Shown: piece after piece, positions 1-64,000 of the stretch
Position numbering within the stretch: position 1 is the first letter of the stretch
Layout of the letters: the number at the start of each line of letters is the position of its first letter
Assembly: GCA_914767715.1 (NCBI GenBank)
Contig: OU612066.1
Coordinates: 18,202,283-18,266,282 of the forward strand
Direction of reading: 5' to 3'
Source: Membranipora membranacea
Lineage: Eukaryota > Bryozoa > Gymnolaemata > Cheilostomatida > Membraniporidae
Length of the DNA: 64,000 nucleotides
Program-made: the position numbers and the translations under genes
Notes under the pieces: model-generated
Told to the model about the DNA's origin: nothing
Database searches by the model: none
What the model saw: the letters and a program-made list of their open reading frames with translations, nothing else

Positions 1-248
1 AGGATTTACTTTCTCTGAGAATTTGAAAAAAATTGCATTCTGGGACATAAATTCAATTTCTCTTGATTTGTTCATTATTCTGCTAAAAGCACAGATATAA
101 AAGAATTCGTGTAATGGAAAGAAATGAAATCTTTGGTATAAAAAGCCAGGGAACATCTAGATTGTCCAGGGGTGCTAGAGTGCCATCTGTTCCACTATGT
201 GTGCCAATGGGTTAGAGAGCTCCTAAACTGTTTACCTGTGTGTTACAG

Positions 249-3200
249 ACTTTGTTACCTGCGGCTAACCTACTTCAGCTAGTTGAGGTGGAGGACGCTT
301 GTTGTGACTTCTTACAATCTCAGCTACACCCGAGTAACTCTCTGGGTATATCTGCCTTTGCTGATCTCCACAACTGTAGAGAGCTACTATCCTGTGCCAC
401 CCAATACACCGAACAGCATTTCAAGTATGACTACGATCCTTTCTATTTTTAAGTTAAATGACATTTCTGACCTTCTGTTGATTTCCTAGGCTAATAGTAC
501 TAGGGGCTGGTAAATTGTACGATGGCTATAATCTGGATGAATTGACCTCTAAACAATCTCAATAGGGGAACAAGGCTTAATGGAGCACAGATATCAGTCA
601 GCGAGGCTTGGTTAGACAAAAAAAGTTGACATGAATGTAGCTGAGATCTTCTAATAAAAAATCTCCTTTTGGTTTGAAGATTTGAATCGGTTACTACCTT
701 ATATTGTGAGTCTAGTTTTTAAATATCATGCCTTCTTATAGCCTGTCTTGAAAAGCTTTGTTGTGGGGGGCGGGGGAGTGTCCCCCACAACTAAGCTTGT
801 CAAGACAAGCTAGTCTTTTTATAGTTACATTGTTTTTGTTTTTACAGTGAAGTGATAACACAAGATGAGTTTATGCATCTCAATGTACAACAACTTACAA
901 AGCTTATATCTAGTGACAGACTCTCTGTCAAAGATGAATCTGAGGTAAAGTTCAGCACATAGTGTTCTCAGAACTCATAGCATAGTTAGGGTTGCTCTAC
1001 TTTACTGTTGCATGTTAGTCCTTATTCAGCAGTGTATTTTTAAACACAGATAAAAGTGATTAGGATCTGATCTTTTTTGCGAGTTTTTTTGCCACATTTA
1101 CCTCATTATGTTTACACTGGCAACCAACTGTCTTTCAGTAGCTAACCCAAGCCCATTCATTCAAGTAAGGTGAATTATGTCAACCTTTGAAGGCTTTGAG
1201 AAAGTTGGTAGAGAAATTAATAAGTTAAAAAATTGCTAACTCTGATCTACGATCTACCATCTACTCGTAAATATCTTAACATTTGAGTTGACAGTTAATA
1301 ATCATTCAGCTTCGCTAGACAGTCGTTTCAATCTGTCAGTACACATCTTGTGACCTGTGTGACCTCTGTATGCTTGTATAATATGTCAAAATACTCAGGT
1401 CACACTTAATTGCAGTTTGATGACCATAATTAGACTACACCGACCTTAGGTGTAGACTTTGTCAACAGCACTCCGTTAATTTATTACAATGCACTGCATA
1501 AATATTATCACATAGTAAGGCTGTAACCTTACTCTGTGATACCAAACAGATGGAGACTAGTCCATATTATGCACTTGGGAATGATCAAGCATCAATCATT
1601 ATTGCAGCATCAAATGAATAAGGATGCTTAGAAAACCTTGTAGATGTAAGCATGGTCAGCCAAATAGGGACGTAGTAAAGGATGTTTATACAGAAGCCAT
1701 TATGACTAGTTCGATTTGTTTTCAGGTTTATAATTCAGTATTAAGTTGGGTCCATTATGACCGCCAGAAGAGATCTCAGTATTTCAGCCAAATAATGGAG
1801 CATGTCCGTCTAGCTCTAGTCAGCGAAGAATTTCTATTCACTGTAAGTTTTAGCGGTCGCTTCACAAATCAGTGGGTTCTTACAATCAGAGTGAGCTGTG
1901 GTTTTTAAAACAAATGGTCAGTTTCACTTTGCTCAAGAATATTGTGACAAGACAAATTTGTTCCCAAATCAAATTGGAAGATAGTTAAAAAAGACTTTTT
2001 CAGATACAAAAAAAGTCTCCCCCACAAGGAAACTGCAGCCTGAGGTTCTCTAAGATCCTCCCGCAGTTTTAATAGTACTGGCCTGATCTCTGTTGAATTA
2101 AAAAAAATGCATTGTGGGAACTTTGATACATTGTGCCCTTTCATGCAGTTTCTTGTTCCGAAATTGCTTTATTTCATTTACATTTTTTCCCAATTTCAGG
2201 TTGAGGATGAAGAATTAATTAAAACCGACAGTAAATGCAAAGACTTCCTAATAGAAGCTCTAAAGTATCACCTGAGAAAAGGGAATGATAGCCAGGTGGT
2301 GTCAACTCCTCGCACAAGAATGAGAACACCTATAGGTCTACCCAAGGTGTGGCAGGAATGTCCTGTAGTTTTATCCAATTTGGCTGCATTTAGGGTTGAT
2401 CTCATTCTACTGGTAGGCTGTTGGTGGCTCGAGTGGGCGCAACTCCAAACCCAAGCAAATTGTATCAAAATTGTTCTTTATATCGATTGCATAAAATGAA
2501 GCAGGCTTAAAACTAGAAACATGGGGAGGATGCACCAGTTCTAATCCCCCTCGATTGCAGGGAATATTAATTGTCATTGCAAGGTTGCGCTGTGTATTTG
2601 TCATGTCTAACTATGACTAAGAGAGGGGAAGTATCGCCAATTCTCAAAGTCTATTAATCTCTATGAGTTTGAGAGATTATGATGGATGGCAGGACTAGCA
2701 AGCAGATGGCGTTGATGTAATGCCTGACTTTCTTTTAGGTTTTACTTGTTCTTGGTGGACAAGCTCCTAAGGCTATCCGGAGTGTTGAGGTGTACGATTT
2801 TAAAGATGAGAGATGGAACCAAGTCAGTGAAATGTTGTCTAGGCGATGTAGATGTGGTGAGTAGAATGAAGTACACAAAGGTTTTTTTCCTAGGGTCTTC
2901 CTTGTAGTTTTGAACTTTCCTATTTCATAGTCGACCCAAAACTAAACTAAAACTATAGTGGTTCTGCTGATTATCCCTAAGACAGGGTTCCCTCATGAGA
3001 AAGTATACAGTCCAATGAGGAGTGGAATATTTTAGGCCTTCCTCGCGATTACACTGACACACCACTCACTCAGTGTATGATTCAAGACGAGCCATGGGCC
3101 AAAACTTAGATTTAAGTTTGCACTAAATATTGCTGAAACAAATTCAAGTATTATAGCTAGGGATTTCTTCACGTTACTCGGCTGTTTCAAGCTACTAGAT

Positions 3201-5658
3201 TGTCATAATATTATAGGTGTTGCGGTTGTGAACAATCTTGTGTACGTCTGTGGAGGGTTTAATGGCTCACTGAGAGTACGTACAGTCGATGTCTACGACC
3301 CAGTTAAGGATGTATGGACTACAGTCAAGCCCATGGAGGCTCGTAGGAGTACACTTGGTGCAGCTGTACTTGATAACATGGTGTATGCAGTCGGAGGGTT
3401 CGATGGCTCGACAGGTGAGTTGTACCATCTCAGTTCTAATGCAGTATTTACTTCCACAATTGTGAATTGTGCAGAAATGTTTTAACCGTAATAGACATCA
3501 AAATTTTGTATTTGGCTATCAGCTGCTAGTCATGGACAAAACTGTGCTCTATCTCTGCCGCTAAGTTTAGTAAAAATTTTAATGAAACCAACTACAGTTG
3601 TTTAGGCAATGAGGCACTTCTCTGGTTTTTAGCAAATGGGGAAACACTAGATGATTTTATCTATCGAAGTATCTGGCCCAGTTTTGTAAAATTTCCACTA
3701 ATGTTTGTGATATGTTTGATATGTATTATTACACAGTGTACTCAACTTACTTCAGAAATCCTGTTAGTTTACCCAAGGATTATTGGTCTCCTCAGCCATA
3801 ACTCAATGTAATACCATGTCACATAGTTTAGATGTATATTATAAACAATGATCACTGGCCACATAAATTCAGTTTGAAGTTGCTCGTTCATGTTCATATT
3901 TTATCCAAGAGAGGACAACTCATGTTATGAAAAGATCAACTGAGCAATTATTTATAGCAGATTTAGTTTGAACAGTTTGATACCAGAATACTGTTAATTT
4001 TGCAGGATTGAATAGTGTAGAGTGTTATGATCCAATCACAGATGAGTGGCGGACAATATCCAACATGAGCTCCAGGCGAAGCAGTGTCGGTGTGGGTGTA
4101 GTCAAAGGTAAGTGTGACTGGGAGAGTATCATATATAATATATATATAAAATCACTTCAGGCAGTGACATGAAGTACACTTTCTGAAAAGGTCAAATTTT
4201 GAGATGGTTCTATTGTGCTGGTAAATATGCCATCACTTCAAATATGACTATTGAACTCAGCTTTAAACAAAATACAAACTATCCAATCAGCTAACAGATC
4301 ACTCCATCTTAAAACATCATTATAAATGTATTTGTGAACTGCAAACTGATAATCACAACTAACTATCTATGTTTGTAGAGTTGTTATATGCGGTGGGAGG
4401 ATATGATGGAGCCTCTAGACATTGTCTTGCCACTGTTGAATGTTACAATCCAAAAACGGACACCTGGGCGCTTGTCAGTGAGATGTCATGTCGACGTAGT
4501 GGAGCAGGTAACTAAAATATTTATTGTTAGGGCTAGGGGATATTGAATATTCTGATCAATTTATTCTTGCATTCAACGCTTTCAAGGAAACAAACTTCTT
4601 TTAATAGCTAGAGATGTATTGGCCTGAGTCGCAACAAGTGCCCCTCCCTAGGGACATATCTATGAGACAGCCTAAAAATACCTCAGATGACTCAGTAAAT
4701 TTTATTAGTGTCAAATTTACACATGTAGTATGTACATCAATTATCATACTATCAGCCTGATAAATGGATAAAATCAAAGGTGTTTGTTATACCTTGGATG
4801 TTTGATCTGCATGTATAATGCAATCATCTTATTGTCCATATAGTGTAGGTTTTTTCAGCCCTTTATATTCAATGCGGCCAATAATATTTTCCCCAGGTGT
4901 TGGTGCTGCTGAAGGGTTATTATACGCTGTTGGCGGTCATGATGGACCACTTGTCAGGAAAAGTGTCGAGGTTTACAACCCTGAGCTCAATATATGGACT
5001 CAAGTCGCAGATATGCATTACTGTCGCAGAAACGCTGGTAGGTGCCCTGTCATTGTAACCAAATCACAATTACTTATGTATTACACCATAAAGTTATTAT
5101 ATACTATATATATTATAAAATAAATCTATGTATGAAACTCATAGCCACTACGTCAGTCCAGGATGCTTGATGGAAAACTACATGGAAATCAAAATGGGCC
5201 ATTTGGTGATCAACACACAAGTCAAGCATTCATACATAACTCTTACTGTATTAAAGGTGTTTTGACATAAGCCTTGTTCTGGTTCTAGTGATGTTTTAAA
5301 TTTGTGGTTACTAGGAGCATAGAAAAATTATTAGAAGCATGCACAAAGTATGCACCATGTGCAATTTGTTTACAGATATGGTTGCATAATTTACATGCAG
5401 CTTCATAAAATGAGAACTGTGATAGAAATATCACTGCTTACGATTCTATATTTTACAAGAATACAACCTATGCATTTAATTACAGGAGTGGTTTCTAACA
5501 GTGGTATGATCTATGTGATTGGAGGTGATGATGGCTCCACAAACCTTGATTCTGTAGAATGTTATGATCCTAAGTCTAACACATGGACACTGTTGCATCT
5601 ATCTATGACTACTGGTCGGAGCTATGCTGGAGTCGCGATAGTAGATAAAAATTGCTAA
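249..5658 (+). CDS. Kelch-like protein, KLHL2/KLHL3 type (5' part outside window)
   Basis: Ten exons give 465 codons plus stop: 249-424, 848-944, 1726-1842, 2200-2346, 2739-2856, 3217-3414, 4006-4107, 4379-4507, 4897-5037, 5486-5658. All borders are GT-AG and the frame is continuous. The first four exons encode the end of the BTB region and the BACK domain ([40 protein letters not shown]). The rest encodes six kelch repeats with the GG, Y and W signature, for example [20 protein letters not shown] and [18 protein letters not shown]; the last blade ends [14 protein letters not shown]. The pattern matches KLHL2/KLHL3 more closely than other KLHL families. Such proteins are substrate adaptors of cullin-3 ubiquitin ligases: BTB-BACK binds CUL3 and the propeller binds the substrate. 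The BTB exons and start codon must lie left of base 1. Bases 1-248 look like intron ending in TTACAG. Confidence 0.93.
739..812. repeat. Short foldback element in KLHL intron
   Basis: Two arms of about 31 bases (739-769 and 782-812) are reverse complements with a few mismatches. Each has a CTGTCTTG/CAAGACAAG-type end and an inner run GTGGGGG/CCCCCAC, and the loop is G-rich. It lies in the intron 425-847. A related sequence occurs at 29761-29782 and a shorter one at 45604-45623, so it is probably a degenerate mobile foldback or MITE and not a gene-specific structure. Confidence 0.6.
2373..2465. repeat. Inverted-repeat element, MITE-like, in KLHL intron
   Basis: The left arm 2373-2398 (core CAATTTGGCTGCATTTAG) and right arm 2439-2465 (core CCAAACCCAAGCAAATTG) are imperfect reverse complements, about 19 of 26 positions by eye. 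The same arm motif, roughly ATCAAATTTGCCTGTATTTG followed by GAGTTGC, recurs on the plus strand at 19257, 48608, 51293 and, more weakly, 62469. It lies in the intron 2347-2738. No target-site duplication is clear. Confidence 0.5.
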
Positions 5659-6663
5659 CAATCGCTCAAAATTACAAAATCTTAGCCTGAGGGCAGCTTC
5701 ATAGTCCTAAAAGCTACCACCAAAGCTTCATAGCCTTGTTTTAGATGAGCACACGAATCACAACTCTTCTATAGTTATCCTGCTCACACTTATATATAAC
5801 ATATGGTACAATCATTTAGTCATTGTAAAAATTATTGGGGCCAGCAACTGAATTTATTGAGTGGACATTGGAAACGCGAGTCTCCAAACCAACTGAGATC
5901 ACTCCTCTTCTGCCTTAAGAATTCTCATTTTTCGTCGATTTGCCACAGTTCACTTTTTATATTGTTTTATTCAGTGCCTAGTCTATCAGATCCACTTTTG
6001 TTGTACACATTTGTTGTTCATCATTCTTTGTTGCAATTATTTCCAAAAGTAATTTTATTTTACTTTTTCCACTCACTCACTCACTCCTGGAATAAGTATT
6101 TATTTACTGCAGAATGTTGATGTCTTTTTTTATTTCATTCACTTCCGATGCTGCGAGTGTTACTTATATTGTTACTTATTTTATGCCAAAATGAAAGCTT
6201 GTAGGCATGCAAACAGCAGTGAAGCTGCATTATCTGTCAGATTTGTGCCATCTTATCAAATAGTACAGTAGAGTACTGTATAACTGGCAAGGTAACAGAT
6301 TGAGAGCTAGCTAATATCATTCTATTCTGCTGAATATAAGGGCTTTCTACCATACCAGATATCACATGAAGAGTGGAAAATACGGCAACAAATTAAATTA
6401 GGCGTTTACTGACCAATGTGACAGAAGAACACAACTGAAGATGCTAAAAGTAGGCAATTTGGCTCTGTAAAGCTCGGACATATAGAGAAATTTATTGATG
6501 GATCAGTCCAGCATTCAGAGCACACCGCACAATGCCAGGCTCAGTGACAAAATTGGCACTTCTGTTAAACAAACCAAAACACAAATCCATTGGCGAAAAA
6601 CAGACTTCGGAGAAAAGTAATGTAGTGTACATTTTTGGCTAGTAGTGAAAATACACATATAAC
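5659..6663. other. Convergent spacer between KLHL and ATP synthase g
   Basis: This holds the presumed 3' UTRs of two converging genes. No coding exon is supported; the 105-codon open frame at 5803-6120 has no family resemblance and reads like low-complexity T-rich DNA. The only clear signal is AATAAA on the minus strand at 6490-6495. Confidence 0.6.
6490..6495 (-). terminator. Candidate poly(A) signal for ATP synthase g
   Basis: TTTATT on the plus strand reads AATAAA on the minus strand, about 170 bases after the stop codon of the ATP synthase g gene. Position and hexamer fit a cleavage/polyadenylation signal; nothing else supports it. Confidence 0.45.
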
Positions 6664-7714
6664 TTATTTATAAATTGATTTTTGTTGAGAATCAATGTGA
6701 GCGCCTGGTATTTTGTATCCGATAAGTCCACCTTTGCCTAAGCATTCACCAATAAAGAAGCAAAATGCTACATCAGCTACCACCACAGCAGTCACCATGA
6801 ACTCCTGTGAATAAACAACATGTACATTAGCATTTGAAAGGATTATGGGTCTCCACTGTGATGAATCCCATGTTCTTGGATGGTATCGTTCTGCGTTTTA
6901 TTACAGCAACCTTATCCCACAGGGACTATTCGTGTTATCTTGAAAAAACTATTTATTTCTTTATGGATCCTAACCTTTTGCCTTAATAAATCAGATCAGA
7001 GACTATTAATTATCTGTGCCTCAGACAAACCAGGACAGACATGATCACATTCCATGTGCACAATTATTGTGTGTGACATTTTTACTTACAGAGGTAGTCT
7101 GTTGTAGGAACTTTCCAGTGCTTATCGATTTAATAACTTGTGCAGCCTCAGCAGCAGCTGCCCCCCACTCACTGGGGCCTGGTGGCTTCATCTCAACTCT
7201 CGCATACTTAAATGCTGTGGATGCTCTGGGTTTGGCGAACGCAAACACAGCTGAAAAGAAAACAAATTAGGTAATGAAATGAATAACCTTGGAGCTGTTC
7301 ATACTTCACAGTTAAAATGACTGCTTGTTTTATTTATATATTAAATTAACATCTAGCATGAAGTTTAGGCCAAACGCTAGGGTATGACTGGTGTTTGGTG
7401 CGAGCAATAGAATAATAGTCAAAACTGAATCTGTATTTATTGCATCACACCTTGGGGGGACAATCAGTAGTTGACCATATGCAGCAAAGGCTGAGCTGAT
7501 AAGAACACTGCCAGGAGAGGGCAAAATGGAATACTCTACTGAATCTTATATATATGAGCACCATCACCATTTATTCATGCCAATGCCGGGGGTCTTTCGC
7601 TTAGAATCAGCGATGCTTTACTAAAGCAAGTTATCACTATTATCACATCGCTCAACATTATCACTCACTTGGTCTTTCAATTAGACAAAAAATCGCTCTC
7701 AACTCGCTCACTCA

Positions 7715-7764
<50 letters not shown>

Positions 7765-8367
7765 ATCATTGAGTGAGTGAGCGATCTGAAAGCGAGAGCC
7801 CTAGCAAGGCAGATTGTGATTTTGGCTGTTTCTAATTGAAAGTCCCCCTGATTCAATGCCATGGTGGTGGTGATGATATTTTATATATTAATCATTCATT
7901 GGAATGATGGACATATTTCTAATTGAATTAATATGGCTAAGGCAATCACAACAAGGTAGACACTCATCAACATATCACAGAGCCTGGCTGGGTACATGAA
8001 GGACCCACACAGGCATGTTTCAAGTCACCAAAAAATTATTATGAACGTGACTTATCTAAAACTAATACATGAGTTTTGCATGAACAGAGGCAATATAGCA
8101 TATATTATGGGAGGGCACATTCAAACGCCGCAATAGCAGCACAAATTCTCAGGCTAAATATTTTTGGTGACAAGCCGGTAAGAGGCTTGTTGCTGAAAAT
8201 AGTGGTTTCACCACACTTTCGGATATTGCTTGGGCACTAAATCACGACTCAGTCACTTCAAAAACCTTTAAATCTTCATGTGTGAGCACAGAGACACACA
8301 TATCTAATATATTTGCCCAATATTTACCAGTTCCAAGTCGTGTAGCAGTTTTCTGTAGAGCAGCCAT
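6664..8367 (-). CDS. ATP5MG: Mitochondrial ATP synthase membrane subunit g
   Basis: Three exons on the minus strand, 8367-8328, 7250-7090 and 6804-6664, give 113 aa starting MAALQKTATRLGTAVFAFAK. Family features are the central PRASTAFKYARVEMKPPGPS, matching the conserved 'YAKVELVPPTPAE' region of animal subunit g, and the C-terminal membrane segment FMVTAVVVADVAFCFFIGE. That segment runs into GECLGKGGLIGY, which corresponds to the GxxxG motif used in dimerisation of F1Fo complexes (known for the family). The protein sits in the inner mitochondrial membrane at the Fo dimer interface. The length is close to the roughly 100 aa of homologues, with a short extra tail after GYKIPGAH. Intron 1 (7251-8327) contains a MITE-like element with an AT microsatellite. 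The start was chosen because the ATG precedes the only frame joining exons 1 and 2. Confidence 0.9.
7588..7848. mobile_element. MITE-like element, GGGGGNCTTTC termini (copy 1)
   Basis: The left end GGGGGTCTTTCGCTTAGAA and right end, read inverted, GGGGGACTTTCAATTAGAA match at 16 of 19 positions. Inside is a second inverted repeat (CGCTCACTCA against TGAGTGAGTGAGCG) flanking an AT dinucleotide tract at about 7718-7760. CAATGCC occurs just outside the left end and, after five bases, outside the right end, so it may mark a duplicated target. A second copy is at 19886-20196. No transposase is present, so it would be non-autonomous. Confidence 0.6.
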
Positions 8368-10531
8368 GATGAAAGTTGCAGCGCCCTCTATCTCATAAAT
8401 TAGGAGTAGTGGTCCTTGCATGAAATTGTGTTATTCCATTATATTTCAGGGTTGTCTTTTCATTTGTCGAGGGCACACAACTCTTGTTTCAAGTTTTGTT
8501 ATCATGAAACCTCTCTGATGAAGTAGTTTGAGTTGAGAACTCCCTCTTCCTTGATCACAGATATATCGCTTTTTAAAAACTTTTAACACTGTATTGGTGA
8601 TCATGTCTAATAGTTATTTTCACAGTTGAAACCTCCCAAATATTTGACGTTGAGTCGCAGTGACCTCTGGAAGTTCATTTTGGGGCAAAAAGTGCCCTCT
8701 GTGCCTTGTTTTTGAGGTATTTGATTAGTTTATGCTTTCACCATATATAGGAGGCATGGCACTAACCGGAGGAGTGACATTTTAGTGAAACTTTATGATT
8801 TTAGGCCTCCTGTCTTCGAGACTTGAAATTGATTTTTGCAATAGTAATAGGGCCATTTCTGACCCCTCATTACATGCAACCCCAATAATGCAGAAACTGA
8901 AATTTCCAATTTATCATACCACAACCACAGCATGATGAACAACAGGAGATTTTGATCGAACGATTATAGATTATGGTTTTACATTTTGAGATATTTGGAT
9001 ATTTGTGGCTAAACCAGCTTTATTCGGTCCAAAAAATGCACTCTTCTCCAGCCAAAAAACTGAAAATAGGTTTAACAACATGTTTTACACACTAGCTTCC
9101 ATTAAACTAGAGAGTAATTTCCAAGGTTTTGACTGTGGCGTTTGATGATAAATTTAATAGTAGAGAAGTTATGAGCACAAACATTTTTCTTTCGATGCTT
9201 AGAAACCACCCAAGAAAGGTGTTCCATTGTTGTACACGATGTGCTTTGCATGTAATACTGCATAGATTTTCATCAAGCTTTTGCATACCGTAATTTACTG
9301 CATCATTTTGCCCATTGCTGCCTATATGTTTTCAATGTATTTTAATTAATGTACAATTAATCAAGTTGGAAACATGCAATTTAAAAAAAATTGCGATATA
9401 AAACATAAGTCAGACTACTAGCAACGTGTCAGTGAAGGAATTTTTGTGATGGGACAAGCAGTTCTGAGAAACTGAAAAGGCGATCTATCATGTTAAGGTT
9501 TGTATACCTGAATCTAGTAAGTAGATTTCCACATTCCCACAATTCTGGAACTTGGCAAGTATAAAGCGGAAGGATATTCTTATATATTTTTAAATAGTTA
9601 CTTTGTTATCTGTAAACTTTCCAGAAAACCTCTTTAAACAAATAAATAACTTGAAATCGTGTGCATCTGTATTATGACTTTTTTGCAATTATTACTGTGG
9701 ATGGAACAAACATGTCTGCAAGAAGACGTCGTGGTTCATTAATTGAGGTTTACGGTATATATATAGGCTCTAGAATATGAACCTTCTTGAATTTTGTCCT
9801 GATTGTGTACTGTATTGTTGGACAACTTTGCGAATGATACATACAATTAAAAGGTACTAAGGTATAATCACTGCGCAGGCTGCAACTCAAACTTTTCCGG
9901 TAGATTTATTTAATTAAATATATAAATAATTGGTTAATGAACATATGTTATCAATTTGCACAATACATACTTGCAGAACATTAGGTTGTGTGTTCTTACA
10001 TTGATAATATGATTGTTGAGTAGAAAAAGTCTACTAGTCAGAGTTATCCTGCACTGTCCTGCAAGAGGACAACTCCTAAATTCAAAATTGCTAGAAACCT
10101 CATCAACAGGTGCGCAGATCAGATAACGTGTTACAATTCATTTTAATTTAAAAATAAAATACTCATAATCCCTATATAAGGCATGAGAAGAATATATTAT
10201 AAATCATATATCAGAAGTTTTATGATATTGAAGTTACAGTAAAGGTAACGGCAATTGTATTGTGGTCACAGTAGGTCATGAATTGAAGTCTAATAAGCAG
10301 GTGAACTATGCAGAATCATTCCACAAATATCATACAACTCTGCAGTTCCCTAGGCTATCCGGGCCCTCCAATGTCCCAGGTTGTTGTTGCTGAACAAGCA
10401 GATACAGACAGATACGGACCACCAAGGTTAGTATTACTCCAGTTATTGATAGCTAAGGTGCACGCAGAGAGACCAACAACCGATTTCTTATTACTTTACT
10501 AAGATCGCAGATATAACACTGTATTGGAGCA
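8368..10531. other. Intergenic region, no gene seen
   Basis: Between the start of the ATP synthase g gene and the stop of ROCO-A I see no open frame with family resemblance. The ATP synthase g promoter must lie near 8370-8700. A segment at about 10043-10130 (GAGTTATCCTGCACTGTCC, then AGATAACGTG) has a counterpart at about 18407-18460 at the same side of ROCO-B. It is therefore probably duplicated 3' flank. Confidence 0.6.
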
Positions 10532-13500
10532 CTAGAAGGGGAATCTTTTAGTGAGACTTTCTGTTACATACTTGAGCCTCAGAATATCCAACGCTTTTAT
10601 CAATGCATTCAGCGAAGCATCGTAGCCTGCAAAAAAACACAATGACAAAACATTAAGGCGGACGGCGGTATGACAAAAGACCGAGAGTTCTTTTATTGCT
10701 CAAAACATGAACTATCAAACATGAAATTAACAAGTTAGTAATATCTATGATTTTACGATTTGCATTATTTTTAGGTAGATGTGGTATAACAACAACCTAA
10801 AAATGTTCGCTATGATGAGCGGCTCGGCTTGTCAGCCTGCAAGATCTGCTCAACATGGTTTTGATAGATCGAAACAGTTTCGGCTGACGTAGTCCTCAAA
10901 CTATTCCATTCAATACAGGAGGCAGCTGGGTACACTGGGTGTTAGGTTAATCTGTAGATAACTTACTGTCAGTCCAATTCTTGAGAAGTTCATTTTTAAC
11001 TTCCTCCCGGCTTTTATAAGGTTGAGTAAACTGCTGTCTGACATACTCGATATTGAAATTCAATAGTAAGGATAGCAGCGAGTTAAACTGTTCATCATCC
11101 AGCTGAGTGCACAACCAGTCTTTGATACCATCCGATACTAAAACGAAACACAATTTCTTTTGCATTGCTTACTTACTGCATCATAAATGTCAAGTCAAGT
11201 TTATAATTTCAGATCTCTATCAAGGTTGTCAAAGCTAACATTCATACCAAACTTTAGTGTGAATGGCTTACATTTGTTTGATAATGTAATGCTGGACAAT
11301 TCTGTAGTCTTTAGAGGCTATTTGCTAGGTACATGTAAACTAGACGGGTATACTAACTCGTTATGTGTGATGAAACTATAAGTCACAACATCTCAAAACC
11401 TTACCACCAATATAAGGCACTCCATCTGGATCGATGCGCACAAGGTATGTTCCCTGATTCTGAACGCAGCCTTTTCCACACTCCTGTCTGCCTGCTCGTG
11501 ACAGTACTTTATGAGTAGCTCTCTAAAATACCGATGAGGTGATCACTTAAACAGCCGCAATCTATTGTTGAATGAATTACAAATTTTCCTGATCATCAAA
11601 ATATCAAATCAACAGCAACCGGCCAATGAAAAGTAGTTTGAGGGGGAGAGAGAACCGACATACATACCAAGGAAATCCTGTTAGGACAGTTGAAGAAGCT
11701 TGTCACCATTCCTCCAAGTTTGCTGAATGACTCTTTAGTGATTGATTCTATAGCCTCTAAAAACATAATTACAATAACTAAATTTTCTTGTTCTTGTGGT
11801 TCAGTTCGCAAGTAAGTGTGCATATACATCTTAATCTTAATCAAATTAAATTGATTCGCCTTGTCTCAAGAGGTATATAGACTCTACATATGGAGCGTTG
11901 GTATTGAAACGAGACATCTCTGCTGTATCTGACCGTAAGCTGAAGTACTAACCTGAGACTTTCTCAAGGAGAACAAGAGAATGCTTGTGATTGTAGTCTG
12001 CACAGGTCCGAAGATATATTCTGTTGTGTTTACCGCTGCTTTTCCCTCTCTTTTCACATGAGAGAGTGAACCATTGGTTAGTGTGATCATCAGAGATTAT
12101 TTTGGGTGGGCTGTCAGAATGAGTTGTATAGAATGAAGCCCAGTCGCAGCAAATCCTATGTTTCTCACAAAACTCATGCCTGGCACAACAAGCCAGAAGA
12201 CGGAAAAAGATATACTCATGGTGAAAGTCCAAGTCTCCGAAGTCAAATACATGTTCCCACAAAATATCGCAGACCTCCCGAAAATACTTAGCGTCATCAT
12301 CATCATCATCGCGATATTTAGGAAGCAGTTGGGGAAGATAGAACTCTTCCCCAATGAAGAAAATGAAGTCAAGCTGAAGAATACTCCTAACCAGAGGCTG
12401 ATCCTCAATCCGTAGATGGCTGTACATCTGGTCCATCTTTTGAGAGGCATAGAACTTTTTCAGGTGATGCTCCAGGAGTGTGATATGACCTCTCCCCTCT
12501 AATTGTAACAACCTCCACTCATCTGCTCTCAACCGATCTCTTGTTTTCTTTTCATCAATGGAAACCATATCCTTCATGAAATCAATGAGGAACTGAATGT
12601 TATAGAATATGTAGTAATCAGAAGATACGATGGACTCTTCCTTGTTTCGGACTAAGAATATCTCCCCAATGTCACAAAACTTATTCATCTTCTCATAAAA
12701 CTTGTCTTGAGGGTAGACAGACATATATTTACCGCCGATATCGATGTGGCTCTTGAGCATGAGCTCACATGGTGGGCTTTGAGTGAGCTGGCACTTGTCT
12801 CGCTTTTCTTTTAACCAACACCAGAAGTACACCGGTAATGCGTCAGGAAAGCAGTGATTGACAACTTCTTCAGCGGACAAGAGCAAATGCTTTTTCAAAA
12901 TTTCTATGCCAGTGTCACTCAATTCATCACTGTTTTCGATGGATATTTCACCTCTTTCACTTACGGCAAACTCAATACTTGAATATAAATCTGAGTGCTT
13001 TCTGAGGATTGATCTGTAGTAGCTCATGATCGTAGACTTTTGTTTCTCACTGAGTTCACAGCTTTTGATGTGACTGTGAGTTGCTACCAGGAAAACATTC
13101 TTGATGTTCTCTTCATCCATCACATCAGGTCTTCGAGTTTTTCTACCAACCTCAACATTTGGGTGAATACGATGCATGGAAATATTTTTCAACCAAAATA
13201 TTATTTCCTCAATGCAATGGTCAGGCTTCTCATCCACTCGGTTCCTCTTTTCGGCATAAACAAGACTAGTTTCCTTCGCTCTCTTCCAACTGAATGCGCA
13301 GATGAATACACCATATCTTGGCAGAAATGGCTGATGCATACAATGATAGACCATTTGCCCTGCAAAATCTCGAACTAACAGCTTGAAACAGCTATGAAGC
13401 TTCTTTCTCTGAGTTCTAGGCAAAATTGGTGATGGCTGAGTTGGTCTGGAGCCATGTTCATTGGAGGTATACCTTGAGTTTTTGGCAGAGGCAGAGAAGA

Positions 13501-16500
13501 ATTGATGAACAGGGCTTGCTTTGGACAGAATAAAAATCAAGACTAGGATAGCAAAGATGACAAAGCAGTCATTGAGGTTGTGTAATTCTATACTACCATC
13601 GTTGATAAAGACACCGAACAAAGCCCCAACCACTACACCTGGTAAGTGAACACTGAAAAGACTCTTGGCCAAGTCCATTCTCTCCAAACCTACTGGTTCC
13701 TGTTTAGCAGCAGCGTTTCGGCCAAAAGGAAGGGAGCATGTTCCCATAAGAAAGCAGATGAACACAGTAAAGGGAAATAATTCTGATAAACTCATGCAAG
13801 TATTGCTAACGATGTAGAATCGTGCATACACCAGTCCAAACAGGCTGACCATGAGCAGAACGACTTGTGATGGGCCTGCTTTTTTGTTGATGCTGAAACC
13901 TAGGACTGCCAGGACATTCAGTAGGATCCAGTACCTTAGAACTGGAATGGTTGGTCTTTCTAATGTAAATGTTTTTACAGTACCTGGATAAATTTGATCA
14001 ATGATATTTACGGAGTCTTGAACTGATCTATCCATCTGAACAATAGCAAGTCCTGATGCTATCCCGGGGTTAAGTCCTAATCCTGTCAATGTGCCCCATG
14101 CTACAGCAGTAAACAAGATTGGAGCCATCGCCAGCAAATATTGGCTTTGAGAGCAAGTACCGCCCTGGCAGTGAGCATAGAGATATTTGGCTGCGGATAT
14201 TAAGACAGTATAGTTTATGGTTGCAAACCCCATGCTCAAACGAAGAGCAGTGTCGCTTCGACCGAGGCAAAGAAATCCCACAAAGATGCTGATACAAATA
14301 CTGGCTAGAGGTTGTGCACCGTTGACAAAAGAGCAGATGCATGTCAACATTATAAACTGGCTCATGGTTAATACACGGAGAAGGTAAAATAAGCCAGAGC
14401 CTTTCTCTTTTGCCGCCTGTTCATTCAGGGTCGATGCTACACGATGGGCGATTATCTCATCTGTATCTGTCTTCTCGGCAACTAACTCCCAGTTTTTAGT
14501 ACTTATTAGGTTCTCAGTTACTCTTCCAGTTTCTGGTACTGCACAGGACTGTGTCGGTCGAATAGTTGTGACATCCATCATTTCTGTAGGCTTATGCTCT
14601 GCCTGAAGTGGCTCTCCTATAATGGAAAAAATATATCAAAATATAATATGTATATGCCAAGATTCGTGTAATGGACCAGCCAGTTTGGGCAAACAAGGCC
14701 ACAAGTTTTTGACAACTAAGGTTACAATAATATTATTGAGAATTAGTATGTATTGTAATACCTCAAAGCCTCACCCATACCATTATTTTACTAGGTACGG
14801 TAGGTGTGCGCCTGAAGAAATCAGCGTCGTGGTCAGAATAAAGGTTAGGTATTCCCTTTGGCTCAGATTCAGAATCATTTTTATTATGCAACAGTGTCAA
14901 TGACATATCACAATGACATATGGGAATGTCTCTGCTGTTTGACTTATTTATTCTATCCAGTATGAAACTATGTAAAAATCCGCAGCTTCCTGGACTTGAT
15001 TTTAGTTGAGTTTGATTGAGTTTATGGCTGCTACTAACTTTCAGCAAGGAGTTATTCTTGCTTTCGGTTAAGGGTATTGGGATCTTGGTCATGTATAACA
15101 ATCTTTTATAAAGATGATCATCACTGTATTGGCATAGTTTGTGGCTTAAATACAATCCATAAATGTATTATTATAAAAAAAAGTGCTACACAGATGGATG
15201 TTGCACATGGAAATTCATGAAGTTTGAAGAATACTTTAAGATAAATTTCCTAAGCTATCTTTATTGCTATCATGAAATCTATTATCACAACAGTCAATAC
15301 TTTCATCTGACTGAAAAAACGTTGCGTTGTGACAAGTCATGTGACCTGCAGGGAGCCATCAAAACAAGCAATTGACTGAAATCGAGAGGAAGCATTTTTT
15401 ATCAGGCTATATCTCAGGAAGTTATGCGCATCCATCCTCAAAACTTAACAATATGTAATTTGAGACATTATTGGATATAATGTAAAAGTAGAAGGTGATT
15501 GACCAATTAGCTCAGAAGTTATGAGTGAAAGTCAAGGAGAGAAGCATGTGGGTACCACTACCATGGTAATGCTTATTCTCTTCATCATTACTCTCATTGT
15601 ATGGAGGGTCCAATAACCAGTTGACCTGATGTTTGCTATCTTATAGTGATAACACAAGCATGGATTTTAATTTGACATACACTAATCCTATAAGCTCACA
15701 GGACAGGCACTTCATATGTATACAATAATAAAGACAGAGGCAATAATTTGGAATGACCATATAAGGAGCACGACCATGTTACAAGTACAACACACAATCA
15801 CAGAGTAAGGATAAGCCATAGAGTTATATAAGTATATAATAACTCTATATAAACAGACGTGGACACTTCAATGATAGTTATAGCGCCTGCGGGGGTTTTT
15901 GATTCACTGGAGGGGGGGGGGGGGAGTCATCAATTTGGATATCTGTCAATAATTATATCAGCTACAGTGGCACTTAATCATGCAGACATACCTACCTATA
16001 ATGTGCCATAATTCCTTTTTGTATTTAACCCATAGACTGTTTTCCAACATTTTTCAAATGTCCAACCTTCCAGCTATACACAATTCTATTGCTATTTTTT
16101 GCTAGGAGGCTTGGGTTACGGGTCACCTGGGCTTTTAAAATGAGTTATTTTACATGAATTTACGTGTGACAATTGATAGACAAGGCAGTGCCGGGACATT
16201 TCCAAAATTTGTTGGCCAAAAGCCTAACAATTATCACAGGTAAATCAATATGGTTTAACAGATTTTACAAACCTCGATAAGTCATAGCCTATGCCTCCTA
16301 GCACAAAATGACAAAAATATTGTGTTAAGCTTGAAGATTGGAGATTTAAAAAAGATGGAAATCAGTCCTCAGGTTAAAGCCAGAAAAGCCGAATGTATGT
16401 CTGAATGAAAAATCCCGTTGTAACATAGTATGATAGATACATAATATATAATACATAATATATATAGATATATTGAGTTTTTAGCATCCTGGTGTGCACG

Positions 16501-17066
16501 GTTTTCCCCCAGTGAATAAAAAACCACAGGTATTTTAACTATCATTGAAGTCTCTCCTCTATATATTTACTCTGTGACACAACGGACATATATGTCAAAT
16601 ATTGTCAAATCTATGCTGCATTTACACCGCAGAGTTTCCCATAAAAGATCTCCATCAATTTTTCCCATCATAATTTGCTTTTGTTATAAGCTATCATTGA
16701 GAGCAACAAAAAATCTGACTTTTGTGACAATGTCACAAAACGCAGATTTTTGGTCGGTATGGTAAATCTGCAGTGTAAATTCAGCTTTTGGCATGCAAAA
16801 AGTGACTTAACAAGACAGTTCTAAGACAAGAAGGAATGGTGTACCATACCTGTTAGTTTTCGGATGACACTAGTTTTCCCAGCGGCAGCAGCTCCTACCA
16901 CACAAACAGTGAGATGATGACAGTCCTCCTTCCCGTGATCGATGACATCATTCTGGTGTAGAAATACTGTCTCGATGTTGTATATTCCATCGCACAGCTC
17001 TTCCCCATATACCCATGAGCTTTGTGGAATCAGCGATCGCAGGTATGATAACATTTTCATTTTCAT
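10532..17066 (-). CDS. ROCO-A: multi-pass membrane Roc-COR-Death protein
   Basis: Six exons (17066-16850, 14616-11953, 11756-11668, 11522-11405, 11137-10967, 10626-10532) give 1117 aa. N-terminus MKMKMLSYLRSLIP; an in-frame stop lies upstream. Residues 55-70 hold the P-loop VVGAAAAGKTSVIRK. A candidate switch I, PTEMMDVTTIRP, follows at about 82. Residues about 155-440 hold eight or nine hydrophobic segments, for example ILVLIFILSKA. Then comes switch II, VRDFAGQMVYH (about 487-497), as in Roc domains, and VATHSH (583-588) at the G4 place, lacking the usual Asp. COR-like sequence follows (FCDIGEIF, FLIDFMKDMV, LEGRGHITLLEHHL). The last 88 residues resemble a Death domain (IKDWLCTQLDDEQF, EELLKNW-like core, YDASLNALIKAL). 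Function is inferred: a membrane-anchored GTPase scaffold in death or stress signalling. No LRR or ankyrin repeats are seen. Alternative: a membrane protein whose GTPase halves are no longer active. Confidence 0.85.
15905..15925. repeat. Poly(G) tract in ROCO-A intron 1
   Basis: A run of about 14 G lies in the 2.2-kb intron 1 (14617-16849) of ROCO-A. The rest of that intron is AT-rich, with short AT-dinucleotide stretches near 16435-16475, and shows no exon I can support. Confidence 0.6.
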
Positions 17067-18747
17067 TCTTGAAAACAATGACAGCTCAAAAATAAGATTC
17101 CAGGGGTCCTCAAATTATTTATCTGCAACCAAAGCAAGTTGCTGACAAGTGAGAATGGCAGAGCCAGGTAGGAATCTCCATTACTATCTCGTCTTTGCTA
17201 AGTGAAAAATATTCGTCAATTCATCTACCTTGTGCTGCGAATCACAAACAATTTATGCTTCTGCAAATGTCTAAATAATGTGACCAATTCACGTCATCAT
17301 TCTTTACCATCTTGCGCTATTCCAGCGACATTAACGACATCGATCCGCAAAACAAATATGATTGATGACTTTATGGTCACAAATATAAAATAATATTGGT
17401 TGGCAGAAAAGGATGTGTCAAAATAATATGCCAGATTTGACATTGAAGAAGTCAGAACCGAAATGCCATGATGGTTTTACATAAATGGTTCTTATACTAT
17501 CACCTAGTTCCAAACTGCATCGGCAGAAGATCCATGTTATCGGCCTTTGTGTTACTTTCAGGTCTATACAATGATCAATGTTATTTCTTACACTGGTGCA
17601 TAGTTTGTAGACTGAAGATTATGTGGTTTTACTGTTTTATGTGGTTTTACTGTTTCATCCTGCGGTGGTCACAATGAAGATTTGAAACTAAAAAAAAAAG
17701 AGTGTCAAAATGGCTGGTAAAAGAGTCCATGCATATAAAAAAAGTCTATTGTCAAAGTAGAAAACTTCTATGTTGATCGGTATGTATTCTATCATTAGCA
17801 GGCAATAGACTCTGATATATACATATATGGATTCTGCTTTTATCTCAACCTAGTCTAAGTGCTCAGTTGGTTCCATTGCGAGTAAGTGGCATTACATTAT
17901 CAACCACCCAATTCCACACTTAGACTAATCTCAACCATAAAGCCATACTTGGTTCCATTAGCATTTTGCCTGTGTAAACTGGTAACTTTTTTACGATAAA
18001 GACTTTTAAAATCCTCCCAAGGAGACATTGGTAGAGGTAGTAGCATCACATTTCTCACCCTCAATTTTATCCCTCCATGAATGCTGAGGAATAGTTAGAA
18101 AGCTGTGTATCAAGCCCCGTCATCTTGCTATACGAATTTAGCAAAAACACTCTGCCACCAGAGGGATCAAACTTGTTCTAGCTTGTTATATGTTGCAATG
18201 GGTTGTAAACAAGTTAACATGGTTGAAAATGGTCCTTTGCTTTTGTCTTGAAAATTAATTGATGGTTGACTTTTCACAAGAAGTTGGTTATTAATTTTGC
18301 ATAATGATCTTATTAATTCATACAAAATTTGTACGAATGCTTTTTAGTTGTGCGCCCATTTATCTATATATCTAGATAGGTTAGCGGAAAAATACTAAGA
18401 TTAAGAGTTATCCTATCCTGGCCTGCAGGAAGGCAAAACCCCAAAAGATAACGAGCTTTGACTTTGTTATAAAAATAGATAAAATATGTATATTGAATGT
18501 ATATAATATATTGCTGTGCCCTAGAATGCATGCTTCCTAAATGATGTAATTGCAAAATTTATTTCTCTAAATCTTAACAGGCAATATATACAACAGCTTC
18601 ATATTACCACAATTTAGAAGGTATACCGTGTAAAAAAGGCCAATTATTATCAGCCATAAATACATATAAGAAATATTATGCGACATGAAAAATATCGAAG
18701 AAACACAAACAAAATTTACCACTCACTTATTAACCGGAATCATATTG
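17067..18747. other. Spacer between ROCO-A start and ROCO-B end
   Basis: This contains the ROCO-A promoter region and the ROCO-B 3' UTR. No open frame shows family resemblance. The segment 18407-18460 resembles the downstream flank of ROCO-A at 10043-10130, consistent with a duplicated unit that includes 3' flank. Confidence 0.5.
18558..18563 (-). terminator. Candidate poly(A) signal for ROCO-B
   Basis: TTTATT on the plus strand reads AATAAA on the minus strand, about 185 bases downstream of the ROCO-B stop codon at 18748-18750. Confidence 0.4.
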
Positions 18748-21700
18748 TTAGCAGGGAAATCGTTCAGTAAGCATTTGGGTGATGTCCTGGAGATTCGGAA
18801 GTTCCAGCCCGCGTATCAATGCATTCAGTGAAGCATCATAACCTGTTAAAACAAGGTTACAGAATAAGACGCTGGCATAACAAAAGGTAGGGGCTTATTC
18901 CGCTAACGACAACAATTTTTTCGGAGAATAGATTCCAAAAACTCAAAACAAGGACCTCTTGATTAAAAATTTAAAGTAGAAATATTTATTATTTGACCAT
19001 TTGCTCCTAACTTGCACAGTTATTGTAACACCAAAACTTCAGTTTGCTATCAGGTGTGACAGTCTGTGAACCCTACACCCTAGTTCAAGGACTCAAACTA
19101 TTCGGGGTTCACGGCATTCTATCATCTTGCATTTCCACAGATGTTCAGACTGCAACTATAGACCCAATGATAAACCTAGGCATGACAGGGCAGGCAGGAA
19201 CATTAGCATCAAGACACTTTGGCTAATAATTGTGGGCGATTTAATAGATCAAGTTTGATCAATTTTCCTGTATTTGGAGTTGCTCCTACTCCACTGGTCA
19301 CACTACAGCTGCAAAATTTATCCAGTGATGTAACATCACTGAATTGTGTAGTAACAATGGTGTTATCTTTGATTTACAGTCCACAATCCAAGTCTTTTAT
19401 TGATGAATGCATCAAACTAGGTCCAATTTTGGGTTCGATAATTGTAGCGGTCAATTCGATATTAATACTAATGCTAATAATACTTTTATTAAAAAACATT
19501 CCAACTCAACTCAGATCGACTGTGATTGAGTTTTCAAATAAAACACTGGATTGTGGACTGCAAATCTATGATAACACCGTTGCTACTACACAACTCAATC
19601 GTAACATCAATTTTTATCCGTTTCGATTCAAGATTGCAGGCTGAGTGCCTTCAGTAGAACACTTACTATCAGTCCAATTCTTGAGAAGTTCATTTTTAAC
19701 TTCCTCCCGGCTTTTATTAGGTTGAGTAAACTGCTGTCTAACATACTCGATGTTGATATTCAATAGTAAGGATAGCAGCGAGTTAAATTGTTCATCATCC
19801 AGCTCCGCACACAACCAGTCTTTTATATCATCCGATACTAAAAAAAATAGCTTAACTTTGTTTACTCACTTCTTCATATCAGTCAGGGGGTCATTCAATT
19901 CCTCTCTTGCAGTCAGTTGATGCAACTGAGATTGTTCTATGGTTTGGGCTTCGATTTAGTTGCAGACCTCCACGCAACTCTGTTATTTGCCACTATCTGA
20001 TAGCCATTCAGTGGGTGAGTGAATGAGACCCTAGAAAATCTTGTTACCAAATCTCTCACTCATTGATAGAACTATATATATTGTGAGTGAGAAATTTGAG
20101 AACAAGTTAGTCTACTAATTAAAAGACTAAGTGGGATTGTACGATTGTAGTAATTTGTTTTAAAAAGCATTGATAATTATAATTGAAAGACTCCCCAGGT
20201 TCTTGTAACATTTCAAATTACATATCTTTGTTGAGATATTACACTCTGTAATTGCATCACCCACCCATCAGTAGGAATGGCTCAAGTTTCTTTGATTCAA
20301 ACAAGGTTTGATGACTTGATGCTGGTAAATACCAGTGTCTTTAGAAGACTTAGTGACAGGTTAGCAACACTAAATCTACACGGGTACAACTTATTATGCC
20401 CAATAAAAACATTCAAGCTACCCAAAGACCAAAGCACGTTATAATCAGGCAGTTACCTTCCCTTATGGAAGGCACTCTTTTCACCGTCAATAATTCATGC
20501 CAAGTAGATCATTAAACTTTGTTACCATGCGAATTTGACACAACTTTATCATAAGTAACTGCATGACTATAACATGCTTTGGTCTTTGGGTAGTCTTTTG
20601 ATCTTTGGGTGGTCTTTAAGTCTCAATATCTCAAATCATTACCACCGATATAGGGTACTCCATCTGGATCGATGCGCACAAGGTAAGTATCCTGATTCTG
20701 GACACAGCCTACTCCACACTGAAGTCTTCCTGCTCGTGGCTGTATTTTGTGAGTACTTCTCTAAAATAGCGATGAGGTCAATATTCAGCAGCAGACTATT
20801 GTTGAATTATTTAGCAAATGAGTTGGAAAAAGGTATCAAGCAATAGCAAACAGCAATTGAAAAATAGTTTACAGGGAGAAAACAGAACCTACATACATAC
20901 CAAGGAAATCCTGTTAGGACAGTTGAAGAAACTTGTCACCATTCCTCCAAGTTTGCTGAATGACTCCTTCGTTATTGATTCTATAGCCTCTAAAACATTA
21001 AAATAGCAACGGTAAAGGGCATTGTGGACCGGAACATCTTTTATGTAATAACAAGTTAATTTAATACTAAATAAATAAAGTAAACCACCTTGTTCAAGGG
21101 GGTAGAAAAGTTTTTACTGATGGGCCATGATATTGAAATGCACAGCAACTCAATTCGGTGACTGTGTGATGAATCACTAACCTGAGACTTTCTGAAGTAG
21201 AACAAGAGAGTGTTTATGATTGTAGTCTGCACAGGTCCATAGATATATTCTGTTATGTTGGCCATCGTCTTTCCCCCTCTTTTCACACGAGAGAGTAAAC
21301 CATGGCTTACTGTCATCGTTGAAGAAGTCTCTGGATGTGGTATCTGAATGTGTGGTATAAAATGAAGCCCAGTCGCAGCAAATCCTATGTTTCTCACAAA
21401 ACTCGTGCCTGGCACATCGGGCCAGGAGCCGGAAAAAGATATACTCGTGATGGAAGTCAAAGTCTCCAAAGTCAAACACATACTCCCATAAAATATCGCA
21501 GACCTCCTGAAAATACTTAGCATCATCAGCAGCATCATCTTCGCGATATTTAGGAAGCAGTTGAGGAAGAAAGAACTCTTCCCCAACAAAGAAAACGAAG
21601 TCAAGCTGAAGAATACTCCTAACCAGAGGCTGGTCTTCAATTCGTAGATGGCTATACATCTGGTCCATCTTTTTGGAGGCATAGAACTTTTTCAGGTGAT

Positions 21701-24700
21701 GCTCCAGAAGCGTGATATGACCTCTCCCTTCTAACTGTAACAACTTCCACTCATCTGCTTTCAACCGATCTCTCGTTTTCTTCTCATCAATAGAAACCAT
21801 ATCCTTCATGAAATCGATGAGGAACTGAATGTTATAGAATATGTAGTAATCAGAAGATACAATGGACTCTTCCTTATTTCGGACTAAGAATATCTCTCCG
21901 ATGTCACAAAACTTATTTATCTTCTCATGAAACTTGTCCTGGGGGTAGACAGACATATATTTACCGTCAACATCGATGTGGCTTTTGAGCATGAGCTCAC
22001 ATGGTGGGCTTTGAGTGAGCTGGCACTTGTCTCGCTTTTCTTTTAACCAACACCAGAAGTACACCGGTAATGCGTCAGGAAAGCAGTGATTGACAACTTC
22101 TTCAGCGGACAAGAGCAAATGCTTTTTCAAAACTTCGATGCCGGTATCCTTCAGTTCATCACTGTTCTCTATGGATATCTCACCTCTGTCACTCACGTCA
22201 AACTCAATACTTGAATATAAATCCGAGTGCTTTCTGAGGATCGATCTGTAATAGCTCATGATTGTACTTTTTTGTTCCTCGCTGAGTTCACAGCTTTCCA
22301 TGTGACTGTGAGTTGCCACCAAGAAAACATTCTTGATGTTCTCTTGATCCATCACATCAGGTCTTCCAGTTTTACTTCCAACCTGCACATTTGGATGAAT
22401 TCGATGCATGGAAACATTTTTCAACCAAAATATTATTTCCTCGAGGCAATAATCAGGTCTCTCATCCATCTGGTTTCTCTTTTCTGCATATACTAGGCTA
22501 GTTTCCTTCGCTCTCTTCCAACTGAATGTGCAGATAAATACACCGTAGCGTGGCAGAAATGGCTGGTGCATACAATGATAGACCATTTGCCCAGCAAAAT
22601 CTCGAACCAACAGCTTGAAACAGCTATGGAGCTTCTTTGGCGGAAAATTAGGCAGAACTGATGATTGGTGCATTGGTCTGTAGCTGTGATTATCAGAGGT
22701 GTACCTCGTGCTTTTGGCAGATGCAGAGAAGAACTGATACACGGGACTTGCCTTAGACAGAATGAAAATCAAAACTAGGATAGCAAAGATGACAAAGCAG
22801 TCATTGAGACTGTGGATTTCTATAGAACCACCGTTGATGAAGACCCCGGCCAGGGCCCCAACCACTACACCTGGTAAGTGAACACTGAAAAGACTCTTGG
22901 CCAAGTCCATTCTTTCCAGACCTACTGGTTCTTGTTTAGCAGCAGCGCTTCGACCAACAGGAAGGGAGCATGGTCCTATCAGATAGCAGACGAACACAGT
23001 CAAGGGGAACAACTCTGATACACTCATACAAGTATATCCCAGGAGGTAGAATCTCGCCGCCACTAGTCCAAACAGGCTGGTCACCAGCAGAACAATGTGC
23101 TTTGGGCATGCTTTATTGTTGATGGCAAAACCTAGGATGGCCACCATATTGAGTAGTACCCAGTATCTCAGAACTGGGATACTTGGTCTTTCCAAAGTGA
23201 ATGTTTTTGTAGTCCCTGGGTAAATGTGATCAATGATAGTCACCGAGTCTTGAACTGATTTATCCATCTTAACAATCGCAAGTCCTGATGCTATCCCGGG
23301 GTTGAGTCCTAATCCTGTCAATGTGCCCCATGCTACAGCAGTAAACAACATAGGAGCCATCGCCAGCATATATTCGTGTTGAGAGCAATAACCATCCTGG
23401 CAGTGAGCATAGAGATATCTGGCTGCGGCTGCAACAACAATGTAGTTCATGGTAGCACAGCCCATGCTCATTCGAAGTGCAGTGTCGTTTCTACCAAGGC
23501 AAACAAAACCCACAAAGATGCTAATACAGATGGTGGCTAGAGGTTGAGAACCGTTTACAATGGAGCAGATGCATGTGAATATTACCAACTGGTTCATAGT
23601 TAACACACGGAGAAGGTAGAGTAAGACTGAGCCTTTCTCTTTTGCCGAGTGTTCGTTGAGTTGATGCTACACGATGGGCGATTATCTCGTCAGTATCTGT
23701 CTTTTCAGCCACTAGTTCCCAGTCTTTAATCCTTATAAGGTTTTCAGTTACTTTTACAGCTGCTGGTACTGTAGAGGACTGTGTAGGTCTTATAGTTGAC
23801 ACATCCATCATTTCTGTAGGCTTATGTTCAGCTTGAAATGGCTCGTCTACATTCACAAATACACAAAAATGGTAACAGTATTGTTTGACTGGAACATGGG
23901 GACTGTCAAAATTCCTTACCCAAAACCTAAGGTTAAGAAATGTGGCAGTCCAATGGACTAGAATGATAGATAGATGTTGGTTGCATGCATGGATTGGTGT
24001 GTATGATTGGGTATGTGTGTGTACAATTGGGTGAATTCATGTTTTCAATTGGGTGAATATGTGTATATTCGGGTGTGCGATTGGGTGGGTATGTGTACGG
24101 TCGGGCGGATGTTTGTGTGTATGCGTGGCTAGGTGTGTGTGTGTACGATCGGGTAAGTGTGTACGATCGGGTGGGTGTGTGTATGATTGTATGGGTGGAC
24201 GGGTGTGTGTACTATGGGGTGGATGGGTGTATGAACGATTAGGTGGGTGTGTGTACGATTGGGTGGATGTGTGTGGATGTTCGATTGGTTGGGCTGGATG
24301 TGTGTACGATTGGGTGGGTAGGCATTTGTCAATTGGGTGGTTGTATGAGTAGGTGTATTGCAAGGTAGGCAGGAACATAAGGAGATAGGAAGGTAGTTAT
24401 GTAGATAAGTTTACAGATATGTGTGATGTACATGTAAACCCCACGTCACTGTACATTCGACAAAAAGGCTGTAAAGTTTCTGAATTCAAAGTAAGTGACT
24501 GTCATACGATACCTGTTAGTTTGCGGATGACACTAGTTTTTCCAGCGGCAGCAGCTCCTACCACACAAACAGTGAGATGATGACAGTCCTCCTTCCCGTG
24601 ATCAATGACATCATTCTGGTGTAGAAATACTGTCTCGATGTTGTACAGGCCATCGCACAGATCCTCTCCATATGACCATGTGCTCCGAGGAATGAGCGAT

Positions 24701-24717
24701 CGCATGTGGGATAACAT
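18748..24717 (-). CDS. ROCO-B: tandem paralogue of ROCO-A with a frameshift
   Basis: Six exons mirror ROCO-A: 24717-24513, 23846-21182, 20989-20901, 20760-20643, 19837-19667, 18842-18748. Exons 3-6 have exactly the ROCO-A lengths (89, 118, 171, 95). The order of parts is the same: P-loop GAAAAGKTSVIRK, PTEMMDVSTIRP, membrane segments, VRDFAGQMVYH, VATHSH, COR-like sequence and a Death domain ending LTERFPC. At about 23650-23665 the DNA is two bases shorter than ROCO-A (after AHRVAST), so the frame of exon 1 runs to a stop near 23521. The membrane-COR part is open from 23606 in another frame. Downstream is otherwise intact and highly similar, so this is a recent lesion, an allele, or an assembly error. 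An alternative in-frame ATG lies upstream at 24792 (MSLRPESYHC). The MLSHMRSLIP start was chosen because it aligns with ROCO-A. Confidence 0.8.
19257..19283 (+). repeat. Dispersed repeat copy in ROCO-B intron
   Basis: GATCAATTTTCCTGTATTTG followed by GAGTTGC belongs to the family described at 2373-2465. It lies in the intron 18843-19666. The open frame 19219-19644 that overlaps it is intronic and shows no protein family. Confidence 0.45.
19886..20196. mobile_element. MITE-like element, GGGGGNCTTTC termini (copy 2)
   Basis: The left end GGGGGTCATTCAATT and the right end, read inverted, GGGGAGTCTTTCAATT resemble the ends of the element at 7588-7848. Inside, CTTGTTACCAAATCTCTCAC (about 20038) is inverted against GTGAGAAATTTGAGAACAAG-like sequence (about 20089) across an AT-rich loop, like the inner GAGTGAG repeat of copy 1. 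It lies in ROCO-B intron 4 (19838-20642). Confidence 0.5.
23990..24345. repeat. GT-rich minisatellite in ROCO-B intron 1
   Basis: Many imperfect tandem units have the form GTGTGTACGATTGGGTGG, of variable length (about 16-24 bases), within the intron 23847-24512. All six frames are wide open because the unit lacks stops, so several long open frames here are artefacts. ROCO-A has no such array in its intron 1. Confidence 0.85.
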
Positions 24718-26546
24718 TTTTCTTTTTATTCTTGAAAATGTGATAAAAAAGCGACAGCTCATACAATGATAAGACTCCGGTCTCAAACTCATTATTAACA
24801 ACAGAAGCAATGTGGCTTACAGTTGATCAGGTGCCTTGATCCACCAATAATGTTCGGCTTACTGTACTACATATCACAGAACTAACACTATTGTGACTGT
24901 CAACACACCAAAAGCACCTGTCCTTGAATCGACCACATAAGAATAGTGATTGATGATTTTGTTGTATTGTCACATCATTGGAATAAAACTACGTCACAGC
25001 TGGAAGAGAAACAGATGTCAAAACAAAATGCCAGATTTGACAGTGAACAAACTACTATTAAAATACTATGATGGTTTTAAAGAGATGGATCTAATAATAA
25101 TAATAATACTTACTTTTAACTGAATTTGACAAGAGCCATTCTTCATAAGTTTATGCGAGAGGTTGGTTCATGTCATGTTCAGTTCCCTGTGCTCACTGGC
25201 TTGTGTTACTGTCAGGTGTTAACAATGACTCATGGCTACTGTTATCTTATCTATAGTCATAGCTGTTATGATGTGAATGTAGTAAATTAGTAGCTTTTGT
25301 AAACGGTCATATCATTTACATCACACATAACTTCCTTATACATTAGCATTCACTCCTAATTAGTTTAAGCTGGGTGACAAAGGGCATCACCTACACATAA
25401 AAAACTGACGTTCAAATTTAAGGCTAAAAGTAATGCCAGCCCACTTTGCAAATAAACTGATGTCAAACAAATGTAACAAAGTAGGAGCAAGGAGCATTTA
25501 AAAGCCCAATCAAGCCTGTAAATAAACAGAAAATTCAATGGAAGGCAGAGGCATGGAAAAAAATGGATTAAATTTGTTTTCGACTTGATTAAAACATTTG
25601 GGGCTACCAAGTTTTTAATAGACTGATTAATATAGGAATGCCTTTAAAGGTCGCTAAGCAGGGTTAACCATACAAGACAAATCATTAACACCATGCAATG
25701 CGCTAGAGTCTTTTGCATGCCTGTTCAAATTTTCATCGCATTTGAACAAATAGGGGTCCCTTTGCAGCTGATTAAATAGGCCAATGGTTAGCTGCAGCCT
25801 CAAAAAACATGCCTCAGTTGATGATGCGCGATCTGACTAAATGGATCATCATTCTGAGGCTGAATTAATAAGTTCTGAATTATCAGACCTGCATGAAGCC
25901 GAGTTCACTATATAGATAGAACATTATGATAGCAGAAAGATTGAGATTCATAACAGTGCTCATTGTTTGGGTTTAAGTTATTTTTATTTACACTTTTTAC
26001 CATTTTTTGAAACCAAAAAGTAGGACTGCGAGGCGGCTCATATTATTAGGATGAGGGGAGCATTGATCAGATAATCATTGTGAAATAAGCGTGAAACCTG
26101 CCAAATCGGAGTCAGACATGAACGTAGAGAAACTAATCCGTCAATAAAAGGACACCACAACTGACACATTTCCATTGTTGTGTCTGTGTTGAACTCCGAC
26201 GCAAGAGCAGATTAATTTAATCCAGTAATAAAACACCCAAAAACTGACACAGTTTACTTGTTGTGTTTGGGAGCGATGTGCTACATGCTCTTTAATTATA
26301 CTAGAACTGATATGTATATAACTTTTGAAAGTATTAAATTATTTACATGAGTTCCCCTAAAATTGAGAGCCAGTCTAGTTTTCTGGGATGTTTTGGCAAA
26401 TATCAACAATGTTTCAGCGATTAGACATGTTGAAGTGCTGTCCAAGTGCAATGGCCCTTTTATCAATCATACAGGTGAATTCAGGTGGTTTGATCCAATT
26501 ATATCAATGTGTGTTTCTGATCTGAACTGTCAATATTTAACAAATC
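24718..26546. other. Spacer between ROCO-B start and DDX46 end
   Basis: This holds the ROCO-B upstream region and the DDX46 3' flank. The open frames at 25365-25610 and 26363-26575 have no family resemblance. No RNA gene or mobile element was recognised. A pair of similar short segments near 26125-26180 and 26200-26275 (TCCGTCAATAAAAGGACACC against TCCAGTAATAAAACACCCAA) suggests a small local duplication. Confidence 0.5.
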
Positions 26547-29500
26547 CTACAATACAGTATATCGGCCCTTATTGATTGGTTGGTATGAGTTCTGGAGTCG
26601 CACGAGTTCCTCTTTGATGAGTCGTGTGATCTCAGCTTTGGCTTTCTGTACCGCTAGTTCTGATGTTGCTTCTATGGCGAGGTAGAGTTTCTGTTCTCCT
26701 GGAGGTGGTTCTTTATTTGGCTGTACAAACGTTCCTCTCACTGTGATACCAGCTTCGGCGTACTCACTTATGGTAGCCAATGCGTCCTGTAAATAAATAA
26801 ATAAAAGAAACCGTGTACCATGAAAATCCATCTTCCAAATTCACTATCTGGTATGATGATTGAGTTAAGTTCCCATTCATTACTACATGTAGGCAAAGAC
26901 TATTGGCAGGTGAGTTTACAAATTAGTCTACATCAATAATGGGATCAGAGTCACTATTTGAATTGTCCTGTCATGTGCTACCAGGAAAGTCTTGATAAGG
27001 ACAAAAATCCATGACTGACCAGCAGAGGGTGTAAAAATTATTAATTATTATGATAAGAAAAACTATCAATCAATTTAAAGCATTGACTCGTAATCATTAA
27101 CAGACAACCGTCAAATTTAATAATAAAAAACGATCTTGTCAAAAATGACTTTTTGAAGGCCTGATCACGTTTTGTCTATATTAAACCCACACTTAAACCA
27201 CACTGATATTTCTGTTAGATTTAGACATGAAGAAAATCTATAGATATGGTTGGCAAAAGCTGTTGCTAATATTTAGAATGCAAAAAACTCCAGGACCAAC
27301 ACCTAAAACATTTATAGCCTCGATACCCTGTGCTACCATGTGCAAATCCTTGATGTGGCTTGGTTTTGTTTTTTTCCGGTCTCAATATGGGTCTACTAAC
27401 AACACTTTACTCATGTGTTACAGCAATGCCGGATGTGTAAATTATAAAGTCTAAGAATTAATTTTTTTTTCTGTTTTTATTTTCATGCCCAGGTTGCCTT
27501 CCTTACTTAGATTGTGATGAAACCTCTAAAGGCCGCCTCTAATTTTTAGAAGATGATCATTGGTTCAGTAATAAAGATTATATATATATAACTGTATACA
27601 AATGTGGCACAGGAACAATTGAAGTTGGAAGCCATTCCTGACACCATCGTGATCCGCCTGAAATCGGACACATGACCTCTCCATTGCACCACGGCCACTC
27701 CCTACAGGCCTACCACTTACCCTTGAGGTGACTCTCCATCTACACGTCTGAGGGAAGTCGTTAATCTCTAACTCCTCCTCATATCTGGTGACAGTCTCGA
27801 CCACTTCTTCTTCTTCCTCCACCTTAGCAGTGTATCCGAGCTTAGCATTCAACTTCTCTGCCATCTGATTGGCTATCGTACGAGTCTGAAAACACAAAGT
27901 TTTTATGAATATCGATTACACTTTTTGTGCATAGAACCACCTGCTACGAGCGTGGTTACAAATAAATTAGTAAAATTATAGAGAACTTTCTTTATGCTTC
28001 ATCTTCAGTCAGTTTACACAGAATATAATAGCTCTCCGGCTCAGAAATAAAATCCTTCAACATTTCTAACATTATTTGTTAGTTCTTGAGATAATTAAAG
28101 TATTTTCGGAGGAGGAATTTTTCCCTATTTCACACATGCATGAAATAGCTGACTCACGCTATTCACGTAATATACCTCACTTAGCCAAAATAAGTGCTAG
28201 TCCACATTTAGTCACAACCATACTAGCAACACTAAACTCAGTTTCAAGATTACTTACAGAAACTTGAGGGGCTTGTATAGCACCACCCCTAAGCAGAGCT
28301 GCTGCAGCTTGTTGAGTTATATCTGTAGCCTCAGCTCCAATGTTCCTAGCTCTGTGAACGTTAGACGCCCTCAACTTAGCTTCTTCCAAAGCCTTCAGAT
28401 TGGATGATGTTGCAGATGTATTAACTCCTGAAATTATATATGACTGTGCAATAATCACATTTACCACATCATTTAAATCCTTAGTCATGTTTTGGGTTAA
28501 CTTTGGTGCAATGTAATAGCGAGTTGCCTCCTTATTGCCTTTAGGACTGACAACTTCTAATACATGTCATGATCCACCTGTTTGGGACAGAATTTCATGT
28601 ATAAGAGTAGCAGTTTCTTATATGCAATGATATAGCAATTGGAATAACAGTAGTTGTTGCATAATTTTTACATAAAGAACTCAAGTTAACTTTGACTCAT
28701 CACAGAATTTCCTGAATTTAATTTCCCATCACTCGGCAAATTATGAGACATTGTCAAATCAGTGATGAAACACAACTCCACAGAAAATATTATAAAAGTA
28801 GCTAAAAGCACTCACCAGCCCCCACTTGAGGCATGTTAGATTTTGCCACATCTGTAACTCTCTTCTTACTGGCGAATAATGTCTCAATTTGTTCATCAAT
28901 CTGAAATTAAGGAAAATGAACTTTTTTACAATCAAAAACCCAGCTCTTAATATCTAGATGTGTCAGGAGTCGTCCTGAAAAAACTGCTTGCAGGCAAAAT
29001 AGGGAAGCAAAAGGTGCAAATTCGACAGGACATTGAAACACTTCGCAGCGATAAACTAGCGGAGATGTTACTGGACACACTGCCAGATGCCATGAGCCAA
29101 GTTCTTTTATTTTCCCATTATTGAGATTGATTTTCTTTGAGATTGCCTTCAGAGCAAAATATTTTTATAATATAGCTTCTTGCGAACCTTTTTGGGCCGC
29201 AGAACACTCTATGATAAAGCATGAAAAGTTCATTGCAAACAGAGATGAGAGAGAAGACAATACTTACGTCAGCTGAGCCTTCTTCTCCATCCTGTGTTAT
29301 ACCGAGAGCTGCAGCTTGCACCTTCTTCCTGTCATTAGCCAAGCTAGCCTCAGTCTCATCAAACTTAAAACCTCGACCACCGAATCCACCACCGCCGGCC
29401 TTCACTGTCTTTCCTTCCTGAAATACGAGCCATATGTAATTGTATAAACAACATGCCCATACATAATATTTCTAGCTGACACCAATTTCAATACTCAGTC

Positions 29501-32500
29501 ACATTTTGTGAATGTATCCTTTTATTGTTGCTTTATTTTGTCTAATAATTTTCATGATATACGGATATCGATATGTGGAATTCTCATTGAGACAGAGCCT
29601 GTCTGCATTTGCTATGTTGATTTGGTGGAAGAGGTAACAAAGGCCAGTCAACTCTTGAAACCAAATAATAGGAGAGAGCTGTACACTATTGGTATTTGAA
29701 TTGTGTCGTATAAGTTTTGATGAGGACAGTTTCACCCTCCCGCCCCACTCCTGAGAAAAAACAAAGCTTCTCAAGACAGGCTGACTGAGACAACAGCCTT
29801 TTGCATTGCTACACTGTCGGAAAATCAAATTGATAACGTATTACCAAACAGCACTCAAATATCCCCTAATAAATTATTTCTCCAACTTACAGCCTTCATT
29901 TCCTCCACATAAGTCTGCCACACAGCCTGAAGCTCTTCTGGTACTGGAGTCTCTGTGGCCTCGAAGGCTTTTATAATATCACCAGCCTGTCTCTTCTGCT
30001 CTGGGTTCAGGAAGGTATACGCTACCCCCTTCTTACCAGCTCTCCCGGTTCGCCTGTATGTATGGAAAATAAATTTGATATAATGGGCAGTCAAATGGTA
30101 CAAGCTCGATGAAACTTCTGTGTTTATCCTGTCTATCTTGAGCACTAAGACTTTCTGAGCGTTCAAACAACCAAACTTCACTCTTCAAGCTTCAAATAGA
30201 ATACGCAATTTTTCTGTTATTTGGCAAGACATCTTTATGGTCTGGCTGCATTACAAAACCCATCAGGCCAGATGCATTACATGCGGGCAGAAATTATTTT
30301 ACACTTGCTCAATTTGAATCAAAATTTGCAATAAATTAATCAGTGCAAAAGTTTCAAAATTATATAGTATATATATAAGCGCAATGTGAAGGTAGTCTGC
30401 AGTCATTTGGCATTAGGTAGGGTTGAGAACTTAAATGTTGCAATTCCACAGCAGTATATTAGACATTAAGATCAATGGTGAAGACTAGGATGACTCACCC
30501 ACATCTGTGTACATAGTCCTCGTAGTGATTGGGACAGTCATAGTTTACTACTAATATCAGCTGCTTCACATCTAACCCTCTGGCAGCAACAGAGGTGGCC
30601 ACCTTCAACATAACATGTTACAAAGCATGTACAATAATAAAATTAGAAAACCAAGGATTTGGAGTTTGATAGAGCTGAGCTTGGTTATCATAGTTCCATA
30701 CCGTACCGAGTATAGAGGCTTGAGAACAAGAAGTTATGTAAAATATTTTCCGATAACTTTTACTGTCAACCCTAGTAAAAAGATTTTACATAGACAAACA
30801 TCCAGTCTCACCAATGGAGATCGTAAGCATTCAAGGTTGATAATGGATCCAAATCATTTACTTTCAGCACAGACAACCAACAAAAACCAAACTATAAGCT
30901 TATTTTTATTTTGCTTTCGCTTTGATATGTTACTATTTTCTAGACAATGTAACAAAAATTATCTTGATCACAGATGATAAGATCTACGAGGTCTTCAACA
31001 GGAGAGTATAACTCATACTCTACACTTACCAGTAGTCTAATGTTACCACTTTTGAAGTCTAGGATTGTGCTATCTCTATCATACTGATCTATACCTCCGT
31101 GTAATGCCATGCAGGGGTATGAATGCTTACACAAATTATCCATCAACTGCAAAACATGAGAAGCAGAAAAGGTTAGGGAAATTAGAATACACTTAGAATC
31201 AATCTTGGAAGTCAAGGACGTGAAACAACCTTATATATAACCAATATTATAAAGAGAAAGCAATTTATTTCCGCATCATGAGAGTAAGAAGCAAAGTATA
31301 TAAACTTGGATTGTTTTCATGATCAAATGAATACTTGTTTGAAAATCAGTAATAATGTGTTGCAACCCCAGATGTTTATGCCTATCCCTACGCACTAGTA
31401 TAGGATATTCAACCTAAATGCAACTAAGTTAATAGAATAACGTACCTCATCAGCATGCTCCTGTTTATCCACAAACACCAGAACGCTTCCATCTTCTTGA
31501 TACAAACCTAAAAGTTCTAAAAGCTTTAAAAACTTGTCTTCAGGGTCACAAATAATCTAAAACAGACAAAACACTATAATAACCAGAGCAACGTCAGTTC
31601 CCTAGCTAAACAATAGAGATTTTCAATTTCTTAAATCTGAACCAATAAAATAATTTGCCAATTGAAATTGGACTGAAAAATGAAATCTTGCATTCATTTT
31701 TCATTGGTTTGCTCAAAACTCTCTCACTAAACTTTTTTGAGAAACTTGACCAGTTTCATGATGAATAACTGAAGTGGTTTGAAGCTGTTTTTCAAGTATC
31801 TATAGCTATACAACTTGATTCAAAGTCTAAATCTGCAGATTGAAAGCCTTTTCTTGAATACTAAATAGGCTAATGTTGAGTTGTCACATAACACATGTGT
31901 GAACCATTGGTTAGGTTGTTAGAGCAATGCAGGAATTGACTTATAATATGACAACATGGAATCTCATAAAACAATTTCAAAACAGGCTGTAGTCGTTTGG
32001 TGGAAAATAAGACCTACAGAATGATTTGCAGTGACCAGGCTATCTGGTAAGCTTCAGTTAGCTTCATCCCTTGTGTGGTGACAGGCAGTTCGAAGACCAG
32101 CACCAGCCCAGGTCACTGACAACAAGCTCTACGACTCTAACAAGAACTTGAGTAAACATGGCCACTCAAATAAATTTAAAAATTCATATATTTAGTCATT
32201 AAAGAGCCTTCCAAGGTAGGAGAGATCCCTGTTGAACTGAACAGTTATTAAATACCAAAGCATAGGTTAGTTAACGTATCTATGTCCGCTCAAACATGTC
32301 AAAACCTAAGTGCTCGTGAACATTAACCCCCAACTTAAATGTTGATACATATGGTATAGCCCCCAACAACAAGTTGTGAACTTCACTGCTTGCAAAAATA
32401 TATACCACTAAAACAGACCCCAGCTTTGCAGGGGTATATTTGCCAACAGCAAGATTTTATCACCAAGGGCTTGTTTAAATAATCATACCACATGTTGAGA

Positions 32501-35500
32501 GATGTCCTTTGCAACAACACTTCGTCCACCAACAAGCACTTCGATAGGTTTATCCAGTATTTTCCTGGCCAGGGCTTCCATCTGACGCGGGAAAGTAGCT
32601 GAGAACAGCACTGTCTGTCTGTCAGGTCGGGCATTGTCCAGTACTTTCATGACCTGAGGCTCAAACCCAAGGTCAAACATTCTATCGGCCTCATCCAGTA
32701 CTATGTATGTTATCCGCCTGAGATTTGTTACCCTGCCTATAAATTAAAAACAAAATAAAATCCCCGCTCCAGATCTAGTATCACAGTATTTCTCATCAAA
32801 TCATGCACATCTATATTAATTTCCCATACATACAAGTTGTTTTCTTTTTTTTTTATCAACATGTATTTTCGGCAACAACTTCTTCAACAATAGAAGGAAT
32901 TGATTGTAAATAAAATGTTGATCAATGTAATTGAAAGGCTATGGCTCTTCTTTGGTTGCTGTTTTTGGTGCAAAATCACATCTAGGTTGAAAACCTATAA
33001 ATGTTTATTATCTGATAACCTGGTTCGTAGATAGTGGTGTCTCACAAAACATAAGGCCAATTTCAAAATTGACTGTGACTCAGGCTGAGAGCTTGTAGTT
33101 TAGTTGATACTATAAATTTGCTACACAAACTCAGAAACAGATATGAAATCTTACCATTATTAGCTGTTAGCATGTCGATCATCCTGCCTGGTGTACATAC
33201 TACAATCTCACAGCCTCTTTTCAGTTCAGCTATCTGTTCAGAGATACCCGTCCCGCCATATACACATACTGTGGTGAGGCCCAGAGGCTTAGCAAACCGC
33301 TTACACTCCTTAAATATCTGCATGGCCAGCTCTCGAGTAGGAGTCATTATTATACCTAGAAAATATTGAGTCATTTACTGTATGTTGTAGAACTCATTAT
33401 GACTTGTTATGGTGTTCAATGTAAGCAGCCTCTGTATCTGGGGAAGTTTTCACTGAAAAGCATCATGGGGAGTTTGTGATGACTTGTTTAAGAAGTGATG
33501 TACCTCTCACAAGGAACCCATTTTATCTCTAACACTGGGAGTTATTTGTGACAATACAATAGGCCCACTGCAGCAGAGGTTAAAAGCCTGCGCATTAACT
33601 GAATGGAATCAAGTATGCAGAAAAGTGTTATGATAGAAACTAGTGGATCACAGGAGACAGTCTACTCCCGATGAGATACACTAACAAGTAAAAGATTTAA
33701 CTTACTAATTGGCCCATCTTCTTCTTCAAGTGGTTCCTGATCCAGAATATGTCGCAGCATTGGTAACAGGAATGCTACAGTTTTCCCACTTCCTGTTTTA
33801 GCAATTCCAATATGATCACGCCCACTCATGATAGCGGGGATTGCCTGCATCTGTATAGGTGTCGGCTTATCGTAACCATGTCTAGCAAAACAAATGTCAG
33901 AATTAGCCTTGTAACTATGTATGAAGCATGAGAGGCCACATTTTATCTATTTGGTGCAGTGGAGGCGCTTAACCAAAACTCAAAACAAAACAGCCTCGCA
34001 CTTTGAAGCGACTTTTTTTATTCAGGAAAGCAACCTATTAGCTAGTATCAAATATGTATGTATATTATAAGCAAATATGGACACGATCTCTGCTGATAGG
34101 AATTCCCCTATATAAACAGTCAGCCAGGTCTGGGTTATCTACTTTTTGAGAGTATCCAGTAATTTTTTCGCCACGCCGGCCTGTGCCCATGACTGTATAG
34201 GGCGAGGACAATTCTTCCCCTTCACTTTGATTCCATCCATTTCTTGTCTCATCAACTCAACATCTACAATAAAAACCAAGAAACTCAAGCATGACTTGTG
34301 AAAATAAAACTAAAGACAAGGGAATTGGTAGACATAGTCCCCACCCACAGCTGTTTATAGTCAGACTGAGGCTTAACGTATATCTGAAGCTTCAGATTCA
34401 TATCAAAATGCAGATGTAATTTGGAGTTGCCTTTTCTCTGAACATCTAGTTCAGAGAGAAGGCAACTTTGATGCAGTAATTGATGTGTTGTAATCGTATC
34501 TTGTAAAAACCATAAATATGCAATATGTACTGTTACTGGTTCAGGTAAAAGATCAAATTTTGTTTTGAATGTTTTATCCCAGGATAAGGCTAAAATTCTA
34601 CTCAAAGTCAAATACAATCTTGAGGGGTAAAGCCTTCGCAGGAGGAGAGTAGGCCTAAGCATTTTTGCACTGGCATGAAACACAGCCAGCCCTTAATGGC
34701 GTTTGGTGTGGCTATTGCAGTCGTAGGCAGTTGTTAACGTTTATGACCGCCTACATAGTTAAATCTTGGGTTAACTATCATTCACCTCTTTACCTTATAC
34801 AAACTCTCACTTATAACCATATCAAAATTGAGAATCGATGATAATTATTCTTCCACCATAAGCAAGAAATTGGTTCTAGCTAACCTTGTGTCACCGGACA
34901 CACAGCTTATTTATTTTCTCCTCTTGAATATGTATCATACATATATGGTATACATACAAACCTTCAGCGCTCATGTTGGCTATCTGTGGTACTTCTACAT
35001 AAAAGTTTTTCTTGAATGGTCTGTAGTAGATTTTGTCATGGTCGACAATGAATAATTCTTTTTTCTTATTTTTGAGAGAATTAGCGAGTGTTGTCTCTAG
35101 GTCCTCTTCCTCCTCCTCAGACGAGTACTGCAATAAATTAATGAAATAGAATAAAAAATAGAATACAAGAATAGAATGAGAGAATAGAATAAATTCAATT
35201 AATCGAACAAACATATATTGACATTCTTAGGGAATGGAAACAGCCATTTCGTAAATGAAAAGGGAAAATTGAATGTTGCTAAATAGAAGGTATGGAAATA
35301 TGTAGCTTACACATAATGAAAGTTGTTAAATTTGCAAGTACCAATATGGATATTAAAAACAGCTAGAAACGTGATACTTAAAGACAGTCCCGTAAGTCAC
35401 CCATGTGACAGAAAGAAATGCTGTCTCACCCGATTCTAAACATAATGTACCATTCATGACGAGGAATCAAAATGTTCCAATTCAAAGGACTTGACACTTC

Positions 35501-38500
35501 TAAAACACACTATTTAGTTGGTGGTGCTTATAGCATTCTAACGATATAATATGTGATGCCTATGTTACAATTTACCTCCATATGGTCAGCGTCGTTCTCC
35601 ATTCTCTCCCCCTTTATTTTCTCAGGATCTTGTATTTTCTTGGCCACCACCGCTGTGATAATCGTCGTCTTTCCTGTCTTCTTCTCGCTCTTCTCACCAT
35701 CATCCATTTTAGGCTGTGGATAATAAGTAATAACTAAAACTAGTATTCAATTTTTATTTTCCGATCTTTTGAGGTGATAAAGAAACATAGAACTTATAAG
35801 GCAGTTAGTGCAGACTCACACTTGTTTATGAATATTCTCTGACTAATGTGTGTCATGCGGGTCCTTCTCACCGACACAACATTGAAATACTCAGTATATA
35901 TCAGACAAGGCCCCGCTATGTGGTCTGAATCTCACACTATTTCTGTGGAAGCTTGAGACTCAAGTTTCTTCTAGTTGGGTTGAAAAATTTCGAATTATCT
36001 AGATTAAAATTTTAAACTGTGAAATGGGGTGTCAGGGTACACGGGAAGTTTTATTGAAATAGATTTACTCAATACGAATTTGTACATTCTCATTCTGTAA
36101 AGTTATCTTAGCTAATCTAAATATGATCACAAAATACTTTATTTGTGGAACCGATTATGTAATCAACACTCACCGAGCCGGCACGACTGTCCGTCTTTTT
36201 GTCTGACTCAAGATCCTAAAAAAAAGGTAACCAATCATCATTTTAGACATAAGACGTTTAACCATAGACTAAATATTAAGTCTATGTATTTATCACATAA
36301 ATTACAACACAGTGAATAACCTGAAGGTCTTGTTAATAGTTGCAGTGTCAGTGTCAACTGGGTAACTTCAACCAAAATTTAATTTTTTTAAAAATATCTT
36401 TTGAAATAATTGCTGCAGGTTGATAGCAACAAACCAAGGGCAATATTATTTGAAATGATAAAAAAACATTAACCCAAACCTTCATAAAAGCATCTAATGG
36501 GTCATCGTCGCTATCAGAGTTTTGTGCTCCTGCCCCATTATTGTCGTCTTCATCGTCATCATCTTCAAGATTCCAAGCTTTGGAAGTCGGCAGTATCACC
36601 TGTAATATTAAGTCTCACTATAGACACCCGCCAATGTGTTCTACATTATACGGCATCATGATCATTATGAATTGCTATTATAAAGACTTTTTATTGGGCT
36701 ATGGTTTGATGTCTGCAGATACCAGCAATTCATTCGTGGAATATGAATAGAATCTACAGGCATAATTAGTGCGTGCCAGACATGGCCGTCTCATCTCATG
36801 TATCACGTCTACTACGTCCTGGTCTCCGTGGCTCAGGTGGTTTTTATCAACTAAACAAAACAATGAGAAGATACGACTTAACCAACACAACTTGTAGTAT
36901 ATATAAATATATATATATATATAAATATATATATAAATATATATATATATAAAACAACAGTACCTTTTTGGTACTTTCTCATCTCAACTGAAACTGGGCC
37001 ACAGGCTGTTTTTGAACCAAGAACAGTATTCTAAATTAGACTGAGAAGTCTAGAATGATACCAAAAACATGATTCCTTCACAATCACTTTAATAAATCTT
37101 CTTACCACAGGTGCTTCCGTTTTTCCTTTGTTCTTTTCCTTACGCCATTTCTCTATCCTTTCTCTCCTTTTCTGCATTTCATCTTCAAGTTTGGCCTTCT
37201 CTGCTTCCTGTGCATGAAACAAAGGACTAGTAATAACTCAATGAAAAATAACACACCATTTACTCTCCCAAAGAGTGTAAACATTCTCAGGTGTCACATA
37301 ATGGTATTTTATTTGTGAAGTAAAAAAAAACTAAGGGTGAAGAGCACAATGTGAAAAAATCCATTCACTTTACAGCCTAGGTTGTCTTTTAAAAGAAACA
37401 AAACCATCTAGTCCATTGAATGATCTTGATAGGGGAGAAATAATGTCAAGCCTTCGTTTATTGAAAAGGGTCAGTCTTATTAGAAAAGTGGGTATGTGAC
37501 CTTAGTAAATCGAATATTGTTAGATCATGGGGCAAATAAAATATTTAAACATTTTACAAGCTGGTATTTTTATCAAGCCTATCACTAGAAATGATGAATT
37601 GTTGCTGACATTAAATGTAATTATTAGTATTATTATGTTCCGAAATTGAAAACAAACAAGCTTGTGGCCAGCCTTTATCTCCTAATTATACAAAGATTGA
37701 ATTAGTATAGGAATTTACAAACATAACAAATTGTTCATGAGATAACCTCAGCAGGTACACAATAGGAAGTACTTTGAATTACAAAGCTTCAATTATAAAA
37801 ATATGTAGCGATATGGGTTACTCCTATATATTAGAAACTTATTGTTATTCCAGCCCTGTGCACTAATATCTGGATATTATTACCTAGTTTTTGTCACAGC
37901 ACATGATGGTAGGGCATAGTAGTGTTACTGCAATTTGGTCTACAGGCTGTTTTATCTCATATTCCCTAACGACTTTTCAGACAGAGATCTTTAAAACCAA
38001 ACATGGCCTAGTAAGACTGATACTGATGTGATACATTATGTGTTAAATCTTACAGTATTTAGTTCAGTTGAGTCAGAGCCGATAGCTCCTTCTATCACAA
38101 GCTTCTTCTCATCCTTCTTTTCCTTTTCTTTACTCCTGGATCTTGATCTCTTTTTCCTGCTGGTAAAAATCAAACAAATGGTCTTATCTGCATTATCCAA
38201 TCTCAGATGTTCCCATATCGGATCAAATCAGCATAAAACCAGAAAGACCATACTGGGGCTCCCTCAACACTCATACCTAGAAATGTCCGAGAGATAGAAG
38301 CCTGAGTCAAGCGAATTATTTTTTTTTGTGAAGTAATAGGAAAAATGAAAACTTATAGCAAATGTCACCTCACACCTATTACTACTAAAATTTCTGCAGT
38401 AACAAAAGGCATTAATACAGATTGCTTTGAACACAGTCAGGGCATATCGATAATAATACCTCGACAGCCTCAGCCTGTTTAGCCTGGATCGAGTGGCCTG

Positions 38501-39463
38501 GTTATGAGGACGACAATAGTCAGTCAGTCATAACATTATCTGCATCTGACATTATTTATTAAATGTTGCCGTAAAAGTCTTATGGAAAGTCAATCTAAGA
38601 TTTACTTTGCTCAAAGGCAAATATTTCCATATAGTTGTTAAGAATGTTTGACCAACCTGTCTTTACGTTCAGCAGACCTACTCCTCTTCCTCTCTCTTGA
38701 TTTGTTTCTTCTCCTCTCTCTAGACCTTGAGCGCCTAGACCTGTCTCTACTTCTGTCACGACTTCTAGATCGCCTTCTTGGTTTGCGATCTCTCTCCCTT
38801 GAACGAGATCGTCTGCTTGATGAAGATTTTTTGTCTGACTTCCTATCAGATGGAGAGCGTGAACGGCTACGAGACTTACTCCTTTTTCTGTATGATCTAT
38901 ATATGAAGACAAAAAGCGCACCAATATAATAATATTATCATGGACAGGGTTTTAGCAAGGAAGAAAAGACAAGTGGAGTCTAATTATGCTTAGGCCTTTG
39001 TTTTATGCCTTCCCAGGAAGCAATAAATGAGACAGATATAATTCAAATGCCAACTTATTTTGATGATAGAAACAAACTTCAATCCTTGGCTGCAGCACAC
39101 AACAACATAATGCTGATGATGTGGTTACTCACTGTCTTCAATTTCATTGACCATACAATACATACTTGGTATGGCAATGATACATACATACATGTTTTTG
39201 TTTGCAATGTTGTATGTAAAATACAGTAACATTGCAAACAAAAACATGTAGGTCCCTATGTATTGTATGTATCATTGCTATACCAAGACTCCTTGGCCAT
39301 ACTAAGGAGTGCATCATACATAAAAAATTCTTGCAAGGGCCATGTTTAACCTTTGTTAACAATAAGTGGATGACAAGCAATTTTTATTATATAAAACAAA
39401 ACCAAGATAAATAGATTAAATATATTATTATAACAATATTACTTACCTGTTTTCCCTTGGCAT
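26547..39463 (-). CDS. DDX46: Spliceosomal DEAD-box helicase DDX46 (Prp5)
   Basis: Twenty-one exons, all GT-AG and in phase, give 992 aa (human about 1031). Right to left the exons are 39463-39447, 38896-38657, 38156-38054, 37207-37106, 36599-36480, 36215-36174, 35713-35576, 35127-34962, 34263-34143, 33881-33706, 33355-33155, 32736-32489, 31556-31446, 31146-31030, 30602-30499, 30053-29891, 29417-29268, 28900-28816, 28427-28258, 27885-27721, 26786-26547. Order of parts: an RS-rich N-terminus starting [20 protein letters not shown]; an acidic stretch [25 protein letters not shown] motif PTPIQ; Walker A AKTGSGKT (377-384); PTREL; TPGRM; DEAD (490-493); SAT (521-523); ARGLD; HRCGRTGR (666-673). 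The C-terminus carries the KH-like tail ending [17 protein letters not shown], nearly identical to animal DDX46. Known role: ATPase linking U1 and U2 snRNPs and remodelling U2 at the branch point. HRCGR replaces the usual HRAGR or HRIGR. Confidence 0.96.
29761..29782 (+). repeat. Relative of the 739-812 foldback arm
   Basis: ACAAAGCTTCTCAAGACAGG plus CT matches the reverse complement of the 741-762 arm with about one mismatch. A pyrimidine-rich CCTCCCGCCCCACTCC stretch lies before it, as beside the other copy. It lies in a DDX46 intron (29418-29890). Confidence 0.45.
34425..34467. repeat. Near-perfect short hairpin in DDX46 intron
   Basis: Arms AGTTGCCTTTTCTCTGAAC (34425-34443) and GTTCAGAGAGAAGGCAACT (34449-34467) pair with one mismatch over 19 bases around a 5-base loop. 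It lies in intron 34264-34961 of DDX46. A perfect 16-base palindrome, ATCTGAAGCTTCAGAT, lies 27 bases before it at 34382-34397. It may be a foldback element or a transcribed hairpin; the loop is short for an animal miRNA precursor. Confidence 0.65.
36898..36952. repeat. AT-dinucleotide microsatellite in DDX46 intron
   Basis: Repeated TATATATAAATATATATA units lie in the DDX46 intron 36600-37105. No other structure was seen there. Confidence 0.75.
39164..39288. repeat. Long imperfect foldback in DDX46 intron 1
   Basis: The left arm 39164-39211 (ACTTGGTATGGCAATGATAC, then TTTTTGTTTGCAATGTT) is matched in reverse by 39228-39288 (AACATTGCAAACAAAAACAT, then ATCATTGCTATACCAAG). The 16-base loop is GTATGTAAAATACAGT. 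The right arm carries an extra block of about 14 bases around 39251-39264. The structure is about 125 bp and lies in intron 1 (38897-39446), close to the promoter. It is probably a MITE-type element. Confidence 0.7.
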
Positions 39464-40429
39464 GATTTACTTGTATAAAATTAGCTATTATTTTAGTACA
39501 TAACTGTTTTCACCAATTACTAAACATTCAATGTGTGATGTGCTTTTTAATCTGTGACTGCTCTGCCCTTAAGATCATAAATGATATATTTAATTTGTAG
39601 TTCTTTTTTTTGAAAAATTTCTTTTCGTTTGAAGAATGAGCTAAAACTGACTCGCTAAAATAGATCATATAGATAGACTCTTCAATGGAAATCATATAGA
39701 AGAGTGTAATTGTAGACCTAGAGAAAGTTTATAACCATAGTTCTAGAAAGAACTTTTATGCGAGACTCTAATGTAGAGTCCCACAATATAAAATTAGTTA
39801 GAAAACACGTGCACCAACAAGAAATTTGTGAAATTGGTAAGAAGAGAAAAGTAAGTCTAGATGTTATATTACTAGTAAATCCTTATTCCATTTACTTATC
39901 TCTTAACTACACTTCATAATCAATTTTAATATACTGAAATTTTTAGACCGGTCCATTACTTAATATGGCCAATCAATAGACAAGACCAAGTTGCATTAAA
40001 TACAGGAGCTGCCAGTCTGAGTCTAGTAGTAATCACTGTCTGTCAGGTTGTTGAAAAGTTGCACCTACCCACTACTCTATACTAACTATAAATAGTACTT
40101 TACTTCTATTAGTAGTCCTAATACAGGCCAGTAGGTAGAGTACTTACTCTACAAGTAGTACTTACAAGAGTACTTACAAGTAGTAGATTTTTCAACTTTT
40201 TGCTGAGTTGGTCAACAAAGGAAAGGTAAACTTGTCCCACCTGTGACCTCACCTAGGACTAGGTCTACTAGCTAGGGCTAGACCTACTCAACTTACTACA
40301 GCAGTGCAGTATACTACAAAAGTGATGATTTTTTGCTGTTATGTTAAACTTGAATTTTTTTAACTTTTAGACTTTTATTGTACCAGTCCAGTCTCTATCT
40401 AGTAAAGAAAGTTCTCGATTGTCTGCAAT
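39464..40429. promoter_or_regulatory. Shared divergent promoter region, DDX46 / GAR1
   Basis: The two start codons are 966 bases apart on opposite strands, so both promoters must lie here unless 5' UTR introns extend further. No coding sequence is seen. Near 40125-40190 the motif TAGAGTACTTACTC / AGTAGTACTTACAAG is repeated several times close to the GAR1 side. I see no convincing TATA box at either end. Confidence 0.55.
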
Positions 40430-42517
40430 ATGTCTTTTAGAGGTGAGATATTATGGTTTAACATGTGATTGTAAAATGTGCGCTGAAAGTCAGTCAGCTA
40501 TTCTAAATACTACAATATATGAGGCCATGAGAAGGTTTAAAGTGAGCGTCATAACATACGCTTACTGTGAGTTACAATTTCGTTACTAACAAACCCTATA
40601 TTTTGGATTTTATGAGTGACTATAACAATTAATATATCTGTAGGACGAGGCGGTGGCCGAGGTGGCGGCGGATTCAGCCGAGGAGGAGGTCGCGGCGGCC
40701 GAGGAGGTTTTGGTGGTAAGAGATTCGATGAGGGTCCCCCAGATTACGTAGAGGGTAAGTAATATGAATATCACAGGCTTGTTTGATATGCGTTACTACT
40801 ACGGTACTGAACTTCATTATTATGCTTAATTTTGGATTAAGTTTTGCTTTCATAATAACTTGAATAATTAAGACTGACTTGACAAGTAGTATTGTCAGCA
40901 AATGTGAAGACATCACCTCATATAAAACTATGAAGCAATATGTGTATATGTTATAAGTGCCTCATGTTATCTGTGTCAGGAAGAGCCAGATGCAAATTTT
41001 TAACGACAACATCCTGACCTACTTGAATATGGTCACCATACATAATGAAAATCAAACTTCACTCTGCCTGATCTAAATTGTAGAAGTCGGAGTGATGTCA
41101 CATCCCTGTGAAGACGAGCTCGTAGTCAAATGTACACACAAAAAAGTACCATACTTCAACGCACCCATATACCTAGAAAACAAAACGCAAATAGGAAAGA
41201 TTGATGAGATACTTGGACCAATTACAGATTTTGTATCCTTTTCCACACGCACATCATCAGCCACTGAATGATATTCTATGGGTTTGAGGCGGTTAATTTG
41301 ATGGTCATTTAGTTGGATATGGGATGCAATTCTAAACACAAGAAATCATAGCACTATGTTCAATGAGTTTTAGACGGAGCCCTTATAAAGAATGTTAAAC
41401 AATATGCGTAATGAAACCATATGTCGAGAAAACAAAGAGCAAATTATTCCTCTTTTGCTTTTTAGCAAGCAAGTTTGTGTGACAACTGTCCCATTTTACT
41501 GTTCACATTTCCTTGACTGTTATGGTCAGTATTTCAGTGTCAAACTCTCAGACAACATGAAAGCATCATCCTTCAAAAAATTACAAAAGGTGGGTCACTA
41601 GTAACTATGGAAAGTGTTGCCAAAGTGTTGCTTGTATGCCCATGTAAGGCATGTTAAAGACTACCCATAAACCAATGCAATTTTAGTCAAGCAGTTATTT
41701 ATGATAAATATTTGTCAGATGTACATGGTAAAAAAATTAAATGGTCTTCTGGGTATGGATTATTGATGTTGGGAAGGGAAGGTAACTCCTACACTCTGAA
41801 TTATGATTAACATGCGTTGCTCTTAAAGAATATAGCTGATATGAAAAAATGTTAATGTGGAGGCACTGCTCTGTTCTTGAGGGTATACAGTTATTCAATA
41901 TTTTATTCGAGACTCATCCTTATTACAGCTTTTCATCAACCCACAAAAGACCTTACCAATGGACATGTTTACAAATCCAAGAAAGCCTGGAGGTAGAGGA
42001 GGAGGCCGTGGTAGAGGAGGAGGCCGTGGAGGCGGCATGAGGGGAGGACGAGGTATGTGTATGAGAACACAATAAAAAGTGATAAAAGTTGCATACGATG
42101 ACAAGAGCTCTGCTTTTAGTGAATGTCACAAAAACGGAAATTGTTAAAAATTGTAAATTCTGCTTATACCTTATGGAGTTATCAGAAAAAAATCAGTTTA
42201 AGCATATTGCACTGTCAGTTGATGGATGAAACATGAATCAACGCTCTTCGTCATCCTGTGTCAACGAGCAAGATGCGTTGTACTTCGGGGATAAAGGACA
42301 GATAAATCCAGATTTTTTTACATAATTTGTATATTTGCTGCAATGATCATAAAATTGATTTTTTTCAGGTGGTGGATTCTCACCACGCGGAGGACGGGGA
42401 GGATTCTCTCCCCGTGGTGGTGGTGGTAGAGGGGGTTTCTCACCAAGGGGAGGTGGCTTCAACAGAGGGGGCGGTGGCGGATTCAGTAGAGGAGGCGGTG
42501 GCCGAGGAAGTTATTAA
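40430..42517 (+). CDS. GAR1: H/ACA snoRNP subunit GAR1
   Basis: Six exons (40430-40442, 40644-40754, 41084-41232, 41530-41589, 41929-42052, 42369-42517) give 201 aa. The N-terminus [20 protein letters not shown] is a glycine-arginine-rich (GAR) domain. The central conserved Gar1/Naf1 fold includes [31 protein letters not shown] and [20 protein letters not shown], nearly the same as human GAR1. A second GAR domain, with repeated GGFSPRGG units, runs to the stop after GRGSY. The protein binds dyskerin in box H/ACA RNPs, which pseudouridylate rRNA and snRNA, and acts in nucleoli and Cajal bodies. Exon 1 has only four complete codons; the start was chosen because MSFRG is the conserved GAR1 N-terminus. 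Confidence 0.96.
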
Positions 42518-43176
42518 TGCTCACATTATTGTTTATTCACATTACATTGTTAAGCTTAGTGTTCTTTTGCAATAATGTATAGATTTCCAGACAGACATGT
42601 CGGAATACTATCTGACTGCTAAGCTTTGAAGACGTGGGAAGGAACCTATTATGTCTTGTTCTTTTTTGCTGATGGGAAAAAGTCAATTTTGAGCAGTCTC
42701 ATACATATGAATTGGTATTTTTAACCCTCTTGTACAGTCCATATTTTAACAAATAAACACAGATATCATAACCATGATTCACTTTTGTAATTTTAGTGGT
42801 AGTAAAACATGTTTTATTGACAATAAAATAATCAATGATAAAATCTGGAATAGTGCAGTAAAAAACAGGTTGTGTGTTTGGTATGGTAAAAGAGTAGTGA
42901 TACAAAAAGTGATAGGAAAAATCTTTGGAAGCTCAGATACTATATACATATTAATGGGGGCTGTGCAAACCACTTATAGCGGCCATAAAGCTGGTTCCAC
43001 AGCTGCTTGAGTGTAAAAGCTCACAATAACCTTGTTCAATGACATATATCGTTCAATATCATTTTGGATAAGGGAGTTTCTCTAGATATAAATTTAGTAA
43101 TTACTAATAGTGGTGTTAATACCTGTCACCAAATACAGATGTAAAGAGATAAACTCCACAGGTTTGTCGAGATTTT
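42518..43176. other. Convergent 3' spacer, GAR1 and SIVA
   Basis: Two converging genes end here 660 bases apart. AATAAA occurs on the plus strand at 42752-42757 and again at 42822-42827, and on the minus strand at 42818-42813. The open frames here on both strands are short and unrelated to known families. Confidence 0.6.
42812..42828. terminator. Palindromic poly(A) signal serving both strands
   Basis: TTTTATTGACAATAAAA is a perfect inverted repeat around one central base and reads AATAAA on both strands. It lies 295 bases after the GAR1 stop and about 350 bases after the SIVA stop, so one site could end both transcripts. Confidence 0.5.
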
Positions 43177-44946
43177 CTATACACAGTTGTAACACATCCA
43201 AACCTCATCCGCTGTATCATATCTGCAATAAGAAATGGATTGTCTAATAAGAGCAAATAAAAATGTTCTATTACTGTAATGAGTTAGAGAATAATTCAAT
43301 TTGCCTTTATTACGAGTTGCCCATTCCTGCTGACACGTAAAAGGGTAGAATGTCAATATGCAGGCAAATTGGAGCTAATTTTTATCTACTCCAGCAGAGG
43401 CGCTTTTGAGTATTTTTGAGTATGGTCATATTTAAGTATGGTCATATTTTTGGGTTTTTTTGAGTATTTGAGCATATTTTTGAGTATGGTCTTAATCATA
43501 CTTGATCCACAAATCCTACAATTGAAGATTGTCTCACATGCAATATGCTAAATTTTTTCAACGCTGACTTGTTGAAATGCAAGCATCAGATCTGTTGATA
43601 AGTGTAACATGAAGTGGTAAACCCTTGCAATTAATGATAACAGCCGCAACCATTGTTTTGTATAGAACTGTACATGACTTAGCTTAGATGATGGCAGTCT
43701 AATAATTTTCAAACGAAATTATCCCATATATGGTTTGTTGTAGTTTTATCGTTAAAAACGCTTATTATATTACCTGACAGTTGAGCAATCAGTACAGAAA
43801 GTCTGATAGCATGATTTACATTCCCGGCAGCAGTATTCACAGAGGCATCGCTCACAGTACTGACATATTCTAGGTGTGGAGGGCACATATCTACATGTAC
43901 TACAGGCTATTGGGACAAACATCTGATGCTGGCGTTGAGCTGGAACTGCAAAAATAGTCATCTTGTGTGTGATGCGGTGTTTCAAGCATGCAAATCGAGT
44001 TGGTCTAATTACAAAACTTGCTCCATAAACAAGGTAGGCCTACATTTGTTGACCAATGGACCAGGAACATCAATGGTTTAAGGTCACATTTCTGAATTTC
44101 GAATGTTGGTATATTTGAAAACTTACTGTCTCTCTACTTTAAACTGGTATCTATTGTAAGTTTGTTAATTAGAGATTCAGCTTAATTGATAATTTAAAGC
44201 TCCCTAGTACATGTATCATGGTTATTTGCCCTTACCTGTAGCACATTGATCTGGAGTATATACACCATCTAGCTGTCCACTAAAGTTGAGTTTCCTCTGA
44301 CCAGGTAGAGGTGCTGCGTAGCCATTAGGTGGAGTTACAGGTACCCGCTCCAGCTCTGCTATATTATTGTTACACACTTGTAAGCTATCCTTCCCACCTG
44401 TCCTACTGGCTGCATACATCAGACCAAGTGTTCGCTCTACAAACATAAATAAAAAGGGTATAAATTGTTTATATTCCTTACTGATCGAAATTTTCTTGGT
44501 TATGCGTATCCATCCTTCCGTCAGTTTTGAATGATTGAAAATGAAGATTCAAGAATGGTAGGCCTCCCATTTAGCGAAGCGTATCGTTGATGATTTTTAG
44601 ATGAGACTTCTCTCCTTAGGATTCGCTATGATCTGTTGCCATGATACAATTCACTATTTAATGGGTCTATATAGCAAGCCTTTTAAATTGCCTTCAATTT
44701 ATTATATCCATACTGCCAACTTGCAACAACACTGGCCATAAAACGTGATTACAAGACTGTCTAATTGCTTCATTATGGGTGAACAAGTACCTAAGCAAGT
44801 CCTCTACAAGTTAGTACAAAGTACTCACCATAAACTGATTTCATTTTCTCATGACTCATAACGCCAAGGTTGACTTCTTTCACACTGATGTGGTTCTTAA
44901 GCTGTGGTCTGTTACTGTCGGTGAAAGGGCAGTTCCTCTTAGGCAT
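43177..44946 (-). CDS. SIVA1: Apoptosis regulatory protein SIVA
   Basis: Four exons (44946-44829, 44436-44236, 43945-43774, 43222-43177) give 178 aa (human SIVA 175). The N-terminus MPKRNCPFTDSNRPQLKNHI and the following VNLGVMSHEKMKSVYERTLG match the conserved SIVA start (MPKRxCPF and the helix with YEKTxxLL). The C-terminal third is cysteine-rich (CSTCRY, CQYCERCLCEYCC, CKSC, CTDC, YNCV) and matches the SIVA zinc-binding region. Mammalian SIVA binds TNF-receptor family tails such as CD27 and promotes apoptosis; the same role here is inference. The middle (about 50-105) is divergent. An interspersed TTTTTGAGTATGGTC repeat fills part of intron 3. Confidence 0.92.
43400..43495. repeat. Degenerate tandem repeat in SIVA intron 3
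   Basis: Units like TTTTTGAGTATGGTCATA recur about five times in imperfect form, within the intron 43223-43773. Confidence 0.6.
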
Positions 44947-46821
44947 TATGCTGTCTTGTCTGTAATCTATACTTGATGATTTAGGATGATCTTTTATGTC
45001 TCCACAGAAACTTTTCTGGATTGCCAGAACGCTGTAGACAAACAGAGGGAGAGAAATTAATGGTCAAATTCTACTGTACAGAAGACATGCCATCTGTAGG
45101 TTGTGCAAGTCCAGTTAACGAGTGCCCTAGTGGTATAAAACCAACTATTGCACTTGCATTAACCACAGATAGCCTATGATCATTCTTTACACAATATAAG
45201 CTAGATAGGTACCATAGATACGGCTAGGCCATGTACCTCTGGGACTAACGTGCCTTGACTTTGCCCATGTCCAGTATGATTATCGTGTGTGTTTAGAGTG
45301 GTTGATACTGGACATTGACAAAGCAAAGGCATGAAAGTTCAATGGATGGGCTAGGCCTAGCCAATGTGCAATGAGTTGGCTTTAATTGGTTGGTGGCGGT
45401 AGGTATTCCCAATCCACACACATGTCTACTCCAAAACTGGGTCCTAGGCAATGTTTAGCTGCCCCTCAAGTCAAGGGTTTTGGAGACCTGTCCTGTGGTG
45501 AGCTAATCTAATCAGTTCAAGACAACTCAAGTCATTGATTGGTTCATTCATTGTGATTGTTGGCAAGAACAAGCGAGCCTCATTGGAAAGGCTATGTCAG
45601 CCCTAGCCTGTCAAGACAAGCTAAGCCAGCCCAAGGGTGACTTATTTATATACTAGCTAGAGTATATTCATATCTATCTATATTACTATATATATATATA
45701 TATATATATACATATTTAAAATTTATATAGCCTACTACAACAGTACAGTACATGAAAGCAATTAAAAAGAAAAATAATGATTATTAGGGTTATTATTCAG
45801 TGGCAGGTCGAACAAGAATATAAATTGAAATTCATTCTCACCTTTGCTAATACTGATTTGTACAATAGTGTAATGGAACCTAACCAGTGTAGTTTTGCAC
45901 CAAATGAAGCAAGTATTCATAGGAACTGCGGCAGTCCTATGCAAGTATTTATCTCTGTAAAAATGTGATTTCCCGCGGTTGTGTAAGTTTCTAATTGGGG
46001 CTGCTGTGACAAATAAAGGTATTTGTGGTTTGATTGGTTATTTTGTGTGACCTAATCCTTAGTAAATATCTATATTATTTATGGAAGTTGGGGCCGTATC
46101 CCAAACTCCCCCTGCCTCAAAAAATGGTTAAAGGCCACATTAACATTTTCTGAAAACATGTAAAACTGGAAAACCCATAAAACCTAACTGAAAATGTTAT
46201 AGATACTGTTAATATAATATGTGCCTTGAACATTACTCAATTACTCTTTATCTTCACTCTTTATCTTCAAATTTAACTGTCTGTGGTCTTATTGAGTGGT
46301 TGTAGGGAGTTATAAAATCAGACCCTTTGTGAGAAACTACTAGGCCAGGGCCTGCAGAAATATCATCAGTTATTGTTGTCAATAAAATAATTGAATTTGA
46401 TTTTTATTTATGACTGTGGTGTGGTGATACATATACATTTATATGTCTACATATAGTTTATTTCTGTTTATTGAATAATTAAAAGAACCTAGCCAGCTAT
46501 TGTGTCTGGAGTGTTTTCCCAAGGAGTTACTCCAGTCCTTGGTTTTTCTTGGGTTATGATATATTTATGTATAAATAGATATGTATATAAAACATATATG
46601 TGTGGTGTATTGGGGTTAACCCAGATCAAAGAGCGATTCTTGCCAAGATGATGCTTAGGCCTATGTTTCAGTTCAGTACAGTTTCCTTCTGAAATTTAGC
46701 TTGACGTTGAAGTTATGACATCTGAATTGACATGAGGTATAGTTTTTGAAAGGCGCTACTTCTAGCTGTAGCCAAGATCTGGACCTTGCAAAATATATGT
46801 CTTATCTATTGCAGCTGAACT
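44947..46821. other. Divergent spacer, SIVA and CRAL-TRIO gene
   Basis: This contains both upstream regions. An acceptor-like TATTGCAG ends at 46814, seven bases before the CRAL-TRIO ATG, so that gene probably has a 5' UTR intron and an untranslated exon somewhere here. An inverted repeat (45250-45332), a 14-base palindrome GGCTAGGCCTAGCC (45349-45362) and an AT microsatellite (about 45685-45712) are present. No coding exon is supported. Confidence 0.5.
45250..45332. repeat. Imperfect inverted repeat upstream of SIVA
   Basis: The left arm 45250-45277 (CCTTGACTTTG, then ATGTCCAGTAT) and right arm 45305-45332 (ATACTGGACAT, then CAAAGCAAAGG) pair with a handful of mismatches. A short related sequence TAGCCTGTCAAGACAAGCTA lies at 45604-45623. 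Confidence 0.5.
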
Positions 46822-49800
46822 ATGGGCGATCCACCACCAGTAAAACAGGAGCTTGAGGGAACAATGAGTGCAGCGCTTATAGAGAAAGCAGAGAAAGAAC
46901 TCGGGGAGAAACCACAATGGAGACAAAGAGATATAGAAGCGCTGAGAGATCTTGTTAAGAAAGATTTAAGTAAGCCATAATAATTACATTCTCTAAAAAT
47001 ATTTGAACTGGCTACTGTATTTGGCACAAACTGCAGTTTAAAATAGCTTGCAGCAACACACACAAGTTTGATCCCTAAAATTAGTAGCCACCTAATCAGG
47101 ATTCTGCAGAGTCTACAAATATGATAACTGAGCTCGTAGACACTCTCTTTTATAACACAACAAGAATCATATAGCCTACTATCGTTAGCTCATCTTGCAT
47201 TGAACCCGTATTATTTCAAATAGGTGTAATTTTGACAGCACTGAGAGACTGTTTTCACACCTGGATAAGCATAGGACTGAGAGCCTTCTCTTGTACCAAC
47301 CACATACCATTTTTGTTGTTACCTGTGTGTTTATCAAATCTTAAACTGACAAATTTTGTGAGTGATCACTTCCATTATTATTATTCAATGAAATCTTGTT
47401 CGTTTTCCTTAGGTCTATACTGCCCTCATGATGACGATGCATTCTTACTGATGTTCCTCAGAGGCAGAAAATTTGATTACGAGCTGGCAGCAAAGCTTAT
47501 CAGGAGGTTTGTATATTTCAGAAAAGATATTATCATAAAATTCTTGCATAAATATTTTTAATTGTTAGAGGTTTCTCTTTAAATTGAATAAGGTGTGGAC
47601 AACAGAATATGATGATATTTTTGTTAGGGGTTCGTAAACTTATAAAAGGACTCATCTAAACTTTATATAAGCTTCCACTAGCCTTTTCATGCTGCTATAC
47701 TGTTGCTTGGTCAAATTGCTAGGCTACCGTAGCTGCTGAAACCACAATTTCATATTTAAATATGGCTGCCCATCACATTGCAAATGTCGACATTTCAACC
47801 TGCTAGTGATCCAAGTGTAGTCTTAATCACGTGATGTCACCAGAGCCCTCCCCAACCCCAAGCATTATTTTTGTCCAACATTGTTTCATTTTAAATGGCC
47901 TTATTTTCAAATACCATTGTGTATGCCGGTACTATATAAGACTGGTGTCACCAAATAACAAAAGAATGACACTTATCAGTTTATGATTGTTTACTCAATA
48001 ACGCTAGAATGTTGATAACAACCCTGTATAACATAGTAACAGAACAGCAAATATCTTGTACCATGTGATCAGTAAAAGTCACGTACCAGTAACAGGAAAT
48101 CAAATCACAGAGGGTCCTTTGGGCATACATTATAGGTATAATAGGATTTTTCATACTAAACTCATTTGAGGGTTTGTCTAATTAGTAATTTTGAGAACAG
48201 CCTTATATCAAATGCTCTTTATTAATGATGCAGATAATTTTAAATCAGTTAGTAAGTATTGTATCAAACTCAGCTCACAGACATTGTCATTGTCTGCCTT
48301 CGTGATGGTACCAACCCATGCATGTCTTCCTCTTCCTAGTAGCCGATCCACTTAACATTCCTTGTGACACAGGGGTGGCAACATAAGTCACCAGGTATAC
48401 GGTGAACCAGGTTTCATTATGACTATGAAAGTCCCAAGTCCTTGTTTGAGAAATATCATCTGCCTACCTTTTCCTATCTACTGTATTGTGCTTATCCCCC
48501 TGACTACATTACTGAACCTACTTCCACTCGCTCGCTTTCAACATTAGTACAGTTGTCACATAAAATACCATGGGATATCATTTATTAGCCTCGACTCAAT
48601 CAAGTATGATCAAATTTGCCTGTATTTGGAGCTGCCCCCTTCAAATCACAAGTTGAATGGGAATAAGCAGCTACAAATTGCTTCATTCTGTGATGTTATG
48701 ATCGGTAGCTTGGCGATGTTGTTGCCTTCCATGGTTCGACTTTTAATTTGCATTAACATGTACATCTGCGTAATAAATCTAGGGAGGACCCATAGCCACT
48801 TCTTCATGTTCATGACATGATCCTCTTGCCTTTCTATCTGTGAAACCGGTAAATGATATATTATAGGGAATGGAAGGATGTTATTTTTTATTATCCATTC
48901 CCATGGTACAGTAGAAATTTGAAAAGGGCAATATGGGTTAAATTCCCATTTTTTTCCGAGTTTCAGGTTTTAACTTCGTCCTGATTATAGTAAATTTGAT
49001 ATCAAAGAGGCGTTGTAGGTAATTATTTTATAGTCAATATTCTGGCGTGCCTTAATCCTTCTTTGCCTTCCAGACCATCACAACTTACAGATGTGATGTC
49101 ACAGATATCCGGAGCTTCAGTAAAATTCTTAACTTGGCTTGTATAAACTTAGTTGTATAAATGATGACTCTGGAGGTGACCAAGGTGCTGATATGACAGG
49201 GGAACCAGTTAAGGATTGCTGCATCTTTCTTTAAATTATTAGGTATTATGAAGTGAGGGTGGAATTCCAAGATGTTTACAAAGTGTTCCGACCATCCGCT
49301 GCAAAGGACATGTATGAGAAGGGGGTCTTTACAAGGTTACCCAGACTCACTGATACAGATCCACAGGCTATTTATACCAGACCTGGTAAACATATATTAT
49401 TAGAATCTTAAAAAATTGTTTCAATTTTCTTGACAAAACTTCAAGAAAGTTTGGATAAACCCGCTTTAAAACAACCAAATTTCGCTGCGAACTCTCTACC
49501 TACAAGATTGCAATGATACATATGGTGGGTTTCAATGAGATTTGTAATACAACAGCTTAGCGAACTGTATTCAAATTGTTCACATCAACAGTTATTTCTC
49601 TCACGTTTTAATTCTCCATTTTCAGCACTCTGGGATCCAGCAGTTCATCCTATGGACACAATGCTCAAGTCCAACATAATGCAGATAGAAAAACTTGTGA
49701 GGGTGAGTGACCACTTAAGACTTCACAACCGTCTCCAAAAACTATGAATTGACAGGACTGTTTGTTACCTTCGGTATTTTATAGCACAGTTATAAAGTAG

Positions 49801-52442
49801 CAAAGTCACTCATTATTCACATTACTACATTTGCAAAATAGCCACGTAAGCAACCATTCAACTGAGTGAAGTCAAACGGCTAACGTAATTGTGTTAAGGG
49901 TATGTCAAATTTGCCAGCAGTACCACTGACATTAGAAATGAGAAGCTAATTCAATGCATGTGTGCGTTATTGTTGATGGGAACTGACATCAAGACAATGT
50001 CTGTTATGACAAAAATGAACACGCAAAAATTCTAATCCTCCTCCTCTCGGCTGGAGTTGCAAGTCTATATTCAATATCTACAGAAAGAAGAAATTCAGAT
50101 AAATGGTGTTATAATGATGCTGGATATGCAGGGCATGACTTGGAATCATGCCAAAAATATGACACCATTTGCTGCCAAAAGAATGCTCTCAATATTGCAG
50201 GTAATGCTTGGTTGTAATTTCACCATCTATGTTATTAGTTAAGGTAAAATATAAATCGCAGTCAGTTCTAAGCAAAGAGCTTCTCAGCTAGATTGCCCTG
50301 AGGACCGGGATTTTCTTCTTCCTCCATGAGACTCGTATTACAACTTTATAACTACTTGCCCTGTTAACCTACAAATCAATTATATCAAGGATATTGAAGA
50401 AGCCAACTCCTTGGCTAGCCCGCCGACTACTAAACAAAAATCTAAGGGTGTCCTTTCAGAAAATGCACACGTCTGGACCCAGGCGTCATTGTAGCATAAT
50501 AGAACCTTATGTGACTTTCATATCAACAGCATACTGACATCTAGACTACACTATTAATATGTGTAACTCTGATCATTAGTGTCAATTTAGAAAGAGTACC
50601 TAATTAGTCAAATTTAACTTGGGTCATCACACCAAATTCCTTGTGATGGTTCTCTTACTAGATGAATTAGTTCACTCTCTATCGATCAGAGAAATACATG
50701 CAATAGTATATCACGTGATCAGTGTGTATCAACAGCATTATTTATATGACATTATGAGAGCTATCAATGCATTGCTCTCTCCTGATTATGCATGTATCAA
50801 AATACCAACCAATCTATTCCTATCTATACGTCTATTTTTAGTACGCCATGCCCTGCAGAGTAAAAGCGATCCACTACATTAACATTCCGCACTTCTTTGA
50901 GTATATCTACGCCATGATCAGACCTTTCATGTCAGAGAAACTCAGGAGTAGGGTTAGTATTAATTATCTACCATGGAGTCATATGAGTTGACATTGTTAC
51001 ACTTATAGGGCTCAAACCGCTCTAATCGGGATTTCGTTACATCTCATTGTTAAGCAGGTAAAGGGTGATTGATAATGGAATGCCACCAAGTCCCAATTGG
51101 AGCCTTTCCAATTAATTTTTGATTCAAATTTATCTATTTTATTTTTTATTAGTCTTTCGATTTGACATACATAGCTTCAATTGAGATCTTGTGGAATTTT
51201 TTGAGCCCTCTCTCGCTTGAGTGGACTCTCTGTAAGAAATGTCCGACACTAAAGGCATTCAAGCACATCAACACGGTTGACTAGCTCAGTATGATCAAAT
51301 TTGGCTGTGTTTTGAGTTGCCAGCTCTCGGCCTTTCAGGACATGTTAATTTTTCAGATTCTTTGCCTACACTGAGTGAAGCACCTTGATCTACAATAATC
51401 GTTGATACAGAAAAGTCCAAGATATTTAATCCAGGAGTGAATCCATTCACATGTAAATACCTTCATATTAATTTTGATACATTAATGAATTAATCAGTCA
51501 CAACAGTGAGTATGACTGGTTTGTGTATACTTATTGTAGATACATCTCCACCCTACTCCAGACACATTGTCCGCACACTTCCAGCCTGATATTCTGCCTA
51601 AAGCTCTTGGAGGAAACCTTGATATAGAGTCTTCGGCAAAGGTAGGTATTTTTTAAACAAGCAAGTAAGCGTGCACACATGCCTGTGTGTCAGTTTAGGT
51701 TTGCTCATACTATTCAACTTCTTCAAATTCTTGTTTGGTATCTATTAGAATAAAACAACAAATAAATGGTATGGAATTGGTAATCTTGAGTCCGGTCGAT
51801 TGGCTACTAATTTATTTATGTGCAATTATTTCACAAAGAGGTATTAAATAATGTAGCTATTAGTGGGGGAAGGGATCTGTGAGTGCATCTTACCTTAAAT
51901 ATGGATTCTCCTTGCTTTTTTACGTCTGTAGGTCTGAGGTTAATATCTAGGTGAGCCTAAATAAAAGTGTTCTAACCAATAGATTCAGCACTTCACTTTC
52001 AGGTCATCATTCCTCATAGGAGGGCCACAGAGATTTTTATCTCGGACCTGCGTATGTAATAAGACATGGACAATCCCTACATTATAGTTTAGATATACTG
52101 ACCAATGAACTCCTCCTTCCTCTGCAAAACAGTCTCATGTACAAGGCGGACATCATGCTAAGCCACACCCTCAACTCATTATGTGTTATTCTAACTGCGG
52201 AAGAGGGGCAGAGCCCTACCCCAAATACCCATATCCTTGAAGGTCTGGGTTTCATCTTGCATGCTTACATTCTTCCCATGTAGGCTTGGTCAGATGAGAT
52301 GTTGGGCAGTGAGGAAGAATTTAAGTCGTGGGAGAAGTACGGTATCAAATCTCTCGATGCTGTGGCTGGTAAGAAAGAAGATCGATCAGCTGACCCTGTC
52401 GGGGGAATATCTGGTACATTCAAAAAACTTAACTGTGACTAA
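46822..52442 (+). CDS. CRAL-TRIO lipid-binding protein, alpha-tocopherol transfer protein-like
   Basis: Eight exons (46822-46969, 47413-47506, 49243-49385, 49626-49702, 50084-50200, 50842-50952, 51540-51641, 52284-52442) give 316 aa. The CRAL-TRIO N-terminal helices hold DDDAFLLMFLRGRKFDYELA, the typical 'xxLLRFLRARKFDxxxA' motif. The CRAL-TRIO domain follows: INGVIMMLDMQGMTWNHAKN, MPCRVKAIHYINIPHFFEYI, MIRPFMSEKLRSRIHLH and LPKALGGNLDIES, matching the family's 'LPxEYGG' end. Members carry a hydrophobic ligand such as tocopherol, retinal or a phosphoinositide between membranes; the ligand here cannot be read. The length is close to typical TTPA and clavesin-like proteins (about 280-350). The ATG follows a likely 5' UTR acceptor and is the first in frame. 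Confidence 0.92.
48608..48636 (+). repeat. Dispersed repeat copy in CRAL-TRIO gene intron
   Basis: GATCAAATTTGCCTGTATTT then GGAGCTGCC belongs to the family at 2373-2465. It lies in the intron 47507-49242. Confidence 0.45.
51293..51321 (+). repeat. Dispersed repeat copy in CRAL-TRIO gene intron
   Basis: GATCAAATTTGGCTGTGTTT then TGAGTTGCC is another member of the same dispersed family, in the intron 50953-51539. Confidence 0.45.
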
Positions 52443-54507
52443 CACTTTTCTACATTATGGTGTCTTACATATTGGTTATATGGTTGTTTAAAAAAATTTA
52501 AATATTGTCCTGGTATTTTGAGTTATATCCACAATTCTATATGCGGCTTCACCTCAATAATTTAGTGAGAACCTTGTGTAGGTTGGGTTAAGCCTAATCA
52601 AGGATTGTGAATTATACATAGACTAGTCATGGCTGTGTGGTGTGACAATTTTGTCGCATGTATTGGAATCTGCAACTCGAATTTTTAAGTATAGATTCCA
52701 TAACATACATGACAGACACGGAAAACCCATAGATTGCATTACAAGATACTGCCCAAAAATGAGTAGTCTGGTCTTGCGCTGAGTGCACTTGCTATAAGAT
52801 TAACTCTTCCACGATATGCACATACATTTTATTGGTGTTTGTGGATCATTAGAAACACCTTTTGGATCTTTTTGCTCAGAGCATGAATGCCATAAGAGGC
52901 AAGGTTTCAAATTTCTCTTTCCTACAACTTATGCAATTCAAAGTCTATTTTGCCTAAAAGCCATTTGTACCAGACTTACATTTACTCTTTATGTCCGATG
53001 TTTTTTCTTTATTGTGTTATTTTTCTAATTTTCATTTCGATTTATGTGCTGTCTATTATTATTTGGAGTTCTATACTAATTGTTTGTTCTGCACTTTTTC
53101 TATCAACTATCTCTATTTCTGCTGCTACTAAAATCAGACGGTGTCAGGTGATTGCTGCCTTTCATGATTTAGGCAGTTTTATGATCTCCTCAGGTATTTA
53201 TTTTTGTATCGAGGAAATTGGACCATTCAGTGTGTAACTCTCACGTACTGTCAAAAGAATAATTATCAATATATTGCAAAATAAAGTGTTAATATGGTAA
53301 AATGAAATCAATATGGTAGAAATAAATTGGATATCTATCTATCCATCCATCTAAAATCTTGATGCTCAATCAGATTACCTCTTTATGTGAGTAACAACTG
53401 CTTGCTGGGAATGTTGTTGGTAATGCTCTCTGCTAACACTTCACCAGATTAACAATCTCTAATGCAAGTACCTGTCTGCCACACAATAATATATTACCAG
53501 TGGCGTTGATGGTCACGTTCGGTTATAAATGCGTGAAGCTCACCCATTTTTTTCCACATTTTTTAGGATCGTTAAGTTTAAGAATAATTCATAATTTGTG
53601 GGTGGGCTCTACTTTGAATTCCAAAGTTTAGGTTTCCATGCACTAAACAGCTGTTGGTGGCAGGTATCCTCAAACTGTCAAAGAAACTCATCCTGGTTTG
53701 GCTTGGAGTAAAGCATGAGAGTGATGGGGCAAACATTGTTGCACTGAATCAATCAAGAGTTGGCACCCTCCCTGGTTGTGTAACAGCGTAAACACACCGA
53801 TTATGTCAACATACCGAAAATGACAATATGCACTGAGGTCTGAAATAGATTGTTTGAGATGCTCATCAACACTCAGGGGTGGCTTCATGCTGCTGGGGCC
53901 GGCCATGAGGAGGTTGTCCTAGAGAAGGCCGCGGAACAGCGATTGACTCATGGTTTCTAGCTGAAGACCTATGTGTTGTGCAGTGGTACGCGCACTACTG
54001 TATGTCGTATTTTGTAACAAGTTCTTTCCATCCTGAACTTTTCAAACCTGTGCATAATAGCATATACAGCAATCATATGTGATGACAAAAGGATGGACAA
54101 ACATTTGTACTTAGTATGTTTATTTGATTGAAAAGGATATTGAGATGTATGAAGCAATATTCATATTATACTGATATGATAAATATTGTGTACATGTCAC
54201 AATATAGTGGACTAAAAGTGTATAAATTAATTCTGCAAATTTTCAGAATATTATGCGCATGTAACAATTGCCATCTTTCATAATATTATATTGGTCTTTT
54301 TATCTGCCTTCCAAAAAATGCAACTAAACTCTGGAATTTCCAGTGAGAATAGTTTGTGATCATTAGCCTGATCTCAATGGAAATTCCAGAGAATTGCTTT
54401 ATGGGATACTTGATTCTGTTGCACTTATTTGAGCACTTAGAATTATGACTGGTTGAAAATCTTGCACATGAGAACATAAACCCATCAGGTAGCATTATTT
54501 GTTCAAT
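52443..54507. other. Convergent spacer, CRAL-TRIO gene and membrane protein gene
   Basis: This holds two 3' UTRs. AATAAA occurs on the plus strand at 53280-53285 and on the minus strand at 54124-54119. Two hydrophobic open frames overlap at 52816-53237 and a 72-codon frame lies at 53688-53906 (-). None has a recognisable family, so I do not call them genes. Confidence 0.5.
54329..54391. repeat. Hairpin in the 3' UTR of the type I membrane protein gene
   Basis: Arms CTCTGGAATTTCCAGTGAGA (54329-54348) and TCTCAATGGAAATTCCAGAG (54372-54391) pair with one mismatch over 20 bases, with a 23-base loop. It starts about 117 bases after the stop codon, so the mature mRNA should carry it if the poly(A) site lies beyond it. 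Confidence 0.65.
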
Positions 54508-57500
54508 TTACTCCATATCAGCCATTGTCAGTTGGCTCTTTCTGAACGATTCCATTGAATTTTTGTTCCTCACAGACAGGAAGTAGAAAGGAACAGCGAC
54601 TAGAACAACTCCGACAATGAGCATCACTATAGCTATAGCTGCCGCTCCTCCGGGGGCGACAGCAGGCTTTATAGTTACAGTGATTGGTGCTGCTGTCTCA
54701 GTATCTTTACCACCTGAGATAAATATAAGTCAAATAGGTGAATAGATGGCATCCGCCAGAGTAAACCTATTGCTAGAGTCATCACCATAAGGATAAAATT
54801 TATCAGCGTCAAAGTTGTGCGCTGCTGCTGAAGATGTTTCAAAGTTATAGAATTACTTGCATTTGAAAGTCTTCCTGACCTGTAGCTTTCAACGGCTCAA
54901 AATACCAAATTCAAACTTTCAAATAGCGAAATACTATATTGATTAAGTACATTTGTCAAATGTCAAATACCTGGTGATTTTGAGGTCTTTGCGTTGTACC
55001 CTAATAAATGAGTCGAGAATATCAATCGGAATATCAATGAACAAGCATTTTGTTCCAACATTATCAGTTAAATTTATTACTGGAGGGTGGCTGCATGTTC
55101 AGTTTCTGACCAGTTACAGAGACCAGACAACTCACCATCATCGAGTATGTAGTAAACAGACTGCCCGTTGTCTCTTGTGTATTCCATCCTAGATAATTTT
55201 GTGTCATATGCCTGGAATTGTGTCTCCTGTAATCAAAAAAGCCGTACCTAAATAATACATAACATCATCAATATCTTTGTCTGTTGATATTAGGAACCAT
55301 CAAATTACGTTTGACTGATTTATATTACATTTGAAATGATGAATAGATTCGTGCTCACCTTGCCATCTTGCTGAAGATAGTACACGAGGAACTGGTGATT
55401 CTTCAGAGAAGCCTCGAGATATTGCTCAGCCTGGTCAAGGTCGAGCTGGTCCTCAATGTGTGTCACGTCTCCTTTGATACCAGTAGGTGCTCCGAGAAGA
55501 GTAAATCTCACAAATATTTGGTTAGATTTCTTGTCAAATATGAACTGCAAGAAAAGATTGTCATAGTTTAATTTCTTTGAAAGATTTATTTTACATAAGA
55601 GCATTAAATAATTTGGTTACGATTTAGGGATCTATCAGTTCATTATATCAGCTTCCAGAGAATGCAGTAAAAATTGACCTGAAAAATTACAAATTTTGCA
55701 AGCCTCAGCTTTATACAAAGACCCATAATCTGATGATGCCTCAGTATTATAAGGGTAATTACTACCTATTATGTATTACTTCCTAAATTTATCGTCACTC
55801 GTTTATCGAGTTGTCTTACCTCTACAGAATGAACGCGTAGAGCTCTGACACCTGAGAAAGCCTCGATAGCTGCAGTAGTCCAGTACTCGAGCATTCCGAT
55901 GTTCTTATCTAGACCAAACTTATCGATATCAGCCTTGAGGATGATCTCGTAAGATCGACTCTCGTTGTGCTGATCAAAGCAATCTGAAATGTCCCAGTAT
56001 TTTGCTTTAGGCGGCTCCTGATTGAACATGTAGACATTGAACTCTGTCATCTGGTTACCGAGCTGGAACAAGATGAGAAAAGGAATATTTCAAAATCTTC
56101 GTTACTATCGGGCTACTTTCTTGCTGATTCCCATTTTGGTCTTATATGGATGATCATACACACACACTACATTATTATTTTTGTTAATGACTCCCCCTGG
56201 ATATCATGCTGTTAGCAGTTTTTGTTCAGAGCTGTGTCGCACTGAGAAGCAACTTCACAACTTCTTTAACTTTTTTATTCAGTTTCATGACAGCAATCTT
56301 TTTACATGTTGCATTTTTACCAAGAACACCCCGTGGTTCATTTTCATTATCAATGATATTATCGGATCGTATAACAATTAACTAAACTAACTGTTCACCA
56401 AAAAATAGTGTAATTTTGACATTATTTGATATCGCTGAAATAACATAATCACTGATTCAGTTATGACAAAAAACATATTAATAGAAGTATATTTTCATTG
56501 ATAAGAATGCTGCTACTCACCTCCGGAACCACCACAACCATCTTAAATGGCTCCAAATTCTCCAGTACATCTCCATTAGACAAAACCCATTGAGACTGAA
56601 AATATACGAATCGTCAATTAATTGACCGAAAATAGGGCCGTTTCTGATAATCCCATGACAGTATGCACACCCATTGTGTCTCTGACCTGCGTGACCAAGT
56701 GTTTTTTTTTCTCCTTTACTCAATCTAAGCTTGATAGGATATTGTTTTCTTCAAATATCGCTATTGAGTCTATTTCTTCATTGTGGAGAGAGTTTTCCCC
56801 TCTAGAGTACAGGTGCTGAGATACAAGGTACCCAATCCGCGCCCTTTACCTCTGCCGGACGGAATTCTGGCTACTATTCTTATCAAAGAGGGGGAGGGGG
56901 GATCCTATTACTACATATGGGTTGTGCAAACAGACAATGGACTTCTGGTATAATTTTCCAGTTCCGTAAGTACCTGGCTAGGATCAAATATTGCTATTAT
57001 TATATATTTTTAATTCCTGTGATTTCTGAGATTTTTAAAATATCATTGGAATTCATTTTATGGCTGTCCTTAGATGTGTCTGAACTGTTTTCACTCACAC
57101 TTGTGAAGTACCACTCCCAGTAGGCCTGGATATTAGAGTCCTCTGTTGGATAAGGGCGCTTAGATATCCAAACTTCAGTCTCTACTCCTCTGATCACATG
57201 CTAAAAATAAAACATGATTTATTTGATAAAGGGTTACAAGGAATAACAGCCAACTCGGGGCTACACATTACTGAAGCAACATTCTAGAGTCATTTCGACC
57301 AACTCCATAATAGTAGGTTTGAATCACAAACTGTCATGCTCAGTCAAAATCCACGCCCGACCTTCTCGGTAATTAAGTCACCTTGAGAATAACGCAAGTT
57401 CTCTAATATATAAACATAGACAACTCCAAATTGATGAGTATTTTTTCTCTTGCATGGGACCACAGAATTGTACTATTCCATTGAGTTCAGAAATTGATTG

Positions 57501-60500
57501 AGATCAGACCTGATTGAGTTCAAGCTGGATTGAGTTCAGTGTGTGGCAAACACTTTACTGCTAGATTTTAAGGACTAAGAATTGTGAAATTTATACTCAC
57601 AGTGCCTTCATAAAGCCAAGGGTACTTTGGGTTATCGAAGTCGAAGAATTCTTTAGGATTTCTCATTCTAACATCATTCTGGGATCCTGGTACAGGAACA
57701 TTGTCGAACGAATCCTTCAGAATCGGTGTTATAACGCATTCACCAACGTATTTGGCAATGTTGTATGACAATCCTGAAAAACATAGCCATTGATTGTGTA
57801 TATCCTCTTATACCTACTAAAAGGCTCAGAAACATTGTGCTAAGATTCTTCTTTTCTTCTTAGATCTCATTTTCAAAGAGGCAGAGAGGGATCTTTATAC
57901 TGCGTGTTTAGCACTGGGATGCTTGGGATTTAATCTCAATTCATGTACATGGCCTAGGTTGTCACAATTTGTGGACAAAAAATATCACAAAAAGCAAATG
58001 GCTGTATGTATGCCTGATTTGATCATGTACAGTCACATGTCATGTCTTACCAGTCTTGTAGTCGTGAATGATCGTAATTGGCTGTGAAATGTTGCTTCTA
58101 TCATCGAGAATATTATGGTCCATCCTTGAAAGATTTGTAGTGAAATCATACCATTCCTACAATCAAATGTTGATCAAGTTACAAAATACATCTTATTTCA
58201 CTTTTGGTCCACTCCGAGAAAAGGACGCTAAACAGAAAGATCTAAAAATTCATGTCATGGCCATTTCTTGAGACAACTCAAAATCAAATCGTAACACCAT
58301 GCCTTATCGTTATAAGTATAAGTATAATAAGAAAGTGTTTTATTTTAGCCTTTTGCTATGTTTTGCTGGTTTCTCCAATAATTTTTTCCTAGCCCATCTT
58401 TGAACAGGAATTCCATTAAATGGTTTCGGAGATAGCAGATAAAGTGACCATAATACATTATCTGAATTGCAGCATTGTTGTTTGCCACATAGCTTTAGAA
58501 CTAATTCTTTTCTTTGGGTTTACTCAGGACCCCCCCCCCCCCCCCTCCTAGGGCATAGGACATTGTTGAGACTGCACTCACATCTGTGTAGGTGATGAGG
58601 TTCTGCTGAGGGTCGTGAACTTCCATATAGAAACTGAAGTAGTCTGGTAAGGTAGGTAAATCCTTCTTAGCTTCTCTGCCTTCGCAGTAAGCACCAAGAG
58701 GGGGCTAAAAGAGAAAGAAAAAAAAACTTCTTGATAACAGCATCTCCACATCTCCATAATGCTACATGGACCTGGATTTCCGAGAATGACCCGGTCTATC
58801 TCGTTCAATTTATGATCGATTTGATATCAACGGGAATTCAAAAAGGTTGCATAGCATGAGTCACATATACAAGATAGATTACCTTTGCTTAGGTTAGTTA
58901 GCAACCCACTGATAAGTTATTTTTTATTAACCCACATTCACTTCAAAGTTTCAGGCAGTGGGGAAGTTGAAACACATCAAGTCTAGCTACATGGCTGTGT
59001 TACGCTGCAAAAACACAATTAGGCTCTGTTACAGACGACTCTACTCGAAATTGTGTCCACAACAGTTCACAAAACTTGCACGTACCTCATAAAGTTTCAG
59101 CTCATCAGGGGAACCCATCGGAATCTTGTCGTCGAAGTAAGCATATTCATATGTACTCTTAGCATGAGCAGTATTGTCCCCGTTGTTCTGCTCAACTTCT
59201 ATCCTTTTAATTGATGAAGTGAGACCAGATGCTGTCTGCCACTTCTTAGCTGTCTCTGTTGTGTTCACTACAGAAAACAGGAGTTTAATAAACATAAACT
59301 GACTATCAATTAAAACGTTTATTAAAACAATTGAAAAATTTAGCTTTAATTTGAACCCCCCCCCCCCCTCCAAACCCTGGTTACAGTGCACAAGAGGTAA
59401 AGAGTATCACTGCTCAGTTTTCAATAGTTGTTATTTATTTTAAATATATCTGAATGCAGTGTATATTCCTGTTGTCTAGTGTTTAGCGAACCTTTGCATA
59501 GATAATTGACCTAACACAATCACTAACATCAAGGTTCAAATTATCTCACCATCTTACAGAAGACTCATAAGAAGAACAATAATTGTTAGGACATTGTCAA
59601 AAGAAATTCCATCACGAGTTTCCTGAATTCACAGTTAAATATTCATGCAATACTTTGACCCCGTCTATTTAGGTATTACTGCTATGCTCATATTGGTAGC
59701 AGAGTCTTTGAGCCGGCCAGCTCAGGACTAATCTAAGGTTTCAGTTTATCTAGTGTACTATGTTTTTTTAAGTTAGCTTTGTCTATACTGAATGTGCTTG
59801 CATACTTACGTGTAAAATAGTATGTGGCATTGATAGTGAGGTCATTCTCTTTATTGTAGATGCAGCCATTCCAGATATCCACATCGATATCATCTATCAT
59901 GCCAGTACCCATGTAGCTCATTAGAGCAGAGTTTGCGCCAAAAAATAAAACATCCTTTCCTGACACCAGTTTGTCTGTGAATTAATAGATACACTTGTTA
60001 TAGCTGTTGTAAAATACTCATGACAAATCCTTGATCAGCTGTCTAATCGTGCTGATACTGCTTTAATTTATTCTAAAGTATTTTCAAATGCGAATTGGAC
60101 TATCTATATATGCCTTTTATTGGATCCTGAGTTGTCTTCTTACAAGAAAAGAGCACACAACTCTTAAGACTGTATTATGAGATATAGAAATGTGGCATAT
60201 TCATGAAAACATTTATTTTCAAAGTAAGCCTAAGCATCCTGGTAGAAAGTTGTCCATTTTTATGCCAAAGAAACTAGCACAAAAGAAATGCAACAATATT
60301 TGAATATATGTTTGAAGCAAAATGGAAACAAAAAATATTCATAATTATACTTGATATGATACTCAAATTAGTGCTAATGCCGATGAGGACATGAATTTAG
60401 CGTTCTGCTCTGAGAATAGCAGAGCATTGCAGTACATATTTGATGTTGGTATTGTCACAGGTTGTAAATTATCAAGAGGTACTTACCATTGCCATTGACT

Positions 60501-62876
60501 TTCTTGAATGGAAACGCAAAATCGTTTTCTGTCAAATTACCTACAGTGCAGTTCCCTCCATATGATCCATCATAGTCTGTAAATAAACACAAGTCGTTGT
60601 TCAAATGTAAAGAGTGAAAAATAAATTTGACATGAATAAGCTGATCAAATAATGTTGTTCTCTTAAAAAAGCGAATCTGAAGCTTGTGAATGCTATTGGC
60701 CCTATTACTTTTGCACTATTTCAATAATGTTGCTTACAAGTAACTCAAGAGTAACTCATATTTATTACATCATGCAATATGTTTCTGTAAGAGAATCAGC
60801 CAATAAATATTTTCCTCTAAACATTTAATAAGATAAGATAAGAATTTACCTTGTACAAGGGATGATCTTAATTAATTAATGTAAGCGTATTCTCTTTGGC
60901 CCTGAAAGGGGCACTGAATAGCAAATTGCAATAAAATGTATATTATCGTTATATTATTTATTGCAACTCTCACAGAAACCATGTTATGGGGTTTATAATG
61001 GAAAAGTTTTAAATCATACTCACATGGTACATATATGAACTCTCCAGTCTGGGCATAGGTGTATAATTTAGACCGTATAGCTGGACCAATCAGGTTTTCA
61101 ATCACCATCACACCGAGATTGAGTTCTTGGGAGAATATCTCCTCTATGAAATATGTGGTGTTCACCTCTGCCATGTTCCAGTCAAACGCTGCCCGGAAGT
61201 TATTCGGAATGTTTGGGAACGGTTTTCCTGAAAGTACAATGTTGGCAAACTGCAGCTATGTTAAACTGTAATGGAGAGGGTGAGTAGTGCATCATGTCCA
61301 TTGAATGATTCAATACTGATTTTGACAGATCACAAATATCTTTTAAACATTTGAGTTTTCATCAAATTAAAACTTTTGGCCAGAAATACATCCATTGATA
61401 AAGTGAGACTCAACTGCTAAAAGTGTAGCAGATTTGAGAAGTTGGAACAGAAAGTCATGCTGTCAACTTCTGATGATGTGTAGATAAAATCACCGTTAGA
61501 TTGAAGGAAAACTGATAAGAAAAGCTTTTAGATTGTTGTTCTCAAACAATGGGGATGGTCCAATGTCCATATAAAGATAAACCTAGATTTCTACTGCAAC
61601 AGGAGAGACAATGTAGATTTTGGGTCACGACAAGCCGATGTGATGTCTCTGATTGGTGGACAATAGTTACCACCTGATTGACATACTGTGGTCCAAACAA
61701 AAGGAAATACTATATACATATTTTTAATCTGATCTGCCAATCGACATTCGATATTCTCTTGCCAGGCTTGCTAACAAAAGCATTATCAGATATAGCACTA
61801 AAGACAAGACACTAATCCTCTAGATTCTTCACCATTCAGAGAAAGTCAGTATCCACCATCAATCTCTCCCCACCTCCGACAAAACGAATCGGGTCAAAAA
61901 CCATACTGAAGTGCATACGACCAACATCAATTAAAGAAATTGAATTTGCAGTACGATATTGAGACACTCTAGCAATGGCTGATCACTATAATGCCTTGGT
62001 ATTAGGAGGTGACCAACAGTCTATGGCCTGAGACTTCTAATCGTGGACCTACTGATCTCAGCAACAGAAAGTTCATTTTATACCAGAAGTCTAAGTCCGA
62101 GATGATTTTCATACATACATGCTATTTCTCTGCTGAATTTTCAGATTAGTATATCTGTTGGTTTTTCAATTACAGGTCATCTGGAGTGGAAGCCTCTTGG
62201 CATAATGTATTCAGCAGTAAGTTATCAAACTCTGACTATTAAGCATTCAATTACTAATGTATGTAATATCAAGATCCATTTCAAGCATTTTTTCGGGAAT
62301 GAATATCACTACATAACACATCTCTTGTACGTGTCATCGTGGAAGGAATTAATGAGAATGCTCTGTAAGGGCAGGACAACTTCCATTGTACTCTAACTCC
62401 AAGCAGGGAGGGTGTCCACCCATCCTGCTCCAAGCAAAACAATAGTAAATCGTATAATAAATCAATTGTTCTAATTTGCCTGCATTGTAAGCTGCTTGCA
62501 TTCTCCTGGTAATCTGACGGCGGCTAGAAGAGTCGCTTCCCCAGGTCAGATCAGATAAAACTACTGAGTAGTAGAGCCTAGTCATCCTAGACGGGGTCAG
62601 CTCATGATATACCAGTCAAATTAGCAGTTGAATGACTGTATCAATTTGGGCTGGGATATATGCATCGAGGACAGTATTGAGCGGGAGAAAACTACTTTTG
62701 AAATATACTCCTTAAAAAGTGGTATCAAAGGTTAACTTTGGTGTCACAGAATCGAGGAAGTACCTACCTGGCTGTGGAACCCCAGGCAAGCAGACGTCAC
62801 GGTTTATCCCGCCCTCTCCGACATTTACCAGAGAAGCCACTAGAACACAGGCTAATGATAGGCTGATCCACCACAT
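54508..62876 (-). CDS. Unrecognised single-pass type I membrane protein, 684 aa
   Basis: Fourteen GT-AG exons: 62876-62768, 61227-61024, 60576-60487, 59974-59810, 59267-59086, 58704-58582, 58156-58051, 57773-57601, 57200-57099, 56595-56521, 56062-55820, 55544-55359, 55226-55136, 54713-54508. The start MWWISLSLACVLVASLVNVG is a signal peptide. A large ectodomain follows with sequons (NTT, NCT, NLT, NAT, NLS, NIS, NES) and few cysteines (CLPG, NCTV, GCIYN, YCEG, GECV, SDCF). A membrane segment at about 640-662 (AIAIVMLIVGVVLVAVPFYF) and a 22-residue tail SVRNKNSMESFRKSQLTMAD end the protein. Recurrent short blocks such as GVETEVWISKRPY and DYDGSYGGNC suggest repeated beta-rich modules. The layout recalls uncharacterised animal ectodomain proteins with LolA-like modules, but that link is weak and from memory. 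Function is unknown. An acceptor-like TTACAG before the ATG suggests a 5' UTR exon to the right. Confidence 0.85.
57479..57541. repeat. Tandem GATTGAGTTCA repeat in intron
   Basis: Four imperfect units built around GATTGAGTTCAG lie in the intron 57201-57600 of the membrane protein gene. Confidence 0.55.
58530..58546. repeat. Poly(C) tract in intron
   Basis: A run of about 16 C lies in intron 58157-58581. A second C-run lies near 59357-59367 and a G-run near 63633-63645. Such homopolymers are common sites of length variation and sequencing error. Confidence 0.7.
62469..62510 (+). repeat. Diverged dispersed repeat in intron 1 of membrane protein gene
   Basis: The stretch TCTAATTTGCCTGCATTGTA and following CATTCTCCTGGTAATCTG aligns, with many mismatches, to 2375-2420 in the KLHL intron. 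It is the weakest member of the family. Confidence 0.35.
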
Positions 62877-64000
62877 GCTGACGCTGACAAGGTTCCTGTA
62901 AGTCAGAGAGAAGGATGGAATACTACAATTTTGTTTTTCACACTATGAAGTGCTTAGTAATGATTCAATAGCATAATATAATACATAAGCATGATGATAA
63001 AAGGGTTGTGTTTATGAATAAAAAACAAAAAGCCATATCAGTCAAATAGTGTGGACCAACATGTCATGAACGCCTGGCAATAAAGCTTATCATTATGTCA
63101 TCATGTTCCATCTACAGGGGCTGGGTGCTGTGTTGATGATTTTTAGAGTCTGATTTATTCACAATACATTACATATGCAAGATTATAAAGTCTAACCTGA
63201 CCAGCTGACAGCTATTGAAAACTTCTTTTTGTTCCTTCCTGTCAAAATTGAGTGACAACCAGTCAGGGGTACCTGCTAACTGTTCACGCAAATCACTTTC
63301 TATTTACTGTGAGTGCTGCTCACACTGCACACGGTACGGTACAGTGTTATCAGTTAGAGGGGCGTTTCACTATCTATTTTAGTGTTCACGTTTATTCTAT
63401 CGACGATCACATAAACAGCTTATCTCTGACCAGACTCTTGGAATAACTGCTGATAAAATCACAGCATTATGACTTTGAGTATGAAAGCAACAAGAACACG
63501 ATGCTAAGTGTAACACAATAATGCCCATAGTGTTACACTAACTGACTGCTATGGATGGTATCTGCTATTTGACTCCTTCTAACAATCAGGAGATTGGTAC
63601 CTAAACGTTTTCCATGGAATATTGTAGTGAAGGGGGGGGGGGGGGCTCTTTGAATAATAATGTAATGGATGGTCTTGACATTTATCCTAACCAATACATG
63701 TGATGGGTAGCTAAAGTAATGAGGGGTGTCATAGACATGCCCCCCCTCCCCTCCTTGCAACTAATTCATCATTTTACAAAGGTGAAGGCAACTGCAAGAT
63801 ATTGAAATTATCAATTTGTCATCGATGGAAAAAAAGGTCTTTAGTAAATAGAGCACTCTTCTAACTCATTATTGTATCACTGCACCATTACCCACCCAAT
63901 CACTCTCATGCCTACACTCCGAGCCGAACCAGCGCATCGAGGTTTGCTCTCCATCAACTCATCATTATCAGCGCAAAGGTCAAGGCACCAGCCGCTTGTG
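62877..64000. other. Upstream region of the membrane protein gene
   Basis: TTACAG on the minus strand ends just before the ATG exon. A donor-like CAG|GTTAGA on the minus strand near 63196 could close a 5' UTR exon to its right. No coding exon is supported up to base 64000. The open frame at 63533-63760 crosses a G-run and looks spurious. Confidence 0.45.

Follow-up and report, generated by a model that had tools for sequence, protein, structure and literature searches.

Does a gene of the bryozoan Membranipora membranacea encode a Roc GTPase domain that is interrupted by a polytopic membrane domain, and might such a protein couple membrane events to a Death-domain output? The question is raised by ROCO-A, a minus-strand gene in a window of 64,000 nucleotides (GenBank assembly GCA_914767715.1, contig OU612066.1, positions 18,202,283 to 18,266,282), whose first letter is position 1 in all coordinates below. 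The gene model, the position of the insert and its conservation, the identity of the Roc-COR region and the charge-based placement of both flanks in the cytosol were computed. The resulting architecture, a Roc domain split in its β2-β3 hairpin by a domain of probably ten crossings and followed by COR and a Death domain, is very probable, and the whole statement, that this membrane-embedded Roco protein is a receptor-like switch, is moderately probable.

Six exons with GT/AG borders were joined in frame to give a product of 1117 aa with a single terminal stop:

16850..17066, minus strand: exon 1, first Roc half (β1, P-loop, α1), from translation and splice frame; a 5′ exon may precede it
11953..14616, minus strand: exon 2 (2664 bases), switch I, membrane domain, G3, remaining Roc and COR, matched by 12 database relatives
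11668..11756, minus strand: exon 3, peptide identical in the paralogue (by eye)
11405..11522, minus strand: exon 4, peptide kept in the paralogue (by eye), acceptor weak
10967..11137, minus strand: exon 5, first part of the putative Death domain
10532..10626, minus strand: exon 6, end of the putative Death domain and stop

The product length given in the original prediction was reproduced exactly when exons 11756-11668 and 11522-11405 were added, and the 2664-base exon was, as claimed, uninterrupted, with the membrane part, DFAGQ and COR in one frame and zero stop codons. Splice sites were scored using our own rough consensus tables. At 16850/14616 the donor scored 8.5 and the acceptor 11.6; exons 3, 4 and 5 have acceptors with scores of 3.6–5.5, that of exon 4 being the weakest at 3.6. 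The product of the 16850/14616 splice reads KTSVIRKLT followed by GEPLQAEHKPTEMMDV or, with the residue of the split codon shown, KTSVIRKLT-G-EPLQAEHKPTEMMDV. The true N-terminus appears uncertain, since the first ATG (17066) is ATA in the tandem paralogue and an in-frame ATG four codons on (17054) is common to both genes. A block of 84 bases, 76% alike, was found upstream of both P-loop exons (17416-17499, ~350 bases upstream in ROCO-A, and 25016-25099, minus strand); it could be a promoter, a 5′ untranslated exon or an upstream coding exon, so that an additional upstream exon of ROCO-A is possible.

The Roc motifs were located on either side of the membrane segment:

16869..16895, minus strand: G1/P-loop GAAAAGKTS, residues 58-66
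14570..14590, minus strand: candidate switch I/G2 PTEMMDV, residues 82-88, aligned to MbRoco2 and CtRoco
13355..13399, minus strand: β3 and G3/switch II, residues 479-493, with DFAGQ at 489-493 aligned with MbRoco2
12845..13399, minus strand: second Roc half, end approximate, by structure match to Roco proteins and Ras folds

The three motifs thus begin where they had been expected, the P-loop at residue 58, switch I at 82 and DFAGQ at 489. The two Roc stretches are separated by ~387 residues; an uninterrupted Roc is usual, but to our knowledge is not part of the definition of the Roco family. With the insert kept, a 1048-aa version that lacks exons 3 and 4 matched Pfam Roc in two stretches with 27.6 bits (cut-off 27). 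With the insert removed, the match was a single stretch covering profile positions 2-96 with 36.5 bits. Exon 1 alone gave no Pfam Roc match, the large exon alone gave 12.5 bits, and the first Roc half joined to an unrelated tail gave 18.3 bits. When the Roc halves were swapped in order, the score was 30.2 bits in two stretches, still above the cut-off. A profile of the part following the insert retrieved only LRRK2 Roc matches, at E 0.5 or worse. The joined flanks matched M. barkeri Roco2 (4wnr) with E 2.8e-5 and C. tepidum Roco (3dpu) with E 0.0017, both matches being continuous and without a large gap at the join, and among 334 PDB sequences the best four matches of the insert-free sequence were Roco proteins, followed by Cdc42 and Ras. 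Joining of the two halves is favored because of the ~6 bits gained over the swapped control, the single stretch and the PDB match. Because the match to 4wnr and 3dpu crosses the join without a large gap, the alignment places the insert between the strand after switch I and the strand leading to DFAGQ, the β2-β3 hairpin, which in the established terminology of Ras-type folds is the interswitch. These comparisons support a single gene in which a true Roc domain would be interrupted by a polytopic membrane domain.

A tandem paralogue of the same layout, ROCO-B (21182-24729), lies upstream of ROCO-A on the same strand:

24514..24729, minus strand: ROCO-B P-loop exon, 88% protein identity to ROCO-A exon 1
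21182..23846, minus strand: ROCO-B large exon with switch I, membrane domain, DFAGQ and COR, end by analogy with ROCO-A

The blocks holding the large exons of the two genes are 84% identical in DNA. Between the genes, dN/dS was 0.26 in exon 1 (0.257 unrounded) and 0.14 in the switch I linker (0.142 over 61 codons from E74); the insert stood at 0.29, the second Roc half at 0.14, and COR with the part after it at 0.13. Near 23663, ROCO-B has two bases fewer than ROCO-A and its frame is broken, through either a lesion of recent date or a fault in the assembly. Of its Death-domain exons, the last (18840-18754; 59%) has diverged much further than the one preceding it (91%).

Scoring of 7993 candidates in a protein search yielded 11 matches with 32-66% identity, of which ten have the membrane segment before DFAG and one, P0011, is truncated and keeps only the last helix. 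Searching with a profile of just the membrane part added one more relative, P0012, from which a middle stretch of the membrane domain is missing; the gap may be that of a decayed copy or an assembly fault. Homologues carrying the same insertion, for which the original prediction had called, were thus found: the insert precedes DFAG in 11 of 12 relatives, in one of them incompletely, and is 27-60% identical to that of ROCO-A in the ten relatives measured. Its presence there and in the paralogue, together with its dN/dS of 0.29, excludes chance or a local accident as its origin. Only some relatives show switch I, as several start after it; P0004, P0009 and P0010 do so and show the DFAG side of the insertion point only. 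Alignments to P0001, P0003, P0007, P0008 and P0012 end immediately ahead of switch I, where ROCO-A has its intron, and this fits a shared exon border. None of the 12 relatives carries a name or Pfam label, and in the tree ROCO-A and ROCO-B group with P0001. Of the alignments used, A3 consisted of ROCO-A and eight of the 11 relatives then aligned, and A4 was built without P0011.

Two explanations would make the interruption an artifact or an option of splicing. In the first, the join is false, the P-loop exon being part of a different transcript and the large exon a gene of its own, as the 2.2 kb intron between them might suggest. This is highly unlikely: reading frame and splice scores speak against it, the Roc match is continuous over both exon border and insert, the paralogue has the same exon pair with no further shared block between its P-loop and large exons (blastn, E 1e-3), and the relatives stop aligning at the same border. 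A single gene, as initially proposed, thus stands. In the second, the membrane segment is an exitron, an optional intron within coding sequence, the splicing of which yields a soluble canonical Roco protein; both flanks do lie within one exon, and one weak in-frame donor/acceptor pair was found in the paralogue. However, ROCO-A has no in-frame pair above our threshold, and the segment is under purifying selection and kept in 11/12 relatives, leaving this explanation equally improbable. The interrupted Roc domain of one continuous product is the reading pursued below.

The inserted region was divided as follows:

14396..14569, minus strand: N-side linker, residues 89-146, with the conserved motif W..V.EKTDT...I..RV (alignment A1), low pLDDT
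13484..14395, minus strand: membrane domain, residues 147-450, nine long helices and one broken helix, from hydropathy, AlphaFold2 and charge
14150..14170, minus strand: loop between helices 3 and 4 with a C-X4-C pair, predicted to be non-cytosolic (rows read by eye)
13991..14071, minus strand: broken helix NPGIASGLAI..., a possible tenth crossing or re-entrant segment, from model and charge
13400..13483, minus strand: C-side linker, residues 451-478, low model confidence

Hydropathy scans of the region before DFAG gave eight strong segments for ROCO-A; the remaining 11 rows of A1 that bear the insert gave 7-10. The eight or nine segments of the original prediction therefore held as a count of strong hydropathy peaks; as a count of crossings, ten fits the charges better than nine. 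The AlphaFold2 model of the membrane part contains nine long helices and one broken helix, the latter strongly hydrophobic in only 3/12 rows (P0004, P0005 and P0009). With ten crossings, K+R was higher inside than outside in 12/12 rows; with nine, this was so in 0/12 rows (two ties). The glycine and charge analyses used 12 rows, without the truncated P0011 and the later-found P0012. These rows are related to one another, and the sidedness of loops rests on helix borders that we set from the model. Ten crossings with both flanks cytosolic are accordingly the best fit rather than proof, in agreement with the even number of crossings and cytosolic flanks reasoned earlier. The C-X4-C pair of the third loop, predicted to be outside, was seen by eye in 8/12 rows. 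No confident match to a transporter, channel or receptor family was obtained for the membrane domain, which was compared with aquaporin, MFS and other known membrane families and which looks like an orphan family.

What the domain contributes can be weighed from the same data. It might only hold the protein at the membrane, flexible linkers leaving Roc, COR and Death domain to work as they do in soluble Roco proteins; linkers of ~58 (N-side) and ~28 (C-side) residues, both low-confidence in the AlphaFold2 model, flank it, it evolves faster than Roc and COR, and its matches lack any confident transporter, channel or receptor family. Yet a single helix would suffice as an anchor, whereas a domain of ~300 residues is conserved, with many glycines invariant or nearly so (12 rows), sits exactly in the interswitch and is preceded by an N-side linker that is itself conserved. 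We regard an anchoring role alone as rather unlikely.

A P-loop of the form GxxxxGK(S/T), the Roc profile and a DxxG at G3 were all found in ROCO-A. G4 reads THSH instead of THxD or NKxD, the aspartate being missing; THxD occurs in only 3/14 rows (P0003, P0004 and P0008), which speaks against ordinary GTPase activity. G3 departs from DFAGQ in 4/14 rows: DFAGH in P0008 and P0011, DFAGD in P0010 and EFAGQ in P0012, the last taken directly from its sequence. With the G4 aspartate gone in 11/14 rows, including ROCO-A, and G3 altered in four, the split Roc could be a domain that neither binds nor hydrolyzes GTP, in a membrane-bound Death-domain scaffold. This is unlikely, since the P-loop and switch I of ROCO-A are intact and the P-loop exon is under purifying selection. 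Moreover, the parts of a review consulted describe the G4-G5 motifs of Roco proteins as variable (PMC6337361), so that the missing G4 motif does not exclude membership of the family. The same pages describe switch I as variable in length and the DXXG region as the most conserved part of Roc (PMC6337361), and we infer that an insertion is tolerated between the two.

COR follows Roc directly:

11954..12844, minus strand: COR and following part, start approximate, by structure

Pfam COR gave no match at E up to 10. The half of the protein after the insert superposes on LRRK1, LRRK2 and CtRoco, and Roco entries fill the top 19 places among 50 structure rows; the model supports a Roc-COR fold after the membrane domain. 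For the C-terminal Death domain that had been predicted, a match was present, though a borderline one: 22.4 bits for the exon 5-6 piece and 17.8 bits for the 1048-aa version, under the Pfam cut-off of 22.6. Scanning the exons of the 1048-aa version, upstream of which further exons are possible, gave no match to LRR or kinase domains, nor to an N-terminal kinase with ankyrin repeats of the DAPK1 type.

By Roc sequence and Roc-COR structure, ROCO-A belongs with the Roco proteins (LRRK1/2, DAPK1, MFHAS1 and the prokaryotic CtRoco and MbRoco2), with which it has the Roc P-loop, switch I, DxxGQ and COR fold in common; it may also share the Death domain of the DAPK1 group, for which its match is borderline, and differs from these proteins by the membrane domain inside Roc. 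Heterotrimeric G-protein α subunits likewise have a domain inserted in the Ras fold, but theirs is soluble, helical and placed between α1 and switch I, whereas that of ROCO-A is polytopic and placed between β2 and β3. FeoB, Miro, atlastin and GIMAP combine a GTPase and a membrane part in one protein; there the membrane part trails the G domain, and in ROCO-A it interrupts Roc. In a Toll-like receptor, the membrane helix lies outside Roc.

Among animals, expanded sets of Roco genes that carry Death domains or have immune partners are described, in the portions of the papers seen, for Trichoplax, whose Death-domain Rocos resemble ROCO-A in this respect, and for the Aplysia Roco/TIR proteins (PMC4104024, PMC9334734). 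Brown-algal Rocos, including those of Ectocarpus, have membrane-protein-like C-termini or long Roc insertions according to the excerpts available (PMC4104024, PMC11378527); their membrane part is C-terminal and their insertions are non-conserved ROC sequences, whereas the ROCO-A domain is inside Roc and conserved. Within this partial coverage, the Trichoplax Death-domain and brown-algal membrane-like Rocos are nearest to ROCO-A in outline. A membrane domain internal to Roc is not mentioned in the sections seen of PMC6337361, PMC4104024, PMC11378527, PMC9334734 and PMC8195603, a limited sample of the literature.

In the mechanism that we favor, the chain exits the G domain between the two switches, passes through the membrane domain and comes back, and the two Roc halves would meet in the cytosol as one G domain. 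Should they make up a single site, the membrane domain would be wired directly into the GTPase between switch I and switch II, its ends feeding both strands that join them. A membrane event, be it a ligand, a lipid or a change of voltage, would then shift the interswitch and alter either the nucleotide state or the contact of Roc with COR; the change would pass through COR to the Death domain, to which Death-domain partners might be recruited. Such coupling is favored by where exactly the insert sits, by its conservation and by the EKTDT motif conserved in the linker; the long low-confidence linkers weaken the case for tight coupling. Direct coupling of the membrane to the GTPase has a little under an even chance, and a new class of receptor GTPase, with a ten-crossing domain in the interswitch hairpin, across which the G domain is assembled and through which membrane events directly set the GTPase state, and a Death domain as output, is proposed more tentatively still. 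The functional alternatives discussed above are not exclusive of this explanation in every part. If true, it would provide a direct coupling of a membrane event to a Ras-type switch without a separate receptor or exchange factor, and would bear on the control of LRRK2 and other Roco proteins at membranes.

Elsewhere in the window, Kelch repeats were found at 3081-3482 (plus strand; Pfam Kelch_1, 72 bits) in an ordinary neighboring gene, and a weak match to the CRAL/TRIO N-terminal domain at 47175-47558 (plus strand; 20.6 bits, cut-off 23).
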